Shown one piece after another: positions 1 to 64,000 of a DNA stretch of 64,000 bases (the stretch's first letter is position 1; every line of letters starts with the position of its first letter). Both the position numbers and the translations under genes were made by a program. Under the pieces are notes generated by a model. That model made no database searches and had not been told where the DNA came from. It saw nothing but the letters and a program-made list of their open reading frames with translations. The stretch is from Thermococcus celer Vu 13 = JCM 8558 (lineage in GTDB: Archaea; Methanobacteriota_B; Thermococci; Thermococcales; Thermococcaceae). The stretch spans positions 682,001-746,000 of the forward strand of contig NZ_CP014854.1 in NCBI RefSeq assembly GCF_002214365.1. Direction: 5' to 3'.

Positions 1-1
1 C

Positions 2-832
<831 letters not shown>

Positions 833-852
833 TTCCCCTTTTCTTCCACCAA

Positions 853-861
853 CTTTAAAAA
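853..861 (+). promoter_or_regulatory. TATA box for the 899 gene
   Basis: CTTTAAAAA lies about 20 bases after the aminopeptidase stop. An archaeal TATA here predicts a transcript start near 878-882, which is where the ribosome site AGGTGA (878-883) sits, so the leader would be very short. Confidence 0.5.
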
Positions 862-898
862 CCGGTGTGAGTATTCCAGGTGAAGGGAATGTACAAGG

Positions 899-1621
899 GT
901 GCGCCCTATGGAATCAGAGGTTGCAGAGGTGCCCTTCTCGGGCCACTGGAAGGCCATGGTAGAAATCGCCAGGAAACCCGAGGAGCTGTTTCTCTCCTTT
1001 CCGTACCGCGCCCGCGTGTTCTCGAGCGGTGAGAGAACCCTCGTCAGCCTGTCTTTCAAAAGGTTACTTGCCAGATTCGATTTCGATGGCGTCCTCGAGT
1101 TCACCTTCGGCGAGCCCTTCGCCACCTACGTTATGAAGGGGGAGCGGGGGCTCCTCATACTCTCCTTCGCGGCCGGGGATGGAACCCTTCTTTCCAGGGC
1201 ATCGGCGGATATCCCCGGCGAACGGCGGTTGAAGGGGAAGTTGCGCTTTCTCGCGCTCCAATCGGGCAAAACCGTGGCCAGAATGGCGGAGAGCTATGAA
1301 AGCGTGGCCCCAAGAATCGTTGGCTCTCCACTGGATTTCGTCCTCCGCGACCTGGATCCCTCACTCCTGCCCCACGTGATAAGGTACGTGAGGTTGAAGC
1401 TGGCGAAGCCTTCCTTCAGGCTCGTGGGCAACGGCGGAAGCGAAAGGTTCTCGATATCCGTGGAGAACGACGTCGTCAGTGGGATAGAACACGAGGGGCC
1501 GAACGGGAGCGCCATAATCGAAATAGGAAAGGACGTCCTGGAGGTTGCCAAGGAGGATTTTCAGGGGGTGGATGTAAGGGGAAGGTACGAGGTTAAGGCT
1601 ATCCTCCCTTCTTCACCGTAA
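899..1621 (+). CDS. Hypothetical protein, about 240 residues
   Basis: I do not recognise a family. The open frame has GC-rich third positions typical of its neighbours and codes for about 240 residues without a signal peptide or membrane segment. The middle is rich in alternating hydrophobic and charged residues, suggesting a beta-rich soluble fold, and a proline-serine tail closes the protein. The start is uncertain. GTG at 899 lies 15 bases after AGGTGA, ATG at 908 lies further away, and ATG at 889 has better spacing but is in another frame that stops after about 45 codons. The last 23 bases overlap the convergent gene at 1599. It has its own TATA box, so it is probably a single-gene transcript. 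Confidence 0.7.
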   Translation: MRPMESEVAEVPFSGHWKAMVEIARKPEELFLSFPYRARVFSSGERTLVSLSFKRLLARFDFDGVLEFTFGEPFATYVMKGERGLLILSFAAGDGTLLSRASADIPGERRLKGKLRFLALQSGKTVARMAESYESVAPRIVGSPLDFVLRDLDPSLLPHVIRYVRLKLAKPSFRLVGNGGSERFSISVENDVVSGIEHEGPNGSAIIEIGKDVLEVAKEDFQGVDVRGRYEVKAILPSSP

Positions 1622-1943
1622 CGTCCCCGTCCTCCCCATCACCGGGATCTTCGCCACCTTCCTTTTCCCCGCCGTTGGGGGCAATCGACCGGGCCACCGG
1701 GGGACGAGTTTCGCCCTCCGTTTCAAGCTCCCTCTCGAGCTTCACCAACTCGTACCAGAGGAACATGCCCCCCGTGACGATTCCAAGTAGTGCAAACGGC
1801 CACCTTGACGGCAAAGGCAACCCGCGGTGCCATCTGTAAAGCAGGAAGTTCTGGTAGAAGAACAGGTACGCGAGCCAGGCCATTATAACCGCTTCCACGG
1901 AGTACTCGATGAGTCTCTTGTCCCTCTCCTCCAAATCGCTCAC
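1599..1943 (-). CDS. Small membrane protein, unknown function
   Basis: A 114-residue protein with two hydrophobic segments near residues 15-32 and 46-63, separated by a short basic loop (YRWHRGLPLPSRW). A highly charged, Gly- and Glu-rich cytoplasmic tail makes up the last third. No enzyme motif is visible. It is convergent with the preceding gene, overlapping it by 23 bases, and divergent from the helicase gene at 1985. The region between 1943 and 1985 must hold both promoters; TTAAAAG and TTAAAAC stretches are present there. Function is unknown, and a membrane anchor or adaptor role would be a guess. Confidence 0.7.
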   Translation of the reverse strand: MSDLEERDKRLIEYSVEAVIMAWLAYLFFYQNFLLYRWHRGLPLPSRWPFALLGIVTGGMFLWYELVKLERELETEGETRPPVARSIAPNGGEKEGGEDPGDGEDGDVTVKKGG

Positions 1944-1984
1944 CTGGGAGAAAGGTTAAAAGCGAGCCGTTAAAACTCTTTCCC

Positions 1985-3904
1985 ATGGGTGAAACCACGA
2001 CGCCGGAATACTTTCCCTACGAAAGCCTCAGGCCCCATCAGAGGGAGTTCATAGAGCTCGTCTCGGAGGCGGTTAAAAACGGCGAGAACGCCATAATCGA
2101 GGCCCCCACGGGTTTCGGAAAGACGGTGAGTGTTCTGGCCGGGATACTGCCCCATGCCAAAGAGATGGGCTACAAGGTTCTCTACCTGGCGAGGACGCAC
2201 AGGCAGATGGACCGCGTCATTGAGGAACTGAAGGCGATAAACGCGAAAAGCCCCGTCTCGGGGGTCGAGCTGAGGAGCCGGAAGGACCTCTGCCTTCACA
2301 CCTACCTCACCCAGTTCACGAGCGACGCCTACACCGCGATGGTGGTCTGCAGGAACCTCAAGAAGCTCGGCAAATGCGAGTTCTACGAGAACGAGAAGAA
2401 GAAAAAGCGGGAGTTCGACGAGGTGGTGAGGTTCTTCCTGCGGGAACCGAGCCATCCGGCGGAGATACTGAGCTACGCGGAGACCCTCGAGCTGTGCCCC
2501 TACGATCTGACGAAGAGGGTGGCGGAAAAAGCCGACGTGATAGTGGCCAGCTACCTCTACCTCCTCAACCCAACGATACGGGAGAACTTCGTAAGCTCCC
2601 TCGACGTCGACTACTCCGACCTTGTGGTGGTCTTCGACGAGGCCCACAACCTGCCGGACCAGGCGATTTCAGCCTTAAGCGACAGGATAAGCATACACAC
2701 CGTGAACAGGGCGATAAAGGAGGCCGATGAGTACAACGAGCACGAGATAGCGAACTTCCTGAGCGTGTTCGGCCGGGGACTGGAGATACTCCACGGGGAG
2801 AAGCTCGGGGACAGGGAGATCCAGGAGACCCCTGTTCAGCCGGAGCTTATCTTCGCACACGTCCTTGAGGTGCTCCGCCTCGACACCAGGAGGCTCGTCA
2901 GAATGCTCAACGACATGATCTCGGTCGGTGACGCGATAAGGGAGGACAGGATAGAGAAGGGCAAGCCGCCGCGCTCCTACATCGGCAGGATAGGCGAGTT
3001 CCTGCTCCTCTGGCTCTCCCTTATCGGCAGGGAGGATTACCTCTTCCTGATGAGCAGAGATAAAGGTTTGAGCCTCGAGCTCGTGGCGCTGGACCCATCG
3101 AAGGCGCTCGGCTTCCTCAAAAACGTCCAGAGCGCGGTCTTCATGTCAGGGACACTAACTCCCCTTGAGGCCTTCCGCGACGTCATGGGCATCGAGAACG
3201 CCAGGATGAAGAAGTTTCCCCGGATGGTGAAGAGGGAGAACGCCCAGGTTCTTGTCGCCAAGGACGTCTCGACGAGGGGCGACGAGCGTTCACTCCAGGT
3301 TTACAGGCGGATGGTGGATTACATCGTCGAGGCGGCCATGGTGATACCGAAGAACGTCGGAGTTTTTACGGCCTCCTACGAAGTCCTCCAGGGACTGCTC
3401 TCCGCCAACCTCCAGGTTCGCCTTGAGGAGACGGGGAAGGCTGTGTTCATTGAGAAGCAGGGGGCCTCATCAAAGGAAAACGACGCGATGGTGGCGAGCT
3501 TCAAGGCCCACGCGAGGGGTAAGGGAGCGGTTCTGCTCGGCGTCATGGGTGGCAGGAACAGCGAGGGGCAGGACTACAGCGGCGACGAGATGAACGGGGT
3601 CGTGCTCGTTGGGATACCGTACGCGAGGCCGACGCCGAGGGTTCAGGCCCAGATAAGGTACTTCGAGAGGAAGTTCCCGGGGAAGGGGCGTTACTACGGC
3701 TACTACCTCCCTGCCCACAGGAAGCTGGTTCAGGCGGCGGGACGGGTTCACCGTTCCGCGGAGGAGAGGGGCTCGATAATCGTGCTGGACTACCGCCTGC
3801 TCTGGAGGTCGATAAAGAAGGACCTGCCGGACTGGATGCGCGAGGATATGAGGCCCGTCGACCTTCAGAGGATGAGGCTTTACCTGAGGCGGTTCTGGGG
3901 ATGA
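1985..3904 (+). CDS. Rad3/XPD-family Fe-S DNA helicase
   Basis: A 639-residue superfamily 2 helicase of the XPD/Rad3 group, which unwinds DNA 5' to 3' and carries a 4Fe-4S cluster. Walker A EAPTGFGKT is at about residues 39-47 and the DEAH box in VFDEAHNLPD at about 218-221. Motif VI QAAGRVHRSAEERG lies near the C terminus. Four cysteines between motifs I and II (about C103, C122, C131 and C171) have the spacing expected for the cluster. The length fits archaeal XPD. In archaea the enzyme is linked to DNA repair and replication-block processing rather than to a TFIIH complex. It is monocistronic and ends with a short T-rich stretch (CTCTTTTGG). ATG 1985 lacks a strong ribosome site and may be leaderless. 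Confidence 0.95.
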   Translation: MGETTTPEYFPYESLRPHQREFIELVSEAVKNGENAIIEAPTGFGKTVSVLAGILPHAKEMGYKVLYLARTHRQMDRVIEELKAINAKSPVSGVELRSRKDLCLHTYLTQFTSDAYTAMVVCRNLKKLGKCEFYENEKKKKREFDEVVRFFLREPSHPAEILSYAETLELCPYDLTKRVAEKADVIVASYLYLLNPTIRENFVSSLDVDYSDLVVVFDEAHNLPDQAISALSDRISIHTVNRAIKEADEYNEHEIANFLSVFGRGLEILHGEKLGDREIQETPVQPELIFAHVLEVLRLDTRRLVRMLNDMISVGDAIREDRIEKGKPPRSYIGRIGEFLLLWLSLIGREDYLFLMSRDKGLSLELVALDPSKALGFLKNVQSAVFMSGTLTPLEAFRDVMGIENARMKKFPRMVKRENAQVLVAKDVSTRGDERSLQVYRRMVDYIVEAAMVIPKNVGVFTASYEVLQGLLSANLQVRLEETGKAVFIEKQGASSKENDAMVASFKAHARGKGAVLLGVMGGRNSEGQDYSGDEMNGVVLVGIPYARPTPRVQAQIRYFERKFPGKGRYYGYYLPAHRKLVQAAGRVHRSAEERGSIIVLDYRLLWRSIKKDLPDWMREDMRPVDLQRMRLYLRRFWG

Positions 3905-4265
3905 CGTCTCCTCTTTTGGAAATCTGGAGCGGAGGGCGTGCGCTCTAAAGTTGGTGAGGGAAAAGGGATTAATATTAAGGCCGATCCCCGAACAGGTTTC
4001 ACTTTTGTTCTGGCGCCCTTTGGGTGTCTTTCAGCCTTTCCAAAAGGCTGATGGACGGCCTTCGGGTGTCAAGGGAGAGTAAACCCCTTTAAGGGGTCCA
4101 TCTCGAAGATTCTTCGTTGGGAATGTGAACTTCACCCAGAACCTACCCATAACAACCCCCTGATGAGGAGCCACAAACTTTTGATCAAACTTCTCCTGTG
4201 AAAGTTTGTTGGCCAAGCTTTTCGCCGCTCTTTTCCAAAAAGGTTGCCCGCCGTATTCCCCACGT
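3905..4265. other. Gene-poor gap with several inverted repeats
   Basis: About 360 bases between the helicase and the next convergent gene. Both strands contain short open frames (for example 84 codons on the minus strand, 4031-4285), but none shows a credible start, codon bias or recognisable product, so I leave them uncalled. The stretch holds at least three hairpin-forming palindromes, listed separately, and an AT-rich patch (TTAATATTAAGG) near 3969. It could be a decayed mobile-element remnant or an untranslated RNA. Confidence 0.5.
4031..4212. repeat. Cluster of three hairpin palindromes
   Basis: Three inverted repeats lie within 180 bases. First, 4031-4051: TCAGCCTTT and AAAGGCTGA around a 3-base loop, a perfect 9-bp stem. 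Second, 4083-4097: ACCCCTT and AAGGGGT around one base. Third, 4173-4209: ACAAACTTT pairs with AAAGTTTGT, enclosing the nested palindrome TTTGATCAAA at 4180-4189. One such hairpin could be a terminator, but three in a row with no T-run is unusual for a Thermococcus gene end. Confidence 0.6.
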
Positions 4266-4664
4266 TTACCAGAACCGCACTCCACCCTTCACGTTGAGGT
4301 GGAGTGAAACTGGACCCTCCTTTGACTTCGGAATGACAACCAGGTACAGCGGACCGTTTTTGGGGAACCGCCACACCCTATCCACATTGGTAGCCCCGTC
4401 AACCTTGAAGAGGCATATAGCCTCCCCACCCGAATACAGCGCATTAAGTCCCGTACCATCAGTGATACACACGGTCACGGGTCCCGTAGATCTTATAGTA
4501 AACTGGAGTGTAGTCCACGAGTAGCCGTCGAGTTCGTAGACGTAACGCTCCCCCGGGCGTACGACGACGCTCTCCTGGAACCTGTAGGAGCTCCCCAGCA
4601 CCACGACAAGCAAAACGGCCATAACAACGAGAACCGTGAACCCTACGGCCCCAGCACGTTTCAT
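4266..4664 (-). CDS. Membrane-anchored extracytoplasmic protein, unknown
   Basis: A protein of about 132 residues with one N-terminal hydrophobic helix (about residues 5-25) after a short basic start (MKRAGAV), so it is probably an N-terminal membrane anchor or uncleaved signal. The remainder looks beta-rich and exported, with a Gly-Pro rich middle and a single Cys pair (VCITDG, AICLF). I chose ATG 4664 because GGTGA at 4680-4676 lies at a suitable distance upstream; the alternative GTG at 4679 overlaps that ribosome site. The upstream region to 4885 is AT-rich, with TTAATTAAATATTTAAAC near 4703-4720 supplying TATA elements. The family is not recognised. Confidence 0.65.
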   Translation of the reverse strand: MKRAGAVGFTVLVVMAVLLVVVLGSSYRFQESVVVRPGERYVYELDGYSWTTLQFTIRSTGPVTVCITDGTGLNALYSGGEAICLFKVDGATNVDRVWRFPKNGPLYLVVIPKSKEGPVSLHLNVKGGVRFW

Positions 4665-4885
4665 CCTTGTCGCCGTCACCCGCGAACACCGTTTGAACTT
4701 ATGTTAATTAAATATTTAAACATTGTGACCGTATGTTTTATTGTTACCTTTTTTCGTTACCATACTTTCCATTATCTGGATCAACAGCATGGTCTTGGGA
4801 AAAATACAATATCTGGAAAAATTTCTGCCCGGTGTAATCCGGTCCCTTCCGATGAACTTTTTAAGATCCGGGGAGAGGGTGTCGT

Positions 4886-5728
4886 ATGCAAAGAGAATCC
4901 ATTGGAGTACTCCTTGCGATGACCGGAACCTTCATCTACGGCCTCGAGCCGGTGGTGATAAAGTCCAATCCCTCGAACCCGATAAGCTTCGCGGCCTTTT
5001 CCGCCCTCGTGGCCTCACTCGTCCTCTGGTTCACGGTTATGGCCTCCGGCAGGCTGGAAGAAATCCGGGAAAATCCGGGAGGCCTCAGGGGCGCCTTTTT
5101 CATGGGTCTCTTCGGCACGACCCTCGCCTACCTTGCCTACTCCTTCGGGGCGCGGATGAGCACAGCCATAAACGCCGCCCTGATAACCCGGAGCGAGGTC
5201 CTGTTTTCCTTCGTTCTCTCCTGGCTCTTCCTGGGGGAAAGGATAACCCGGAAACTTGTCGCGTACTCCCTCGCGATCATAGCAGGCCTGGCCCTCGTGA
5301 TACTCCAGGGACGTTCCCCTGAGCTCCACCTTGGAGACCTCCTTCTCCTCCTCGTCCCTCTCTTCTGGCAGTTCGGCCACGTGATAGCCAAGAGACTGCC
5401 CTACAGCCCTCCAACGATAGCGGCCCTTAGAAACACCTTCGGCTTCCTCCTGCTTCTACCCCTTGCAATCACCACGGGACCGGAATTCTCGGCCTTCGTT
5501 ATAGCCGAGGGGCTGATAATCGCCGTCGGCCAGCTGGTCTGGTACGAGTCAATAAAACGCATCAACCTGTCCAAGGCAACCGCGATAATAACGCCCGCCC
5601 CGGCGGTTGCGATTGGCCTGGGGCTTTTCCTCGGCGAGAGCTTTACGGTTTACCACGCCCTCGGCTTTGCCCTCATCACGCTCGGAACCCTTGGGGCAGT
5701 AAAGGTGAAGAGCGAGCTCAGAACCTGA
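4886..5728 (+). CDS. EamA/DMT-family permease
   Basis: A 280-residue integral membrane protein with ten predicted helices arranged as two five-helix halves, the layout of EamA (drug/metabolite transporter) permeases. The first half ends at the conserved FLGERITRKL and the second at FLGESFTVYH, the paired motif found at the end of each EamA repeat. Substrates in this family range from amino acids to nucleotides and cannot be predicted here. The start is supported by GGGGAGAGGGTGTCGT immediately upstream. The 3' end overlaps the convergent glycosyltransferase gene by 11 bases. The AT-rich 220-base upstream region is shared with the divergent gene at 4266-4664. Confidence 0.9.
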   Translation: MQRESIGVLLAMTGTFIYGLEPVVIKSNPSNPISFAAFSALVASLVLWFTVMASGRLEEIRENPGGLRGAFFMGLFGTTLAYLAYSFGARMSTAINAALITRSEVLFSFVLSWLFLGERITRKLVAYSLAIIAGLALVILQGRSPELHLGDLLLLLVPLFWQFGHVIAKRLPYSPPTIAALRNTFGFLLLLPLAITTGPEFSAFVIAEGLIIAVGQLVWYESIKRINLSKATAIITPAPAVAIGLGLFLGESFTVYHALGFALITLGTLGAVKVKSELRT

Positions 5729-6386
5729 AGAGCGCCCAGAGGAAGCGGAGGACGTCCCTCAACCCAAAGCGCCCCTCCCTGTTCGGGTCGTATATCATGC
5801 TCACGGGCACTTCCTTTATCCGCGCCCCCCTCTTCGCGGCCTTTATCAGCATCTCCGTCTCGACCTCGTAGCGGTCGCCCTCTATCTCCGGGAGGAACTC
5901 CCGCCTGAAGGCCCTGAAGCCGCTCTGGGTGTCGTAGACGTACCTGCGGAGCTTGAGCCTTATCAGGCGGGTCGTTATCACGTTGCTCAGTCGCCTCTGG
6001 ATGGGCCGCTTTCCGGCTTCCTTGACCTTTCGAGCGCCTAAGACCAGATCCGCCTCCCCTGAGACCACCGGCTCAACGAGCTTGATTATCTCCTCCGGTC
6101 TGTGCTGGCCGTCGGCGTCCATGAATACCACGACGTCGCCCGTGGAGACCTTAACCCCCTCTCGCATCGCGCACCCTTTGCCGCAGTTCCTCTCCAGCCG
6201 TATGACCTCTATCCTCCCGTCCCTCTCGGCCGCTTTCCTTGCCGCCTCGTACGTCCCGTCGCTCGAACCGTCGTCAACGACTATAACCTCATCGACGAAC
6301 TCCGGAATCCTTTCAAGGACCTTCGGAAGCCTCCCTGCCTCGTTGTAGGCCGGCACGACGACCGTGATTCTCTTATCCCTTAGCAC
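5718..6386 (-). CDS. Family 2 glycosyltransferase, DPM1-like
   Basis: A 222-residue GT2 enzyme with the GT-A fold and no C-terminal membrane domain, the size of single-domain dolichol-phosphate mannose synthases. Visible motifs are the nucleotide-binding start VVVPAYNEAGRLPK, VVDDGSSDGT, the metal-binding DADGQHRPEE and the acceptor-site DTQSGFRAFRR. It likely transfers a sugar from a nucleotide sugar to a polyprenyl phosphate on the cytoplasmic face; donor and acceptor cannot be read from sequence. It starts with GTG at 6386, sharing one base with the panB stop (TAGTG), so the two genes are translationally coupled. Its end overlaps the convergent permease gene. Confidence 0.88.
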   Translation of the reverse strand: MLRDKRITVVVPAYNEAGRLPKVLERIPEFVDEVIVVDDGSSDGTYEAARKAAERDGRIEVIRLERNCGKGCAMREGVKVSTGDVVVFMDADGQHRPEEIIKLVEPVVSGEADLVLGARKVKEAGKRPIQRRLSNVITTRLIRLKLRRYVYDTQSGFRAFRREFLPEIEGDRYEVETEMLIKAAKRGARIKEVPVSMIYDPNREGRFGLRDVLRFLWALFRF

Positions 6387-7243
6387 TACCCATCCTCCTC
6401 GAGTTTTTCGAGGGCCCTTCCGGCCTTCCTCCTGAAGTCGTCCTTGTCGAGGAACTCCCAGTAGTGCTCCTTCGCCGGGAACTTCCCCCCCTTCACGTCC
6501 TCCCTGTAGTTCTCGAGGGCGAGTCGTATCATCCCGCCGATGTCGGCGTACTTCTTGACGAAGGGGGGCACGTTCTCGTATATTCCAAGGAGGTCGTGCC
6601 AGACGAGAACCTGACCGTCAACGTACGGCCCGGCGCCGATTCCGATGGTTGGGATCGACACCTCTTCCGTCACGAGCCTGGAGACGTCTGCCAGCGTGAA
6701 CTCAAGGACGACGGCGAAGGCACCGGCCTTTTCCAGCGCCCTGGCGTCGCGGAGTATCTCCTCGATTTCCTCCTCGGTCTCGCCCATAAGCCTGTAACCT
6801 CCGAGGCGGAGGTACCTCTGAGGCGTCAAACCCGTGTGCCCCATAACGGGGATGCCCATGCGGACGAGCTTCCTCACAAGCTTTCGGTGGTCGTAGCCGC
6901 CCTCTATCTTGACGGCATCTGCCCCCGCTCTTATGAGCCTGACCGCGTTCCTGACGCCCTCTTCAACGCTCACCTCGTAACTCCCGAAGGGCATGTCCGC
7001 CAAAACGAGCGCCCTCTTAACCGCGCGGGCAACGGCGCGGGTGTGGAAGACCATCTGCTCCATCGTGACGTTCAGGGTGTTCTCCTCGCCGTAAACGACC
7101 ATCCCAAGGGAGTCACCGACGAAGATTATGTCCATTCCGGCCCTGTCGGCTATGAGCGCGGACGGATAATCGTAAGCCGTTACCATCGCTATCCTTTCCT
7201 TCCCCTTCATCTCGATTATCTTCCGAGGCGTTATCTCCCTCAT
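6386..7243 (-). CDS. panB: Ketopantoate hydroxymethyltransferase
   Basis: A 285-residue PanB, which adds a hydroxymethyl group from methylene-tetrahydrofolate (a tetrahydropterin carrier in archaea) to 2-oxoisovalerate, making ketopantoate for coenzyme A. Family signatures are clear: [10 protein letters not shown] near the start, the metal-binding [25 protein letters not shown] and GHTGLTPQ. The length is normal. The start ATG at 7243 has GGGGTGAG just upstream. It forms a two-gene operon with the downstream glycosyltransferase. The divergent neighbour is the vapBC pair, and the gap of about 80 bases holds both promoters. Confidence 0.97.
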
Positions 7244-7293
7244 GCACTCACCCCCCGACCTTTGGGCTCGGGTCTAATTAACGGTTTCGATAG

Positions 7294-7322
7294 CGTTATA
7301 TACCAATGTAGGTAATTACCTA
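7294..7322 (+). promoter_or_regulatory. vapBC promoter with palindromic operator
   Basis: A TATA element (TTATATACC, about 7294-7302) is followed by the perfect 14-bp palindrome TAGGTAATTACCTA at 7309-7322, whose last base is the A of the ATG. A palindrome on the transcript start is where a ribbon-helix-helix antitoxin would be expected to repress its own operon. The spacing from TATA to ATG suggests a leaderless mRNA. Confidence 0.6.
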
Positions 7323-7588
7323 TGGGTGGTGACATGGGAAGGGTTAAGACGAGCGTTTACATAGACGAGGAGCTGTGGCGGGAGTTCAAAGAACTCGCCA
7401 GGGAGGAGAGCAGGGAAGTGAGCAGGCTACTCGAGGAGGCGATAATGAACTACGTTGTGGGCGAGCTCATCGACGTTGACGAGTCCAAAGTCCCCCTTTG
7501 GGTTGAGCCCGTCAAGCTCCGCGGAGAGGAGACATCAAAGGTGCTGAGGGAGATGAGGGATGAACGCGAGGAGAGTTTACTTGGATAG
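7322..7588 (+). CDS. vapB: Ribbon-helix-helix antitoxin, VapB-like
   Basis: An 88-residue protein. After a short lead comes the ribbon VKTSVYIDEELWREFKEL and the helix-turn-helix of the CopG/Arc fold (about residues 8-50), followed by an acidic C-terminal tail that would wrap the toxin. It is followed by a PIN-domain gene overlapping it by 29 bases, the usual order of an antitoxin-toxin pair. ATG 7322 fits a leaderless start; ATG 7334 (MGRVKTS) is an alternative that would move the whole operator into the 5' UTR. Autoregulation is inferred from the overlapping palindrome. Confidence 0.8.
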   Translation: MGGDMGRVKTSVYIDEELWREFKELAREESREVSRLLEEAIMNYVVGELIDVDESKVPLWVEPVKLRGEETSKVLREMRDEREESLLG

Positions 7589-8024
7589 CAGTGCTCTGCT
7601 GAAGAGGTACGTCCTGGAAAAAGGCACGGAAGAGGTTGAGAGGCTCTTTCGGGATGCCTATTCCAAAAGGGTGGTACTGATAATGAGCGCCTGGAACCTG
7701 GGGGAGGCCGTCGGCGTTCTCGACAGAAAGAGAAGGCGGGGGGATATGGAGGACGACGTCTTCAACAGCCTAAAGGTGGCCCTCCTCGGGGACGTCAAGA
7801 GGATGGTGGCCCTGGGGATAATGAAACTGGTCCCCGTACACACGATGCTCCTGGTCACCGCTTGGGAGCTCATCGAGAAGCACCACGTATATCAGGCGGA
7901 TGCGCTCCAGATAGCCTCCGCCAGGTACGAATCGGCCCAGGAGTTTTACACCGCGGACAGAAAACTGCACGCCGTTGCCCTCGCCGAGGGCCTTAATTCG
8001 ATCCTTCTGGGGGTGGACGGATGA
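7560..8024 (+). CDS. vapC: PIN-domain toxin, VapC family
   Basis: A 154-residue PIN-domain ribonuclease. The four acidic active-site positions are visible: Asp in [10 protein letters not shown] (residue 8 or so), Glu in NLGEAVG, Asp in [11 protein letters not shown] and Asp in YTADRKLH. VapC toxins are magnesium-dependent endoribonucleases, often cutting tRNA or rRNA loops; the target here is unknown. It overlaps the antitoxin gene by 29 bases and the archease gene by the 4-nt ATGA junction, so the toxin is coupled both to its antitoxin and to an RNA-ligase cofactor gene, which is an unusual context. Confidence 0.88.
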
Positions 8025-8449
8025 GGGAGTGGGAGCACTACGAGCACACCGCTGACATAGGCATCAGGGGCTACGGCTCAACGCTCGAGGAGGCCTTTGA
8101 GGCCGTTGCGCTGGCCCTCTTCGACGTTATGGTCGACGTGAGGAAAGTGGAGGGTAAAGAATGCCGCCGGATCGAGGTCGAGGGCGAGGACCTGATGGCG
8201 CTCCTCTACAACTTCCTCGAGGAGCTCCTCGTGCTCCACGACGTCGAGGGGCTCGTCTTCGGGGACTTCGATGTGGAGGTGGAGAAGGCCGGTGAGGGCT
8301 ACAAACTAAGGGCCAGGGCCTGCGGGGAGCCGCTGGACTACGGCAAGCACGAGCCGAAGGAGGAGGTTAAGGCGATAACCTACCACGAGATGAGGATAGA
8401 GAGACTGCCGGACGGGAGATGGATGGCCCAGCTGGTTCCGGACATCTGA
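8021..8449 (+). CDS. Archease, RtcB ligase activator
   Basis: A 142-residue archease. The start [20 protein letters not shown] carries the conserved HTAD metal-binding stretch, and the C-terminal [11 protein letters not shown] with the final acidic residues completes the site. Archease lets RtcB perform multiple turnovers by promoting guanylylation, and in Pyrococcus abyssi it also modulates the Trm4 methyltransferase encoded next to it. The same order is seen here: archease, Trm4-like methylase, a small RNA-binding protein, RtcB. It begins within the vapC stop codon (ATGA), and 9 bases separate it from the next gene. Confidence 0.95.
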
Positions 8450-8458
8450 GGTGATCCC

Positions 8459-9394
8459 ATGAGCGCGAGGGACAGGGTAAGGGAGGCAAACCCGGCCTTT
8501 TACGAGCGCTATTCGATGCTCGAGGACACGGACGAGTTCTGGGAGTTCCTGATAAAGCCTCTCAGGCAGAGCGTAAGGGTGAACACCCTCAAGGCGCCGC
8601 TCGAGGTGGTGGTTGAGAGGCTGAGCGAGGAGTTCAAGCTCGAGCCGATCCCCTGGGTTCGCGAGGGGTTCTTCATCGACGTTGACAACCTCGCGAGGGT
8701 TCCGGAGCACGGGCTGGGCCTCATCTTCGGGCAGGAGGCCAGCTCGATGATACCGCCGGTGGTTCTCGGGCCAAGGCCCGGAGAGCTGGTCCTCGACATG
8801 GCCGCGGCCCCCGGCTCGAAGACGGGCCAGATAGCCCAGTACATGGAAAACGAGGGGTGTATAATAGCCAACGACCCCAAGTTGAGCAGGGCCAACGTCC
8901 TCATCGCGAACCTCAACAGGATGGGGGTTCTGATAGCGCGGGTGACGACGAGGGACGGGGCCTACTTCGGCCGTTTTGAGAACCTCTTCGATAGGATCCT
9001 GCTCGATGCTCCCTGCTCGTCCGTGGGGATGATAAGGAAGAGGTGGAAATTTTTGGAGGGCTGGCGGCTGAAGGGCGTCATCAGGTACATGAACGTCCAG
9101 AAGAGGCTCATTCTGGCGGCTTATAAGGCCCTTAAGCCGGGCGGAACGCTGGTCTACTCGACCTGCACGATAGACCCGCTCGAGAACGAGGAGGTGGTGG
9201 ACTACATCCTTCGGAAGACGGACGCGAGGCTCGAACCGATAGACCTGCCCGTGAAGACCAGCGAGCCCGTTCTGGAGTGGGAGGGAAGGGAGTACCCGGA
9301 GGAGCTGAGGAAGGCCCTCAGGATACACCCGAACGACAACGACACCGAGGCCTTCTTCGTGGCGAAGATAACCAAGCCGGAGGGAGAGGGATGA
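8459..9394 (+). CDS. tRNA m5C methyltransferase, aTrm4-like
   Basis: A 311-residue RsmB/NOP2/Sun-family RNA cytosine-C5 methyltransferase. The SAM loop DMAAAPGSKTGQ, the motif IV DAPCSSVGMIR and the catalytic motif VI YSTCTIDPLENE are all present, giving the two cysteines of the m5C mechanism. Length and context (directly after archease) match the P. abyssi tRNA m5C methyltransferase PAB1947, an archaeal Trm4; the exact target sites are inferred from that homologue. GAGGTGATCCC precedes the ATG. The stop overlaps the next start as ATGA. Confidence 0.92.
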   Translation: MSARDRVREANPAFYERYSMLEDTDEFWEFLIKPLRQSVRVNTLKAPLEVVVERLSEEFKLEPIPWVREGFFIDVDNLARVPEHGLGLIFGQEASSMIPPVVLGPRPGELVLDMAAAPGSKTGQIAQYMENEGCIIANDPKLSRANVLIANLNRMGVLIARVTTRDGAYFGRFENLFDRILLDAPCSSVGMIRKRWKFLEGWRLKGVIRYMNVQKRLILAAYKALKPGGTLVYSTCTIDPLENEEVVDYILRKTDARLEPIDLPVKTSEPVLEWEGREYPEELRKALRIHPNDNDTEAFFVAKITKPEGEG

Positions 9395-9849
9395 GCGAAA
9401 ACCCGCGCGGGGAGATAGGGAAAACAAACGATACCGAGCTCGTCAGGAGGCTTCTAATGGAGAACTACGGGTACGCGCCCGAGCTCGTCTACGAGATACG
9501 GGGGAGGTACCACAGGGTCTACGCCTGGAAGCCCTGCCGGCTCGAGGTCAAAGGCCCTGACAGAAACGGGGTGTACTTCGGCAGGGTGGAGAGCGACGGG
9601 ATAAGGCTCAGCATCGAGGGCAGTTTCCTGGTGGGGCCGCACGCGACCAAAAACGTCGTCGAGCTGGACGATGAGAGGGCGAAGATGTACTTAGCGGGCG
9701 AGAGCGTTGAGATAACCGAGCGGGAACTCCACGGCTGGGTGATAGTCCGCTGGCGGGACTACTTCCTCGGCTCGGCCAAGGCCAAGGATGGAAGGCTGAT
9801 AAACTACGTGCCGAAGGATAGGCGGCTGAGGCTCGAAAGCTTAAAATAA
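9391..9849 (+). CDS. Small PUA-like RNA-binding protein, RsmF-tail type
   Basis: A 152-residue protein beginning at the ATG that overlaps the methyltransferase stop by 4 nt; the open frame extends further upstream, but only inside the methylase. The sequence (FLVGPHATKNVVEL, then YFLGSAKAKDGRLINYVPKDRRLRL) resembles the C-terminal domain of RsmF-like rRNA methylases and the free-standing archaeal relatives, a PUA-like RNA-binding fold. It probably helps the neighbouring methylase or RtcB to bind RNA, which is an inference from the operon. No catalytic motif is seen. Confidence 0.75.
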   Translation: MSENPRGEIGKTNDTELVRRLLMENYGYAPELVYEIRGRYHRVYAWKPCRLEVKGPDRNGVYFGRVESDGIRLSIEGSFLVGPHATKNVVELDDERAKMYLAGESVEITERELHGWVIVRWRDYFLGSAKAKDGRLINYVPKDRRLRLESLK

Positions 9850-9879
9850 TTTTAGGGATACCTAAGAGGGGGTGGGAGA

Positions 9880-12681
9880 ATGGTACCGCTGAAGAGGATA
9901 GACAGGATAAGGTGGGAGATCCCGAAGTTCGACGAGAGGATGCGCGTTCCGGGCAGGGTTTACGCTGACGACCAGCTTATAGAGAAGATGAGGGGCGATA
10001 AGACCCTCGAGCAGGCGGCAAACGTTGCCATGCTTCCCGGAATTTACAAGTACTCGATAGTCATGCCCGACGGCCATCAGGGCTACGGCTTCCCGATAGG
10101 CGGCGTCGCGGCCTTCGACGTCAAAGAGGGCGTGATAAGCCCCGGAGGCGTCGGCTACGACATCAACTGCCTTGCTCCCGGTTCCAAAGTTCTAACGGAG
10201 CACGGCTACTGGGTCAGGGTCGAGGAGATGCCGGAGAGGTTCAAGCTCCAGGGACTGAGGGTTTACGACGTTGACGAGGGCCACAACGACTTCTCGGGGG
10301 TTGCCTTCGTCGCTGAGAGGGAGGTGGAGCCGGAGGAGCTCGCCGTCAGGATAATCACCGAGTCAGGAAAGGTCATCGAGGGGAGCGAGGACCATCCGGT
10401 TCTCACCCCGAAGGGATACGTCCACCTCGGCAACGTGAAGGAAGGGGAGGAGGTTCTCGTCTATCCCTTCGAGGGCGTTGAGTTCGAACCCGGGACGGGA
10501 ATCCTTCTGAGCGAAGGGGACTTCGACGGCGAGGACGCCCGGATGGTCCGCTTCCTGAAGGATAGGGGACTGTTACCGCTCCGCGGGGAGGACCCGAGGG
10601 TGGGGACGCTCGCGAGGATCCTGGGCTTCGCCTTCGGGAACGGACACCTCGGCGAGATGGATGGGAGGCTCTACCTGAGCTTCTACGGAAGGGAGGAAAC
10701 GCTCAGGGAGCTCAAGAAGGACCTCGAGAGGCTCGGGATAAACGCGGACCTCTACGTCAGGGGGAGGAACTACGGCATCGAAACGACCAGCGGCTCCTAC
10801 GGGGCGGCCGAGCTCAGGGTCACCTCGAGGGCCTTCGCTCTTCTGATGGAGAAGCTTGGGATGCCGCGGGGAAGGAAGACCGAGAAGGCTTACGGCGTCC
10901 CCGGGTGGATTAAGGACGCCCCCCTCTGGGTAAAGAGGAACTTCCTGGCCGGACTCTTCGCGGCGGACGGAAGCATCGCCGAGTTCAAAGGAACTACGCC
11001 GTTGCCGATAAACCTCACCCAGTCGAAAGCTAAGGAACTCGAGGAGAACCTCGTGGAGTTTATGAAGGAGATTGGAGAGCTCCTCGCGGAGTTCGGAATC
11101 AGGACAACCCTCTACAGGGTCAGGTCCAGGAAAGGCGTTACCTACCGGCTCGCACTCGTCGGCGAGGAGAGCATCAGGAACTTCCTCGGGAGGGTAAACT
11201 ACGAGTACGACCTCGAGAAGAAGGCCAAGGGCCTGGTAGCATACGCCTACCTGAAGTTCAAGGAGCGCGTTAAGGGGGAGAGGAGAAACGCGGCGGAAAC
11301 CGCCAGCTTCGTCGAGAGGGCCGTCTACGAAGGTCCAAAAGAGCCGCGCGTTCCAGAGGACTTTCCAACCTTTGAGGAGTTCGCGAGGGAGAGGGGCTAC
11401 GAGGGCGGCTTCGTGGCCGAGCGGGTCGTTAGGGTCGAGAAAGTCAAGCCAAGCTACGACAGGTTCTACGACGTCGGGGTTTACCACAGGGCCCACAACT
11501 TCATCGCCAACGGGATAGTCGTCCACAACTGCGGCGTCCGCCTGATAAGAACCAACCTGACCGAGGAGGAGGTCAGGCCGAAGATCAAACAGCTCGTCGA
11601 CACGCTCTTCAAGAACGTCCCGAGCGGCCTTGGGAGTAAGGGAAGGGTGAGGCTCCACTGGAGCAAACTCGACGACGTCCTGGCGGATGGGGCAAAGTGG
11701 GCCGTCGATAACGGCTACGGCTGGGAGGAGGACCTCGAGCACCTCGAGGAAGGCGGGAGGATGGAGGGGGCAGATCCAGATGCGGTCAGCCAGAAGGCCA
11801 AACAGCGCGGGGCTCCACAGCTTGGCTCCCTCGGCTCCGGAAACCACTTCCTCGAGGTTCAGGTGGTCGATAAGGTCTTCGACGAGAGGATAGCGAAGGC
11901 CTACGGTCTCCACGAGGGCCAGGTCGTTGTCATGGTGCACACCGGATCGAGGGGGCTCGGGCACCAGGTGGCGAGCGACTACCTCAGGGTGATGGAGAAG
12001 GCCAACAGGAAGTACAAAGTGCCGTGGCCCGACAGGGAGCTCGTCAGCGTTCCCTTCCAGACGGAGGAGGGACAGAGGTACTTCAGCGCGATGAAAGCGG
12101 CCGCGAACTTCGCGTGGGCCAACAGGCAAATGATAACCCACTGGGTAAGGGAAAGCTTCGAGGAGGTCTTCAAACGCAAGGCTGAAGACATGGAGATGGG
12201 GATAGTCTACGACGTCGCCCACAACATAGCGAAGGTCGAGGAGCACGAGGTGGACGGAAGGAAGGTCAAGGTGGTCGTCCACAGGAAAGGTGCCACGAGG
12301 GCCTTCCCAGCGGGCCATCCGGACGTTCCGAGGGCCTACCGCGATGTAGGTCAGCCCGTCCTGATTCCGGGCTCGATGGGGACGGCGAGCTACGTTCTGG
12401 CCGGTGCCGAGGGCTCCATGAGGGAGACCTTCGGCTCGAGCTGCCACGGCGCCGGGAGGTTACTAAGCAGGCGCGCGGCCACGAGGCGGTACCGCGGCGA
12501 TAAACTGAGGAACGAGCTGATGGGGAGGGGAATCTACGTCAGGGCGGCGAGCATGAGGGTCGTCGCCGAGGAAGCCCCCGGTGCCTACAAGAGCGTCGAC
12601 AACGTGGTGAACGTGGTCCATCAGGCCGGGATAGCTAACCTCGTGGCGAGGATGCGCCCGATGGGCGTTGCGAAGGGCTGA
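9880..12681 (+). CDS. rtcB: RtcB RNA ligase precursor with intein
   Basis: A 933-residue precursor of RtcB, the GTP- and Mn-dependent ligase that joins 2',3'-cyclic-phosphate or 3'-phosphate ends to 5'-OH ends during tRNA splicing and RNA repair. Removing the intein (residues 97-550) leaves 479 residues, the normal RtcB size. Extein landmarks are [14 protein letters not shown], the metal-binding Cys in [34 protein letters not shown], the guanylylated His in SSCHGAGR (about 402 in mature numbering) and the C-terminal SYKSVDNV-like segment ([10 protein letters not shown]). It has its own promoter region after the small RNA-binding gene and ends with T-rich DNA. The ligase is inactive until splicing because the insertion splits the metal site. 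Confidence 0.97.
10168..11529 (+). mobile_element. Intein in rtcB with LAGLIDADG endonuclease
   Basis: A 454-residue protein intron inside RtcB. The N-terminal splice motif starts with Cys ([16 protein letters not shown]), the block B His is in GSEDHPVLT, and the C-terminal end is [12 protein letters not shown] followed by the extein Cys. The centre carries a homing endonuclease with two LAGLIDADG-type helices, [14 protein letters not shown] (about precursor residue 244) and [12 protein letters not shown] (about 355); both acidic positions are debatable (N/G and D). The insertion site is just before the RtcB metal-binding Cys, as in the known Pyrococcus horikoshii RtcB intein. All splicing residues look intact, so it is likely active. 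Confidence 0.95.
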
Positions 12682-12712
12682 TTTCGTCTTTTCTTCATTT
12701 TCATTGAACCAT
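12682..12712 (+). terminator. T-rich terminator after rtcB
   Basis: TTTCGTCTTTTCTTCATTTTCATT follows the rtcB stop directly. Clustered T-runs without a hairpin are the usual archaeal termination signal, and the next gene (moaC) has its own TATA box. Confidence 0.55.
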
Positions 12713-12820
12713 TCTTTCCTTCAAGTGAAAAGGAGACGGGCAATCGGTCAACCTTTCTCTGCCATCCCCCACTCACCCGGCGTCGGAGGTCTTTTTAAGG
12801 GAACGCCCCATTAGGCTCCG

Positions 12821-13318
12821 GTGGAGGATATGCGGGAGCTTACCCACGTCGATGAAAGGGGCGTCAAGATGGTTGAGGTGGGACACAAGGAGGAGGTTTT
12901 CAGGAAGGCCGTGGCGAGGGGCAGGATAAGGCTGAGGCCCGAAACGATAGAGCTGATAAAGTCCGGGAGGACGAAGAAGGGCAACGTCATAGCGGCCGCC
13001 CAGATAGCCGGTATCCTGGCCGTCAAGAGGACTCCGGAGCTGATTCCTCTCTGCCATCCGATACCCCTGACCGGCGTTGACGTTACCTTCGAGTTCGGCG
13101 AGGACTACATCGAGGCGACCTGCGAGGTTCGCGCCCACTACAAAACGGGCGTGGAGATGGAGGCGCTGACGGGCGTGAGCGTCGCCCTGCTGACGGTATG
13201 GGACATGGTCAAAGCCGTAGAAAAGGACGAGAACGGCCAGTACCCGTTCACGAGGATCGAGGACATCCGCGTCGTGGAGAAGGTGAAGGAACTCACTCCC
13301 GGCAGTAGCCAAGGGTGA
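12821..13318 (+). CDS. moaC: Cyclic pyranopterin monophosphate synthase
   Basis: MoaC, 162-165 residues, which converts the product of MoaA to cyclic pyranopterin monophosphate in molybdenum/tungsten cofactor synthesis. Signatures are [14 protein letters not shown] and [24 protein letters not shown], including the conserved catalytic Lys/Asp region at the end. TATA (TTTTTAAGG, 12792-12800) lies about 25 bases before GTG 12821, which would make that start leaderless. The alternative ATG at 12830 is only two bases after GGAGG, too close for a Shine-Dalgarno site. The end overlaps the convergent gene 13293-13799 by 26 bases. MoaB and MoeA are about 18 kb away. Confidence 0.96.
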
Positions 13319-13799
13319 GGTATTGGAGGACCTTTTCCACGTCCGTCAGGAGAAAGCCGAGGAAGAACATCAGGAACGTGGCAAAGGGGTTGCCCCTCAG
13401 GTACATCCAGACAAACCACAGTACGGTTCCCCAGATCAGTGCCACGGACGCGCCCGTCAGGAGCATTGCCCTCTTCGATGTCTCCTGCAGGAGGATGCGC
13501 CTGAGCCCGCTTTCATCTCGAACCATGTACCTCTTCGGAGCCTTCCAGTTCTTTTCCTCGATGGGTTTCGTGTGCCTCGCGAGAAACGTTCTTCCATTGA
13601 ACTTCAGGACGTAGACGTAATCCCCATAGCTCGAGGAGAGGAAGGCATCGACGGCCAGCCCGGGGTCGAGTTCTCCCGACAGCGGGCTAACATGGGCCCC
13701 CTTTCGTTTGAAGGCTCCTATTATTCCCTCCGGCTCAAACTTCTGGAGGTCAATAACCGCAACGCGGTACCGGGGTTTTAGGAGTCTCTCAGCCATCAT
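13293..13799 (-). CDS. Membrane protein, unknown function
   Basis: A 168-residue protein with a soluble N-terminal part of about 105 residues and two adjacent hydrophobic helices near residues 112-130 and 136-153, ending LGYCRE. The soluble part begins [20 protein letters not shown] and has a mixed alpha/beta look, but I recognise no family. The start ATG 13799 is preceded by GGGTGAGAACGG, a good ribosome site. It is convergent with moaC (26-base overlap) and divergent from the MutS-like gene, with the AT-rich stretch 13800-13906 between them holding TATA elements for both directions. Confidence 0.75.
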
Positions 13800-13906
13800 C
13801 CGTTCTCACCCAGTGGTATTGTTCACAGGTTACTCTCAGGATTTATAAAATTTGCCGTCCCGGTTCATCAGGTAACTTTTTTAGCCCTTGGTCCATCTTC
13901 TCCCTG

Positions 13907-15634
13907 ATGACGCTCAGGCTCAACCGCGAGGCCAAAGAGGTATACCGCTCAATCCGGGGGGAGATAGAGAGGAGGTTGATCCTTCCGGAGAGTTCATCCT
14001 TCCTTGAGAGGTTCGAACCAACCTCCGACGGGAAGGAGATCCTCCGCAGGCAGGCCTATTTTAAAGAGAGGCTCTCCAAAATCGGTTTGGGGTTGGGGGA
14101 GTGGATAGGGCGGGTTAAGCCGATAAAGTTCCGCCGCGACTACCTCCACGACAGGATCCTGATAGTCGATGAGAACGAGGTGGAAAAAGCCCAGAAACTC
14201 GGACTGTGCGAGGTTTCAACGACCCCGGAGGATGCCGAAGGTTACCCCCTCGTCCTGAGCACCGTTGGTTACGGCCTCGACGTCGAGCTGACCCCCTCGC
14301 AGATCGCCCCCGAGCTCTACGTGATGCCCCTCTGGGAGAACCGGGAGACGCTCGAGGCCCTGGCAAGGATAGGGGAGCTAACGGGAGAGGGAAGCGTCGC
14401 CTCCGAGGTACTCCGCGGGCTGGGGGAGCTTGAGGGGGTCATGGAGAGACGAAGACTCCTCGACGGGCTGGAGGAACTGGTGGCGGAGAAGGAGCGGGAG
14501 CTCAACGGGGCGATAGAGGAGAAGCTCGAGAGGTTCAGCCTCACGCTGAGCGGGCGGGAGTTGCTCGACTTCCTCGGTGAACTGAAGTCCGGGAACTACG
14601 AGGCGGTATTCAGGCACTTCGGCGAGGTCGAGGGTGAGATCCTGGATCTGATAAACGGGGCCGAGAGGGAGCTGAGCGAGAGGCTCGGCATCACCGTCGA
14701 GCTCTTCTCCCGGGAGGAGCTCTACCCCGTGACAGTTCCACCGGAGAGGGTGGAGCTACTGCGGGACGCTCTCGAGAGGGAGCTAAGGGTCGAGCTCTAC
14801 CTGAAGAGCAGGGAGGTGCTGGAGCGGATAATGCCCCTCCTTCCGAAACTGAGGGAAGAGCTCAACCGGGTTCACGAGCTCGACTTCCTGCTGGCGGTGA
14901 AGGGGTTCACGGGCGGCTTCTCCTTCCCCGACCTCTGGAGGGGTGGAATCGCCTTCCTCAACGGCCGGCACCTCTTCATCGAGAACCCCCAGCCCGTCAG
15001 TTACGTCGTTGGAAGAAGGCCCGCCGGATTTTCGGTTGAGGGATCGGAGCAGATAGGGGGCGAAGGGGTGGTAATACTGACCGGTGCCAACAGCGGCGGG
15101 AAGACGAGCCTGCTGGAGCTGATTTCCCAGGTAACGATACTGGCCCACATGGGCTTTCCAGTTCCGGCGGAGAGGGCGTGGGTTGAGCCTCTCGATGAAG
15201 TTTTCTTCTTCAGGCGGAAGAGAAGCGTTTACGGGGCCGGGGCCTTTGAGACCGCCCTCAGATCCTTCGTCAGGGCCCTCCGCGGAGAGGGGAGGAAGCT
15301 CATCCTCATAGACGAGTTCGAGGCCATCACCGAGCCCGGTGCGGCCGTCAGGATAATCGGCGAACTTTTGAAGATAGCGCACGAGAGGGGCTTTTACGTC
15401 GTCATTGTATCCCATCTCGGGGATGACCTTCGGAAGGAGCTTCCCTTCGCGAGGGTCGACGGGATAGAGGCGAAGGGACTGGACGAGAACCTCAACCTCA
15501 TCGTGGACAGACAGCCGGTCTTCGGGAGGCTCGGCAGGAGCACCCCAGAGCTCATCGTGGAAAGCCTCGCACGGAGAAAGCGCGGGAAGGAGAGGGAGAT
15601 CTTCGAGAGGGTTCTGAGGGCCTTCAGGGAGTAG
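13907..15634 (+). CDS. MutS-family ATPase lacking mismatch domain
   Basis: A 575-residue protein with the MutS clamp/core helices (about residues 150-350, rich in Leu-Glu-Arg coiled coil) followed by the MutS ATPase: Walker A GANSGGKTS near 393-401, Walker B LILIDEFEA near 466, the signature region SVYGAGAFE and the switch His in VIVSHLG. It has no N-terminal mismatch-recognition domain (no Phe-X-Glu motif) and no C-terminal Smr nuclease, so it is not MutS1 or full-length MutS2. It matches archaeal short MutS-like proteins that bind DNA, with roles in recombination suppression or branched-DNA handling only inferred. TATA at about 13874-13880 (CTTTTTTAG) suggests a leaderless start. Confidence 0.85.
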   Translation: MTLRLNREAKEVYRSIRGEIERRLILPESSSFLERFEPTSDGKEILRRQAYFKERLSKIGLGLGEWIGRVKPIKFRRDYLHDRILIVDENEVEKAQKLGLCEVSTTPEDAEGYPLVLSTVGYGLDVELTPSQIAPELYVMPLWENRETLEALARIGELTGEGSVASEVLRGLGELEGVMERRRLLDGLEELVAEKERELNGAIEEKLERFSLTLSGRELLDFLGELKSGNYEAVFRHFGEVEGEILDLINGAERELSERLGITVELFSREELYPVTVPPERVELLRDALERELRVELYLKSREVLERIMPLLPKLREELNRVHELDFLLAVKGFTGGFSFPDLWRGGIAFLNGRHLFIENPQPVSYVVGRRPAGFSVEGSEQIGGEGVVILTGANSGGKTSLLELISQVTILAHMGFPVPAERAWVEPLDEVFFFRRKRSVYGAGAFETALRSFVRALRGEGRKLILIDEFEAITEPGAAVRIIGELLKIAHERGFYVVIVSHLGDDLRKELPFARVDGIEAKGLDENLNLIVDRQPVFGRLGRSTPELIVESLARRKRGKEREIFERVLRAFRE

Positions 15635-15643
15635 CCGGCACAA

Positions 15644-16312
15644 CTATCCCACCCAGCTCCTCTCCCTGTACCTCCCACGGCTCTCTATCTCCTCGATTTT
15701 CTCCTCGATTTCCTTCCTAACATCGTCCCCGCGAACCTCGGCGTAGCCCTCGAGAACGGCCTCGAAGCCCCTCTCGAACCAGGTGTAGTGGGTGCTCTCC
15801 ATCGCCCTCTTGAGGAGGTGCAGGTCAACGCCCCTGGCCTCGAGCGTTGCGTCGAAATCCGCCAGCCCGAAGTCTATGAGGTAGACCCTTCCATCCCGCA
15901 GTATCATGTTGGAGGTCGTTAAATCCCCGTGCACTATCCCCGCCTCGTGGAGCCTCCCGACCTGCCTCCCGATCTCCCTGCACAGTCCGAGCCTCTCCCC
16001 CATCGGTAACCTTTCAAGGAGCTCCTTCAGGCGCTCCCCCTCGATGAACTCCATGGCTATCTTCATGTTCCTCATGTCCACCTCGTAGACGTAGGGGCAG
16101 TTCACGCCGAACTCCTTCGCCCTGTGGAGAATCCTCGCCTCCCGGACCGTCCGCTCCTTCCTCAGCTTGAGGTCTATCTCCTCTATCCGGTAGCGTTTCG
16201 GTATCCTGTGCTTGACCGCGATCCTTTCTCCGGGCAGGAGGTCGGCACCGAAGTACTCCGCAAAGTCCGCCAAGTATATCTTGGCCTCCGCGCCCTGTTT
16301 TATCAATTCCAT
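15644..16312 (-). CDS. bud32: KEOPS-associated kinase/ATPase Bud32
   Basis: A 222-residue atypical small protein kinase. The glycine loop is replaced by KQGAEAKIY as in Bud32; the catalytic loop is HGDLTTSNMI and the metal-binding motif is IDFGLADF. With Kae1, Cgi121 and Pcc1 it forms KEOPS, which makes t6A37 on ANN-decoding tRNAs; Bud32 supplies ATPase activity. Here it is a separate gene rather than a Kae1 fusion, as in Thermococcales. ATG 16312 is preferred over the upstream ATG 16330 because GGGGTGATTCG precedes it and MELIKQG is the family start. Its end is 10 bases from the convergent MutS-like gene. Confidence 0.95.
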   Translation of the reverse strand: MELIKQGAEAKIYLADFAEYFGADLLPGERIAVKHRIPKRYRIEEIDLKLRKERTVREARILHRAKEFGVNCPYVYEVDMRNMKIAMEFIEGERLKELLERLPMGERLGLCREIGRQVGRLHEAGIVHGDLTTSNMILRDGRVYLIDFGLADFDATLEARGVDLHLLKRAMESTHYTWFERGFEAVLEGYAEVRGDDVRKEIEEKIEEIESRGRYRERSWVG

Positions 16313-16556
16313 CGAATCACCCCATGGCAAGTCCTAACGCATTGAACAGCCCCCAAGTGATCCCAGCGGTGACCGTGTTTCCGCCTTGATAACGAAAACT
16401 TCTCCGAATTTTTTGGATCTACTGGATGTATCGCCTGCATCATGAGCCTCAAATGCCATTTTCCCTGAAGGTTTTAGCCTTTTCCCCCATTTTCACACAC
16501 TGCTTCTGTCATTCATTCATTTTTTTGCCTATTTTTTGAAATTTTTGACCCAAAAC

Positions 16557-16564
16557 CTTATATG
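16557..16564 (+). promoter_or_regulatory. TATA box of the thermosome gene
   Basis: CTTATATG preceded by the A-rich TFB site CCAAAAC (about 16550-16556) gives a strong archaeal promoter about 50 bases before the ATG, leaving a leader of roughly 30 bases with GGAGG at 16602-16606. The gap 16331-16556 is AT-rich, with T-runs, and holds no other feature I can support. No heat-shock operator was recognised with certainty. Confidence 0.65.
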
Positions 16565-16614
16565 TAGTGCTGACGAAGCGTCTCTGCAAAAATAATCTGA
16601 AGGAGGAATGTCAA

Positions 16615-18273
16615 ATGGCTCAGCTTAGCGGACAGCCGGTTGTTATTCTGCCCGAAGGGACTCAGAGGTACGTTGGAAGGGACGCGCAGAGGCTCAACAT
16701 TTTGGCCGCAAGAATAATAGCCGAGACCGTCAGAACCACCCTCGGCCCCAAGGGAATGGACAAAATGCTCGTCGACAGCCTCGGAGACGTCGTCGTCACG
16801 AACGACGGTGCCACCATTCTCGACAAGATAGATCTTCAGCACCCGGCCGCGAAGATGATGGTTGAGGTTGCGAAGACTCAGGACAAGGAGGCCGGTGACG
16901 GTACCACCACGCTGTGGTTATCGCTGGAGAGCTCCTCAGGAAGGCTGAGGAGTTACTCGACCAGAACATTCACCCGAGCATCATAGTTAAGGGTTACACG
17001 ATGGCCGCCGAAAAAGCCCAGGAAATACTCGACGGTATGGCTATTGAGGTCACCCCCGACGACGAGGAGACCCTCCTGAAGATAGCCATGACCTCGATCA
17101 CCGGCAAGAACGCCGAGAGCCACAAGGAGCTCTTCGCGAAGCTCGCGGTCGAGGCCGTCAAGCAGGTCGCCGAGAAGAAGGACGGAAAGTTCGTCGTTGA
17201 CATCGACAACATCAAGATAGAGAAGAAAGCCGGGGAGAGCGTCGAGGAGAGCGAGCTCGTCCGCGGCGTCGTCATCGACAAGGAGCGCGTCCACCCGAGG
17301 ATGCCCACGAGGGTTGAGAACGCGAAGATAGCACTCATAAACGAGGCCCTCGAGGTCAAGAAGACCGAGACCGACGCCAAGATAAACATCACCAGCCTGA
17401 CCAGCTCTACCAGTTCATCGACCAGGAGGAGAGGATGCTCCGCGAGATGGTCGACAAGATAGCGGCGACCGGCGCAAACGTTCTCTTCGTTCAGAAGGGA
17501 ATCGACGACCTCGCCCAGCACTACCTCGCCAAGTACGGCATCCTCGCCGTGAGAAGGGTCAAGAAGAGCGACATGGAGAAACTCGCCAAGCCACCGGGGC
17601 CAAGATAGTCACGAACGTCAAGGACCTCACGAGCGAGGACCTTGGAGAGGCCGAGCTCGTCGAGGAGAGAAAGGTCGCTGGGGAGAACATGATCTTCGTT
17701 GAGGGCTGCAGGAACCCGAAGGCCGTCACCATACTCATCAGGGGCGGTACGGAGCACGTCGTCGACGAGGTCGAGCGCGCTCTGGAGGACGCCATCAAGG
17801 TCGTCAAGGACGTCATGGAGGACGGCTACGTTCTTCCGGCGGGCGGCGCCTCCGAGATAGAGCTCAGCATCAAGCTGGACGAGTACGCCAAAGAGGTGGG
17901 TGGTAAGGAGGCCCTCGCCATAGAGAACTTCGCCGAGGCCCTCAAGATAATCCCGAAGACCCTCGCCGAGAACGCCGGCCTCGATACCGTCGAGACCCTC
18001 GTCAAGGTCATCAGCGAGCACAAGAACAAAGGAAAGACCATCGGTGTCGACGTCTTCGAGGGCGAGCCGGCCGACATGCTCTCCAAGGGCATTATCGCTC
18101 CCGCCAGGGTTACGAAGCAGGCCATCAAGAGCGCGAGCGAAGCCGCGATAATGATACTCCGCATCGACGACGTCATAGCCGCCAAGGTCAGCAAGCCCGA
18201 GGGCGGTAACCAGGGAATGCCCGGCGGTATGGGCGGAATGGGTGGAATGGGCGGCATGGACATGGGCATGTGA
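16615..18273 (+). pseudogene. Thermosome alpha-type subunit, three frame breaks
   Basis: A type II chaperonin subunit that folds proteins in an ATP-dependent double ring. With three missing bases restored it would encode about 553 residues, from [17 protein letters not shown] through the ATPase motifs [10 protein letters not shown] and GDGTTT and the GGAPEIEL-like segment to a GGM tail ending GGMDMGM, as in Thermococcus alpha subunits. The break points are near 16909-16910 (AC for ACC before GCT), 17397 (CT for CCT before GAC) and 17590 (CC for GCC before ACC). Each is one base short, and the three together restore the starting frame. All three sections keep perfect family similarity and normal codon use, which points to base-calling errors or a very recent lesion rather than old decay. 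Confidence 0.9.
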
Positions 18274-18362
18274 CGCCCTCTTTCTCTTCTCCTTTCATAC
18301 CGGTTGGTGCACCGAAAGGTTTTATTGGTTGGATTTGAGGGTGAGAGTCGGGAGGTGAGAGG

Positions 18363-19232
18363 ATGGGATTGTTGATGTGGCTGAGAACGGGCCTGCTGAT
18401 GGCGGTACTAACGGGCCTGCTCATGGCGATAGGCTACGTCTTCGGCGGGCCGAACGTGGCGTTCCTCATGTTCCTGTTCTCGCTGTTCTTCAACTTCATC
18501 ACCTACTGGTACAGCGACAGGATCGTCCTGAGCTGGTACAACGCGAGGATAGTGGACGAGTACGAGGCCCCCGAGCTGTACGCGATAGTGAGAAAGCTTG
18601 CAGAAAACGCAGGTTTACCGATGCCGAAGGTCGCCATAGTTCCGACCGAGACGCCCAACGCCTTCGCCACTGGGAGAAGCCCGAAGCACGCGGTCGTCGC
18701 GGTTACCACCGGTCTCCTCAGGCTCCTTAACAGGGACGAGCTCGAGGGGGTCTTAGGGCACGAGCTTACCCACATAAAGAACCGCGACATGCTCATCGGA
18801 ACCTTCGCCGCCGCCATGGCTGGGGCGATAATACAGTTAGCCTACTGGGCCCGGTGGATAGCGATATTCGGCGGCTTCGGCAGGGACGACGACAGGGGGA
18901 ACAACGTCCTGGTGGCGATACTCGTGGCGATCCTCGCACCCATAGCGGCCATGCTCATCCAGGCGGCGGTGAGCAGGTCGAGGGAGTTCCTCGCGGACGA
19001 AGGCGGGGCTAAGATCAGCGGCAAGCCGCAGGCCTTAGCCAGCGCCCTTATGAAGATAGAGAACGCCGTCCGCTACAGGCCGATGCGCGAGGGAAACCCG
19101 GCGACGGCCCACATGTTCATCGTCAACCCCTTCAGGGGCGGCATGGCGAGCCTCTTCTCCACCCACCCGCCGACCGAGGCGAGGATAGAGAGGCTCAGGA
19201 AGATAGCGGAGGAGATGGGGATATACTTCTGA
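18363..19232 (+). CDS. htpX: HtpX-family membrane zinc protease
   Basis: A 289-residue M48 metalloprotease homologous to HtpX, which degrades misfolded membrane proteins. Two N-terminal helices (about residues 5-27 and 30-50) are followed by the zinc motif [10 protein letters not shown] near residues 138-147, two more helices, and the third ligand Glu in REFLADEGG. The C-terminal [14 protein letters not shown] is a family hallmark. GGGAGGTGAGAGG precedes the ATG and a TATA (GGTTTTATTGG) lies about 40 bases upstream. Its place right after a chaperonin gene fits a protein-quality neighbourhood, although it has its own promoter. A T6 run at 19248-19253 probably terminates it. Confidence 0.95.
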
Positions 19233-19247
19233 GGTCGCCTCCCCCAC

Positions 19248-19294
19248 TTTTTTCTGGCAGGGACCCCTGCGGGGGCTGAAGGAAGTTTCAGCCC
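19248..19294. repeat. T-run and nested hairpins between convergent genes
   Basis: A T6 run (19248-19253) is followed by CCCC-TGC-GGGG (19264-19274) and by the 8-bp stem GGGCTGAA/TTCAGCCC (19273-19280 with 19287-19294, loop GGAAGT). The two stems share bases, so only one can form at a time. The T-run suits termination of htpX. The hairpins may serve the convergent SDR gene or be a relic of a mobile-element end. Confidence 0.5.
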
Positions 19295-19323
19295 TCGAGC
19301 TTCCCGTACGGTTCATTGGACGG

Positions 19324-20130
19324 TTAAAGGTTCACTCCCCTCGTCATCGCGCCGTCGATGACCACCGTCGAGCCGAGGGTGTACTCCGCCTCATCGCTCA
19401 GCAGGAAGGCCACCAAGGAGCCGAGCTCCTCCCACCTCCCCGTTCGGTGGAGCGGCGTTCTCCTGAGAACCTCGCGCTCCCACGTTTTTTCGAAGTCCTC
19501 TCCCCTTTCCTCGGCGAGCCTCTTGAGGTTCTCCCTCGCCCCCGGTGTATCGAAGCTACCGAGCAGGACGCTGTGAGCCCTTATCCCGCGCTTCCCGTAG
19601 GTCCTCGAAACGCTCTTCGCCAGCTGGACGAGGCCGGCCCTCGAGACGTCCGCCAGAACCAGCGGTGGCATCGGCTCCTTTATCGAAACCGAGTTCAAAT
19701 AGACGAGCGTTCCCCTCATTCCCTTCTCGAGCCACGCCTGAACGAGGAGGGTCGTCAGATACCCCGGGGCGACGGTGTGGAGGGCCGCCGCCTCGACCCA
19801 GTCGATGTAGTTAGCCTCGTGGAGGAGGCAGGGCTCGCAGGCGACGTTACCAGCGTTCCAGACGAGGGCGTTAACCCCACCCAAGAGCTCCCAGCCCTCT
19901 TTGACGAGGTTCTCGAGATCCCTCTGGTCTAAGAGGTTGGCCCTGACCGCGTAAACCTCGCCGTAGCTCGAGAGCTCGTCCGCGGCCTTCCTCAGGTTGT
20001 CCCCGGCCCGCGAGCTTACGACCACCCGGGCGTTCCTCTTCAACAGCTCCCTCGCGACGTTGAAGCCTATCCCCCTCGACGACGCCGTGACGATGACGCC
20101 GAGTCCGTTGAGGTCTATCTTCACGCCCAT
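19324..20130 (-). CDS. SDR-family protein with atypical active site
   Basis: A 268-residue short-chain dehydrogenase/reductase fold protein. The NAD(P)-binding glycine motif TASSRGIGF and the NAG-type strand (VWNAGN) are intact, as is the Ser of LNSVSI. The catalytic Tyr-X3-Lys is not: aligned with the family, the segment LVLADVSRAGL puts Ala at the Tyr position and Arg at the Lys position. A subgroup of SDR proteins in prokaryotes shares such changes, so this may be a divergent enzyme or a non-catalytic binder. The C-terminal VIDGAMTRG follows the family. It is convergent with htpX and divergent from deoxyhypusine synthase. Confidence 0.82.
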   Translation of the reverse strand: MGVKIDLNGLGVIVTASSRGIGFNVARELLKRNARVVVSSRAGDNLRKAADELSSYGEVYAVRANLLDQRDLENLVKEGWELLGGVNALVWNAGNVACEPCLLHEANYIDWVEAAALHTVAPGYLTTLLVQAWLEKGMRGTLVYLNSVSIKEPMPPLVLADVSRAGLVQLAKSVSRTYGKRGIRAHSVLLGSFDTPGARENLKRLAEERGEDFEKTWEREVLRRTPLHRTGRWEELGSLVAFLLSDEAEYTLGSTVVIDGAMTRGVNL

Positions 20131-20213
20131 GGTGGCCCGTTGGTTTCGGGATTAATAAACGTTGGCTCCCGTCCCCTTGGCCGGCGGAGCCGTTGCGAAC
20201 ACCCTATCCGTAG

Positions 20214-21266
<1,053 letters not shown>

Positions 21267-21352
21267 TTTGCACTCAGACTGCAAACTCTTTTCAATTTCT
21301 TTGCAGTTGAACTGCAAAATCTTTATAAGTACCCTTGCACTATTAATGCACA
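21267..21352 (+). promoter_or_regulatory. Three 19-bp palindromic operators around a TATA box
   Basis: Three related inverted repeats occupy the whole gap before the ATPase gene. Site 1 (21267-21285) has arms TTTGCA and TGCAAA around 7 bases; site 2 (21300-21318) is a perfect 9+1+9 palindrome with arms TTTGCAGTT and AACTGCAAA; site 3 (21334-21352) is weaker, with core TTGCA and TGCA arms. Centres are 33 and 34 bp apart. The TATA box CTTTATAAG (21320-21328) lies between sites 2 and 3, and site 3 covers the expected transcript start and the ATG. This is the geometry of a cooperative repressor site; the binding protein is unknown, possibly the ATPase itself. Confidence 0.7.
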
Positions 21353-22506
21353 TGATTGAGTTGCAGAACCCTTGGTGGTTCGACGAGCCCGACAGGGACT
21401 GGGAGCTCTTCGATAAACTCACCTATCGCCTCAGGCCGGGATGGCTCGATGGGCTCTCCCTTAGACCGTTCTCGCTCAACTTCGTCGTCGGCCCGAGGAG
21501 GGTCGGAAAGACCCTCGGGATAAAGCTCCTCATCAGGGAACTTCTCGAAAGGGTCAAAAGCCCGTACGGGGTCTTTTACTTCAGCTGTGACGTCGTCGAG
21601 GATTACAACGGGCTCCTGGAGGTCCTCAACGAGTACCTCAAGGTGAAGAGGAGGAAGAAGCTCGGGAGCGCGTTCATATTCCTCGACGAGGTGAGCCTCG
21701 TCAGGGACTGGTGGAGGGCCCTGAAGTTCCTCATCGACAGGGGAGAGCTGAGGAACGACGTCGTTACGGTGACCGGCTCGATTTCCCTCACCCTCGGGAG
21801 GCACTTCGAGACGTTCGGAGGGAGACGGGGGAGCGGAAGGACGGTCGAGGTGATGCCGCTGAGCTTCCACGACTATTACGGCCTCTTTTACGATGACTTC
21901 TTCCCCTCAAAGGCCGAGGAGGTGTTTGAGAACTACTTAGAAACGGGCGGTTATCTGGCCTACCTCAACGGGACGCTGAAGGTCGAGGAGCTCGTCGGCT
22001 TCCTGAAGGCCGATATACGGGCCCTGGACCGTTCCACGGACCTCGCGAGGGAGCTGATGGGTGCGTTACTTGATAAGGCCCCGTCACCCCTTTCCTTCAA
22101 CTCACTGGCCAAGGCCATCGGGATCTCCCCCCACACCGCGAGGGATTACGTGGAGCTCTTCGAGGCCCTACACGTTCTCCTCCAGGTTCCCTACCTCGGG
22201 GGCGACGGAAAGGTCTACCCCAGGAAGGAGCGGAAGCTCATCCTGCGCGACCCGCTGATAGCCCGGGCCATGGGGCTCTGGACGGGGAAGGGCATCGACA
22301 GGGCCGTTCTCTACGAGTGGCTCGTTCAGGAGCACCTCCGGCGGAAGTTCGGCGAGGTCTACTATTACAGAAACTCCCACGAGGTCGATGCGATAGCCGG
22401 GGGGATTAAGGTCGAGGTCAAGTCCGGGGAGAGGAGGGGGCGTTATCCGAGGGACGTTAGGGTTCTCGCGGGTAAGGACGTGCCCGCCTTTCTGTACTCC
22501 CTTTAG
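21346..22506 (+). CDS. AAA ATPase with DUF4143-type C-terminal region
   Basis: About 386 residues. Walker A is [14 protein letters not shown] and Walker B is [11 protein letters not shown], followed by a sensor-like VTVTGSIS, the arrangement of AAA_14 ATPases. The second half has a helix-turn-helix-like stretch ([20 protein letters not shown]), then a nuclease-like end [21 protein letters not shown], which resembles the PD-(D/E)XK core of DUF4143 proteins (D, then E-V-K). Such ATPases are common and variable in Thermococcales, and their role is unknown. I chose ATG 21346; ATG 21352 is equally possible. The promoter is overlaid by three palindromes. The stop overlaps convergent tiaS by 4 bases. 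Confidence 0.82.
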
Positions 22507-23792
22507 TCCCTCGAAATCTCCAGTGCATCTAAAATCTTCTCCTCTCCCCCCGGGAGAACCAGCGGCCGCGAAAGGTGCTTCCTCGCGTCGGGCGGCACCT
22601 CGTAGATCTTCCTCTTTAACCCGCGGGGAACCTCGACTGGAATCAGCTTCTTAGGCATCTTGTAGCCACAGCGCTTGCACTTCAGGTAATCGCCCTTGCT
22701 CTTCATCGTCCCGCCACACCGCGGGCACCTCGGCTTCTTATACTCGATCTTGGGGACGAGTTTCACCGGATAGAACTTCTCGAGGTTGAGCGTCAGAACG
22801 CCATCGTGCTCCTTAACCCCGCCAGCGGCTATGATCTCGTCCCCCGGGAGGAGTTTCCTGACGTGGTTCCTGAACTTCTTAGTGGGCTCGAAGGCCGCCA
22901 CCCTGATCCTCCCGGTGTCGTCCTCGAGCTCAAAGAAGACGTGCCTCCCGCGCTCCCAGTAGGGGGTTACGACTTTACCCCTCACGACCGCGCTGTCGTA
23001 GAGCTTTAACTCGCCGATCTTCTTTGGAGTGAGGTGGTCGTCGGTGTTCTGGTTCGTCTTGTAAAGCTGGTAAAAAGCTATTGGCTCCTCGAACTCCACC
23101 ATCTCGAAGGTCTGGAGGACTTTTCCCCTGTCGGTCCCCCGGATTCCGGCGAGAACCGGGTCCCTGCCGTGGGGCGTTATCAGGACGGTTCGTTTTTGAG
23201 GATCCACGTTGTCGTGGGTGAATGGATAGCTCCACCTGTCGGCCAGGAAGACGCTCTCTTCGTTAACCCTCCGCGGCGTCCCCCAGTTCTCCGGCTCCCT
23301 GTAAACGAGTAGCTCGTAGGTGAACCTCTCCAGGGGGTAACCGATGGAGGCCAGCGCCCCGATGATGCCGCGACCGAGCTTGAACTTGAAGACCTCGGCC
23401 CCGACATCCCCCGCAACCCTCTCGGCCTCTTCTATGCTCACGTGCTCCCTCAGGGCCCTGAGCGAGAACTCCCGCAGTTTACCAGGAACATCCCCCTCGA
23501 GGAAGGCAACACCGGGGTTGGTGTTCCCGTGGGAGAGGTCGGCGAGCCGGCTCACGTAGAAGAGGACGGTGTCCTTGATCTCGGGGATAACCTCATCACC
23601 GGCGTCGAAGGTCATCGTCACCGCTCCGTTGCCGCGGGTTTTGTAGGGTACGTTTGGATTCAGCCTGATGAGCCTCGGCAGATCAACGGGCTCCGCCAGG
23701 CGGGAGAGCTCGCGGTACAGGAGGGCGCCGAGGTAGGTGGTGCACATCCCGTTTGGAGAATCCGTGTCGTCGATGCCGATGTGGAGCCTCAT
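22503..23792 (-). CDS. tiaS: tRNA-Ile2 agmatinylcytidine synthetase TiaS
   Basis: A 429-residue TiaS, the archaeal enzyme that attaches agmatine to C34 of the CAU-anticodon tRNA-Ile so that it reads AUA, using ATP. The N-terminal [19 protein letters not shown] is diagnostic, as is [15 protein letters not shown] central OB-fold (about residues 275-345) and a C-terminal zinc ribbon [20 protein letters not shown] complete the domain order known for the family. Length is normal. It is convergent with the ATPase gene (4-base overlap) and lies about 23 bases downstream of the GNAT gene in the same orientation, possibly co-transcribed with it. Confidence 0.97.
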
Positions 23793-23815
23793 GGTTGGAA
23801 GAAACGGAGGGGGGT

Positions 23816-24361
23816 TTAAAAATCAACCGCCCGGTCCCTAAACCGTTCGTAGCAGAGCACGTCGACGAAGCCCTCCCCGGGAACGTGCTGATGCCTCCTC
23901 CAGCGGCCGGCGAGGGTGAAGCCGTTCTTCTCCAGAACGCGGATGGATGGGGCGTTCGTCTCGAAGACGTGGGCGTAGACCTTCCGGAGGTTGAGCCACT
24001 CGAAGGCGTAGTCGAGGGCGAGTCTAACAGCCTCGCTTGCGTAGCCGTGACCCCAGTACTCCCTGGCGAGGAAGTAACCGAGCTCCGCCCGTCCGTTGTG
24101 GTAGTCTATCCTGTGAAGCCCGATGAGGCCGACAACGGAGCGCGAGGAGTTCTCCACGATTGTGAACACCTTCTCGTGCTTCTTCTCCTTCCTCAGCGCC
24201 TCGTACCACTCAAGCTCATCCTCGTAGAAGAACACCTCCTCGGGATAGGAGAGGTATTTCCTGACGTCCCTGTCGTTGTACCAGACCCATATGTACCTCA
24301 GGTCCTCCCGGAGGAGAAGGCCCAGGGAGACGAGGTTGCCCTTTAGTATCACTGGTCGCAT
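23816..24361 (-). CDS. GNAT acetyltransferase, RimJ/RimL-like
   Basis: A 181-residue N-acetyltransferase of the GNAT superfamily. The start [16 protein letters not shown] and the core [21 protein letters not shown] followed by the acetyl-CoA loop [17 protein letters not shown] place it with the RimJ/RimL-like subgroup, which acetylates protein N-termini or small amines; the closing [19 protein letters not shown]-type segment is present ([18 protein letters not shown]). The substrate is unknown. The upstream gap to the HTH regulator is only 41 bases and carries both promoters. It may run on into tiaS. Confidence 0.88.
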
Positions 24362-24402
24362 GCGAACACCTTAACTTTATTAAGCCTTTCGCGTATTTAA
24401 AA

Positions 24403-25359
24403 ATGATGGAGAGGGAGAGACTCATCAGAACGGTCGAGGCGATACTCAGGGGCACGGGGTACAGGACCGCCCGGATGGACTTTCGGGGGTCGTGCTTCGA
24501 TGTGGTGGCGAGCGGGTTATTCCTGTTGCTCTTCATCAAGGTGGCCACCAACATAGACACGGTTACCGAGGAGCAGGCGGAGGATTTAAAACGCCTGTCC
24601 CGCTTCTTCAGAGCTTCTCCGCTGATAGTCGGCGTGAAGACGAAGAACACCGAGCTGGAGGAAGGGGTCGTTTACGAGAGGTTCGGGATCTACGCTCTAA
24701 GGCCTGAGACCCTCTACGACATCCTCGTTGAGAACGAGTTGCCCGCCATCTTCGCGGAGCGCGGCGGTTTCTACGTCAGGATAAACGGCGAACTCCTGAG
24801 GGAGCTGAGGGAGAAACACGGCTACTCCGTGAACGAGCTCGCCCGCATTCTCGGCGTTTCAAGAAAGAGCCTTATAAACTACGAGCGCGGCGAGCAGGCG
24901 GTCTCCCTCGAGGTCGCGGTTAGACTGGAGGAGCTCTTCGACGAGCCGCTGGCGGAGCCGATAGACGTCCTTCACTCTGCGGTCGAGGCCAGACTCGACG
25001 TAACGCCCGAAACCCCCCTCGAGAGGGAGATACTCGAGCGCCTCAGGAACCTCGGTCTCGGCGTCGTGAAGGTCAGGAAGGCGCCCTTCAACGCCGTGAC
25101 GAAGGAGGACGAGTTCAGCATCCTGACGGGCATAGACGAGAAGAAGACCCGCTCGATGGTTAGAAGGGCGGAGATGGTGGCGGAGGTGGGTCGGATAATC
25201 AACAGCGACGGCGTTTTCATACTCGAGAAGACGAGGACGGAGGTCGTCGGCGAGGTCCCCCTGATACCCAAGGAGCGGCTTAAGGAGATCAGGGACGCGG
25301 ACGAGCTCATAGAGATGATAGAGGGGCTCAAGAAGGAGATAAGGAAACACGGCGTTTAG
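24403..25359 (+). CDS. XRE-type HTH regulator, archaeal conserved family
   Basis: A 318-residue protein of a conserved archaeal family annotated as putative HTH-type transcriptional regulators. The N-terminal 120 residues resemble a restriction-nuclease-like fold without obvious active site (FKGSCFD-type start, here FRGSCFDVVASG). The XRE helix-turn-helix follows near residues 128-180 (LREKHGYSVNELARILGVSR, then LINYERG). The C-terminal part is an alpha/beta domain of unknown role. A TATA at 24376-24385 (CTTTATTAAG) lies about 25 bases before ATG 24403, suggesting a leaderless mRNA. Target genes cannot be inferred from the window. Confidence 0.88.
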   Translation: MMERERLIRTVEAILRGTGYRTARMDFRGSCFDVVASGLFLLLFIKVATNIDTVTEEQAEDLKRLSRFFRASPLIVGVKTKNTELEEGVVYERFGIYALRPETLYDILVENELPAIFAERGGFYVRINGELLRELREKHGYSVNELARILGVSRKSLINYERGEQAVSLEVAVRLEELFDEPLAEPIDVLHSAVEARLDVTPETPLEREILERLRNLGLGVVKVRKAPFNAVTKEDEFSILTGIDEKKTRSMVRRAEMVAEVGRIINSDGVFILEKTRTEVVGEVPLIPKERLKEIRDADELIEMIEGLKKEIRKHGV

Positions 25360-25414
25360 CGTTTCGTAGTACCGCCCCTTGTGGAACCCCTTCCACAAAA
25401 GTTGAGGGGGGCTC

Positions 25415-26665
25415 TCAGCCGAAGATGACCCTCTTCCAGACCTCCCTCACCTTCCCGACGTACCCCTTCGGCGAGGCGATGAGTATCGCCCAGCGCGGGG
25501 TCTGGCGCCTCTTGAGGGCGTTGGCGAGGGGGGTAACCTTCGTAAGCGGCTGGAGCTCCCCGCTGTCGAGGAGGACGTTTATCTCCGTGGCCTTGAGCCT
25601 CGGCTCGCTGAGCATGAGGTCGGCGATGCTGAACTCGAGGATGACCTCGCCCTCGCGTGCACCGACCGCGTCCGCGAGGTTCCGCTCTATCTCCTGCCTT
25701 TTTCTCACGTTCCTGTAGGCCGTCAGTAACTCCCTCTTCTCCTCCCCCGTCAGTTCATCGGCGCCCGCCAGAACGGCGGCCTTGTAGAGGTCGCGGTACT
25801 TCACGCGCCTCACCATCTCCGCAGGAAGCCCCTCGAGATCCTCGAGCTCCACGAGAACCCGGCAGTCGGACATCCTCCAGAAGTCCCAGAGGTGGCCCTC
25901 CTCGAGGGCGAACTCCAGGGCGCGGGTGAGCATCCCCTCGGCTATCTTGACCGTGTGGTGGAAGTAGACCCTCGAGTACATGAGGGCGCGCGCCACCATC
26001 ATGCCCTCCACAGCTTCCACGCCCTTCTCATCGACCACGAGCTCGTTATCATGCACCCTCAGAACCTTCATCAGCCTCTCGAGGTCTATTATCCCGTGGG
26101 CAACGCCCGTGTAGTGGGCGTCCCTCACGAGGTAGTCCAGCTGGTCGACGTCAACGTCACCGTGGAGCATCTGCCCGAGGTAGCGCTTCCCGTGCTTCCC
26201 GAGTATGAGGTTCGCAACGTCCACGGGAGTGAAATCGTAATCATAGCTCTCGATTATCTCCGGGATTCTTCCCCCGTTCTCGCTCCCGGTTAGGTTTACC
26301 TTCCCCAGAACTATGTCCTGGCCGAGGCGCATGTGGTCGTGCTCCTTGACGTAGTGCTTGTATATGCTCTCGAAGGTGTGGCTGAAGGGCCCGTGGCCGA
26401 TGTCGTGGAGAAGGGCCCCAACCTGGAGGAGCATGCTCTCGTCCTCGTTGAGTCCTATCTCCTGCGAAAGCCTCCTTGCGATGTGCCACGCGCCGAGGGA
26501 GTGCTCGAAGCGCGTGTGGTTCGCTCCCGGGTAGACGAGGTAGGCTAAACCGAGCTGTCTTATGTTCCTGAGCCTCTGGAATTCGGGGGTTTTAACGAGG
26601 TCGAGGATGAGGCCGGTTATCTTCATGCTGCCGTGAACGCCGTCGTGAATGATTTTTCCATCCAT
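25415..26665 (-). CDS. HD-domain phosphohydrolase, SAMHD1/dGTPase-like
   Basis: A 416-residue HD-superfamily protein. The motifs are in order: the H of NHTRFEHSLGAWHIA, the HD pair ALLHDIGHGPFSHTFE and the final Asp in DVDQLDYLVRDAHYTG, with the SAMHD1-like layout HDGVHGSMKI at the start. Relatives hydrolyse dNTPs to nucleosides and triphosphate or act on other nucleotides; the substrate here is not determinable. I prefer ATG 26665 (MDGKIIHDG) preceded by GGTGGTGGAA; the extended start at 26674 would be GTG. It is convergent with the HTH gene at 25359, with an intervening 55-base gap. The large C-terminal half is not recognised beyond family conservation. Confidence 0.9.
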   Translation of the reverse strand: MDGKIIHDGVHGSMKITGLILDLVKTPEFQRLRNIRQLGLAYLVYPGANHTRFEHSLGAWHIARRLSQEIGLNEDESMLLQVGALLHDIGHGPFSHTFESIYKHYVKEHDHMRLGQDIVLGKVNLTGSENGGRIPEIIESYDYDFTPVDVANLILGKHGKRYLGQMLHGDVDVDQLDYLVRDAHYTGVAHGIIDLERLMKVLRVHDNELVVDEKGVEAVEGMMVARALMYSRVYFHHTVKIAEGMLTRALEFALEEGHLWDFWRMSDCRVLVELEDLEGLPAEMVRRVKYRDLYKAAVLAGADELTGEEKRELLTAYRNVRKRQEIERNLADAVGAREGEVILEFSIADLMLSEPRLKATEINVLLDSGELQPLTKVTPLANALKRRQTPRWAILIASPKGYVGKVREVWKRVIFG

Positions 26666-26757
26666 TTCCACCACCGCTGAAGATTTGAGAATGTCTTTTT
26701 ATAAATTTTCAGCGTTGTGACGAAATCGTGACTGGAAAGAAAGATGAAAAAGTGGAA

Positions 26758-28041
26758 TCAAAGGTCCCTGCCGACAACGTATATCCTCTTGGTTTTCCCG
26801 GGTTTCGTTGGAAGCCCTTCCCGGAGCTTCTCGAGGGGAACCGCCTCGATTATCAGCTCCGCCTGCCTGGACTCCTCGACCTCGTAGCGAACCGGGTTGT
26901 TCGCCTCGTAGATGAGTTCCCGTACCTCGTCCTCTATTCCCGCGGGCTTTGCACCGCTGTAGGCGACGCGAAGGACGACCTTCGGCCTGGGGTTCTCAGG
27001 GGAGAGCGGATGGTAGATCATCACGAAGTCCAGCAGGTCCGGGTGGTTGTAAACTATCTCCATCACCTGATCTAAGTGTAGCTTGGCCCCCGCGAGGCTC
27101 ACGACGTCCTTGATGCGGATTATGTTCCTCACCTTCCCGTTCTCGACCCTCGCGAGGTCGCCTATCCCGTAGTTGAAGAGGGGCAGGCCCGTGAGTTCTC
27201 CGTCCCTCATGACCTTGGTTATGTAGACCTGCTTGTAGTCGTCGTAGCCGTCGCCGTTGTCCTTGAGAACAACTATGGACTCCTCGAAGTGGAACTCGGT
27301 GGCCTTCTTCCTCGTGATGACCCGGTAGCCTGTTATGGCGTCCTCGGTCGAGCCGAAGTTGTCTATTATCACGGCGTTCTCGAAGAGCCCGAGAGTCGCC
27401 CTCGCGAGCTCAGGGGTGAGGGTTTCTCCCCCGACGACGATGGTCTGGATGTCCTTCTTTATGGATTCGGGGAGGGTAAGACCGAGGTTGTAGGCGGTCG
27501 CCGTCAGGCAGAAGAGCGCGGTGGGCCGGATGGACTCAAGTTCCCTGAGGAGCATACCCCTGTCGAGGAGGTACTGAATCGGCATCTGATAGTAGGCGGA
27601 CTTCGCGTTGAGCGCCTCAAAGCTTCCGAAGGCGAACATTCCAGAGGACGAAGGCAGCGGGGGGAAGAAAGAGGCTATCCTGTCACCTCTATCCATGTAC
27701 TCCCTGATCCACGGCTCCACCTGACGACCCGTTCGGAGGCGGTCGTCCCGGGTGTAGGGTACTCGCTTGGGCCGTCCGGTGGTTCCACTCGTCCGCATCA
27801 CAGCGTAAAAGACCCGCGGTTTTAGGATGTAGTCCGGCCAGACCCTATCGACGGAATAGAGGTCGTGGGGTGTTATGTTCACCTTATTCGTAAGGGAAGC
27901 GAGGTCTTGGGGGGTTATTCCTTCGGGATCGATTCCTGAGAACTTCTCCCTCCAGAATTCGGTCGTTTCCAGGGCCTTGCTGAGGGTATACCTCAAGTCG
28001 GCGATGCCTTCCCTGTCGGTTCTCCCGACCACCAGAGACAT
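26758..28041 (-). CDS. Adenylate-forming enzyme, phenylacetate-CoA ligase-like
   Basis: A 427-residue member of the acyl-CoA synthetase/AMP-binding superfamily, of the short phenylacetate-CoA-ligase kind. The phosphate loop MRTSGTTGRPKRVPY, the A5-type motif DNFGSTEDA, the hinge-Asp region YGIGDLARVENG and the C-terminal Lys segment PGKTKRIYVVG are all in place, so it should activate a carboxylic acid with ATP. The acid is unknown. ATG 28041 follows GGTGGGCACC; GTG 28050 is the longer option. Divergently transcribed from a second adenylate-forming-like gene, with about 110 AT-rich bases between holding a TATA on each strand. Confidence 0.88.
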   Translation of the reverse strand: MSLVVGRTDREGIADLRYTLSKALETTEFWREKFSGIDPEGITPQDLASLTNKVNITPHDLYSVDRVWPDYILKPRVFYAVMRTSGTTGRPKRVPYTRDDRLRTGRQVEPWIREYMDRGDRIASFFPPLPSSSGMFAFGSFEALNAKSAYYQMPIQYLLDRGMLLRELESIRPTALFCLTATAYNLGLTLPESIKKDIQTIVVGGETLTPELARATLGLFENAVIIDNFGSTEDAITGYRVITRKKATEFHFEESIVVLKDNGDGYDDYKQVYITKVMRDGELTGLPLFNYGIGDLARVENGKVRNIIRIKDVVSLAGAKLHLDQVMEIVYNHPDLLDFVMIYHPLSPENPRPKVVLRVAYSGAKPAGIEDEVRELIYEANNPVRYEVEESRQAELIIEAVPLEKLREGLPTKPGKTKRIYVVGRDL

Positions 28042-28152
28042 GGTGCCCACCAGCTTAATAAATTAAAATCACACTATATAATTGTTGGGGTTATTTAACT
28101 GTGTTGGATACAACAGGAAAGGTTTTTATACGGCTTTCTTTAACTTAACTTC

Positions 28153-29211
28153 ATGAAATACGAGGAAATTGTGGATGAAGTCTATAATGATCCCCTACGT
28201 GTTAAGGATACGGACTCGATAGATTACCTCAGGGAGATCTTTGAGTTTCATCTCCGGTGGACCCCCTACTGGAGGGGGGTTTCCAGGGAGTTGAAGCCGA
28301 ACCTCGATGAGATCTTCCAGGGAACCCTTGAGGAGGTCTTTGAGAATATTTTTAATTCTGGACTGATCGTGGACGAGGATTACCTAAGGAACAACTGGCT
28401 GGACTTCGTACCCGAGCGATATCCCGGCAGGATAAGGTTCTACCAATCATCGGGAACGACAAGGGAAAGGGCCATCGGACACTGGGACAGGGATTACCTC
28501 ATGGTAAGCCACAGGTACCTGAGAAAAGCCCTCGACGAGGTCTACGGCCTCGATGAGGTTTACAACGAGGAGCATATGATGAGGACGATAGCGCACGGGC
28601 CGTACGGGTGGTTTCAGGAGGAGATAAGCGAGCTCGTGTGGAGCTACAGTGGAATCCTCTACTTCATAGGAATGGAGACGGACGGCCTGAAGAGGGTCTA
28701 CGAGACCCAGGGCCTGGAGGCGGCCCTTAAACTGCTGGAGCCACTCGTGAAATACACCAACCGCGTCATGGAGAAGGACAGGATAAACACGGTGCGCTCC
28801 GCGCCCCCGCTCATGGTACTTTTCGAACCCTACAGCGAGAACATCGAGACGGCGATAATAAGCGGGGTGGGAATAGACAACGCCTTCTTTGAGGCACTTA
28901 GTGAAAAGTTCGAGGATACAAAACTTATACCCCTCTACGGCTACTACCTGTTCGGTGATCTGGTAGGGGTGCACAAAGGGAAGGAGTTCTGGTACTACCC
29001 CAACCGTCCGTTTACACTGATCTTCCCGATGAAGCCCGGGGTGGATGGATACAGGATAGTCAAGCGCCGTGAACGCGGACGGCTTGCGATGGTGATAGCC
29101 AGACCAGAGGTGCTGGTCGTTAAATTCGAGAACGAAACGGTGCTCAGAACGCCTCCGCATGGACCGTTTAAATGGGACGGGTTTGGAGACCCCGAAAGGA
29201 GATTGGGGTGA
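28153..29211 (+). CDS. Short adenylate-forming-like protein
   Basis: A 352-residue protein related to the catalytic core of AMP-binding enzymes. The phosphate-loop equivalent is IRFYQSSGTTRERAIGHWD (about residues 95-113), with the usual Gly-Lys end altered to Arg-Glu-Arg. The A5 region reads LYGYYLFGDLVG, resembling LuxE-type acyl-protein synthetase relatives more than classical ligases. The mobile C-terminal domain of about 110 residues, including the catalytic Lys, is missing, although the frame is intact. It may adenylate without transferring, or act with its divergent neighbour. TATA (TTTTATACGG, 28124-28133) fits a leaderless ATG at 28153. Followed after 6 bases by the DUF835 gene. Confidence 0.65.
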   Translation: MKYEEIVDEVYNDPLRVKDTDSIDYLREIFEFHLRWTPYWRGVSRELKPNLDEIFQGTLEEVFENIFNSGLIVDEDYLRNNWLDFVPERYPGRIRFYQSSGTTRERAIGHWDRDYLMVSHRYLRKALDEVYGLDEVYNEEHMMRTIAHGPYGWFQEEISELVWSYSGILYFIGMETDGLKRVYETQGLEAALKLLEPLVKYTNRVMEKDRINTVRSAPPLMVLFEPYSENIETAIISGVGIDNAFFEALSEKFEDTKLIPLYGYYLFGDLVGVHKGKEFWYYPNRPFTLIFPMKPGVDGYRIVKRRERGRLAMVIARPEVLVVKFENETVLRTPPHGPFKWDGFGDPERRLG

Positions 29212-29217
29212 GACACG

Positions 29218-30312
29218 TTGGATGGCGTCCAAACACTCGTACTCGCCGAGGCTTTGATGGTTTTGATAGCCGACCTGGTGGCGGCGGGGTTGATATTCAG
29301 GATATACCTCCGTAACAAGCGAAAATCTGCCATGGCCTTCTCTCTTGCATGGATGTTCGACTTCCTGGCGATGCTCTCGATGGTCTCCACGAACCAGACG
29401 CTCCAGATGGCGGGCATGCTCTTCCTCCCCACGTTCTCGGGCTTTCTGTTCTACGGTGCGGTGAAGTTCCTTGAGGAGGAGTCGATGGCAGTCGGATACA
29501 AACCCCTCAAGATACTTGCGACAATGCCTCCTGCATTCATGGCCTATATGCTCGGGGTGTACGTTTACACAGGGGACGCGTTCTGGACGACCACCAGCGC
29601 CGCCACCCTCGGCATAAGCGGGGTGTTCGTCACGGCCGGCGGCCTTTTGCTCAAGGAAACCGAGGAGATCTACAAGAGTGCGGTTAAGTACCTCTACATC
29701 AGTGTAATACTGTTCGGCCTCCACCTGATTCCGGCGGCGCTGTTTGGAGGGGAGGAGTGGTACCTGCCGATAGGCTTCAGCCTTTCCACGATTCTTATAA
29801 TAAGCATGGTAGTAGCTATGGTGAAGCTCACCTCGTCGGAGTCGTTCATACCCCGGGAAGTGGGACCAATCCGGCCCGTTGACCTTAAGCCGGGTGTTAT
29901 GGTGGTCAACGGAAAGGAATACCAGAAGCTCATGGAGAAACTCAAGGAAATGTCGGTTCTGGCGTTCGTCAGGGAAGTCACCCAGCTTCCGGAGGGGTGG
30001 CAGTACTACTTCGTGACGACCGTGCCGTTCCGTGGAAGGTTCAAGAACACCATAAACCCGACGGACCTCGCGAGAATAACCGAAATCTCGTACAAATACC
30101 TCGAAGAATCCTCCCGGAGGGGGGAACAGGGCGTAATCGTAATCGACTGCCTTGAGTACCTTATCGTCTACAACTCCTGGGAGAGCCTCATGAAGTTCCT
30201 CTCGAAGCTCAGGGACTTCGTTGTGGTCAACAGGGGTACCCTAATACTCGTCATCGAGAAGGAGAGCCTTGAAACCCGACTCTACGCCCAGCTCAGGAAG
30301 CTCATGGAGTGA
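29218..30312 (+). CDS. DUF835 membrane protein
   Basis: A 364-residue protein with about seven N-terminal membrane helices (residues 5-200) and a cytosolic C-terminal DUF835 domain (about residues 215-364: MVVNGKEYQKL, then EQGVIVIDCLEYLIVYN, ending LETRLYAQLRKLM). DUF835 is a Thermococcales-rich domain of unknown role that resembles P-loop-fold regulators of the MEDS type. The start is a TTG at 29218, chosen because GGGGTGA lies 6 bases upstream and no ATG or GTG in frame does better. Six bases after the previous stop, it is clearly in the same operon as the short adenylate-forming-like protein. Confidence 0.8.
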   Translation: MDGVQTLVLAEALMVLIADLVAAGLIFRIYLRNKRKSAMAFSLAWMFDFLAMLSMVSTNQTLQMAGMLFLPTFSGFLFYGAVKFLEEESMAVGYKPLKILATMPPAFMAYMLGVYVYTGDAFWTTTSAATLGISGVFVTAGGLLLKETEEIYKSAVKYLYISVILFGLHLIPAALFGGEEWYLPIGFSLSTILIISMVVAMVKLTSSESFIPREVGPIRPVDLKPGVMVVNGKEYQKLMEKLKEMSVLAFVREVTQLPEGWQYYFVTTVPFRGRFKNTINPTDLARITEISYKYLEESSRRGEQGVIVIDCLEYLIVYNSWESLMKFLSKLRDFVVVNRGTLILVIEKESLETRLYAQLRKLME

Positions 30313-30319
30313 GGGCAGA

Positions 30320-30327
30320 TTTATATA
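30320..30327 (+). promoter_or_regulatory. TATA box for the H/ACA-like RNA
   Basis: TTTATATA begins 28 bases before the predicted 5' end of the structured RNA (about 30348) and directly after the DUF835 stop. The fit in spacing supports an independent non-coding transcript. Confidence 0.65.
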
Positions 30328-30347
30328 CTCCCCTCTTCTATCCCCTA

Positions 30348-30562
30348 CTGCCCCCGCGCGAGGACCCCGGGGAGGATGAACCGGGGGGCGATGCGGGGGC
30401 TACAGCTCGGCCCCAGCGAGGTCCCCGCGGGAGGGCCTTCCGCGTTACGGAGCACGATGGCCGCGGGAAACCCGGGCCGAGTACAGCACGGCCCGCCTGG
30501 GTTAACCCGCCCGAGTTCGCCGTGAGGCACCGATGGGGGCGGGGGTTACGGGCGGGCCATAG
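30348..30562 (+). ncRNA. Three-hairpin H/ACA-like guide RNA
   Basis: A GC-rich stretch that folds into three successive H/ACA-type hairpins, each closed by a perfect 8-bp stem and followed one base later (or directly) by an ANA box. Hairpin 1: stem 30350-30357 with 30393-30400, then ACA at 30402-30404. Hairpin 2: 30406-30413 with 30474-30481, then ACA at 30483-30485. Hairpin 3: 30490-30497 with 30551-30558, then ATA at 30559-30561. Each has an internal pocket, an upper stem (for example CCCCGG/CCGGGG) and a GAG...GATG element typical of the archaeal L7Ae k-turn or k-loop. Orientation follows from the boxes. It would direct pseudouridine formation in rRNA with Cbf5, Nop10, Gar1 and L7Ae. Targets were not determined. 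Confidence 0.82.
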
Positions 30563-30687
30563 CCAATTTCCCTTACCTTCGGATTGAACCACATATTTTT
30601 GGTTAAGGTCCACGGTTTTCAAACTCGATACGTCCAATGTACCGAAAAGGTTTAAAATGATGAGTCAATATTTACATAAGTGGTACC

Positions 30688-30900
30688 ATGATAATTGCCG
30701 GGAGGGATAAATGGAAGGTACTCCTCAGGTACTACCCTCCCTGGGACGGTCGTCCCCTGAAGAGGAGGAAGAAAAGGAAGGCGGAGGTCACCGAGGTACT
30801 CGGGATGCTCGGTGATCCGCGGAAGCTCAAGGACCTCCCCGAGGACGTGCGTGCCCTCTTGAGATCCCTCTATTCCGAGGCCCTCCTTCAGGAGGCATAG
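30688..30900 (+). CDS. Small basic hypothetical protein
   Basis: A 70-residue protein that begins MIIAGRDKWKVLLRYYPPW, has a very basic centre (RPLKRRKKRKAE) and an acidic-amphipathic C-terminal half with LKDLPEDVRALLRSLYSEAL, likely two helices. The basic patch suggests nucleic-acid contact, but this is inference. A TATA-like GGTTTAAAATG lies about 40 bases upstream and an AATATTTACATAAG closer. It is convergent with moeA, ending one base from its stop. The family is not recognised. Confidence 0.65.
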   Translation: MIIAGRDKWKVLLRYYPPWDGRPLKRRKKRKAEVTEVLGMLGDPRKLKDLPEDVRALLRSLYSEALLQEA

Positions 30901-30901
30901 C

Positions 30902-32092
30902 TCAGTAGAGCACTACCTCCACGGTTTCTCCCTCGAGGTAGCCCTCGCTGTCCTCAGGAATCCCTATGTATCCGTTGCTCTCCACCACCGAGCTTATTAT
31001 TCCGCTACCCTTCTTCTTTATCGGCCGTGCAACGCCGTTCTCGTACCGCACTTTGACGAACTCGTAGCGCCCGAGCTGGCTCGGGACCCGCTCGGTGAGC
31101 TTTGCCTTGACCCTGACCTCGTAGTCCCTTGCTCCCGTGAGCTTCGCGAGGGCGTGCTTGACGTAGAGGTGAAACTGGGCGAAGGCGCTAACCGGATAAC
31201 CGCTCATCACGAAGACCCTCTCGCCGTACCCCATCGGCCGGCCCGGCTTTATCGTCGTTCCGTGGAAGAGGAGCTTCACGAAGCGGTGGGCGAAGTCCTT
31301 ATCGCCGAACGCAGAGCCGCCGGTTATCAGAACGAGGTCGTTCTCCTCCTTTGCTTTTCCCAGCGTCTCCCCTATAACCCCCTCGTCATCTGGAAGGACG
31401 CCGTAGAAGACGGGTTCCCCGAAGTACCTCTTGACGAGCCCCTCGAGCATTATCGAGTTGCTCTCCATGATCTTCCCCGAATTAAGGGCCTCCTCGTCGA
31501 ACTCCTCCACCAGCTCGTCGCCCGTGATTATTATCCCGACGCGGGGCTTCCTCTTGACCTCCACCTTTTTGAAGCCAAGGCTTTTGAGCAGTGCCAGATC
31601 CTGGGGCCTTAGAACCTGCCCCTTTCTGAGAACGACTTCCCCCTTCCTGACGTCCTCGCCGGCGAAGGCCACGTTCTGGCCCGGTGCGACAGGCCTCAGA
31701 ACCCTTATGACGTCTCCTTCTCTTTCGGCCATCTCCTGCATCAGTACCGCGTTCGCCCCCTCAGGTATCTTCGCCCCGGTAGTAAGTTTCACCGCGGTTC
31801 CCGGCTCGACCTTCACTTTGCTCGCTTCCCCCGCGGTTATCTCGTCTATTACCTTGATTTCGACCGGTCTGTACTCCCTCGCCTGGAACGTGTCCTCAGC
31901 CCTCACCGCGTAGCCGTCCACGGCCGACCTGTCGAAGGGCGGGCTATCGATGGGGGAGACAACGTCCTCCGCGAGCACCCTTCCCAGCGCTTCCCCGAGC
32001 TCAACCTCTTCCGTCTCCGGGATCTCGCTCAAGTCTTCGAGCAAAAGTCGCAAAGCCTCGCGATAGGGCGTGAGGCTCTTCAGTTCCTTCAT
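30902..32092 (-). CDS. moeA: Molybdopterin molybdenumtransferase
   Basis: A 396-residue MoeA, which inserts molybdate (or tungstate in these organisms) into adenylylated molybdopterin. Features: the N-terminal linker with PPFDRSAVDGYAVR, the catalytic domain segment ITTGDELVE, TGGSAFGDKD and GRPMGYG, and a C-terminal beta domain starting near residue 325. In archaea with tungsten enzymes, MoeA paralogues may specialise in one metal, which cannot be told here. GGGAGTGAG precedes ATG 32092. It follows moaB with its start one base before the moaB stop region, so the two genes form an operon transcribed leftward. Confidence 0.96.
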   Translation of the reverse strand: MKELKSLTPYREALRLLLEDLSEIPETEEVELGEALGRVLAEDVVSPIDSPPFDRSAVDGYAVRAEDTFQAREYRPVEIKVIDEITAGEASKVKVEPGTAVKLTTGAKIPEGANAVLMQEMAEREGDVIRVLRPVAPGQNVAFAGEDVRKGEVVLRKGQVLRPQDLALLKSLGFKKVEVKRKPRVGIIITGDELVEEFDEEALNSGKIMESNSIMLEGLVKRYFGEPVFYGVLPDDEGVIGETLGKAKEENDLVLITGGSAFGDKDFAHRFVKLLFHGTTIKPGRPMGYGERVFVMSGYPVSAFAQFHLYVKHALAKLTGARDYEVRVKAKLTERVPSQLGRYEFVKVRYENGVARPIKKKGSGIISSVVESNGYIGIPEDSEGYLEGETVEVVLY

Positions 32093-32093
32093 C

Positions 32094-32609
32094 TCACTCC
32101 CTCCCGTGCTTGAGGACGTGACCCGCTTCCCTCAGGATTATCTTTATCCCGGTTTTGGCCGCTCCGAGGCTCCCCGGCAGGCAGAAGACCGCCATGGCCC
32201 GTCCCGAGCTCCTGATGATCCCGGCGGTCGCCCTCGTCATGACCGCCGCGGTTCCTATCTCCTCGTAGCTTAACAGTCTGAAGACCTCGCCGAAACCCGT
32301 CAATTCCTTATCGAAGAGCGGTCTGACGCTCTCTATCGTCACGTCCCTGCTCGTTATCCCCGTTCCCCCCGAGGTAACCACCACATCGGCACCCTTCTCG
32401 AAAGCCTCGACTACCGCCCCGATTATCCCCATCCTCTCGTCGGGGACTACTTTATACAGAACCCGCTCGTGTCCTGCCTTCTCCAGCTCCTCAACGAGGA
32501 ACCTCCCGCTTCCGTCCTCCTTCTCGCCCCGGCTCGCGGTGTCGCTGACCGTTATGACGGCGAAGCGAAACCTCTTCGGGGCCTTCTTCCTGTGCTCCTC
32601 GACGCCCAT
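32094..32609 (-). CDS. moaB: Molybdopterin adenylyltransferase
   Basis: A 171-residue MoaB, which in archaea takes the MogA role and adenylylates molybdopterin before metal insertion. Family motifs are FAVITVSDTASRGEKED, VVPDE, VVTSGGTGITSRDVT and the closing FCLPGSLGAAKTG. I place the start at ATG 32609 (MGVEEHRKK), which has GGGGTGATGG upstream; the frame is open for 39 more codons, but those contain no ribosome site and no family similarity. First gene of the moaB-moeA pair. Divergent from cbiZ, with about 100 bases between. Confidence 0.95.
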   Translation of the reverse strand: MGVEEHRKKAPKRFRFAVITVSDTASRGEKEDGSGRFLVEELEKAGHERVLYKVVPDERMGIIGAVVEAFEKGADVVVTSGGTGITSRDVTIESVRPLFDKELTGFGEVFRLLSYEEIGTAAVMTRATAGIIRSSGRAMAVFCLPGSLGAAKTGIKIILREAGHVLKHGRE

Positions 32610-32711
32610 ACCATCACCCCGGTTAAACTCGACCCTGGACTTAATAGGCTTTAGGCAAACGAAGGCGTTTAACGGCGCAAGCGTTATATCCCCCATAACC
32701 GATGTGCCCCC

Positions 32712-33302
32712 ATGGAGTCGGAGCATTTCATCCTGCCCTTCGATGGATCGATGCTATCCTTGAGCAACGCGCCCCACAGAGGGGGTTTAACACGGGCAAA
32801 CGGCTTCTTCTTCATGAGGGTCCCGAAGAACTACTCCGGCGATTATAAGCGGGACTGCGCGGAATTCGAGGAGAAACACAGGCTCAGGGACTTCGTGGGC
32901 TTCATGACGGCCGCCGAGGTAAGGAACGTCCTGGCCGTCGCGAGGAGCGGGAGCGTTAAAGCCTACGTGACCGCCGGGATCACGAACCCCGCCATCGCAG
33001 GCGAGGAACCGCCTCCCTGGAAACCGGGGACGATAAACGTGGCGCTCGTGATAAACGAAGGATTAACGGTGGGGGCGATGGCCAACGCGATAATGACCGC
33101 GACCGAGGCAAAAACTTACACCCTGCTGAGGCTCGGCTACAACGCCACGGGCACGACGAGCGACGGCATCGGGGTCTTCGCCTTCGAGGGCGAGGTGGAG
33201 TGGGCGGGAACTGCCACGGCCCTCGGGATGAGCATCGGAAGGGCCGTCAGGAAAGCGCTCGAGGAGAGCCTGCGGAGATGGGAAAGGACAAGGCGGAAAT
33301 GA
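32712..33302 (+). CDS. cbiZ: Adenosylcobinamide amidohydrolase
   Basis: A 196-residue CbiZ, which removes the aminopropanol side chain of adenosylcobinamide to give adenosylcobyric acid, the archaeal way of salvaging scavenged cobinamide. Typical segments are LSNAPHRGG, AYVTAGITNPAIAG, the GTINVALVINEGLTVGAMA run and TATEAKTYTLL with TGTTSDGIGV. It is the first member of a dispersed set of cobinamide-salvage genes running to 44.7 kb. TATA-like GTTATATCCC (about 32683-32692) gives a short or absent leader for ATG 32712. Convergent with the cobT-like gene. Confidence 0.93.
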   Translation: MESEHFILPFDGSMLSLSNAPHRGGLTRANGFFFMRVPKNYSGDYKRDCAEFEEKHRLRDFVGFMTAAEVRNVLAVARSGSVKAYVTAGITNPAIAGEEPPPWKPGTINVALVINEGLTVGAMANAIMTATEAKTYTLLRLGYNATGTTSDGIGVFAFEGEVEWAGTATALGMSIGRAVRKALEESLRRWERTRRK

Positions 33303-33348
33303 CAGACTGAATAGGCCGAAGATAAGTATAAGAGCAGAAAAAACGTCA

Positions 33349-34356
33349 TTAAGCCCCCTTCATCTCCATGAGCCTTTCGTAGAGCTCATCGACCTTTCTT
33401 GAAACCTCTTCCGGTGAGTAGCCGGCCTTAACGGCGAGCCACGTGGCCCCACCGGCCCCGACGCCTTCCTTGACGTAGCCTTCCTCGTAGGCTCTCAGGC
33501 CCGGAAACTCGCTCCCCGAGAAGTCGAGGTCGGCCGAGTAGGTTATCACCCCTATCCCCTTCGCAGTTTCGAGGAAGGTAGCGCTCGGGTCGTTCACCAC
33601 CCACTTGGTGGTTGCCACCATGAACCTGCCCAAGTCCTCGCCGAGGGCTTTGAGGAGCGCCGAAACCGCCAGCATCTGGGTTCCGCCTGCGAGGACGACG
33701 CTTCCCCTAAATCCGAGGGAGAGGCCGATGAGGGTGGCCATCATCGGGTCGCCGAACTGCCTCAGGGCCTCGAGCGGGTTGTCCTTCAGGTCTCCCTTCG
33801 CTATTCCCAGCCTGTTGAAGGCCTCTGTGATGACCCTCTCCTTGAGGGCCTGCGGGTTCTCACTGGAGGCGGAGGAGGTTCTCGCCTCGTAGCCGAGCGC
33901 CCAGAGGACGGCCTGGGCCGTCGTCGTTCCCCCCGGCGTGGACTCCCCGATGACGAGCTCCTTCACCGGCAACCTGCCCAGTTCCTCGCCGAGGAGCTTC
34001 GCCCGCTTGATTATATCGCCGAACTCCGGGAGGGCCGGCCCCCTCCTGAAGTCCCGGCCGACGGCGTTGCTGACGTGGACGTGAGGGACGAGGGGTGCCA
34101 GATAGGTCCCCCCGCGAACCACCAGAATCGGGAATCCCGCGAGCTCCCTCGCGGCCTTGGTGATTATCGCCGGCGTTGGATACCCCTCGGGGGTTACGGG
34201 GATGACGTCAACGGTCAGGGGCTTCTCGTGGAAGAGATACTCGGCATCGGCTATCGGTGTGAGCTTCGTGAGCTCGGGCGTCGCCCCGGCAACGCTTATC
34301 CCGGGGACGGTGCTTATCTCGGTGTTTCCGAGGACGAGGAGGAAGAGGCTCTCCAT
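33349..34356 (-). CDS. cobT: CobT-like phosphoribosyltransferase family protein
   Basis: A 335-residue member of the archaeal family related to nicotinate-nucleotide:dimethylbenzimidazole phosphoribosyltransferase (the UPF0284 group). It should activate the lower-ligand base of the cobamide. Visible conserved runs are [41 protein letters not shown] and [16 protein letters not shown]. The Glu that acts as base in bacterial CobT lies within a C-terminal stretch here ([15 protein letters not shown] region), but I could not place it confidently. ATG 34356 has GGTGATAG upstream; the longer open frame to 34464 lacks similarity. A TATA (CATATAAAT on the minus strand, about 34390) suits this start. 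Confidence 0.88.
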
Positions 34357-34497
34357 TCTATCACCACTGGACTTTTTATCCAAGGATTTATATGCCCTTC
34401 GGCGAACCGTAAACCCGGTGACCCCGTGACGAACGTTTACCATAAGGGGTATCGATAAATGCAAAAGAAAAAGCGGAGGGTTATGAAAAAAACACCT

Positions 34498-35931
34498 TCA
34501 GCCCCCGATGCCCCCTTCGGAGGTCGCACACATGCCCGTCCTCGGATCACACGGCGGAGACGGGGATTTGCCATCCGTTATAACACTGAACACCAGAGGC
34601 ACATTAACCTTTGACCCACTCGATCCCACCTTAACACCCAGAACACTGTACATCGCATAACAATCCTTTCCAGGCTTAACATTAACGCTGTATTTTGCAA
34701 TTGAAACCGCGTTCGTGTATTTATGGAATCCAATCGTCAGGCTGAGCGCGTTAGCCAGTCTTCCAAGGGTGGGGTTTATGCCCGCGAGGTACCTTCCTCC
34801 TGCATAACCTATCGGAACGCTCAAACTGGAGCTCGAGGAGAAGGCACTGCTTTGAGATTGCCTGACGTAGACGGCCCCCTCCCAGCTTCCGGCGTTTAGC
34901 CACTTCCTCCTCCATTCCGCCTCCTTCGAGATCCCCCACATGTTGGGGGTCGTGGTGATCCTCGGAGCGTTCTCCCCCTGTGATTCTGTAAAGTAGGTGC
35001 CCCCCGTGGCAGACTCCCATATCGTGTACTTTCCGGTGGTGTGGATCTTCACCGGGTACACCTGGGCCATATCAATATCCACGTACTCCCCCATGAGCTT
35101 GTCGTAAGCTGAAACTCTGGCGTGGGCAACAATGTACTCCACTTTAATGTTAAGGTACCTCTCCCAGCTGGCAGAATTAACGGGAAGGTCATTGAACGAT
35201 TGGTAGTCTACGTCCAGCCCCCAGCCGTCGAAGTGCGCTCCCCTGGATACGCTGAGGAGTGTGAAGGGTCCGACGTCGATTCCGACCGTCCAGTAACTGT
35301 AAGTACTCCTGCTGAGCACGAGAATCCAGTCGAAGTTCATTTTTTCTGCCACGTTGTTCTCCACTTTTAGGCCCATGACTGATATCCATTCGTTGAAGGT
35401 TTTTGTTTTTGCGGTGCTTTCGAATTGCAGATCCCACTGCGGGTTTAGGCAGTACCTGCCTCCGAAGTCCATCCAGCCTCGCGGGCACGAGGTGGTGGTT
35501 TGGACTCCAATGTTTCCCTTCGGGCTTGTGTTTCCTTTCAGGTCGAGTGCGTTCTCTTCGTCGAGTTTGATCTTGCTGGTGGTCATGCTTTTGATTCCGA
35601 GTTTTCCGTTTTTGGTGACGTAGAGTATGAGTGGGGTTGGTGGGGCGTAGAGGGCTTTTTCATCGTTTGAGAGGGCTTTAACCCATTCTCGCCTTGGTAC
35701 TTTCACGAAGGTTGGGAGGAAGCCTGGTTTTCCTTTTTTGAGGATTTTGACGCTTCCGTTTGGGAGGGGGTAGTAGATGATATAATTGCCGGAGCCTTCT
35801 ATCTTGTACACGTCGTAACCGAGGATTCTGGTTACGGATTCATCATTGCTCGCGGTGTAATTCAAGGCTCCCGCCAGGGTCCCTCCAAGGAGAATCAACA
35901 CTAAAACTACTAACAGAGATTTCTTCCTCAC
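34498..35931 (-). CDS. Secreted protein, unknown, atypical codon use
   Basis: A 477-residue protein with a classic signal peptide (MRKKSLLVVLVLILLGGTLAGA). The mature part is rich in aromatic and Thr/Ser residues, with two Cys near CPRGWMDFGGRYC and two near the end (PPCDPRTGMCAT) that could form disulphides outside the cell. No membrane anchor or CGP-CTERM tail is present. No family is recognised. The codon usage differs from its neighbours: Lys AAA, Asn AAC/AAT and A-ending codons are common and local GC is lower between 35340 and 35830, suggesting later acquisition or weak expression. The promoter (minus strand ATTTTATAAATC near 35970) fits the start at 35931. Confidence 0.75.
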   Translation of the reverse strand: MRKKSLLVVLVLILLGGTLAGALNYTASNDESVTRILGYDVYKIEGSGNYIIYYPLPNGSVKILKKGKPGFLPTFVKVPRREWVKALSNDEKALYAPPTPLILYVTKNGKLGIKSMTTSKIKLDEENALDLKGNTSPKGNIGVQTTTSCPRGWMDFGGRYCLNPQWDLQFESTAKTKTFNEWISVMGLKVENNVAEKMNFDWILVLSRSTYSYWTVGIDVGPFTLLSVSRGAHFDGWGLDVDYQSFNDLPVNSASWERYLNIKVEYIVAHARVSAYDKLMGEYVDIDMAQVYPVKIHTTGKYTIWESATGGTYFTESQGENAPRITTTPNMWGISKEAEWRRKWLNAGSWEGAVYVRQSQSSAFSSSSSLSVPIGYAGGRYLAGINPTLGRLANALSLTIGFHKYTNAVSIAKYSVNVKPGKDCYAMYSVLGVKVGSSGSKVNVPLVFSVITDGKSPSPPCDPRTGMCATSEGGIGG

Positions 35932-36127
35932 CAGATAATCACCATAGTATTTTGCCCTTTATTGATTTATAAAATTTACTATTTGAAATCCGGAGACGGT
36001 CGAGACAACTTGATACCATCCAATAAAAACCTCAAACCTCAAAGAAACTCTCCATCCATCTTTGAACCTAAAAGGGGATTGGTAAGAAACATGTTCCAAA
36101 ACCTTTAAGTCGCACCATCAGGAGAGA

Positions 36128-36249
36128 AAAACATACGGAAGTGAGCGAAGTAGGTAACACCCGGCTCATTTCCTGTCCGAACCCAACCCAAGACAGGGAG
36201 AAGAGACTAACAGGTAAGGCACTCAAGTATATTGAATTTGGTGAGTGAA
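36128..36249 (+). promoter_or_regulatory. Structured leader upstream of cobQ
   Basis: TATA (CTTTAAGT, 36103-36110) predicts a start near 36130, about 118 bases before the cobQ ATG. Most genes in this window have almost no leader. The leader holds a 10-bp stem with one G-U pair, GGAAGTGAGC (36137-36146) with GCTCATTTCC (36164-36173), and a second 6-bp stem, CCTGTC (36172-36177) with GACAGG (36192-36197). The two share bases 36172-36173, so they compete slightly. It may be a regulatory RNA; no known riboswitch class was matched. The rest of the gap, 35932-36100, is AT-rich promoter DNA. Confidence 0.45.
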
Positions 36250-37701
36250 ATGGGAAAGGCCCTGATGGTGCTCGGAACCTCGTCCGGTGCCGGTAAATCT
36301 CTCCTCGTGACGGCCCTTTGCAGGATTCTCTCCAAGAGGGGCTACGACGTCGTTCCATTCAAGAGCCAGAACATGAGCCTCAACTCCGCCCCGAGCATCG
36401 AGGGCGGCGAGATAAGCCGCGCCCAGTACCTTCAGGCGATAGCCTGCGGAAAGAGGCCGAGCGTGAGGTTCAACCCTATTCTCCTCAAGCCCGAGGGAGG
36501 GATGCGGAGCCAGGTCGTCTTCATGGGAAAGCCGATGGGGAGCGTCTCCGCGCGCGATTACATGCTCTCGCGCAAGGAGGAGCTATTCAGGAAGGCGATG
36601 AAGGTTCTCGACGGGCTCAAGGAGGAGCACGACCTCGTGGTAATTGAAGGGGCCGGGAGCCCGGTCGAGATCAACCTCAAAGACTACGACATAGCCAACA
36701 CCCGCGTTATGCTCCACGCGAAGGCCAGGGGGCTCCTCGTTACGGACATCGACAGGGGCGGGAGCTTCGCGAGCATCGTCGGCACGATGGAACTGCTGAG
36801 GCCCGAGGAGAGGGAGGCGATTATGGGCTTCGTCTTCAACAGGTTCCGCGGCGATGCGTCTCTCCTCAAACCGGGCCTCGATTACCTCGAGGAGCGCTAC
36901 GGAAAGCCCACCCTCGGCGTCATCCCCTACACGGAGCACCGCCTTCCCGAGGAGGACTCCCTCGCCGAGTTCCCGAAGGCTAAGGGCGAGCTCCACATCC
37001 AGATAATCAAACTCCCGCACATAAGCAACTTCACGGACTTCGAGCCGCTCCACTGGGCCAACGGCGTTGACTACGTCACGAGGCCTGAAGAGCTGAAGGG
37101 AGACGTCATCATCGTCCCGGGGAGCAAGAACACCGTCGAGGACCTTCTCTGGATGAGGGAAAACGGCTTCGATGACGCCCTCAGGGAGGCCCACCGCGAG
37201 GGTTCCTTCGTCGTAGGGGTCTGCGGCGGCTTCCAGATGCTCGGGAAGGTGATAATCGACGAGGTCGAGTCGAGGAGGGGGGCCGTTAAGGGGATCGGCC
37301 TTCTACCAGCCAGGACGGTCTTCGAGAGGACCAAGAGGACGAACCACCTGAGGGCCGAAATTTTGTGGAAACCGGCACTGGGGATGGGCGTTGAGGGCTA
37401 CGAGATCCGCTTCGGCAGGAGCTTCTCAAGGAGACCCTTCTCGGTCATAAGGGAGGTGAACGGGGCGAGGACCTTCGAACCCGAGGGGGCGGTCGGGGAG
37501 CGGGCCTTCGGGACTTACATCCACGGGATATTCCACAACTTCGCCTTCACCGGGAGGTTCCTCAACCTCATCAGAAAGGAGAGGGGCCTCGAGCCCGTAT
37601 CGGTCGAGCGCTGGAGCATAGAGGAGGAGATAGACCGGTTCGCCGAAGTGGTGGAGCGGAACCTCGACGTGGACAGGATACTGAGCGAGCTGGGGCTCTA
37701 A
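36250..37701 (+). CDS. cobQ: Cobyric acid synthase
   Basis: A 483-residue CobQ/CbiP glutamine-dependent amidotransferase that amidates the b, d, e and g side chains of adenosylcobyrinic diamide. The N-terminal ATP domain has the dethiobiotin-synthetase fold with the P-loop [17 protein letters not shown] and [11 protein letters not shown]. The C-terminal class I glutaminase domain (from about residue 240) has the catalytic Cys in [11 protein letters not shown] and the His in [12 protein letters not shown] 36250 is preferred because GGTGA ends 5 bases before it. Its end overlaps the convergent small membrane gene by 4 bases. Located amid the salvage genes, although its substrate comes from ring synthesis or hydrolysed corrinoids. 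Confidence 0.96.
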
Positions 37702-37898
37702 AGGTAGTCCTCGGCCTTCGGTGGATGCCTCTTCGCCCACCAGAGCTTCAGGCGCAGGTATGCGTAGAAGCCGATGAAGAGCAATAGACCAACCGCTATC
37801 AGAACCACCGCGAAGAGCAGGAAGCCGAAGAACAGCACCCCCACCAGGAGCAGGAAGAGGAAGAAGACCAACGCGCCCTTAACCTCGCTCCCCCTCAT
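37698..37898 (-). CDS. Small two-helix membrane protein
   Basis: A 66-residue protein made mostly of one long or two short hydrophobic helices (residues 8-48), with a basic juxtamembrane end [17 protein letters not shown]. It begins with the ATGA overlapping the stop of cobY, so it is translationally coupled to a cobalamin enzyme, and its stop overlaps convergent cobQ by 4 bases. CobS and CbiB are also membrane enzymes, so a membrane-assembly role near them is conceivable, but nothing in the sequence shows it. Confidence 0.65.
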
Positions 37899-38434
37899 CT
37901 TCCCACCAGCTTCGCTATTCTATCGGCGAGCTTTAAGTCTTCCGGCGTGTTCACGTTCAAAGCTAAAAGGGGATTGCTCAGCTCGAGGAACCGCTCCCCT
38001 TCTCCTCCGACTGCATTTAAACCCACCACCGCGTAGCCCCTGTAGGTCACGGGGTTTAAGTCTCCGGGAACCAGCTTCAGCGGAAGAACCCCGGTCAGGC
38101 TCGTCCGCCCGTCGAAGGCCCTCTTCATGGCCCGGAAATCGCCACCCTTAACGAAGGGCAGGTCCGAGGAGACGCTGATGAAGGGGCCGAGCTCGCGGAG
38201 AAGGTACGTTACATCCTCGACGTAGCCCTTCCCGGGCGTTTCCACGAAGGGAAGTCCCTCGCGGAGGCACAGCTCCCTTGTCCTTGGAGTGTTCCGCGAG
38301 AGGGCCACAAGGACTTCGTCCACCTTCCCTGCCTCGCGGTAGACCCTCAGGAGCATAGGGACTCCACCGACGCGAAGGACGGGCTTCTCCGCTCCCATCC
38401 TGCTCGACCGCCCGCCGGCCATGATGACTATCAT
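37895..38434 (-). CDS. cobY: AdoCbi-phosphate guanylyltransferase
   Basis: A 179-residue archaeal CobY, which transfers GMP from GTP to adenosylcobinamide phosphate, replacing the bacterial kinase-guanylyltransferase CobU. It has the nucleotidyltransferase signature MIVIMAGGRSSRMGAEKPVL, SSDLPFV at the metal site and the closing LNVNTPEDLKLAD. ATG 38434 is chosen over the TTG at 38443 because a TATA-like CTTTTAACACC on the minus strand (near 38455-38465) places the transcript start there, and no ribosome site is seen. It starts the cobY-small membrane protein pair. Confidence 0.93.
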   Translation of the reverse strand: MIVIMAGGRSSRMGAEKPVLRVGGVPMLLRVYREAGKVDEVLVALSRNTPRTRELCLREGLPFVETPGKGYVEDVTYLLRELGPFISVSSDLPFVKGGDFRAMKRAFDGRTSLTGVLPLKLVPGDLNPVTYRGYAVVGLNAVGGEGERFLELSNPLLALNVNTPEDLKLADRIAKLVGR

Positions 38435-38542
38435 GAGAATCAATAGGGGATAGGTGTTAAAAGGACTTCCGACTGTCGTCCGTGATTTCGCAGGGAACGC
38501 GGAAAAAGATGGAAAGAAAGAGGGTGTTCGCCCTCGTGGACT

Positions 38543-40024
38543 TCAATCCCGATGTCCCTTCCTTCTCACAGCCAGCGGCACTAAGGCCAGCAGTCCCACG
38601 AAGCCGGGCCCGCAGATTCCCGATCCGCCGCCCGTCTGGCTCTGTGGCGGATTCGTTGACTCCTCCCCGGTCTGGGACTGAGTTGGGGTCGTTGAGGACG
38701 GAGTGGAAGATGTAGAGGGCTTCCATATCGTCTTCAGGTTAACGCTGGTGTCGTGAACCTCACATCCCACCTCACCGGCCCCCGCCGTTCCTTCCCCTGC
38801 GGGGCCACTCGCGGGCGTGACGGCGGGATGGGCATCGTGGATCTTGAGTCCCGCATCGTGCCATCCTTCTTTCTCTGAGTAAGCAGAGGCGGTTGCGACG
38901 TCGAACCTCGCAACGACGAGACCGTCCGTTCCCGGCGCCACGAGTGCCACGCTTCCATCGGGGGCCATCTTCACGTCGGTCCACGCTATCACGTCGGGAT
39001 CGGGGGCAAAGTTCCAGTAGCCGCGTTTGGCCCACTTCAGTTTCCCGTCCGGCGAGAGGAGGAAGAGGTAGCTCCCGGACACCAGAACGTCCCCGTTTTT
39101 GGTGATGACAAGAGATGTGGCGTCGTTGTCGTAACCTTCCACCCCCAGGGCCTTCGCCCACTCGACGCTTCCGTTTCCGTCGAGCTTCATTATCAGGGCG
39201 TCGTTAAAGCTGTCCTCTTCGCTCACTCCTCCGACTATTATCCCGCCGTCGGGGGCGATGGCGATGGAGTAGGCCTCGTCGAAGTCCTCTTTGCCGTAGG
39301 CCTTTCCCCACTTTAGGTTTCCCTCGGGATCGAGGCGGAGAACCCAGAAATCGTAATAACCCGCTCCGAAGTTGGTGGTTCCCCCCGCGACCACGATGTC
39401 CCCGTTTGGAGCCACCGCAACCGCCCAGGCCACGTCGTTGTCCCTTCCGCCGTATACCTTCTGCCACCGGATGTTGCCATCCGGATCCAGGCGGGCCACC
39501 CACACGTCGGTGGTTCCGCCCCCGCTGGGGGAGTTGGTGGAGCCTGCAACCACGATGTCCCCGTCCGGGGTAAGCGCAACGGCGTTAGCGTAGTACGCGT
39601 ATTTCTCACCGTATATCCTCTGCCATTTGACGTTCCCGTCCCCGTCCAGGCGAAGGAGCAACGCATGGTCGGCCTCGCCGAAGCTTCTGGTCCAGCCCGC
39701 GGCTACGATGTCCCCATCGGGAGAGACCGCGAGCCCCTCCACCTCATCCCACATACCGCCACCGCAGGTCTTTTGCCACCTCACCGCGCCGTTTTTATCA
39801 AGCCTCAGTATCCAGGCGTCTCCATCGCCGGCCCCGAAGTTCTGGGTATAGCCGCCGATGACCACGTCACCGTTTGGGGCGACCGCAACGGCCCAGGGAC
39901 TGTCGTAGCTCTCTCCGCCGTAGAGCTTTGCCCAGTAGTTCAATTCTCCAGCCGTCGCACCGGGCAGTGCGAGGGCGAGGAAAACCAGGAGGGTAACCAG
40001 CACGAAGGGGGTTGACTTTCTCAT
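38543..40024 (-). CDS. Secreted beta-propeller protein with CGP-CTERM tail
   Basis: A 493-residue exported protein. A signal peptide (MRKSTPFVLVTLLVFLALAL) is followed by six or seven repeats of about 50 residues with the pattern AVAVAPNGDVVIGGYT and W-X-LRLDKNGAVRWQK, the layout of an SBBP-type beta-propeller. A Ser/Thr/Gln-rich linker follows (about residues 430-465). It ends GICGPGFVGLLALVPLAV plus a basic tail: the CGP-CTERM signal, found in Thermococcales, in which Cys is thought to be lipid-linked after cleavage. Probably a surface protein; ligand unknown. ATG 40024 has GGTGGGTCGAT before it. The gap to cobS holds promoter elements and a small TGAGAG/CTCTCA hairpin. Confidence 0.88.
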   Translation of the reverse strand: MRKSTPFVLVTLLVFLALALPGATAGELNYWAKLYGGESYDSPWAVAVAPNGDVVIGGYTQNFGAGDGDAWILRLDKNGAVRWQKTCGGGMWDEVEGLAVSPDGDIVAAGWTRSFGEADHALLLRLDGDGNVKWQRIYGEKYAYYANAVALTPDGDIVVAGSTNSPSGGGTTDVWVARLDPDGNIRWQKVYGGRDNDVAWAVAVAPNGDIVVAGGTTNFGAGYYDFWVLRLDPEGNLKWGKAYGKEDFDEAYSIAIAPDGGIIVGGVSEEDSFNDALIMKLDGNGSVEWAKALGVEGYDNDATSLVITKNGDVLVSGSYLFLLSPDGKLKWAKRGYWNFAPDPDVIAWTDVKMAPDGSVALVAPGTDGLVVARFDVATASAYSEKEGWHDAGLKIHDAHPAVTPASGPAGEGTAGAGEVGCEVHDTSVNLKTIWKPSTSSTPSSTTPTQSQTGEESTNPPQSQTGGGSGICGPGFVGLLALVPLAVRRKGHRD

Positions 40025-40244
40025 ATCGACCCACCTCACATCGGATCTGCCAAAAACGAAAGGTTGCGTCTTCCCGTTCTCGATCTTTAAATCACCGAGT
40101 TGAGTTGGGCTCTAAGTTAATCAATCCGCGTTGATTCTATAAAAACGTTGTACTTCGCTACAATCCCGTTTGAAGTGAGAGATCCCTACTCTCATTAAAA
40201 CCGAAAACACCGGTTGGATATGGCGAGCCATTCGGGAGGCAGTG

Positions 40245-40946
40245 TTACCCACCCAGGTAAGCCCACGCGAAGGCCATCCCGATGAGCGCTCCGGCCCTCG
40301 CCACCTCTGCAGTCGCTCCGAGGCAGTCGCCGTTCAGACCCCCAAAGTTTCTCAGGGACAGGTGGACGACGTAACCACCCGTTAAGAGTCCGAAGAGCGA
40401 GGAGAGCGAGAGGGGGTTGTAGATGACCGGCGGGAGGAGCAAGGAGACGTAAAGAAGGGTTCCGATGGAGAGCTGTTTTCTGTTCATCCCTTCCATGAAG
40501 TAGGCCCCTAAACCGTTTCCGAGGGGTTTTTTGGTTGCCATTGCCAAGAGGGTGGCGAACTTGGAGTTCAGCTCCGCCAGGAAGAGACCGTAGAACGGGA
40601 GGAAGGGGAGCGCGTAAACCTGCAGGAGGAGAACCGTCACCACGGCGAAAACACCGGCTATCCCTGTGTTAAGGTCCTTCATGGCCCTTACCTTCCTCTC
40701 GCGGTCTCCCTTGACCATTATCCCGTCGGCCCAGTCCGCCAGGCCGTCGAGGTGGAGGAGGCCGATGGTGAGGTAGAGTGCCAAAACCGCCAGGATGTTC
40801 GAGAGGGGGAGCCTCATATAGAGGATGAGCGTTGGGAGGGCGGAGCTCACCAGGGAGATAAGTGGGAAGCTCCAGAGCTCCCTTCGGGCCATCTCGAAGT
40901 CGCCCTCAACGGGCACCCGCGTCATGAAGGGCAGGACGTTTCTCAT
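40245..40946 (-). CDS. cobS: Adenosylcobinamide-GDP ribazoletransferase
   Basis: A 233-residue integral membrane enzyme that joins adenosylcobinamide-GDP with alpha-ribazole phosphate to close the nucleotide loop. Family marks are the start FMTRVPVEG, the metal-binding [25 protein letters not shown] and [13 protein letters not shown]. About six to seven hydrophobic helices are visible. Its first 41 bases overlap the end of cobZ, and the product of CobS is the substrate of the phosphatase CobZ, so the overlap brings consecutive pathway steps into one transcript (dph6-like, cobZ, cobS). Confidence 0.95.
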
Positions 40947-41358
40947 ACCAATCCCCCGAAAGGAGCCTCGTCATGCACCCCGCTATGAAGCCGCCGATGG
41001 CGTCGTCCAGGAAGGGCGGGAGCTCCGCCAGGATCCCCGGTTTTCTGGTGTCGTAGTAGAAGAAGTTGAAGAGCGCCATCTTCCCGCCCACGTACTCCGC
41101 TATGTCTATCCCGATGAGCTCGTCCGCCACGAGGTTAACCGGATCGCCCTCGACCTCGAAGCTCTCCTCGAGGAGGAGCGCCGCCATCAGGAGGGACTGG
41201 ACGTTTACATCCTCGAGATAGCGGAGCATCGTCTCCCTCAGCGATTCCCTTACCCCATCTGGATTCTCGCCGATGTAGAGCTCCATCGCGGCGTCGAGCA
41301 TTCTCTCGAGGGTTACGCCGGCGGATTCGAGTTTCGCGAGGATCTCCTCAACCTTCAT
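40906..41358 (-). CDS. cobZ: Alpha-ribazole-5'-phosphate phosphatase
   Basis: A 150-residue CobZ of the PgpA-like fold, which removes the phosphate left by CobS and takes the place of bacterial CobC in archaea. The conserved core [27 protein letters not shown] and [14 protein letters not shown] is evident, with the Asp and Glu residues of the metal site. The start ATG 41358 forms an ATGA overlap with the preceding Dph6-like gene; the much longer frame upstream is just a shadow of that gene. Its end runs 41 bases into cobS. Identification rests on similarity to methanogen CobZ as remembered and on the cob context. Confidence 0.9.
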
Positions 41359-42014
41359 CCTCTCACCAGCTCGAACTTCAGCCAGTGATACGTCTCGCTC
41401 TCGCGCCTCTCCTTGGCCCTCAGCCCAAAGCTCCCCCCAAAGAGTGGACACCTCAGAACGACCGTGTGGAACTCGGCGAACTCCCCGACGGGGTCGATGC
41501 CCGGGTTCGCCTCGAGGAACCGCTCTAAATCCCCAACCGAGCGGAAGGTGTAGCCGAGCCATTCTTTTGAGAGCTTCTTCCTGTTGACGGCGATTATCGC
41601 GTACTCGAACCCTTCGTTGAGCATCTCCCCCGCGAGCTCGAGCGTGTCCCGGCCCCAGAGCGGCTCCAGAGCCTCGACGCCCGCCCTCTTCGCCAGCTTC
41701 TCCACCCACCTCAGGTGGTCCTCGAGCAGAACGTCACCCGCGATGAGGTAATCGACGCCGAGCGAGGCTATGAACTCCGCTAAAGCTTCGCTCCCCCTTG
41801 CCATGTCAAAAACAAGAAGCTCCTTTCCCATAGCCCGGGCGAGTTTCTCCAGCTCGCTCAGGTTCTCGTAGTGAGGCGAGAGCCCTATGGTCGTCCTGAG
41901 GACGAGCAGGTATGGAACTGTTATCCCTTCCTTCTCGGCCAGGTGGGTCGCGTAGAGCCCGTCCTTGCCGCCCGAGAAGAAGGCGACGCCCCTTGAATTT
42001 CCGTCGGTTTCCAT
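41355..42014 (-). CDS. dph6: PP-loop ATPase, diphthine-ammonia ligase-like
   Basis: A 219-residue member of the adenine-nucleotide alpha-hydrolase (PP-loop) superfamily in the Dph6 group. The ATP loop is FFSGGKDGLYATHLA, followed by EALEPLWGRDTLEL and the C-terminal GEFAEFHTVVLRCPLFGG. Dph6 amidates diphthine on elongation factor 2 in the last step of diphthamide synthesis. The gene is the first of an operon with cobZ and cobS, a coupling with no known reason, so a cobamide-related role of this copy cannot be excluded. GGTGGTCGA precedes the ATG. Divergent from the uracil-DNA glycosylase homologue. Confidence 0.82.
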   Translation of the reverse strand: METDGNSRGVAFFSGGKDGLYATHLAEKEGITVPYLLVLRTTIGLSPHYENLSELEKLARAMGKELLVFDMARGSEALAEFIASLGVDYLIAGDVLLEDHLRWVEKLAKRAGVEALEPLWGRDTLELAGEMLNEGFEYAIIAVNRKKLSKEWLGYTFRSVGDLERFLEANPGIDPVGEFAEFHTVVLRCPLFGGSFGLRAKERRESETYHWLKFELVRG

Positions 42015-42056
42015 TCGACCACCAAACCTATAAAGGCCATGGACTTTTTATCCATT

Positions 42057-42803
42057 ATGTTCCTCAGTTTCAGAAAGCTCCGGAGAATCGGCGGAGTTTA
42101 CCTAAACCCCGACAATCTCAGGGTTATGCCCCTGGCCATCAGGGACTGGAGGGACTTTCTGGCTCTGGACGAGAAGACCTACGGGACCTACGCGAGAACG
42201 ATATACAACCCGCGGGAGCGCTTCCTCGTCGTTAGCGAGGGGGACAGAAGAACCGCGGAGGAACTCGAGTCCCTCTACCGGGAGTTCCTGAGGGAGCCAC
42301 TGAGGTTCTGCCGCAGGGAGTACCACGAGTACCAGCTCGAGATTGGAGAGTTCGAGGGACTGCCCTTTGCCAGCGGCTGGGCGGGTTCCGGCGTCGTTCT
42401 AATCGGCGAGGCACCCGGGAGGAAAGGCTGTGGGAAGACGGGGATACCCTTCTACCGGGACGCATCCGGCATGCTCCTCAGGAAGACGCTCTTCGCCCTG
42501 GGCGTCAACCCGGACTTCGTCTACATAACCAACGTCGTGAAGTGCAACCCGCCGGGCAACAGGCTGAGGGGCTTCGGGGAGGGAGCGCTTGAGCTCCTTC
42601 GGCGGGAGCTGGAGATCGTGGGGCCGAAGGCCATCTTCGCCGTCGGGAAGACCGCGGAGAAGGCCATGAAACGGCTCGGCTTCGGGTTCACCTACCTGCA
42701 CCATCCCGCCTGGTACGTGCGGAGGGGTGTAAGGGAACCGAACGGGGAGCTCGTTGAGGAATACTCAGCGGTTAAGGAGGTTTTCGGGGAATGGAAGCTT
42801 TAG
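42057..42803 (+). CDS. Uracil-DNA glycosylase superfamily protein
   Basis: About 248 residues. The C-terminal two-thirds carry the superfamily motifs [11 protein letters not shown] (motif 1), [27 protein letters not shown] and LHHPAWYV (motif 2), close to family 4 enzymes that remove uracil from DNA. The cysteines of the family 4 Fe-S cluster are only partly recognisable (for example in FCRREY, GCGKTG and VKCNPP), so cluster binding is uncertain. The first 100 residues are an extra domain I do not recognise. TATA CCTATAAAGG at 42028-42037 points to a leaderless ATG at 42057, six codons inside the longest frame. It overlaps cbiB by 13 bases. Confidence 0.82.
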
Positions 42804-43672
42804 TCGTCTTTGCCCTCGCGCTCCTCTGGGACCTGCTCCTGGGCGAACCGCCCTCTTTGGTCCACCCGGTAGTGTGGTACGGCAAAATAGTGGGCTTTCT
42901 CGATAAGCGATGGAGGAGGGGCCCGCTCCCGGACTTCTTTGCGGGAACCCTGCTGACGCTGGTTGTGGTGGCCTTCGCGCTCGCCCTCTCGCTTCTGCCG
43001 TTCCGCCTTCCCCCTCCGCTCAGCTACGCGTTGGCGCTCTACTTCCTCAAGAGCTCCTTCGCGGTAAGGAGTCTCCACGAGCACGTGGCGAGGACGGTAA
43101 CGGACGACCTCGGCGAGAAGAGAAAGGCCGTCTCGATGATAGTGAGCAGGAACACGAGGGAGCTCGATGAAACTCATTTAAACTCGGCGGCGATAGAGAG
43201 CCTCGCGGAGAACCTGAACGACTCGGTCGTCGCCCCGCTGTTCTACTTCCTTCTCCTCGGCCTTCCCGGGGCCATGGTCTACCGGGCCGTTAACACGCTC
43301 GACGCCATGATCGGCTACAGGAACGAGCGTTACGAGTTCTTCGGCAAGTTCGCTGCGAGGCTGGACGACGTCCTCAACTTCATCCCGGCCCGCCTGACGG
43401 TTCTCCTCTACCTGCCCTTAGGCTGGAGGAGGGTTCTCGGGCATTACCGCCTCGCCCGCTTTAAGATCAACTCGGACAAGCCCATCGCCGCCATGGGCGC
43501 CGTTCTGGGCGTCATGCTCGAAAAACGTGGAGTCTATCGCTTTCCCGGGCGGGAACCGACCAACGACGACATAAAGCTGGCGTTGAGGGTTTACAGGATT
43601 GTTGTTGCAGAATGGATCCTCATCGTCGCTTCAATCATCGCAACGGGGGTGTGTCCATGCTTGAACCTTTGA
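42791..43672 (+). CDS. cbiB: Adenosylcobinamide-phosphate synthase
   Basis: A 293-residue membrane enzyme that joins adenosylcobyric acid to aminopropanol phosphate. It has the family start [21 protein letters not shown], the core [19 protein letters not shown] with [18 protein letters not shown], and [15 protein letters not shown]. Four or five hydrophobic helices are evident. In cobinamide salvage it rebuilds the side chain after CbiZ has removed the foreign one. It overlaps the glycosylase gene upstream by 13 bases and cobD downstream by 16, so the three are one operon. The glycosylase has no evident link to cobalamin. Confidence 0.96.
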
Positions 43673-44670
43673 GATTCTCGACCTACCACGGGGGTGCGAG
43701 GGAGGAGGGTTTACTCGACTTCTCTGCCTCACTGAACCCCTACGAACCCGAATGGCTCGGGGAAATGTTCGAACGCGCCGGGGAGATAAGCAACCGCTAC
43801 CCCTACTACGAAAGCCTTGAGAGGGAGCTCGAGGCACTCGTCGGCGAACCGCTGACAGTGACGGCCGGTATCACCGAGGCGCTCTATCTCCTCGGCATAC
43901 TAACCTTCGCGCGCGGGGGCTTCAAGAAGGCGATAATCCCGCGCCACACCTACGGCGAGTACGAGAGGGTCGCGAGGCTTTTTGGGGCGGAGGTCGTCAG
44001 GGGACCCAACGAACCGGGGGAACTGGCGGGGCTCGTCGAGGATGAATCCGTGGTCTTCTTCTGCAACCCCAACAACCCTGACGGGAGGTTTTACAGGGTT
44101 AAAGAGCTCAAACCGCTCCTCGACGCGGTGGAGGAGGAAAACGCTCTCCTCGTTCTGGACGAGGCCTTCATAGACTTCGTTCGGAGGCCGGAGAGCCCGG
44201 AGGGAGATAAAATAGTCAAGCTGAGGACCTTCACCAAGAGCTACGGCCTGCCAGGGATAAGGGTCGGTTACGTCGTGGGCTTTAAGGGGGCATTTAGAAG
44301 CGTGAGGATGCCCTGGGGCATAGGCTCAGCGGGCGCGGCCTTCCTTGAGTTTCTCCTCAGGGACGGCTTCGAGCACCTGCGGAGGACGATGCCGCTGATA
44401 TGGCGCGAGAAGGAGAGGCTTGAACGGGCCCTCGGGGTTGGGAGCGACGCCAACTTCTTCGTCAAGCGCGTTGGGGACGCGAAAAGGTTCGTCGAGGCCA
44501 TGAAGGAGAGGGGCATCCTCGTGAGGGACTGCGGGAGCTTCGGTCTGCACGAGTTCGTCCGCTTCTCGGTCAGGAAGCCGGAGGAGAATGAGGTGCTCAT
44601 CGAGGCGTTTCGGGAAGTTGAGAACGTCTTTGAGCAGGAGCGGGGAAATTACAGAAAGTCATTTAGATAA
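43657..44670 (+). CDS. cobD: L-threonine-O-3-phosphate decarboxylase
   Basis: A 337-residue PLP-dependent fold-type I decarboxylase that makes aminopropanol phosphate for CbiB. Visible features are the histidinol-phosphate-aminotransferase-like start [34 protein letters not shown], and the PLP-binding Lys in [16 protein letters not shown]. Histidinol-phosphate aminotransferase is the closest alternative, but the SxN start, size and cbiB overlap favour CobD. ATG 43657 is preceded by GGGGGTG; the frame is open 15 codons further but only inside cbiB. The stop is followed by 180 AT-rich bases before the next gene. Confidence 0.92.
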
Positions 44671-44817
44671 TTTGACTTAGGTTAGTCTAAAAATCGTTGG
44701 TGTTATTTTCGAATTTATGGGGCTGAAGGATTGAGGTAAGTTCCTTTAAGCAGAGCTAAGGAGTACTTTAGATCACAACTGATCGATAACTTGAAGTAAT
44801 CGATGGGCAAATAATTT

Positions 44818-44847
44818 GAAGGAGGTTTAAATTAGAAGGAGGTTTAA
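44818..44847 (+). repeat. Tandem 13-base repeat with ribosome sites
   Basis: GAAGGAGGTTTAA occurs twice, at 44818-44830 and 44835-44847. Each contains a perfect GGAGGT. The second copy is well placed 7 bases before GTG 44851; the first leads to no start codon. The surrounding 44671-44850 gap is otherwise AT-rich, with no gene. Confidence 0.6.
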
Positions 44848-44850
44848 CCG

Positions 44851-45402
44851 GTGTACGAGGACTTCACCGTGCCCAGCAGACTCCTGCTCCTCTCCTTTGC
44901 ACCTATTAGGGACCACGAGGGAGTGATCCACTCGGGGGAGGCGGTCTTCCTCGTGGAGCCGCTGAACGTGAGGGTAAGCGTTTTCGTCCCGCTGGGGGAG
45001 CAGGCAGAGGAAATCTCAAAACTCGAGGGTCGATACGTGGATATGGACATCGAGCCGCTGGGTTTTAAGGCTTTTAACGCAGAGAACCCCGGGAAACCGC
45101 TCATAGCCCGGGAACCGCCGGATTCCGAAACCGGTGCGGAGCGCTACCGCCTCGTGGGTCTCTTCAGGATCTTCGAGCCCGAGGGAGGAATATTCGAATG
45201 CGGGAATCTCAGGTTCCCCCTCTACGGGCAGATGGAGGCCCGGAACGGGAGGAGGTTTTTCATACGGGATGCCCTCAGGATAGACATCTCCGAAGTGGAC
45301 TGGCTCGAGAGGCTGGAGCCCGATACAAGGCCCGCGAAGAGCGTGTGGGTCGAGCTCAGGAGGGTCAGGTTCTACGGTTACCTGATGGAAGGGGAGGGGT
45401 GA
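44851..45402 (+). CDS. Hypothetical protein, tandem paralogue A
   Basis: A 183-residue soluble protein of unknown function. It starts with GTG behind a strong GGAGGT. The sequence suggests a beta-barrel: LLLLSFAPIRDHEGVIHSGE, then AVFLVEPLNVRVSVFVP, then YRLVGLFRIFEPEGG and FECGNLRFPLYG. The next gene encodes a shorter relative sharing SGEAVFLVEP, the Y-V-D strand and the LECGNLRF strand, so the two arose by duplication. Compared with its neighbour it has an extra C-terminal segment of about 40 residues. No catalytic residues can be recognised. OB-like binding of nucleic acid is one possibility only. Confidence 0.75.
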   Translation: MYEDFTVPSRLLLLSFAPIRDHEGVIHSGEAVFLVEPLNVRVSVFVPLGEQAEEISKLEGRYVDMDIEPLGFKAFNAENPGKPLIAREPPDSETGAERYRLVGLFRIFEPEGGIFECGNLRFPLYGQMEARNGRRFFIRDALRIDISEVDWLERLEPDTRPAKSVWVELRRVRFYGYLMEGEG

Positions 45403-45409
45403 CGGAGGC

Positions 45410-45841
45410 GTGGACGCTGTGATAAGCAGGCTCAAACTGCTCTCTCTACACCCCTTCACCGATTACAGGGGGATGGTTCACTCGGGGGAGGCGGTCTTCC
45501 TCGTGGAACCGGTTGGGAAGGCGATGGTGATTTTCGTTCCCGATTCAAGGGACGTTTTGAGGCTCGTTGGCCGGGAGAACTCGTACGTGGACGTGATTAT
45601 CGATCTACAGTACTCCCGGGCCACGAGACCCGCGCGAGAAAGGAGGTTCGAGATAGAGGAAGAACCACGGAACGGGGGCCTTCCGAAGTACCGGGTCGTT
45701 GGGCGCTTCAAAAAGGTCGAGGGGAACTGCGGGGTGCTCGAGTGCGGGAACCTGCGGTTCGAGAAGTGCTTCGACGGCGGGGGCGGATGGGTCGAGGAGG
45801 TGGGGGCCCTGTTCTACGCCCATCTGCCGGGGGAGGATTGA
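45410..45841 (+). CDS. Hypothetical protein, tandem paralogue B
   Basis: A 143-residue paralogue of the preceding protein, separated by 7 bases and clearly in the same operon. It shares HSGEAVFLVEP, the YVDVIIDL strand, YRVVGRFKKVEG and LECGNLRF with copy A. A 29-base stretch (44929-44957 and 45479-45507) is identical at the DNA level, more than protein conservation requires. The start GTG 45410 follows the upstream stop closely; GTG 45419 is possible too. Function is unknown. A short inverted repeat GGCAGGG/CCCTGCC (45844-45850 with 45870-45876) follows the stop. Confidence 0.72.
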   Translation: MDAVISRLKLLSLHPFTDYRGMVHSGEAVFLVEPVGKAMVIFVPDSRDVLRLVGRENSYVDVIIDLQYSRATRPARERRFEIEEEPRNGGLPKYRVVGRFKKVEGNCGVLECGNLRFEKCFDGGGGWVEEVGALFYAHLPGED

Positions 45842-45859
45842 AAGGCAGGGCACCCCAAA

Positions 45860-45868
45860 CTTTTTAAA
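45860..45868 (+). promoter_or_regulatory. TATA box for candidate RNA before valS
   Basis: CTTTTTAAA preceded by CCCCAAA lies about 120 bases upstream of a separate TATA for valS. Archaeal spacing predicts a transcript start near 45886-45890, three bases before a 9-bp closing stem. Confidence 0.5.
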
Positions 45869-45887
45869 CCCCTGCCCACTTCTATAC

Positions 45888-45980
45888 GCTGGTGGTGCCT
45901 ATCGTCCACCGTAACGCCGATTCCGACCCTTAGTTTCGCGTTCCGCGCTTCTCGGTTAGCCCGCGCTCCGGCACCGCCAT
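45888..45980 (+). ncRNA. Candidate structured RNA upstream of valS
   Basis: An 88-base segment closed by the 9-bp stem GGTGGTGCC (45891-45899) with GGCACCGCC (45970-45978), which has one G-U pair only if read on the plus strand. Inside are TAAC/GTTA, CCGA/TCGG and CGCG-TTC-CGCG pairings that nest. It has its own TATA box and no reading frame longer than a 13-codon GTG frame (45893-45934, ending CCT TAG). It lacks a tRNA T-arm, C/D boxes and a clear ACA box, so it belongs to no class I know. It may be a small RNA or a valS regulatory leader. Confidence 0.4.
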
Positions 45981-45988
45981 CGCCAAGG

Positions 45989-45997
45989 TTTTTAAAA
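45989..45997 (+). promoter_or_regulatory. TATA box of valS
   Basis: TTTTTAAAA lies about 50 bases before the valS ATG, giving a leader near 25 bases that contains GAGAGGTGG just before the start. Confidence 0.6.
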
Positions 45998-46044
45998 GTC
46001 CCTTCTGAGGTTAGTCCATCTTCAGAAAACGGAGAGGTGGTAAC

Positions 46045-48717
46045 ATGCTTCCCAAGACCTACGAGCCCGAAAAGATAGAGCCGAAGTGGCAGAAGTTCTG
46101 GCTGGACGAGAAGGTATACAAGTACGAGCTGGACGAAAAGCGGCCGAGCTACGCGATAGACACGCCCCCGCCGTTCACGAGCGGAACGCTCCACCTCGGC
46201 CACGTGCTCAGCCACACCTGGATAGACATAATCGCCCGCTACAAGAGGATGACAGGCTACAACGTGCTCTTCCCGCAGGGCTTCGACAACCACGGGCTTC
46301 CGACCGAGCTCAAGGTCGAGAAGGAGTTCGGAATCGGCAAGGACGAGCCCGAGAGGTTCCTCGAGAAGTGTGTCGAGTGGACCTGGCAGGCCATCGAGGC
46401 CATGCGCAACCAGTTCATAAGGATAGGCTACTCCGCCGACTGGGACCTCGAGTACCACACGATGGACGACTACTACAAAGCCGCCGTCCAGAAATCGCTC
46501 CTCGAGTTCTATAAGAAGGGCATGCTCTACCGCGACAAGCACCCGGTCTACTGGTGCCCGCGCTGCAGGACGAGCCTCGCCAAGGCGGAAGTGGGTTACG
46601 TCGAGGAGGACGGTTACCTCTACTACATCAAGCTCCCGCTCGCCGACGGTTCCGGTCACGTCCCCATAGCCACGACGAGGCCCGAGCTCATGCCTGCCTG
46701 TGTGGCCGTCTTCGTCCACCCGGACGATGAGAGGTACAAAGAGGTTGTCGGCAAGAAGGTGAAGCTCCCGATATTCGAGCGCGAGGTTCCGGTTCTGGCC
46801 GATAAGGACGTCGATCCATCGTTCGGAACGGGAGCGGTCTACAACTGTACCTACGGTGATGAACAGGACGTCGTCTGGCAGAAGCGCTACAACCTGCCCG
46901 TCATCATAGCCATCAACGAGGACGGGACTATGAACGAAAACGCCGGGCCGTACAGGGGCCTCAGGACGGAGGAGGCGAGGGAGGCCATCGCGAAGGACCT
47001 CGAGAGGATGGGCCTGCTCTACGACAGGAAGAGGATACACCACCGCGTGCTGAGGCACACCGAGAGGAGCTCCTGTATGGCGCCCATCGAACTGCTCCCC
47101 AAGACCCAGTGGTTCATCAAGGTGAGGGACTTCACGGACGAGATAGTCAGGGTGGCCGAGGAGATAAACTGGTACCCGAGCGACATGTTCCTCCGCCTGA
47201 AGGACTGGGCCGAGTCGATGGACTGGGACTGGGTAATAAGCCGCCAGAGGGTCTTTGGAACGCCCATCCCCTTCTGGGTATGCAAGAACGGCCACGTGAT
47301 CCCAGCCAGGGAAGAGGACCTTCCCGTCGACCCGCGCTTTGACAAGCCCCCCGTCGATAAGTGCCCCGTCTGCGGCGCCGAACTCGAGCCCGTAACCGAC
47401 GTCCTCGACTGCTGGGTCGACTCGAGCATAACGCCGCTTATAATAAGCAGGTGGCACGAGGCCATCAAGGGCAACGAGGAGGCAAAGCGCTGGTTCGAGC
47501 ACAACTTCCCGACCGCGCTGAGGCCCCAGGGAACTGACATCATAAGGACGTGGGCGTTCTACACGATATTCAGGACGTACACCCTCACCGGCGAGAAGCC
47601 CTGGAACGACGTCCTCATCAACGGAATGGTGGCCGGCCCGGACGGCAGGAAGATGAGCAAGAGCTACGGCAACGTTGTCGCCCCGGACGAGGTGATTCCC
47701 AAGTACGGCGCCGACGCCCTCAGGCTCTGGACCGCCCTTGCACCGCCCGGAGAGGACCACCCCTTCAAGTGGGAGACCGTTGACTACAACTACCGCTTCC
47801 TCCAGAAGGTCTGGAACATCTACCGCTTCGCCGAGAGACACCTGTCTGACTTCGACCCGGGCAACGCCCCGGAGGAGCTCGAGCCGCTCGACCGCTGGAT
47901 ACTGAGCAGGCTCCACCGTCTCATCAGGTTCGCCACGGAGGAGATGGAGCGCTACCGCTTCAACCTGCTCACGAGGGAGCTTATGAACTTCGTCTGGCAT
48001 GAGGTCGCCGACGACTACATCGAGATGATAAAGCACCGCCTCTACGGGGAGGACGAGGAGAGCAAGCTGAAGGCTAAGGCGGCGCTCTACGAGTTGCTCT
48101 ACAACGTTATGCTCCTGCTCGCGCCCCTGACGCCCCACATAACCGAGGAGCTCTATCAGGAGATCTTCAGGAACCGCGTCGGTGCGAAGAGCGTGCACCT
48201 CCTCGAGTGGCCGAAGTACGACGAGGGCAGAATAAGCGAGGAGGCCGAGAGGCTTGGAGAGCTGGCGAGGGAGATAATCGGCGCCATGAGGCGCTACAAG
48301 AACGGTCACGGCCTGTCCCTTAACGCCAAGCTCAAACACGTGGCCATCTACGCCACCGAGAGCTACGGGGCATTAAAGAGCATCGAGGGGGACATCGCGG
48401 GAACCATGAACATCGAGAGGCTCGAGATCATCAAGGGCGAGCCCGAGCTCGAGGAGCGCATCACGGAGATAAAGCCCAACTTCAGGACGGTCGGGCCGAG
48501 GTACGGAAAGCTGGTGCCGAAGATAACCGCATACCTCAAGGAGAACGCGGTGGAGGTCGCGAAGTCACTTAAGGAGAACGGAAAGGTCGAGTTCGAGGTC
48601 GACGGGCAGAAGGTCGAGCTCAGCAAAGACGACATCGTCATCAGGAAGGCGGTGTTCAGCGAGGGTGAAGAGGTCGAGACCGCCGTTGTCGGGGACGCGG
48701 TGATAGTGTTCTTCTGA
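46045..48717 (+). CDS. valS: Valyl-tRNA synthetase
   Basis: An 890-residue class Ia synthetase that charges tRNA-Val. The HIGH-type motif is PPPFTSGTLHLGHVLSH (about residues 37-53) and the KMSKS motif is DGRKMSKSYGN (about 533-543). The editing domain lies between (TTRPELMPACVAVFVHPDD, and FGTGAVYNCTYGDEQD), including the Asp that anchors mischarged threonine. Zinc-binding-like Cys pairs (WCPRCRTS, and CPVCGAEL) are visible. The anticodon-binding helical domain follows, with a short coiled region at the end. GGAGAGGTGGTAAC precedes the ATG. Length is normal for archaea. Confidence 0.98.
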   Translation: MLPKTYEPEKIEPKWQKFWLDEKVYKYELDEKRPSYAIDTPPPFTSGTLHLGHVLSHTWIDIIARYKRMTGYNVLFPQGFDNHGLPTELKVEKEFGIGKDEPERFLEKCVEWTWQAIEAMRNQFIRIGYSADWDLEYHTMDDYYKAAVQKSLLEFYKKGMLYRDKHPVYWCPRCRTSLAKAEVGYVEEDGYLYYIKLPLADGSGHVPIATTRPELMPACVAVFVHPDDERYKEVVGKKVKLPIFEREVPVLADKDVDPSFGTGAVYNCTYGDEQDVVWQKRYNLPVIIAINEDGTMNENAGPYRGLRTEEAREAIAKDLERMGLLYDRKRIHHRVLRHTERSSCMAPIELLPKTQWFIKVRDFTDEIVRVAEEINWYPSDMFLRLKDWAESMDWDWVISRQRVFGTPIPFWVCKNGHVIPAREEDLPVDPRFDKPPVDKCPVCGAELEPVTDVLDCWVDSSITPLIISRWHEAIKGNEEAKRWFEHNFPTALRPQGTDIIRTWAFYTIFRTYTLTGEKPWNDVLINGMVAGPDGRKMSKSYGNVVAPDEVIPKYGADALRLWTALAPPGEDHPFKWETVDYNYRFLQKVWNIYRFAERHLSDFDPGNAPEELEPLDRWILSRLHRLIRFATEEMERYRFNLLTRELMNFVWHEVADDYIEMIKHRLYGEDEESKLKAKAALYELLYNVMLLLAPLTPHITEELYQEIFRNRVGAKSVHLLEWPKYDEGRISEEAERLGELAREIIGAMRRYKNGHGLSLNAKLKHVAIYATESYGALKSIEGDIAGTMNIERLEIIKGEPELEERITEIKPNFRTVGPRYGKLVPKITAYLKENAVEVAKSLKENGKVEFEVDGQKVELSKDDIVIRKAVFSEGEEVETAVVGDAVIVFF

Positions 48718-48785
48718 TTCCCCGCCTTTCCCCCGGTTTTCTTTTGCTTCCCGTCTCGTTTGAATTTCCACTTATACGGAAGGAT

Positions 48786-49904
48786 TCAGCAGTTGTAGCA
48801 CAGCATCGCGGCCTTTTTGAGGAGGATGACGCGGTGGAGCTTTCCGTTTATCACCCGAGGGTTCGATATCTTGTTCAGGTGGTGGATCCGTCTCCGCTCG
48901 AGGGCCACCAGGTCGAGCTCTTGCAAAACCTTAACGAAGTCCTCCCACCGTATCCTTAGCCAGCGTGAGTACTCGTCGAAGAGCTCCTTCTCGACGACCC
49001 GGTAGGTTTTGCCGTTGATTTTGTAGCGAATCGCCCGCCGCGGAAGTTCCTTCCTGAGGCGCCAGCGGGCGTGGAGCGGCTCCTGGAACCCGTAAACGGC
49101 CTCGTCCATCGACTTCCCTTCCACCATCATGGCGAGGATTATCCCGACGATTCTGTTTATCCTGTCCGGGACGCCGATGACGTCCCCCTTCAGGACTATC
49201 TTCCGCCTGCGGACTTTAATTCCCCCTCTCTCGAGTTCCTCGCCTATTTTCGGTGTGGCCCCCCTCTTCTTTCCGGAGGTGTCAACTATGCCGCCTATGA
49301 CGAACGCTTTGGCCCTGAGGTCGTCCTCGCCTAAAACCTCGTCCGCCCAGGGGTCGAGGAGGACGACCTCGTCGATGCCGTTCTCCTTCAGGAACTCAGC
49401 AGTGGAACCTTCGTAGGCCGTTATCCTGTCGAGTGGGCCGTAGAAGAGCCTCTTAAACTCCTCGTTGGCGGGGGCGACGACGAGCTCCCTCCCCGTGAAG
49501 CGCTCCTTCAGGAGACCGTAGCTCTGGATCACCTGGAGGCATACCTTGCCCTTTTCCTTTTGAGTGTGCTCCCCCCAGAGCGAGAGGTCGATCACGAAGC
49601 GGGGCCACTCCGGGAGCCTTGAGCGGAGCTCCTCCGGAGAGAGAACGATCTCGAATTTCTCCGCCATGCAGAGGGGCGCGTAGGCGTAGTGGGAGCCTTC
49701 CACGCGGTTGCCGTTCAGGTCCCAGGCGACCGAGGTCTTCTCCGGAACGCGGAAGATGGCGCCCTTGCCGTTGATCATCTCAAGCGCGACGTCCTGGAGT
49801 TTGTTCCTTGACTTCCGGAACCGCTTTGAGAGCACCCCGAAGCTCTCGATTCCCCTCTCCCTCAACGCGTCCCTGAGAACATCGGCGAGCGTTTTCATGG
49901 TCAT
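48786..49904 (-). CDS. trm10: tRNA m1G9/m1A9 methyltransferase Trm10
   Basis: A 372-residue archaeal Trm10, a SPOUT-fold enzyme that methylates N1 of purine 9 in tRNAs. The central SPOUT domain (about residues 90-280) includes FVIDLSLWGEHTQKEKG and the cofactor knot segment FVIGGIVDTSGKKRG. The N- and C-terminal extensions match the Thermococcus kodakarensis enzyme, reported to act on both G9 and A9; dual specificity here is inferred. ATG 49904 and ATG 49898 are both possible, and no ribosome site is visible, so it may be leaderless. Divergent from the GT-C gene at 49986. Confidence 0.93.
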   Translation of the reverse strand: MTMKTLADVLRDALRERGIESFGVLSKRFRKSRNKLQDVALEMINGKGAIFRVPEKTSVAWDLNGNRVEGSHYAYAPLCMAEKFEIVLSPEELRSRLPEWPRFVIDLSLWGEHTQKEKGKVCLQVIQSYGLLKERFTGRELVVAPANEEFKRLFYGPLDRITAYEGSTAEFLKENGIDEVVLLDPWADEVLGEDDLRAKAFVIGGIVDTSGKKRGATPKIGEELERGGIKVRRRKIVLKGDVIGVPDRINRIVGIILAMMVEGKSMDEAVYGFQEPLHARWRLRKELPRRAIRYKINGKTYRVVEKELFDEYSRWLRIRWEDFVKVLQELDLVALERRRIHHLNKISNPRVINGKLHRVILLKKAAMLCYNC

Positions 49905-49985
49905 CGGTTGGGGGTCGGACTGGGGTTTAAAAGGTTTGCGCGGTTTGGGCCAAGTTTTTAATACTTTAATCCCAGTTCGCCTGTG

Positions 49986-51473
49986 ATGAGGTCAAAGAAT
50001 GAAGGTTTCAAGGGTTTAATGGAGCAGGAGCTAACCGTGCTTTTGGCCTACCTTCTTGGCTTAGCCGCCCTCATAACGTTCCCCTACTTCCTGACCCGTA
50101 GGACTCCTCCCGGTTACATTATCGGGGGTGACACCCTCGTCCACGCCGCGATCTCAAGGGGGATACTCCTCGGGAGAAACCCCTTTCTCGATCAGACCTA
50201 CAACGTTCCGCCCAACTGGTACCCCTTCCTCTATCACCTCATCGTGGCAGGAACCTCAAAGGTTTTGGGGTTCTCAATAGAGGAGAGCATGATATTCCTC
50301 CAGGTGGTGTTCACGATCTCCATGCTTCTCGTTGTTTTCTACGTGGCCAAAGAGCTGTGGGGAGGGCTGGCTGGAATCGGGGCTATGGCCCTTTCGTTTC
50401 TGCTTTTGACTGCACATAGATACCCGAACCCCAAGGAACTGGCTCCGTTGCTCGGTCTCATCTCTTTCTTCCTCTTCGCAAGGTCGAGGTTCTGGCTCTC
50501 CGGGCTCGCCATGGGGTTCGCGTTCTGGACGCACTTCGGGTTCGTTCTCCCGATCGCTGGCCTTCCTTTGGTTATGTTCATGATCAAGCGCGATAAACGC
50601 TATTTGATCCCCCTTCTTGTCTCCTTCCTTGTATTCCTGCCGTTCGTAATCAACGCAGCGCTCCACGCCCAGAATCCACCCCGAATAGAAGACATATACC
50701 GATTCTGGGAGACCGATACACCTGAGAAAAAGCTTCTTAGCCTTATGCCATCCCTTTATCTCCTTCCTTTTGTTGGCGTTGGCCTGTTAAAGTGGGCCAG
50801 ACGGAGAGATCCTTACGCTGACGAACTCCTGATCTTGATTGTCCTAATCTGGCTCGCGAGACTCTCTCCCATACTCCTGAAGCCATTTGGAATCGAGCTC
50901 TGGTCGTCCAGATTCACCGGACTTCTCCCTTACTCCTACATCCTGCTGTCGGCTTACGGCATCTCGGGGGTTGATGTCTCCAGCATTAAAGTTAAAGCCG
51001 TAGTCCTCGGCACTCTGCTTATTGTGCTCCCGCTTGCGGGGGCATTGAACTTTTGGGACTCCGTGAACGGTGATGGCTTCGTGAAGGTATCGGAGATGGA
51101 TTTCGATCACTACTATCCACCGGAGCATTTCCCTGAAATCGCCAGTTGGATCATCCAGAACACCGGGCGCGATGACGTTGTGGCGACCAGTGAGGAAGCT
51201 GGGATGATGCTAAACGCCATGACGGGCAGGCCGATAATTGCAACGCTCTACGGACACGGCAACGTCTTCCTCAACAACGAAAAACGAAGACATGACCTTA
51301 GAACATTGTTCGCGGGGAACTGCAAGGAGAAGGAATCGGTAATAAGAAGGTACAGAGTTAAGTACATAGTAGTTGACCCATTCGTGCTTCAAAAGTGGGG
51401 AAGGACTAACATGTCGTGCGTCGCCCATCCCGTTTATACTGTGGGAGATGTGGTAGTTATGGAGGTGAGGTGA
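49986..51473 (+). CDS. GT-C type membrane glycosyltransferase
   Basis: A 495-residue protein with 10-12 membrane helices followed by a soluble C-terminal domain of about 120 residues (from FDHYYPPEHFPEIASWI). The first extracytoplasmic loop, YIIGGDTLVHAAISRGILLG, carries the Asp-X3-His arrangement expected for the metal/donor site of GT-C enzymes that use polyprenyl-phosphate sugars. It may decorate lipids or surface proteins; acceptor unknown. TATA (GTTTTTAATAC, 49953-49963) puts the start near 49983, so ATG 49986 may be leaderless. Codon use is somewhat less GC-biased than in neighbours. Its stop abuts the next start. Confidence 0.82.
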   Translation: MRSKNEGFKGLMEQELTVLLAYLLGLAALITFPYFLTRRTPPGYIIGGDTLVHAAISRGILLGRNPFLDQTYNVPPNWYPFLYHLIVAGTSKVLGFSIEESMIFLQVVFTISMLLVVFYVAKELWGGLAGIGAMALSFLLLTAHRYPNPKELAPLLGLISFFLFARSRFWLSGLAMGFAFWTHFGFVLPIAGLPLVMFMIKRDKRYLIPLLVSFLVFLPFVINAALHAQNPPRIEDIYRFWETDTPEKKLLSLMPSLYLLPFVGVGLLKWARRRDPYADELLILIVLIWLARLSPILLKPFGIELWSSRFTGLLPYSYILLSAYGISGVDVSSIKVKAVVLGTLLIVLPLAGALNFWDSVNGDGFVKVSEMDFDHYYPPEHFPEIASWIIQNTGRDDVVATSEEAGMMLNAMTGRPIIATLYGHGNVFLNNEKRRHDLRTLFAGNCKEKESVIRRYRVKYIVVDPFVLQKWGRTNMSCVAHPVYTVGDVVVMEVR

Positions 51474-51851
51474 GTGAAGCTCCTGTCGTATGGTGTTTTG
51501 GGAACCTGCATACTGATCAGCGGTGTTACCCCCATACTGTTCAAGGTGGGGATGAACGCGGTCGGAAGTCTCGATACCATGGACCGGCTGTTGTCCCTCA
51601 GGACGGTTAAACTCGTGCTCTCCAATAAGTACATCCTGGCCGGCATCGCCCTTTATCTGGGATCCTCGATCCTGTGGCTAATTGGCCTCTCGATGCTGGA
51701 TGTGAGCCTGATGTATCCTCTTTTGAGCCTGGCCTACGTTGTAACCACCGTGCTGGCGGTTTTGGTTCTCAATGAACCGGTGAGAATGAGCCGCTGGATG
51801 GGGGTGATCCTCATAATACTCGGAAGCATCCTGACGGGGCTTAACAGGTAG
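51474..51851 (+). CDS. Small four-helix EamA/SMR-like transporter
   Basis: A 125-residue membrane protein with four helices, starting with GTG directly after the GT-C stop (TGAGTG), behind GGAGGTGAGG. Its features (SLMYPLLSLAYVVTTVLAVL, then NEPVRMSRWMGVILIILGS) are those of ArnE/ArnF-like and SMR-type small transporters. In bacteria ArnE/ArnF flip an undecaprenyl-phosphate sugar used by the GT-C enzyme ArnT, so here it is likely the flippase partner of the upstream enzyme. That pairing is an inference from operon structure and fold. Confidence 0.82.
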   Translation: MKLLSYGVLGTCILISGVTPILFKVGMNAVGSLDTMDRLLSLRTVKLVLSNKYILAGIALYLGSSILWLIGLSMLDVSLMYPLLSLAYVVTTVLAVLVLNEPVRMSRWMGVILIILGSILTGLNR

Positions 51852-51868
51852 TAAATTCGGCAGAATTC

Positions 51869-51946
51869 TGGTGCCCCGGCCGGGATTTGAACCCGGGGCG
51901 CGGGCTCGAAAGGCCCGCATGTTTGACCGGGCTACACCACCGGGGC
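51869..51946 (-). tRNA. tRNA-Glu (UUC)
   Basis: Read on the minus strand from 51946, the acceptor stem GCCCCGG pairs with CCGGGGC, followed by A and an encoded CCA (51871-51869). The anticodon stem is CGGGC/GCCCG with loop CUUUCGA, giving anticodon UUC. The T arm CCGGGTTCAAATCCCGG is standard. It lies 17 bases beyond the stop of the small transporter and is transcribed convergently to it. No intron is present. Confidence 0.97.
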
Positions 51947-51964
51947 AGTGGCGCGTCCACTCTC

Positions 51965-52759
51965 CTAACCCTTGGCAGGACTTAAAAGTTTTTCGGTATT
52001 GTCATGGGAGAGAGTCCGATTTAGCACCAAACGTACGCCGTAACGCCTCAGATGTTGGCGTATAACCTCAAGCTCTCCGTTTGGGGAGCAATGAACACCG
52101 CACCACCCTTCATCCCTCGGGGAGACCATTGGGGGACCTATCAGGGGGTTCAGAACCACGTAGAAATCCCCGTGTCCCTCGAGATGGCCGAGGGCCTCGT
52201 CGATGTACCTCAAGACCTCGCCCGCGGGGAAACCCCTGGGCACCGGGATCCTGAGTTCCAGGGGAATCGAGCTGTCGGTTATAATGTCGAGACTCCGGAG
52301 GAAAAGCCCCCAGAGTTTCCAGCTTACCTCTTCCGGGAGCCCGTAGAGGTGGAACGGCGGGGATTTCAGGTCGGTGGCCACGTGGTCAATCAAACCCTCA
52401 TCCACAAGCTTTCGCAGGGGCCCCACGAGCGTTCCATTAGTGTTCAGGCTGATCCTAACGCCGGTTTCCTTGACCTTCCTCAGCAGGGGCACCAGCTCCC
52501 GCCACTGGAGGAGGGGCTCTCCCCCGGTTATGTGCAGGTAGTCGATCAGAAATGCGCTTTCCCGCAGGTCTTCCATGAGTCGGGCCTCGTCCAGCCCGGT
52601 GCACCCTTTCCCTTCAGCTATCACCCAGTTGTGGCAGAAGGGGCACTCCAGGTTGCACCCGCAGAGCCACAGGGTGAAAGTGACTTTTCCGTGGACGTCC
52701 ACCATACTGACGCTCTTCCACCCTGCCGTGAGCATGGGCATCACCCGACCAAAATTCAT
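51965..52759 (-). CDS. nrdG: Anaerobic RNR activating radical-SAM enzyme
   Basis: A 264-residue radical SAM protein that generates the glycyl radical of the anaerobic ribonucleotide reductase. The 4Fe-4S motif is CNLECPFCHNW (Cys-X3-Cys-X2-Cys), followed by LHITGGEPLLQW and ISLNTNGTL of the SAM-binding core. It lies 6 bases after the nrdD stop in the same direction, so the pair is one operon. The C-terminal part has a Cys/His stretch (GWCGVHCSPNG). It is longer than bacterial NrdG and closer to pyruvate-formate-lyase-activase-like archaeal versions. Its end is 18 bases from the tRNA-Glu 5' end. Confidence 0.93.
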   Translation of the reverse strand: MNFGRVMPMLTAGWKSVSMVDVHGKVTFTLWLCGCNLECPFCHNWVIAEGKGCTGLDEARLMEDLRESAFLIDYLHITGGEPLLQWRELVPLLRKVKETGVRISLNTNGTLVGPLRKLVDEGLIDHVATDLKSPPFHLYGLPEEVSWKLWGLFLRSLDIITDSSIPLELRIPVPRGFPAGEVLRYIDEALGHLEGHGDFYVVLNPLIGPPMVSPRDEGWCGVHCSPNGELEVIRQHLRRYGVRLVLNRTLSHDNTEKLLSPAKG

Positions 52760-52765
52760 AGGAAA

Positions 52766-54616
52766 TCAGGGGGAGTAGTGCCTCCTCGTCCAGAACTCCC
52801 TCTTTCTGAATGGATTCCAGTTCCTCAACGGCCTGTAGTAACCGATTATCCTGCTCCATATCTCCACGCTATCGCTCCCGCAACGCGGACAGTGGGTGTA
52901 GAGGCCAGTCGTCGAGTATCCACATCCGTTGCACACCGTTACCGCAGGGGTGTAGCTCCAGTAGACGAGCTCCGTTTTAAGAAGCCGTTTGGTGAGCCTC
53001 GCCAGGGCCTCCGGGTCGGGTTCCTCTCCGAGGAATATGTGCATCATGACTCCACCGGTGAAGGTCTTCTGGACCCTCTCCTCTATCCGTATCCTGTCCG
53101 CCAGCTCGAGCTCCCCGTAGTAGGGGGCTATGCTCGTTGAATAGATGGGGTTCTCCACGTCTGTGAGGTAGTCTTTAAGGTCGGGGAACTCCCTCAGATC
53201 CTTTATCGCGAGCTTTGCCGCGGCGCTCTCACCCGGCACTTCCTCCACGTTCCAGGGGGTTCCCTCCTCCTTCATCCATGTCCTTGCCCTCTCCGTGGCA
53301 AACTCCACCATTTTAGCCATGAGCTCCGTGGCTCTGGCCCACTCCTTTCTCGTTCCCTCCGTCCACAGCTCGGGGCTGTTGAGGTAGATGGCCGCGGCCT
53401 CCGGGAGTCCCAGAATGCCTATTGTGTTGAAATGACTCGACGGGAACTCCTCGAGGTATCTCAGTATCATCCCGTACACCAGGGGGTAGTTGGTTAAAAG
53501 CCTAACATAACGCTCGCGGAACCACGAGGTGGTATCGTGTGCCATCGACAGGGTTCTCTCGTACTCCTCCCAGAATCTATCGTCGTCGCCCTTCGATTTG
53601 AGCGCCAGCCTCGGAAGGTTCACGGTGGTCACGTTCACGGAGCCGGTGATGTCGGGCATCGCCCAGAGACCCCCGAAACGCTGACGTTCCATCCGTTCCA
53701 TGGCCGTTTCTTCCACACCCTTTCCAATGCCGAAAGTGTAATCCATCTCGTTCTTGTCTATCACGATCCTGCAACACATGGCGTAGCTCGCATCGGGGTC
53801 AACAACGTTTGTGTTGAGCCAGTAAAAGCTTCCCCGCTTGGCGGCGGTTGTGAAGACCGCTTCGAAGACCTCCGGATCGTTCCAGATCATATCCGCGGTC
53901 GTCATTATGGTGGGTATCGGGAAAGTGAAGGGCTGACCCTTCGCGTCGCCCTCTTTTAGGACGTTCGTCAGCGCTATCACGAACTTCTTCGCTTCCTCCT
54001 CGTACTCTCCAAGCGGCGCGATGTTTTTGCCTCCGTAAACCGCGTAATCGCCTTCCAGCATCTTCCGCGGGGCGTCCAGTGTCATGGTGAAGTTCGTGAA
54101 GGGGGTTTGCATGCCGATCCTCGACGGGTAATTCAGGTTGAAGACCAGCCTCTGTATCTGCTGTTCTATCCGCCGCTCATCCAGGCCGTCCTTCCTGATG
54201 AAGGGCCCGGCGTACCATTCCACGCTCGAGAGCGCCTGTGCCCCGGAGAAGTAGTGTTGCATGGTTACGAGGTAGTTGGCCACGTGATCCACGAAGGTAT
54301 CGAAGTGCCTGGCGGGCCTGGAGCTCACGGTGGGTGTACTGAGGCCCCTCTCAAGGAGCCTGGAGACACTGTGTCCCGAACAGTAGGGTATGTAGAGGCT
54401 GTAGGGCAGTTTGTGGATGTAAACGTCGCCCCCGGAATGTGCCCGCAGGTACTCCCCTGGAATCAAAGAGAGGTGTTCCTTCAGGGCACCCTCCATAACG
54501 TGGGCGAAAAAGCCTGTGGGCCCGGGATATCGGTTCGCGTTCTCCAGAACGTCCAGACTGCCCCACCTTGAGTATTCCGCCATAACCCCATCAAATGCCT
54601 TTGGCTCCTCGCTCAT
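52766..54616 (-). CDS. nrdD: Anaerobic ribonucleoside-triphosphate reductase
   Basis: A 616-residue class III ribonucleotide reductase that makes deoxynucleotides without oxygen through a glycyl radical. The C-terminal zinc ribbon CNGCGYSTTGLYTHCPRC is followed by the radical loop SRIIGYYRPLRNW, in which the Gly of RIIGY carries the radical. The core includes QTPFTNFTMTLDAP. The N-terminal ATP-cone seen in many bacterial NrdDs is absent. ATG 54616 follows GGTGAGAACG; GTG 54625 would overlap that site. A TATA on the minus strand (GATTTTTAACC near 54665) drives it. Followed by nrdG. Confidence 0.95.
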   Translation of the reverse strand: MSEEPKAFDGVMAEYSRWGSLDVLENANRYPGPTGFFAHVMEGALKEHLSLIPGEYLRAHSGGDVYIHKLPYSLYIPYCSGHSVSRLLERGLSTPTVSSRPARHFDTFVDHVANYLVTMQHYFSGAQALSSVEWYAGPFIRKDGLDERRIEQQIQRLVFNLNYPSRIGMQTPFTNFTMTLDAPRKMLEGDYAVYGGKNIAPLGEYEEEAKKFVIALTNVLKEGDAKGQPFTFPIPTIMTTADMIWNDPEVFEAVFTTAAKRGSFYWLNTNVVDPDASYAMCCRIVIDKNEMDYTFGIGKGVEETAMERMERQRFGGLWAMPDITGSVNVTTVNLPRLALKSKGDDDRFWEEYERTLSMAHDTTSWFRERYVRLLTNYPLVYGMILRYLEEFPSSHFNTIGILGLPEAAAIYLNSPELWTEGTRKEWARATELMAKMVEFATERARTWMKEEGTPWNVEEVPGESAAAKLAIKDLREFPDLKDYLTDVENPIYSTSIAPYYGELELADRIRIEERVQKTFTGGVMMHIFLGEEPDPEALARLTKRLLKTELVYWSYTPAVTVCNGCGYSTTGLYTHCPRCGSDSVEIWSRIIGYYRPLRNWNPFRKREFWTRRHYSP

Positions 54617-54810
54617 CGTTCTCACCTATTGGATATTTTATCCAGATAGTAGGGGAGGCGAGAGGTTAAAAATCGTTTCCATTTACTCATGCTAATAGTT
54701 GACAACGGCCCGAGAAATCCTTGAGGAAATGACGGTTATGGATGCCAAGCTCGTAACCGCACACGTGCAAACACGCAAACTTTTTAGACTCAACTACCGC
54801 CATACCCTTG

Positions 54811-55806
54811 ATGATGGGGGTTAGGGTCCACAGGCGGGATGGGGAGAGGGTAAGGAGACTGCTCGCAGAGCTCGGTCTCCTGGATACTGGGCGTAAAATC
54901 AGGAGAGAGGGTGAATTTTTGATCTTCCCCGTAAAAGGGCCTATCGAAGGGTTCGAGATCGTCGAGACGGAGTTCGAACCCGCTGAGAGGAGAGCCCACA
55001 GCTACCGCGAGGTCGTTGAGGTTCCGGAGGAACTGAAACCCCTCCTCCCGAGCTCCTTCGACGTAATCGGGGATATAGCCATAATCGAGCTCCCCGAGGG
55101 GCTGATGGAATACGGAAAGGCCATCGGCGAGGCCATCCTAAAGGTCCACCGCCACATAAGGGCCGTCTTCGCCAAGGGGGGTAAAGTCTCCGGCGAGTAC
55201 AGGGTTAGAGAGCTCGTTCACCTCGCGGGAGAGGAAAGGACCGAAACCCTCCACCGCGAGAACGGAATAAGGCTGAGGCTCGACGTTTCCAGGGTTTACT
55301 TCTCCCCCCGCCTGGCAACGGAGAGGATGAGGATTTTTAGAAAATCCCGGCCGGGAGAGGTTGTATTCGACATGTTCGCGGGCGTCGGTCCCTACTCGAT
55401 ACTCCTGGCGAAAAAAGCTGAACTCGTCTTCGCCTGTGACATCAACCCCTGGGCCGTCCGCTACCTCGAGGAGAACGTAAGGCTGAACAGGACTAACAAC
55501 GTCGTGCCCATCCTCGGGGACGTTCGGAAGGTCGCGGGGAGAGTCGAGGCCGACCGCGTCGTAATGAACCTCCCCAAGTTCGCGGACCGCTTCCTGCGGG
55601 AGGCGATGCTGAGCGTCAGGAACGGTGGCATCGTCCACTACTACGGCTTCGGCCCCGAGGAGGATCTCTTCTCGGAGCATGAGGGGAAGATAAAGGCCGT
55701 CGCCGGAGAGCTGGGGTTTGGGGTTGAGATCCTCGAGAGGCGAAAGGTCCGCCCATACGCGCCGAGGCAGTTCAACATCGCGGTGGACTTCAGGGTTCTG
55801 AAGTAG
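54811..55806 (+). CDS. trm5: tRNA (guanine37-N1)-methyltransferase, Trm5 family
   Basis: A 331-residue class I methyltransferase of the archaeal Trm5 family, which makes m1G37 next to the anticodon and, in the Trm5a subtype, also acts on wyosine precursors. The N-terminal D1 domain (about 1-70), the RVYFSPRLATERMR segment, the SAM motif VVFDMFAGVGPYSILLAKK and motif NLPKFADRFL are present. Thermococcales carry more than one Trm5 type, and I cannot tell which this is. TATA (CTTTTTAG, 54779-54786) lies 25-32 bases before ATG 54811, indicating a leaderless start; ATG 54814 is an alternative. A 7-bp hairpin follows the stop. Confidence 0.92.
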   Translation: MMGVRVHRRDGERVRRLLAELGLLDTGRKIRREGEFLIFPVKGPIEGFEIVETEFEPAERRAHSYREVVEVPEELKPLLPSSFDVIGDIAIIELPEGLMEYGKAIGEAILKVHRHIRAVFAKGGKVSGEYRVRELVHLAGEERTETLHRENGIRLRLDVSRVYFSPRLATERMRIFRKSRPGEVVFDMFAGVGPYSILLAKKAELVFACDINPWAVRYLEENVRLNRTNNVVPILGDVRKVAGRVEADRVVMNLPKFADRFLREAMLSVRNGGIVHYYGFGPEEDLFSEHEGKIKAVAGELGFGVEILERRKVRPYAPRQFNIAVDFRVLK

Positions 55807-55832
55807 CGTTTCGCCGAAAAGCGTGGATTAAA

Positions 55833-55854
55833 TCAGACTGTGGATGAAGTCTGA
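55833..55854 (+). terminator. Hairpin after trm5
   Basis: TCAGACT (55833-55839) pairs perfectly with AGTCTGA (55848-55854) around an 8-base loop. It sits between trm5 and the convergent broken gene and may end either transcript. Confidence 0.4.
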
Positions 55855-55862
55855 ACTACCAT

Positions 55863-56311
55863 TTAACAGATCGTCAAGAGCTTAAACCTCACCTCCCTAA
55901 GGAGATACATCGTGTCCTTATCCCAGGAGGAATAGCCTGCATCAACATCGGCGATGCGACAAGAAAGCTCAACGGAAACTTCAGGTTGTTCCCGAATCAC
56001 GCTAAGATCATTGAACATTTTGAGGATATTGGAGTAGGTTATCAAGTAACCTTCGAGTTTTTCGGGCAGATGTTTCTCCTGTTTTGAGGTAGGTTTCCGG
56101 TTTTATTGAAACAGGGATTCTCTGCTCTCCAATTATGATGAATCCATCGATTCCCTTTGACTCGTCCTTGGGTTTGGCGGGCTCGTAACTCCCATTGAGT
56201 TCCTCTGCGACCTTCTTTAGCTTCCTCGATCGCTTCTGGATGCTTTTGCAGGTACCATTGCCTCCACTCCTCAAAAGTCCCGCCGCTCTTCTTGAACTCC
56301 TTAAATATCAC
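55863..56311 (-). pseudogene. Broken gene of unknown family, two +1 shifts
   Basis: Three minus-strand frames join into one protein of about 148 residues if two extra bases are ignored. Frame 1 reads from GTG 56311 to QKHPEAIEEAK; a +1 base near 56214 then leads into KVAEELNGSYEPAKPKDES and GIDGFIIIGEQRIPVSIKP; a second +1 near 56070-56075 leads into [19 protein letters not shown] and on to the stop at 55863. Hydrophobic strands and the IDGF...SIKP spacing hint at a nuclease-like core (Asp, then X-Lys), but the acidic residue before Lys is Ser. The stretch is AT-richer than its surroundings. Neither function nor family is known to me. Confidence 0.6.
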
Positions 56312-56423
56312 CGGTTATGAAATAGGATGGGACGATTAAAATAGGTTACGTCCTGAGCGCTACCCGGAGAGATACTTAACAGACCATAAAAGCGAATAAT
56401 AAAAAGAACACAAAGGCCAAAAA

Positions 56424-57749
56424 TCACTTCCCGGCTATCCTCACGTTCTCGAACCTCACGAAGGGCGTTATCATGGTCGTCATGAAGGGTATCACCGTCT
56501 GCTCCCTCGAGGCCTCGCTCGCCTCCTTAAGCAGGTCGTAGACGTTTCCCGCCATGAGGAAGACGCTCGCGCCCTTGACCTCGCCGTCCTCGATGAGGAA
56601 GGCCGGGTTCGCCGTCACCGCGAAGTTCCCGTTGTCCGGGTTGCTGGAGTGGGCCCCCTGGAAGCCGTCCACGAAGTAGCCGCGGTCGATCTCGGCTATC
56701 ATGTCCTCAAGGGAGCGCTTTCCTTTCTCTATGACCACGTTGTGGAAGCCTATGCTTATCCCGCCGCTTCTAAGGTCGCGCTTTCCGTTTCCGGTGCTCT
56801 CCGTGCCGTGGACCTTCGCCCAGTAATTGTCCCAGACGAAGCCCCTGAAGGTTCCGTTTTCGATCAGAACGTTCTTCCTCGTCGGCACTCCCTCGCCGTC
56901 GGCTATCACCGGCTGTATCGAGAGCTCGTGGAACGGGTCGTCGTACATCGTGAGGGTTTCGCTCGCTATCCTCTCACCTATTCTTCCGGCGAGCGGCGTC
57001 GTCTCCTTCACCAGCCTCTCACCGCTGAAGGCCGGGAGGAGGGCGTAGCTGAAGAGCCCGGCGATGGCCCAGGGCCCAAGTATCACCGGAACCTCCTCGT
57101 TCTTGCTTGCTTTCACGCTGTAAGCCCACTTGACCTTCTGGACGGCCTTCTCCACGATTCCCTCGACGTCGAGGTTCAGGTCCCTTCTCGCGTCGAAGTC
57201 GAAGATTCCAGGGGTCACGACGTCCCCTTTCCTTCCCACGAGCTCGAGGAACAGGAAGGCCGCGCCGCCCTCCTGCGAGACGTCTACGCCATGGGAGTTG
57301 ACGATACGCTCCTCCCTCCAGGAGACGCCGCCCTCTCCTCCCGCGACGACCGCGTTTGGGTCCTTCTCGCGGGCGAGCTTTATGCCCCGAACGAGCATCT
57401 CAACGAGTTTGTCAGGAGAGGCTTCCTTAAGCTCGTAGTTCGGCTTCGGCGCTTCCCTGTACTTCCCTGGATCGGGGAGGGAGACCCACTTCTCGTCCGG
57501 GCTGTTGAGCCTCGCCATCTCCCTCGCCAGGTCTATGGCCTTCTTCACCCTCTCCGGCTCGTCGCTGTCGATGATGGCAAGGCCGAGGCGCCTGTTCTTT
57601 ATCCCGCGGATTACGGTCACGGCCCCGCCCCTCGTGGAGGCCATCGATATCTCGTTGAGCTCGACGCTCGCGCTAACGTCCCTTGAGCGGTAAACTGCAA
57701 TCTCGAGCTCGTCGAAAAACCTCTCGCCGTACCTTATCAGGTTCTCCAT
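56424..57749 (-). CDS. tldE: TldE/PmbA-like protease subunit
   Basis: A 441-residue PmbA/TldE homologue, the non-catalytic partner of the TldD metalloprotease. It has the family fold but no HExxxH motif; conserved segments are VSQEGGAAFLFLELVGRKGD, HELSIQPVIADGEGVPTRKN and GYFVDGFQGAHSSNPDNGNF. TldD/TldE process small peptides in bacteria (microcin B17, CcdA degradation); the archaeal role is unknown. The start is ATG 57749 (MENLIRYGERF), with GTG-led alternatives upstream to 57758 preceded by GGTGAGG. It begins 2-11 bases after the tldD stop, the same operon, and ends well before the broken gene. Confidence 0.92.
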   Translation of the reverse strand: MENLIRYGERFFDELEIAVYRSRDVSASVELNEISMASTRGGAVTVIRGIKNRRLGLAIIDSDEPERVKKAIDLAREMARLNSPDEKWVSLPDPGKYREAPKPNYELKEASPDKLVEMLVRGIKLAREKDPNAVVAGGEGGVSWREERIVNSHGVDVSQEGGAAFLFLELVGRKGDVVTPGIFDFDARRDLNLDVEGIVEKAVQKVKWAYSVKASKNEEVPVILGPWAIAGLFSYALLPAFSGERLVKETTPLAGRIGERIASETLTMYDDPFHELSIQPVIADGEGVPTRKNVLIENGTFRGFVWDNYWAKVHGTESTGNGKRDLRSGGISIGFHNVVIEKGKRSLEDMIAEIDRGYFVDGFQGAHSSNPDNGNFAVTANPAFLIEDGEVKGASVFLMAGNVYDLLKEASEASREQTVIPFMTTMITPFVRFENVRIAGK

Positions 57750-57759
57750 CTTCACCACC

Positions 57760-59145
57760 TCACCCGATGAGGATTCCCCCGTCGAAGCGCATGTGCGGGC
57801 CGCCCGAGCTGACGAAGGCCGTCTGTCCCTTTCCGCAGAAGCCCGTCTCGATGCCGAAGTCCTTTCCGACGGCGGATATCTTCCTGAGGGCCTCGATGGC
57901 CACCCCCGTTATGGACGTGTCCCTTATCGGCTCGGCTATCTCGCCGTTCCTGATGACGTAGCCCTCCTGGACGCCGACCTGGAAGGCGCTGTTGAGCTGG
58001 GCCTGGCCGCCGCGGAAGTCCACCACGTAGTAGCCGAACTTGATGTCCTCGATGAGCTCCTCGAAGGAGTGGTCGCCGGGCTCGAAGACCGTGTTCCTCA
58101 TCCTGATTATCGGCGGGTAGCGGTAGCTCTCGGCCCTCGCGTGACCGTTCGGCTCCATGCCCCACCTGTGCGCGTACTCGCGGTTGAGCATTATCTCCTT
58201 CAGCACGCCGTTCTCGATGATGTGGATGTCCCTAACCGGAACGCCCTCGTCGTCGTATTTGTCGTTTCCGAAGCCGCCCTCGACGTAGCGCTCGCTCATC
58301 GTCACGTACTCGGGCGCTATTTGCTTCCCTATGAGGTCCTTGAAGGGCGAGTTCACGGTCAGATCCGCCTCGGCCAGATGTCCGAGGGCCTCGTGCGCTA
58401 TGATGCCGACTGTTATCGGCCCCGCGACTATCGGGAACTCGCCGCGCTTCGGGGCAACGCCCCTTAGCTGGCTGTGCATCTTCCTCAGCAGTCTCTCGGC
58501 GACCTTCTCGTTCGGCTCCTTCTCGGTCATGAGCTCCCAGCCGTAGTCAACGGCCCCGATGCCGTCCCTGGCCATCGCCAGCTTTCCGTCGGCCTTTCCT
58601 GTAACGTACGTCCCCTGGTAGAGGTAGTTGTAGTCCCACTCTATCCTCGTGCCCTCGCTCGTCAGCAGAAGCTTTTTGCCGCCGCCGTCCTCGTACCTCA
58701 CCTGGACGCTCTTGACGGCCTTGTCCTCCTTGAGAAGTTTCTCCAGCTCGATTAGGTGGGCGACCTTCTCCTCGACGTCAACCTCCCGCGGCCTGACCCT
58801 CATCCTGCTGACCACGAAGTCCTGGACCGGCTTCACCTCGGCCAGCTCTATCTTCTCCTTCTTCGTCTCCGCGGCCGCCCTCGCCAGCTTGTAGGCCTCC
58901 TCGATCTTCTTCTCGAGGTTCTCGAGTTGGGTGGTCGACGCGAACCCCCAGGCGCCGTCCGCCAGAACGCGTATGGCGACGCCCCTGTGGAGCTTTCCCG
59001 TGAAGCTCGTGAAGACACCGTCCTTGAGCCCGAGGGTGGTCTTCCTCAGGTCCTCGTAGCGGAGCTCCACGTACTCGGCCTTCAGGTTCTCCTCCGCCCA
59101 GCGGAGAGCGTTCTCCAGCTCGTCCATGGTCACCACCGTTTTCAT
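57760..59145 (-). CDS. tldD: TldD-like zinc metalloprotease
   Basis: A 461-residue TldD, the catalytic subunit of the TldD/TldE protease. The zinc motif is IIAHEALGHLAEADL (HExxxH), in the middle of the chain, and the third ligand Cys-containing C-terminal stretch is GFCGKGQTAFVSSGGPHMRF. Other family runs are GDHSFEELIEDIKFGYYVVD and GGQAQLNSAFQVG. It is 461 residues, the standard size. It is first in the operon with tldE. Its promoter region (59146-59257) is shared with the divergent cupin gene and contains ACTATAAAAGTC, a TATA usable in the minus direction. No nearby precursor-peptide gene was seen. Confidence 0.95.
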   Translation of the reverse strand: MKTVVTMDELENALRWAEENLKAEYVELRYEDLRKTTLGLKDGVFTSFTGKLHRGVAIRVLADGAWGFASTTQLENLEKKIEEAYKLARAAAETKKEKIELAEVKPVQDFVVSRMRVRPREVDVEEKVAHLIELEKLLKEDKAVKSVQVRYEDGGGKKLLLTSEGTRIEWDYNYLYQGTYVTGKADGKLAMARDGIGAVDYGWELMTEKEPNEKVAERLLRKMHSQLRGVAPKRGEFPIVAGPITVGIIAHEALGHLAEADLTVNSPFKDLIGKQIAPEYVTMSERYVEGGFGNDKYDDEGVPVRDIHIIENGVLKEIMLNREYAHRWGMEPNGHARAESYRYPPIIRMRNTVFEPGDHSFEELIEDIKFGYYVVDFRGGQAQLNSAFQVGVQEGYVIRNGEIAEPIRDTSITGVAIEALRKISAVGKDFGIETGFCGKGQTAFVSSGGPHMRFDGGILIG

Positions 59146-59257
59146 CCGTTCATCGGTGCTTCCGCTTTGAACTATAAAAGTCTTTTGAGCATTTAGATGG
59201 CGGTCGAAAGAGAAAGCTTTTCAATCGTCTTTGGGTATTCCTATGTGGGGGGAAGAG

Positions 59258-59602
59258 ATGAAAGCCCATATCAAGAACCTCATCGACAGGGGGACCTATC
59301 GGAAGCTCCCACTCTTCGAGGGCGAACTGCCCGAGGGGAGCTACGCCCAGATCGTCGAGGTCAAGCCGGGGCGGACGGTTGGGAAGCACTACCACCTGCG
59401 CCAGTACGAGCTGTTCTACATAATGAGCGGCGAGGCGAGGCTCGGGATAGGCGAGAGGGAGTACATCGCGAGACCCGGCGACGTCTTCCTGGTGAAGCCA
59501 AAAACGGTTCACTGGGTGATCAACGAGAGGGACGAACCCTTCAGGCTCTTCGTGGTGAAGCTGAACTACCGCGGCGATGACTCCGTGTGGCTGGGGGAAT
59601 AG
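59258..59602 (+). CDS. Cupin-domain protein
   Basis: A 114-residue single-domain cupin. Motif 1 is GKHYHLRQYELFYIMSG (His, His and Glu metal ligands) and motif 2 is PGDVFLVKPKTVHWVIN (His). Small cupins of this type bind a metal and may be isomerases or sugar-binding sensors; the substrate is unknown. ATG 59258 is chosen because GGGGGGAAGAG precedes it; the frame extends upstream to 59231 but includes that ribosome site. Two bases separate it from the racemase gene, so they form an operon. Confidence 0.88.
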   Translation: MKAHIKNLIDRGTYRKLPLFEGELPEGSYAQIVEVKPGRTVGKHYHLRQYELFYIMSGEARLGIGEREYIARPGDVFLVKPKTVHWVINERDEPFRLFVVKLNYRGDDSVWLGE

Positions 59603-59604
59603 CG

Positions 59605-60300
59605 ATGCCCGAGAGGACCATCGGCATCCTCGGCGGAATGGGGCCTCTGGCAACGGTCGAACTCTTCAGGCGGATAGTGGAGAAAACGCCCGCCAGAAGA
59701 GACCAGGAGCACCCGAGGATCATAATCTACGACAACCCGAAGATACCCGACAGGACCGCCTTCATCCTCGGGAACGGCGAGGACCCGCGGCCCGAGCTCA
59801 TCGACTCCGCCAAAAAGCTCGAGAGCTGGGGGGCTGACTTCATAATAATGCCCTGCAACACGGCCCATTTCTTCGCCGAGACGATTCAAAGGGCGATAAG
59901 CATCCCTCTCGTCAGTATGATAGAGGAAACGGCGAAGCTCGTGAGGGAGCTGGGGTTGAGGAAGGTGGGCCTCCTCGCCACCGACGGCACCATCAAGGGA
60001 CTCGTCTATCACAGGGCCCTCCTCAACCACGGCATCTCCATAGCCGTTCCCGGAAGGAAGGATCAGGAGCTCGTGATGAGGGCGATATACGATGGTGTGA
60101 AGGCCGGAAACGTCGAGCTGGGAAGGGAACTCCTCCTGAAGGTCGCAAAAAAGCTCGAGAAACGCGTAGACGGAATGATAGCAGGATGCACGGAGGTCAG
60201 CGTTGCGTTGAGGCCCGGGGATCTGAGCGTTCCCCTCATCGATCCCCTCGACGTGGTGGCGGAGAAAGCGGTGAGGCTCGCCCTCGGCGAGGAGTTCTAA
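59605..60300 (+). CDS. Aspartate/glutamate racemase family protein
   Basis: A 231-residue amino-acid racemase of the Asp/Glu superfamily. The two catalytic cysteines are in MPCNTAHFF and IAGCTEVSVAL, and GILGGMGPLATVELF opens the protein. Aspartate racemase is the closest match, supplying or removing D-aspartate; related enzymes include hydantoin and broad amino-acid racemases. ATG 59605 follows GGGGGAATAGCG. Third in order with the cupin gene, transcribed together. The stop overlaps the convergent corA gene by 4 bases. Confidence 0.93.
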   Translation: MPERTIGILGGMGPLATVELFRRIVEKTPARRDQEHPRIIIYDNPKIPDRTAFILGNGEDPRPELIDSAKKLESWGADFIIMPCNTAHFFAETIQRAISIPLVSMIEETAKLVRELGLRKVGLLATDGTIKGLVYHRALLNHGISIAVPGRKDQELVMRAIYDGVKAGNVELGRELLLKVAKKLEKRVDGMIAGCTEVSVALRPGDLSVPLIDPLDVVAEKAVRLALGEEF

Positions 60301-61276
60301 AGCCAGCCCTTTCTCCTGAAGTAGGCGAGCATTCCGACGGCTATGGCGAGCATCGTGATGAGAACGAGCGGATAGCCGTACCTCCAGTAAAGTTCGGGCA
60401 TGTAGCGGAAGTTCATCCCGTAGAGCCCGGTTATGAAGGTCAGCGGGATGAATATCGTCGAGACCACCGTGAGTATCCGAATTATGTCGTTGGTCTTCAT
60501 CGAGATGGTAGAGTAGTAGAGCTCTATCAGACTGCCGGCGAGCTCTCGCTGGCCCTCGAGTACCTCAAGGACTTCAAGGACGTGGTCGTGGAGTTCCCCC
60601 ACGTAGTTCCGGGTTTCCTCGCTGAAGAACTCCTTTCCCTCGAGTTCAAGCTTCCTGAAGGCCTCCAGCAGGGGAAATATCGTGCGGCGCATGAAGAGCG
60701 TCTGCCGCCTGAGGTTGTGTATCCTCCTTAGAACGCCTTCGTCCCCCCGTGAGAGTATCTGCACTTCGAGTTCCTCCATCTGGAGCTTATGCGCTCTATT
60801 ATCGGGACGTAGTTCTCAACGACCGCCTCGAGGAGGGCGAAGAGCAGGTAATCCGCCCCACTCTCCCGCAGGAGACCCTCGCCCTCCCTTATGCTCTCCC
60901 GAACGGGGTTGAAAACATCGCCCCGTCTCTCCTGGATCGTCACCACGATGTTGTCCTTCAGTAAAATTCCTATCCTTTCCCTCTTCAGGTTCCCCTCCAT
61001 CTCGTACACCTGATGGAGGAGGATGAACAGGTAATCCGGAAACACGAAGACCCTGGCACGAGATCCTGCCTTCCCGAGGTGCTTGATCGGCCGCTCGTGG
61101 ACGCCAAGGACTTTAATGACGTCCTGGAGAAGGGAGAGGGTGTCAACGTTAACCCAGACGACATCGTATTCCCCAATCTTCAGGGCCTCGCTCAGGCTGG
61201 AGACCTTCGCGCTGGTGAATCTATCCTTCGAGTAGGCGATGACGGTTATCGTGGGGTTCTCGGGTTTATCGTTCAT
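60297..61276 (-). pseudogene. corA: CorA-family magnesium transporter, one frame break
   Basis: A CorA Mg/Co channel read in two overlapping frames. The N-terminal cytosolic alpha/beta domain runs from 61276 to about 60785 (ending ENYVPIIERISS); then the frame shifts. The C-terminal stretch, with the long stalk helix and two membrane helices, contains the signature YGMNF in the loop between them. Restoring one missing base near 60780-60784 (TCC-AG for TCC-CAG) gives about 326 residues, the normal CorA length. The start ATG 61276 is preceded by GGTGGTAGA. The loss is at a run of C, so a base-calling error is the simplest explanation; if real, the cell loses this Mg transporter. Confidence 0.9.
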
Positions 61277-61415
61277 TCTACCACCTCACGTATGAAACCT
61301 CTGTTTGGGATGAAAACTTCCCCGCACTTCATCCAACACGAAAGGGGCCTGCGATTGGTTATGATTTCGGCCGAAACCCCTTAAAACCTTCCCGCCAACT
61401 TAGCCCGGTGGTGGC

Positions 61416-62609
61416 ATGGAGATAGGAGTCGTTGGAAAACCAAACGTTGGGAAGTCTACCTTCTTCTCGGCGGCAACGCTCGTCGACGTTCAGATTGCCA
61501 ATTACCCCTTCACGACCATCGACGCCAACGTCGGCGTAACCTACGCGATAGCCGAGCACCCCTGCAGGGAACTCGGATGCACGCCGAACCCCCAGAACTA
61601 CGAGTACAGGGACGGAAAGGCGCTGATCCCGATAAGGATGATAGACGTCGCCGGCCTCGTGCCGGGGGCCCACGAGGGACGGGGGCTCGGCAACAAGTTC
61701 CTCGACGACCTCAGGATGGCCTCGGCCCTGATCCACGTCGTCGATGCCACGGGTAAGACCGACGCCGAGGGCAACCCCGTGGAGCACCACGACCCGGTGG
61801 AGGACATGGAGTTCCTCGAAAAGGAGATAGACTACTGGATATACGGCATCCTGAGGAAGAACTGGGAGAAGTTCGCGAAGCGCGTCAAGCTCCAGCACCT
61901 CAAACTGGCGGGGGCCATCGCGGACCAGCTGACCGGGATAGGCGTCACGGAGGAGGACACCCTCGAGGCCATCCACAGACTCGGCCTGAGCGACGACCCA
62001 ACGGAATGGAGCGAGGAGGATCTGCTCGCCTTCGTCCGCGAGTTGAGGAAGGTGAACAAGCCCATCATCATCGCCGCCAACAAGGCGGACGCGGCCGCCG
62101 ACGCCCAGATAGAGCGCCTCATCAGGAAGGGGAAGAGCAGGGGCTACATAGTGGTTCCAACCTCGGCGGCGGCCGAGCTCACCCTCAGAAAGGCCGCGAA
62201 GGCAGGCTTCATAGACTACGTTCCCGGCTCGAGCGACTTCAGGATCCTGAAGCCGATGAGTGCCAAGCAGGAGAGGGCCCTGCAACTGATAAAGGAGAGG
62301 GTTCTCGACAGGTTCGGCTCCACGGGCGTGCAGGAGGTCATAAACAGGGCCACCTTCGAGCTCCTCAACCTCATCCCGGTCTATCCTGTCGAGGACGAGC
62401 ACAAGCTCACGGACCAGTTCGGCAACGTCCTGCCTCACGTTCACCTGCTCCCCAAGGGCTCTACGCCCCGCGATTTGGCCTACAAGGTCCACACGGACCT
62501 CGGAAAGACGTTCCTCTACGCGGTCAACGCCAGAACCCACCGGCGCGTCGGGGAGGACTACGAGCTAAAGTTCAACGACATCATCAAGATCGTGGCTACC
62601 GCAAGATGA
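61416..62609 (+). CDS. ychF: YchF/Obg-like GTPase, archaeal type
   Basis: A 397-residue OBG-family P-loop NTPase. G1 is [20 protein letters not shown]3 [17 protein letters not shown] and G4 in IIAANKADA; the C-terminal TGS domain ends in [20 protein letters not shown]. The family (YchF/OLA1) binds ATP or GTP and associates with ribosomes. The G4 motif NKAD favours GTP here, unlike NMxE in bacterial YchF. GGTGGCATGG precedes ATG 61416. Its last 14 bases overlap the convergent GH114-like gene. The gap to corA has a short TATA-like CCTTAAAAC near 61379. Confidence 0.95.
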
Positions 62610-63534
62610 AGCGGCCGAGCAGTATCAGCGGAAGGAAGAACGCCGGCCCGCAGACGGCCTTTCCGTTCTTACCTTTGGGGCTCTCCTGAGGTGTACGGTT
62701 CACGGTACCGGTCGCGTGAGGTTCACAGGGGTCGAAGCCCATCCGCTGAAGGCTTAGGTCGGCGAGGTAAACCTCGGAGACGTTGTACTCCTTCGCGTAC
62801 CCGCATATTAGCTTTGAGAACTCCTCAACCTGGGATTCGTCCGCCAGGTTGGCGTAACTCAGTGCGAGTATCGAGACGTTGAGGGATCTGAGCCTTTTAA
62901 CCTGATCGAACTCCCATTGAAGGTCGCTCCCATCGAAAACCGCGTAGCGGCCGCTCGAAAAGTCGTAGTAGGTCACGAAGTCCTCGAAGAGGACGTGGTC
63001 AACGTACGGGGCTATCCCACTGGCTATCGAGAAGCCCCTGTTGGCGATTATCGTGATGTTCGGATAGCGCTCCCTGATGGCCCTCACGAGGTCGACCATT
63101 CCCTCCTTTTTGTCCGGGTACTGATCCACGTAGTCGAGGTTGTCGAGGAAGACGCCGTTAAAGCCCCTGGAGAGGATGTAAGGGACCGCCCTATCCAGGA
63201 TTACACGCCTCCATTCGGGCGACGAGAAGTCCACCACCCTCTCGTCCCAGTTCGAATCTTTTCCGATAATTAAGTTCTCAGAAACGTCCTTCGCCCACGG
63301 TTCCCAGCCGCCGATGGTGGCGAGGCTGACATAGCCGACGACGGTGTGGTTGCGGGAGAGCTTCGAAACGTAGGTTTCGTCCACGGTGGGGGAGAGGATT
63401 ATCACATCGAAGCTATTCAGTTTGGAGTACACCGACGAATTCATCTGACCGTAGTAGACCGCGAAGCTCGCCGAGGCGAGTGGCGTGAAAACCAAGGCGA
63501 AGAATAAAACGAAAAACCGGATCCGCTTCATCAT
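62596..63534 (-). CDS. Secreted GH114-like protein with CGP-CTERM
   Basis: A 312-residue exported protein. A signal peptide (MKRIRFFVLFFALVFTPLAS) is followed by a TIM-barrel domain of the TM1410/GH114 type: YYGQMNSSVYSKLNSFDVII, the SPEWRRVILDRAV strand, FNGVFLDNLDYVD with its Asp pair, and NITIIANRGFSI. Some relatives are endo-alpha-1,4-polygalactosaminidases, but the substrate here is unproven. A short linker leads to [17 protein letters not shown] and a basic end, the CGP-CTERM surface anchor. Its start overlaps the stop of the upstream pilin-like gene (ATGATGA), giving a two-gene operon. Confidence 0.85.
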   Translation of the reverse strand: MMKRIRFFVLFFALVFTPLASASFAVYYGQMNSSVYSKLNSFDVIILSPTVDETYVSKLSRNHTVVGYVSLATIGGWEPWAKDVSENLIIGKDSNWDERVVDFSSPEWRRVILDRAVPYILSRGFNGVFLDNLDYVDQYPDKKEGMVDLVRAIRERYPNITIIANRGFSIASGIAPYVDHVLFEDFVTYYDFSSGRYAVFDGSDLQWEFDQVKRLRSLNVSILALSYANLADESQVEEFSKLICGYAKEYNVSEVYLADLSLQRMGFDPCEPHATGTVNRTPQESPKGKNGKAVCGPAFFLPLILLGRFILR

Positions 63535-63989
63535 ATCAGCCTCGTCCAGACGGTAACCTCTATCCTGCAGGGAAATTCCTTCCTGTAAACGGGTGTCCAG
63601 TAGTTCGCCCAGTAATTCACCGGCTCCAACGAACCGTGCTCACCTGAAGCTGGGTTGGGGTGTGTAATCGGCCCCTTACCGGCAACGTCCTTTAAGGAGC
63701 CGAAGCAGACCAGCTCGACATTTGCTCGGGTAATGGGCTTCTTGAGGGCCCATATACGATACAGAACCTTGTACGTGCCGTCAGTGCTGTTCTCTTCAAC
63801 CCAGGCTTCAACCTTGAAATTTCCTCCATCATACACCACAGGGGTTCGGGTATCCGGAAAAACGGTAAGTATCATTGGATGAGATATAGATATGCCCCCC
63901 AGGGCCCGGAATACCATCAGGACTATCACCAGCACGGCCGCTATCATGAATAGGTACTCGAGGGAGCCCTGTCCTTTGTTGATCCCCAT
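63531..63989 (-). CDS. Class III signal peptide protein, pilin-like
   Basis: A 152-residue protein that begins MGINKGQGSLEYLFMIAAVL, the class III signal peptide (Q-X-S-X-E-Y-X-X-L) cut by the archaeal prepilin peptidase EppA before the Gln. The hydrophobic helix would be the pilus or assembly core, and the remaining 110 residues form a beta-rich exposed head (VYDGGNFKVEAWVEEN and so on). It is probably a pilus or surface-fibre subunit, or minor pilin. Upstream extent is cut at the window end, but the start is inside. Co-transcribed with the GH114-like protein. Confidence 0.85.
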   Translation of the reverse strand: MGINKGQGSLEYLFMIAAVLVIVLMVFRALGGISISHPMILTVFPDTRTPVVYDGGNFKVEAWVEENSTDGTYKVLYRIWALKKPITRANVELVCFGSLKDVAGKGPITHPNPASGEHGSLEPVNYWANYWTPVYRKEFPCRIEVTVWTRLI

Positions 63990-64000
63990 TTTGACCCCTC

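What the first reader, a model, noticed from the sequence alone, without database searches (positions are those of the whole stretch)
21267..21352. Three phased palindromes across a DUF4143 ATPase promoter
Three 19-bp inverted repeats with TTTGCA/TGCAAA arms are spaced 33-34 bp centre to centre, bracket the TATA box and cover the start codon. The first begins right after the dys stop. This precise arrangement suggests a dedicated repressor, perhaps the ATPase itself through its helix-turn-helix-like region, and it is not a known archaeal operator to me.
Basis: partly seen in the sequence, partly recalled or inferred. Interest (0 to 1): 0.6.

Follow-up and report, generated by a model that had tools for sequence, protein, structure and literature searches.

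The report
Self-regulating ATPase with private DNA switch
The three mirror-image DNA sites in front of this archaeal gene are most likely the docking sites through which the gene's own product, a suspected antiviral ATPase, switches itself off, and the same layout with a different "password" sequence recurs in front of related genes across archaea and, as a different kind of repeat, in bacteria.

Summary
Observation confirmed. Three 19-bp palindromes (axes 21276, 21309, 21343; spacing 33/34 bp) flank the TATA box of an AAA_14+DUF4143 ATPase. The third ends on the A of the probable start codon, 21352.

The exact motif occurs in this 1.87-Mb genome only here. It is not a chance local feature. 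All 20 orthologues examined keep it at several loci and no neighbour gene travels with it. Paralogue clades keep the same layout (palindrome–TATA–palindrome, 32–35 bp) with a different, clade-private sequence. A motif-blind scan finds such a pair in 87 of 101 family promoters, always at 32–35 bp, and in none of about 158 other promoters. Related bacterial genes carry 32/33-bp direct repeats.

Operator similarity between clades is tracked best by the ATPase's own helix-turn-helix (residues 249–269), not by the rest of the protein. A held-out test agrees: distant proteins from another archaeal lineage sharing helix SPHTA carry the same TTTGCA operator although they are only 36% identical elsewhere.

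Best explanation: autorepression by the ATPase through its winged helix. Binding and repression are inferred, not shown. The family is PADLOC's unvalidated defence candidate PDC-S01. I judge this a new variant of a known kind (autogenous operator).

The parts
21267..21285 (.). Operator palindrome 1 (TTTGCA-N7-TGCAAA), axis 21276, starting right after the dys stop codon
   Evidence: exact; position -101 in most orthologues
21300..21318 (.). Operator palindrome 2, axis 21309; its right arm overlaps the BRE
   Evidence: exact; arms 84-100% conserved and centre mostly 32-47% in 19 clade A promoters
21314..21321 (+). Probable BRE (GCAAAATC), overlapping the right arm of palindrome 2
   Evidence: sequence; assignment from general knowledge of archaeal promoters
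21322..21329 (+). TATA box TTTATAAG, about midway between palindromes 2 and 3
   Evidence: sequence; conserved in relatives
21334..21352 (.). Operator palindrome 3 (two mismatches), axis 21343, over the predicted transcription start and ending on the A of ATG 21352
   Evidence: conserved at -33 in orthologues
21352..22506 (+). AAA_14 + wHTH + PD-(D/E)XK (DUF4143) ATPase, probable start ATG 21352 (in-frame alternative ATG 21346)
   Evidence: Pfam; PADLOC PDC-S01; AlphaFold2 model (residue numbers from ATG 21346)
22093..22188 (+). Winged-helix coding part, residues 250-281 (helix 251-258, recognition helix 262-274 [15 protein letters not shown], wing 278-281)
   Evidence: model; co-varies with the operator

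Best explanation
The three palindromes are an autogenous operator array. The ATPase encoded downstream binds them through its own winged helix-turn-helix, probably as dimers on neighbouring sites held in register by a fixed 32-35-bp step. Copy 2 overlaps the BRE and copy 3 the transcription start and start codon, so binding should block TBP/TFB and RNA polymerase and keep expression low. Each ATPase clade has its own operator 'password', read by its own recognition helix, so co-resident paralogues need not cross-regulate. Shown here: the array, its conservation, its exclusivity to this gene family, and the co-variation with the wHTH. Inferred: physical binding, dimerisation, the direction of the effect (repression) and any inducing signal.
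For: Single-target motif: in the own genome exact only here. In 61 Thermococcus genomes 18 of 26 exact matches lie at ATPase promoters, 5 more at the dys locus in genomes lacking that ATPase, and the reversed control pattern gives 2. Phylogenetic footprint: arms conserved, centres variable. Layout conserved while sequence changes: 87 of 101 family promoters score >=15 and all 87 have 32-35-bp spacing, 76 of them exactly 34; about 158 non-family promoters give none at that spacing. Only the ATPase travels with the operator: no neighbour is shared by more than 3 of 10 clade A loci away from dys. Co-specificity: in a scan of 377 eight-residue windows, 13 of the 15 that best track operator similarity start in residues 249-264, controlling for overall distance, permutation p = 0.0005, the floor of the test. 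Held-out check: L261-L263 carry TTTGCA..TGCAAA and helix SPHTA, yet are about 36% identical to the window protein outside the HTH and closer to other clades. L204 likewise pairs an E-type helix with an E-type operator although its body belongs elsewhere. All 20 proteins with SPHT in the main set have TTTGCA-type operators. AlphaFold2 model: AAA+ followed by wHTH, pLDDT 92.8; best Foldseek hits are DNA-bound Orc1/Cdc6.
Against: No binding, footprint or expression data. Permutations ignore phylogeny, so p-values are indicative; comparison between windows of the same protein partly controls this. Clade C and a few others fit the palindrome model less well, clade H has a single palindrome, and the L029 clade scores within shuffles. 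Orphan operator pairs persist in genomes without the matching ATPase, more intact than simple decay might predict.
Confidence: 0.8

Rival explanations
1. A separate, unlinked transcription factor represses the ATPase gene through these palindromes (as Phr, TrmBL1 or Lrp-type regulators do at other Thermococcales promoters).
For: Archaeal repressors of other families bind inverted repeats at the TATA box or start site (PMC4158304).
Against: It would need a different factor for each clade, each with one target, each following the ATPase between loci and genera; no co-travelling gene was found. Operator similarity tracks the ATPase's own HTH. The motif is not TATCAC-N5-GTGATA or TACT-N3-AGTA.
Confidence: 0.1
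2. The ATPase binds the array, but the array is not primarily an off-switch: it is an assembly platform or origin-like iteron array for an Orc1/Cdc6-like AAA+ protein, or a self-recognition mark for a nuclease.
For: Nearest folds are Orc1/Cdc6; fixed 32-35-bp step in archaea and 32/33-bp direct repeats in bacteria; conserved PD-(D/E)XK residues E324, D348, E357, K359.
Against: Sites are placed around BRE/TATA/start rather than freely. Genomes hold up to 13 DUF4143 genes, unlike origins, and no replicon genes accompany them.
Confidence: 0.07
3. Chance or compositional palindromes in AT-rich promoter DNA, or RNA hairpins.
For: Short palindromes are common in AT-rich promoters; shuffles give pairs of moderate score.
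Against: Shuffle and control tests; two of the three copies lie upstream of the predicted transcript, so an RNA element cannot explain them; 20 orthologues keep the arms.
Confidence: 0.02

Closest known systems
Autoregulated archaeal repressors (Lrs14, Lrp-like regulator of P. furiosus, T. kodakarensis Tgr; PMC4158304)
   Same: Inverted repeats at the BRE/TATA box or transcription start, product proposed or shown to act on its own promoter
   Different: Those are small or sugar-sensing transcription factors; here the likely regulator is an AAA+ ATPase with a nuclease-like domain, one target, a 33-34-bp array, and a private operator per clade
PDC-S01, PADLOC candidate single-gene defence (NAR 2026, PMC12988326)
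   Same: Same protein family: HMM E = 2.5e-29; ATPase fused to PD-(D/E)XK as described there
   Different: No promoter array or autoregulation was found in the passages read; defence activity is not experimentally validated
Archaeal Orc1/Cdc6 initiators
   Same: AAA+ followed by a winged helix that binds repeated DNA sites; best Foldseek hits (2qby, 2v1u)
   Different: No detectable sequence similarity in PDB, low TM-scores (0.3-0.4), extra PD-(D/E)XK domain, many copies per genome
Autorepressing ParA-type partition ATPases (RepA of repABC plasmids, PMC4492784, listed; detail from general knowledge)
   Same: An ATPase that represses its own operon
   Different: Unrelated ATPase fold and plasmid context; not examined here beyond the title and abstract

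Membership tests
AAA_14 / DUF4143 (COG1373-type) ATPase | Significant Pfam matches to both domains | tested here: met
   PF13173 74.3 bits (cut-off 27), PF13635 42.7 bits (cut-off 28.1)
PDC-S01 candidate defence | Match to the PADLOC PDC-S01 models | tested here: met
   E = 2.5e-29, (no curated cut-off given)
PDC-S01 candidate defence | Antiviral activity | not testable with these tools
   Reported as not validated for most PDCs (PMC12988326)
Autogenous operator | Conserved inverted repeats overlapping core promoter elements | tested here: met
Autogenous operator | Gene product has a DNA-binding domain whose specificity matches the operator | tested here: met
   wHTH in model; co-variation and held-out cases; indirect, comparative
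Autogenous operator | Product binds and represses its own promoter | not testable with these tools
   needs EMSA/footprint and reporter or knockout
TrmB/TrmBL1 (TGM) regulon | TATCAC-N5-GTGATA or TACT-N3-AGTA at the promoter | tested here: not met
   sequence against the consensus in PMC4158304
Orc1/Cdc6 origin system | Sequence homology to Orc1/Cdc6 and a replication origin | tested here: not met
   no PDB sequence match at E 0.1; only fold similarity; origin function not tested

The most novel reading that the evidence does not exclude
DUF4143 ATPases across archaea and bacteria share a fixed assembly geometry on DNA of about 33 bp per step. Each lineage carries a swappable operator code, so that several co-resident candidate defence ATPases form mutually insulated self-silencing switches. 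The array would act as a sensor: titration or ATP-state change during infection releases the ATPase-nuclease from its own promoter.
Probability: 0.2. Interest if true: 0.85.

Novelty: new variant of a known kind. Interest (0 to 1): 0.7.

Why it matters
PDC-S01 is reported as the fourth most common defence-type system across prokaryotes (PMC12988326), yet nothing about its control was found in the library searched (DUF4143 occurs in 1 of 5.39 million papers). The promoter arrays give an immediate handle: they predict which DNA each protein binds, which residues set the specificity, and that paralogues in one cell are kept apart by private codes. This is a natural helix-to-operator data set with about 20 diverged pairs, directly testable in vitro.

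Tried and rejected
A generic two-palindrome score with central positions included was too insensitive and was replaced by four-arm concordance. The idea that the array is one end of a mobile element (att-like) was dropped: 3' flanks of ATPase genes hold no matching pair except one orphan (L056). Rfam found no RNA family near orphan sites. TGM/TrmB operators do not match. NCBIfam gave no match.

Full report
1. The observation. The sequence holds three 19-bp inverted repeats at 21267-21285, 21300-21318 and 21334-21352. Their axes (21276, 21309, 21343) are 33 and 34 bp apart. The first two match TTTGCA-N7-TGCAAA exactly; the third has two mismatches. The TATA box TTTATAAG (21322-21329) sits midway between copies 2 and 3. 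The right arm of copy 2 overlaps the likely BRE (GCAAAATC, 21314-21321). Copy 3 covers the region where transcription should start and ends on the A of ATG 21352. That ATG, not the one at 21346, is conserved in relatives, so the message is probably leaderless. The exact motif occurs nowhere else in the 1.87-Mb genome, and 60 shuffles never approached the observed pair score.

2. The gene. The reading frame encodes AAA_14 plus DUF4143. An AlphaFold2 model from 45 family members is confident (pLDDT 92.8, pTM 0.89). It shows an AAA+ domain (about 43-200), a winged helix-turn-helix (231-281, recognition helix 262-274) and an alpha-beta domain (319-385). The last keeps E324, D348, E357 and K359 in invariant or nearly invariant columns, the pattern of a PD-(D/E)XK nuclease (inference). 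Residue numbers count from ATG 21346. Foldseek's best PDB hits are archaeal Orc1/Cdc6 bound to DNA, at low TM-scores. PADLOC assigns the protein to PDC-S01, a candidate single-gene defence. A 2026 survey calls it the fourth most common defence across prokaryotes and describes an ATPase fused to PD-(D/E)XK, without experimental validation (PMC12988326).

3. Orthologues keep the operator, and only the ATPase travels with it. In 20 clade A genes from several genera the palindromes stand at about -101, -67 and -33 relative to the conserved NPWW codons, with few exceptions. Arm positions are mostly 84-100% conserved while the centre of copy 2 mostly falls to 32-47%. About half of these genes sit next to dys or tiaS, the others elsewhere. 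Among ten loci away from dys no neighbour gene is shared by more than three. In 61 Thermococcus genomes the exact motif occurs 26 times: 18 at ATPase promoters and 5 at the dys locus of genomes that lack this ATPase. One more (G024) has the same sequence as one of those but was not fetched, and 2 are unexplained; the reversed control pattern occurs twice.

4. Paralogues keep the layout but change the sequence. Upstream regions of related ATPases show other palindromes in the same places: TGTAAAGT, TGAGAACT, TTGATACT, TTGGTAAT, GTGAAAGT, TGGACTAT half-sites and more. A motif-blind scan that allowed any spacing from 20 to 50 bp was run on 101 family promoters. Of these 87 scored 15 or more, and every one of the 87 had a spacing of 32-35 bp (76 at 34). 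Of 163 control promoters, 5 scored that high at such a spacing. By sequence all five are promoters of this same family that had slipped into the control set, so about 158 true controls give none. The three paralogues in the same genome show pairs at 34, 33 and, weakly, 34 bp. PF01637 ATPases of the same genome do not. Family members chosen only by their PF13635 score mostly behave the same way.

5. Beyond Thermococci. In other archaea the pairs again lie mostly at 32-35 bp. In relatives of a Lachnospiraceae bacterium, 16 of 18 strong promoter repeats have a period of 32 or 33 bp and are direct repeats of private sequences. A deep geometric constraint on the bound protein is the simplest reading (inference).

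6. Who reads the operator. If the ATPase reads it, its helix-turn-helix should co-vary with the operator more than the rest of the protein does. Eighteen representatives below 62% identity were compared, most with operators extracted automatically. Of 377 eight-residue windows, 13 of the 15 that best track operator similarity, after controlling for overall distance, start within residues 249-264. Permutation p was 0.0005, the floor of the test, and stayed there when hand-set operators or close pairs were removed. Phylogeny is not modelled, so p is indicative, but all windows share the same tree. Three genes fetched later serve as a held-out test. L261-L263, from relatives of a Methanomethylicota genome, carry TTTGCA..TGCAAA and the helix SPHTA, as in the window. 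Outside the HTH they are about 36% identical to the window protein and closer to other clades. L204 similarly pairs a TTGATACT operator and an SHKTVREY helix, like clade E, with a body that belongs near other clades.

7. Mechanism. The evidence supports an autogenous operator array read by the ATPase's own winged helix. Because copies 2 and 3 cover the BRE and the start site, occupancy should repress. TrmBL1 represses from sites downstream of the TATA box and activates from sites upstream (PMC4158304, PMC4706686), so bracketing on both sides argues for blocking. Dimers, cooperativity and the inducing signal are inferences.

8. Limits. There are no binding or expression data. Orphan operator pairs survive in genomes without the ATPase: partners differ at 2.5 rather than 1.2 of 16 arm positions on average (p = 0.004, one outlier included). 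They thus decay, but slowly. Some clades fit poorly (C, H, L029). Literature was searched only in an open-access library, where DUF4143 appears in one paper, so earlier descriptions elsewhere cannot be excluded.

Noticed in passing
L169, L171, L172, L175 (dys locus) and L176-L184, L186-L188 (next to yjbQ): Orphan operator pairs (palindrome-TATA-palindrome, about 34 bp) remain in Thermococcus genomes that lack the matching ATPase; L170 joins an operator and ATG directly to an ATPase C-terminal fragment. They look like gene-loss scars but are better preserved than expected.
   Followed up: partly
L189, L193, L196, L207, L217-L220, L224, L228-L232, L234, L239: Bacterial DUF4143 ATPase promoters carry direct repeats with a 32/33-bp period, each with its own sequence.
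   Followed up: partly
L029, L140-L142, L151-L155 (own genome C1:231k and orthologues): Another DUF4143 clade has one large inverted repeat (GTTAAG..GAGGTAAA / TTTACCTC..TTAAC) centred on the TATA box instead of phased palindromes.
   Followed up: no
L022, L023, L178, L180-L182: A conserved GC-rich hairpin-like element (GCCCGGGGAG..CCGCC..GGCGG..GGGCGGGTTATTACCCCC) lies beside clade D ATPases and orphan sites; no Rfam match in the three loci searched (L178, L023, L181).
   Followed up: partly
L190, L194, L197, L200 (one Aenigmatarchaeota contig): Four DUF4143 matches lie within 8 kb of one contig, nine in a 0.8-Mb genome.
   Followed up: no
L119: A clade G ATPase gene is interrupted by a stop right after its NPW codons, while its operator pair is intact.
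   Followed up: no

Follow-up and report, generated by a model that had tools for sequence, protein, structure and literature searches.

The HgcG (Pab40) guide RNA gene of Thermococcus celer and the question left in its second hairpin

Screening the whole 64-kb stretch of DNA analysed here (the window) against Rfam 15 yielded two matches above gathering score, a tRNA at 51872-51946 and the archaeal RNA HgcG (Pab40, RF00064). A covariance-model search for H/ACA RNA had been proposed when hairpins were originally predicted at this site, and the HgcG match answers it, scoring 180 bits where the gathering score is 77 (E 1.6e-50). It spans the entire model, the first part of which (positions 1 to ~57) corresponds to upstream and promoter DNA, and it is the single HgcG match at E 0.001 in the organism's own genome. 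The gene, its parts and its neighbours are listed in Table 1.

Table 1. Features of the HgcG locus and its surroundings (positions within the window)
Feature	Positions	Strand	Remarks
DUF835 protein	29218-30312	+	stop codon ends 7 bases upstream of the TATA box
RF00064 (HgcG) covariance-model match	30292-30566	+	entire model, 1-276
TATA box TTTATATA	30320-30327	+	archaeal promoter of the RNA gene, from sequence
Hairpin I (Pab40.1-like)	30350-30404	+	stem 30350-30400, ACA 30402-30404
Hairpin I closing stem	30350-30357/30393-30400	+	8 bp
Hairpin I GA stem	30364-30373/30378-30387	+	
Hairpin I pocket	5' 30358-30363; 3' 30388-30391	+	GCGAGG and GCGA; predicted target 23S U2592
Hairpin II (Pab40.2-like)	30405-30485	+	stem 30405-30482, ACA 30483-30485
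Hairpin II closing stem	30405-30413/30474-30482	+	9 bp
Hairpin II upper stem	30424-30430/30461-30467	+	CCCGCGG
Hairpin II apical helix	30439-30442/30448-30451	+	UCCG/CGGA
Hairpin II pocket	5' 30414-30423; 3' 30469-30473	+	3' strand AACCC; candidate targets 23S U2682 or U1937
Hairpin III (Pab40.3-like)	30490-30561	+	stem 30490-30558, ATA 30559-30561
Hairpin III closing stem	30490-30497/30551-30558	+	8 bp
Hairpin III upper stem	30506-30512/30537-30543	+	C-stem 30519-30521/30526-30528
Hairpin III pocket	5' 30499-30504; 3' 30545-30549	+	GGGUUA and GUUAC; predicted target 23S U2021
70-aa ORF	30688-30900	+	directly downstream of the RNA gene; no Pfam match
MoeA-type gene next to a MoCF_biosynth (molybdopterin-binding) domain gene	30902-32726	-	Pfam; downstream of the 70-aa ORF

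The original prediction, made from the raw sequence, was of three consecutive H/ACA hairpins in one RNA, and these are borne out on the + strand at 30350-30561. Its TATA spacing of 28 bases, counted from the first TATA base to 30348, is correct, and 30350 is the likelier start; a TATA-like stretch is held in position in most of 78 aligned loci, and the flank further upstream is variable. The 8-bp closing stem that it gave to every hairpin is found in I and III, and that of II has one pair more. The box endings are ACA, ACA and ATA, as had been read. Among the 78 aligned orthologs, boxes 1 and 2 are always ACA (78/78) and box 3 is ACA in 47 and ATA in 31, so the ATA of this copy is a normal variant. 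In all three hairpins, 14 nt separate the closing position of the GA stem from the ANA box, a spacing that lies within the 14-15 nt rule for archaeal H/ACA RNAs (PMC4652768). The k-turn-like part was recognized correctly in hairpin I, which has canonical tandem sheared G-A pairs; hairpins II and III depart from that description, since one pair reads G-G in each and they carry UGG, whereas most relatives have UGA. The GG lies on the 3' side of the k-turn (30459-30460 in II and 30535-30536 in III), where 68/78 and 65/78 of the sequences, respectively, have GA and 10/78 and 13/78 are GG-type copies.

The alignment comprises 78 of the 88 family loci above cut-off, including the window's own copy, with ten outside; four further loci (L062-L065) that are distant or of another family were kept out. 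Standard pairs fill 99.0% of the 4048 cells of an eight-helix structure, 26 of its 52 pairs show two-sided changes, and on each of five measures it outdoes all 500 shuffles. Sliding the pairing partners leaves 32-55% paired, a comparison in which the structure is favoured because it was drawn from the window's own sequence; the paired changes in relatives are independent of that. The stems are thus kept in relatives with compensatory changes, as the original prediction implied. The pocket strands are similarly constant, with GCGAGG and GCGA of hairpin I each found in 78/78 sequences, and GGGUUA and GUUAC of hairpin III in 77/78 and 76/78. The fold z-score is -2.61, with equally good folding in 2/200 shuffles, and since the stretch is very GC-rich, fold energy by itself is weak evidence; together with the covariation and the E-value of the RF00064 match, it places the structure beyond chance.

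Two reading frames, of 92 aa (30309-30587, +) and 99 aa (30338-30637, -), are both open across the hairpins, and a protein encoded by one of them could in principle be the real gene, with the hairpins as a by-product. Neither ORF has a Pfam match at E 0.001, however, evolution of the HgcG region proceeds through paired base changes, and 1- and 2-base indels inside it in relatives point to broken frames, so that we give this explanation practically no chance. We conclude, with a probability of about 0.96, that the locus is the HgcG/Pab40 gene, which encodes a three-hairpin box H/ACA guide RNA made as one transcript from the TATA promoter with a start near 30350. In Thermococcales archaea, the three-part HgcG directs pseudouridine formation in rRNA, and both transcription and in-vitro guide activity are known for orthologs (PMC4652768, PMC2584109, PMC6138745); the present copy is presumably transcribed and active as well. 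The pseudouridine guide of multi-hairpin archaeal type that had been proposed without a name is therefore supported and can be called HgcG/Pab40 (RF00064). A formerly unnamed find is settled as an already described gene, of which this is an ordinary copy, and a reading from raw sequence alone is confirmed. The question left in HgcG concerns hairpin II alone, namely its fold, its target and its invariant strand.

HgcG is above cut-off in all 61 genomes of the genus and in 88 of the 94 family genomes, the six without a match being 61-80% complete; in near-complete family genomes (at least 90% complete, at most 5% contaminated) it is above cut-off in 74/74. Of the 115 genomes of the wider group (phylum), 88 exceed the cut-off, and a match of E 0.001 or better is present in 91. 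Loci L062, L063 and L064, from other families of the class, are divergent and fall below the cut-off (62.7, 62.7 and 35.3 bits). The hairpin I pocket strand GCGAGG is kept in all of these (in L062 within 150-500 on the - strand), and the pocket strands of the second hairpin of L062 are quite different. Weak second HgcG matches occur in 15 genomes of the genus and, in the family survey, in G068. The idea that they are paralogs was rejected at the one locus looked at (L065, 192-312 on the - strand, in another genome of the genus), which is HgcE (75.3 bits). The match in genome G064 lies at 382332-382604, and because these are the published coordinates of HgcG in P. abyssi (382,332-604; PMC4652768), this locus (L035) is very probably the P. 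abyssi gene. The present copy aligns with it over the full length, which makes it by sequence an ortholog of P. abyssi Pab40.

We scanned the 673 uridines of the 16S and 23S rRNA of the same genome; for hairpins I and III the 14-nt rule fixed the register, and for hairpin II we used two. Hairpin I has one acceptable site, 23S U2592 (-11.0 kcal/mol), and so does hairpin III, 23S U2021 (-8.9 kcal/mol); each is equalled in 2/60 shuffled rRNA sets, which are crude in that they move blocks of three bases. The pairing of pockets to rRNA that the original prediction had expected thus holds in this register for two of the hairpins, and for hairpin II (at U2682) solely with its closing apposition opened. 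The choice of register matters: U2592 is best in one of three registers of hairpin I, as is U2588 when P. abyssi rRNA is used, and U2021 is best in one of eight registers of hairpin III, 16S U643 being best in four and other sites in three. P. abyssi numbering was transferred with an offset of +26 in the locus, the sole offset between -60 and +60 that gives a U at eight published positions. With it, P. abyssi 2588 and 2016 become U2592 and U2021, and the numbering of the present 23S rRNA agrees with that of T. kodakarensis at 2589, 2592 and 2607. In P. abyssi, U2588 is a Pab40 site in vitro (PMC6138745), and L2016 is likewise a Pab40 site (PMC4652768, PMC2584109). U2021 lies in the helix 69 loop (GUAAC-U-AUAAC), at the site equivalent to E. 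coli 1915 (PMC2584109). Hairpins I and III are accordingly predicted to address the equivalents of the published Pab40 sites.

The genome encodes Cbf5, Nop10, Gar1 and L7Ae (452.6, 96.7, 35.2 and 188.5 bits). Each hairpin would be expected to bind L7Ae via its k-turn and Cbf5-Nop10-Gar1 via its ANA box and pocket, and its two pocket strands would form duplexes with 23S rRNA that flank a single uridine, the residue that Cbf5 would convert to pseudouridine. This uridine would be U2592 for hairpin I, U2021 for hairpin III, and U2682 or U1937 for hairpin II.

The inner helices that Rfam draws for hairpin II are 81.0% and 72.2% paired in the 78 sequences (12 of 14 inner pairs counted). Three of the pairs are broken in 71, 71 and 67 of the 78, with both-side changes in none. 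We rejected these helices, as they are broken in most orthologs; the misfit concerns the structure line of the model for 78 Thermococcales sequences and leaves the membership of the present copy unaffected. An alternative upper stem, the one given in Table 1, is 99.3% paired and has one pair that occurs in five forms, and it comprises ten layers up to the k-turn when the C-A apposition 30423/30468 is counted. This stem is also the choice of RNAalifold, which in addition pairs some bases of the pocket with one another. Because it includes the covarying closing stem, the whole Rfam-type structure still beats 500/500 shuffles on three measures (covariation score, cells paired and cells changed on both sides); by pairs changed on both sides 147/500 shuffles are as good, and by further pair types all 500 are. 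The 78-ortholog alignment therefore suggests that the Rfam structure of hairpin II needs revision.

In the strict ten-layer register, hairpin II has no good site in the rRNA, the best being 16S U970 (-2.1 kcal/mol, 33/60 shuffles as good). With the C-A apposition opened, GGUC and AACCCGG flank U2682 (GGGUU-U-AGACC) with 11 pairs at -12.4 kcal/mol, equalled in 2/60 shuffles. A relaxed scan that allows gaps of 1-4 ranks U2682 first and U1937 sixth (-7.7 kcal/mol, gap 2). We take U2682 to be the E. coli 2586 position, from the E. coli sequence and the numbering used in PMC2584109. The same paper reports that no pseudouridine was found at this position in P. abyssi. U1937 corresponds to P. abyssi 1932, which is the published Pa40.2 site, for which a table note gives the fold model Pa40.2-L1932 (PMC4652768). 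Its downstream duplex, formed with the 5' strand, reaches 8 pairs in 49/78 sequences and has at most 3 in 29/78. Both uridines are candidate targets of hairpin II, U2682 as the best pairing here and U1937 as the equivalent of the published site. Ten bases of the 5' strand, AGCGAGGUCC (30415-30424), are invariant in 78/78 sequences, which exceeds the needs of either. Since neither proposed site explains the invariant pocket strand, the target of hairpin II deserves a direct test.

An H/ACA-shaped RNA in which hairpins I and III alone are active and hairpin II is no longer a guide, serving instead as a scaffold or tether, would fit the lack of a well-scoring site in the strict register and the 8-pair duplex at U1937 in only part of the orthologs, as well as the ability of the pocket strands to pair together (GGU with ACC, 78/78) and their very different sequence in L062 from another family. 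We consider this unlikely, given that the pocket strands AGCGAGGUC and AACCC are both invariant (78/78), that the spacing to the ACA box is canonical, that a fold model for Pa40.2 with L1932 has been published (PMC4652768), and that every hairpin of Pf7, the P. furiosus RNA, is called capable of guiding a modification (PMC2584109).

Part of the 5' strand, AGCGAGGU, is complementary to 23S 2593-2600, a stretch also paired by hairpin I. Such 8-nt complementarity occurs in 24/500 shuffled rRNA sets, and the match may be due to chance or may be a trace of a shared origin of hairpins I and II. In a very improbable reading, hairpin II would be something other than an ordinary guide for one site: during assembly it would tether two regions of domain V, or it would act with hairpin I as the RNA that the orphan pseudouridine 2589 lacks. 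The 5' strand AGCGAGGU would then dock on 2593-2600, beside the target of hairpin I, and the 3' strand AACCC(GG) on 23S 2675-2681. PMC6138745 reports the RNA component for pseudouridine 2589 as unidentified in T. kodakarensis, and says that none of the sRNPs built with P. abyssi guides made this modification in vitro. This failure and the frequency of the 8-nt match in shuffles speak against this reading. A guide hairpin with U2682 or U1937 as candidate target remains our preferred reading of hairpin II.

The closest known system is HgcG/Pab40 of P. abyssi (L035), which by sequence comparison has the same order of three hairpins, the TATA promoter and the same 23S target positions, with identical pocket core sequences in hairpins I and III. 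The present copy differs from it in its third box (ATA, not ACA), in a shorter 5' pocket side of hairpin I (GCGCGAGG versus GCAAGCGAGG), in a spacer before hairpin III, and in G-G for one sheared G-A pair in hairpins II and III. HgcE/Pab105 (RF00060) is also an H/ACA RNA and weakly resembles the present RNA in hairpin III and the part preceding it, scoring 20.2 bits for the present locus, below its gathering score of 50. Pf7 (P. furiosus) and Tko1 (T. kodakarensis) are counterparts of HgcG that we name from papers only. Further afield, HP1 and HP2 of Haloferax volcanii are homologs of hairpins II and III by description (PMC2584109), and Af4.3 of the Archaeoglobus fulgidus RNA Afu4 is described as related to Pa40.3 (PMC4652768).
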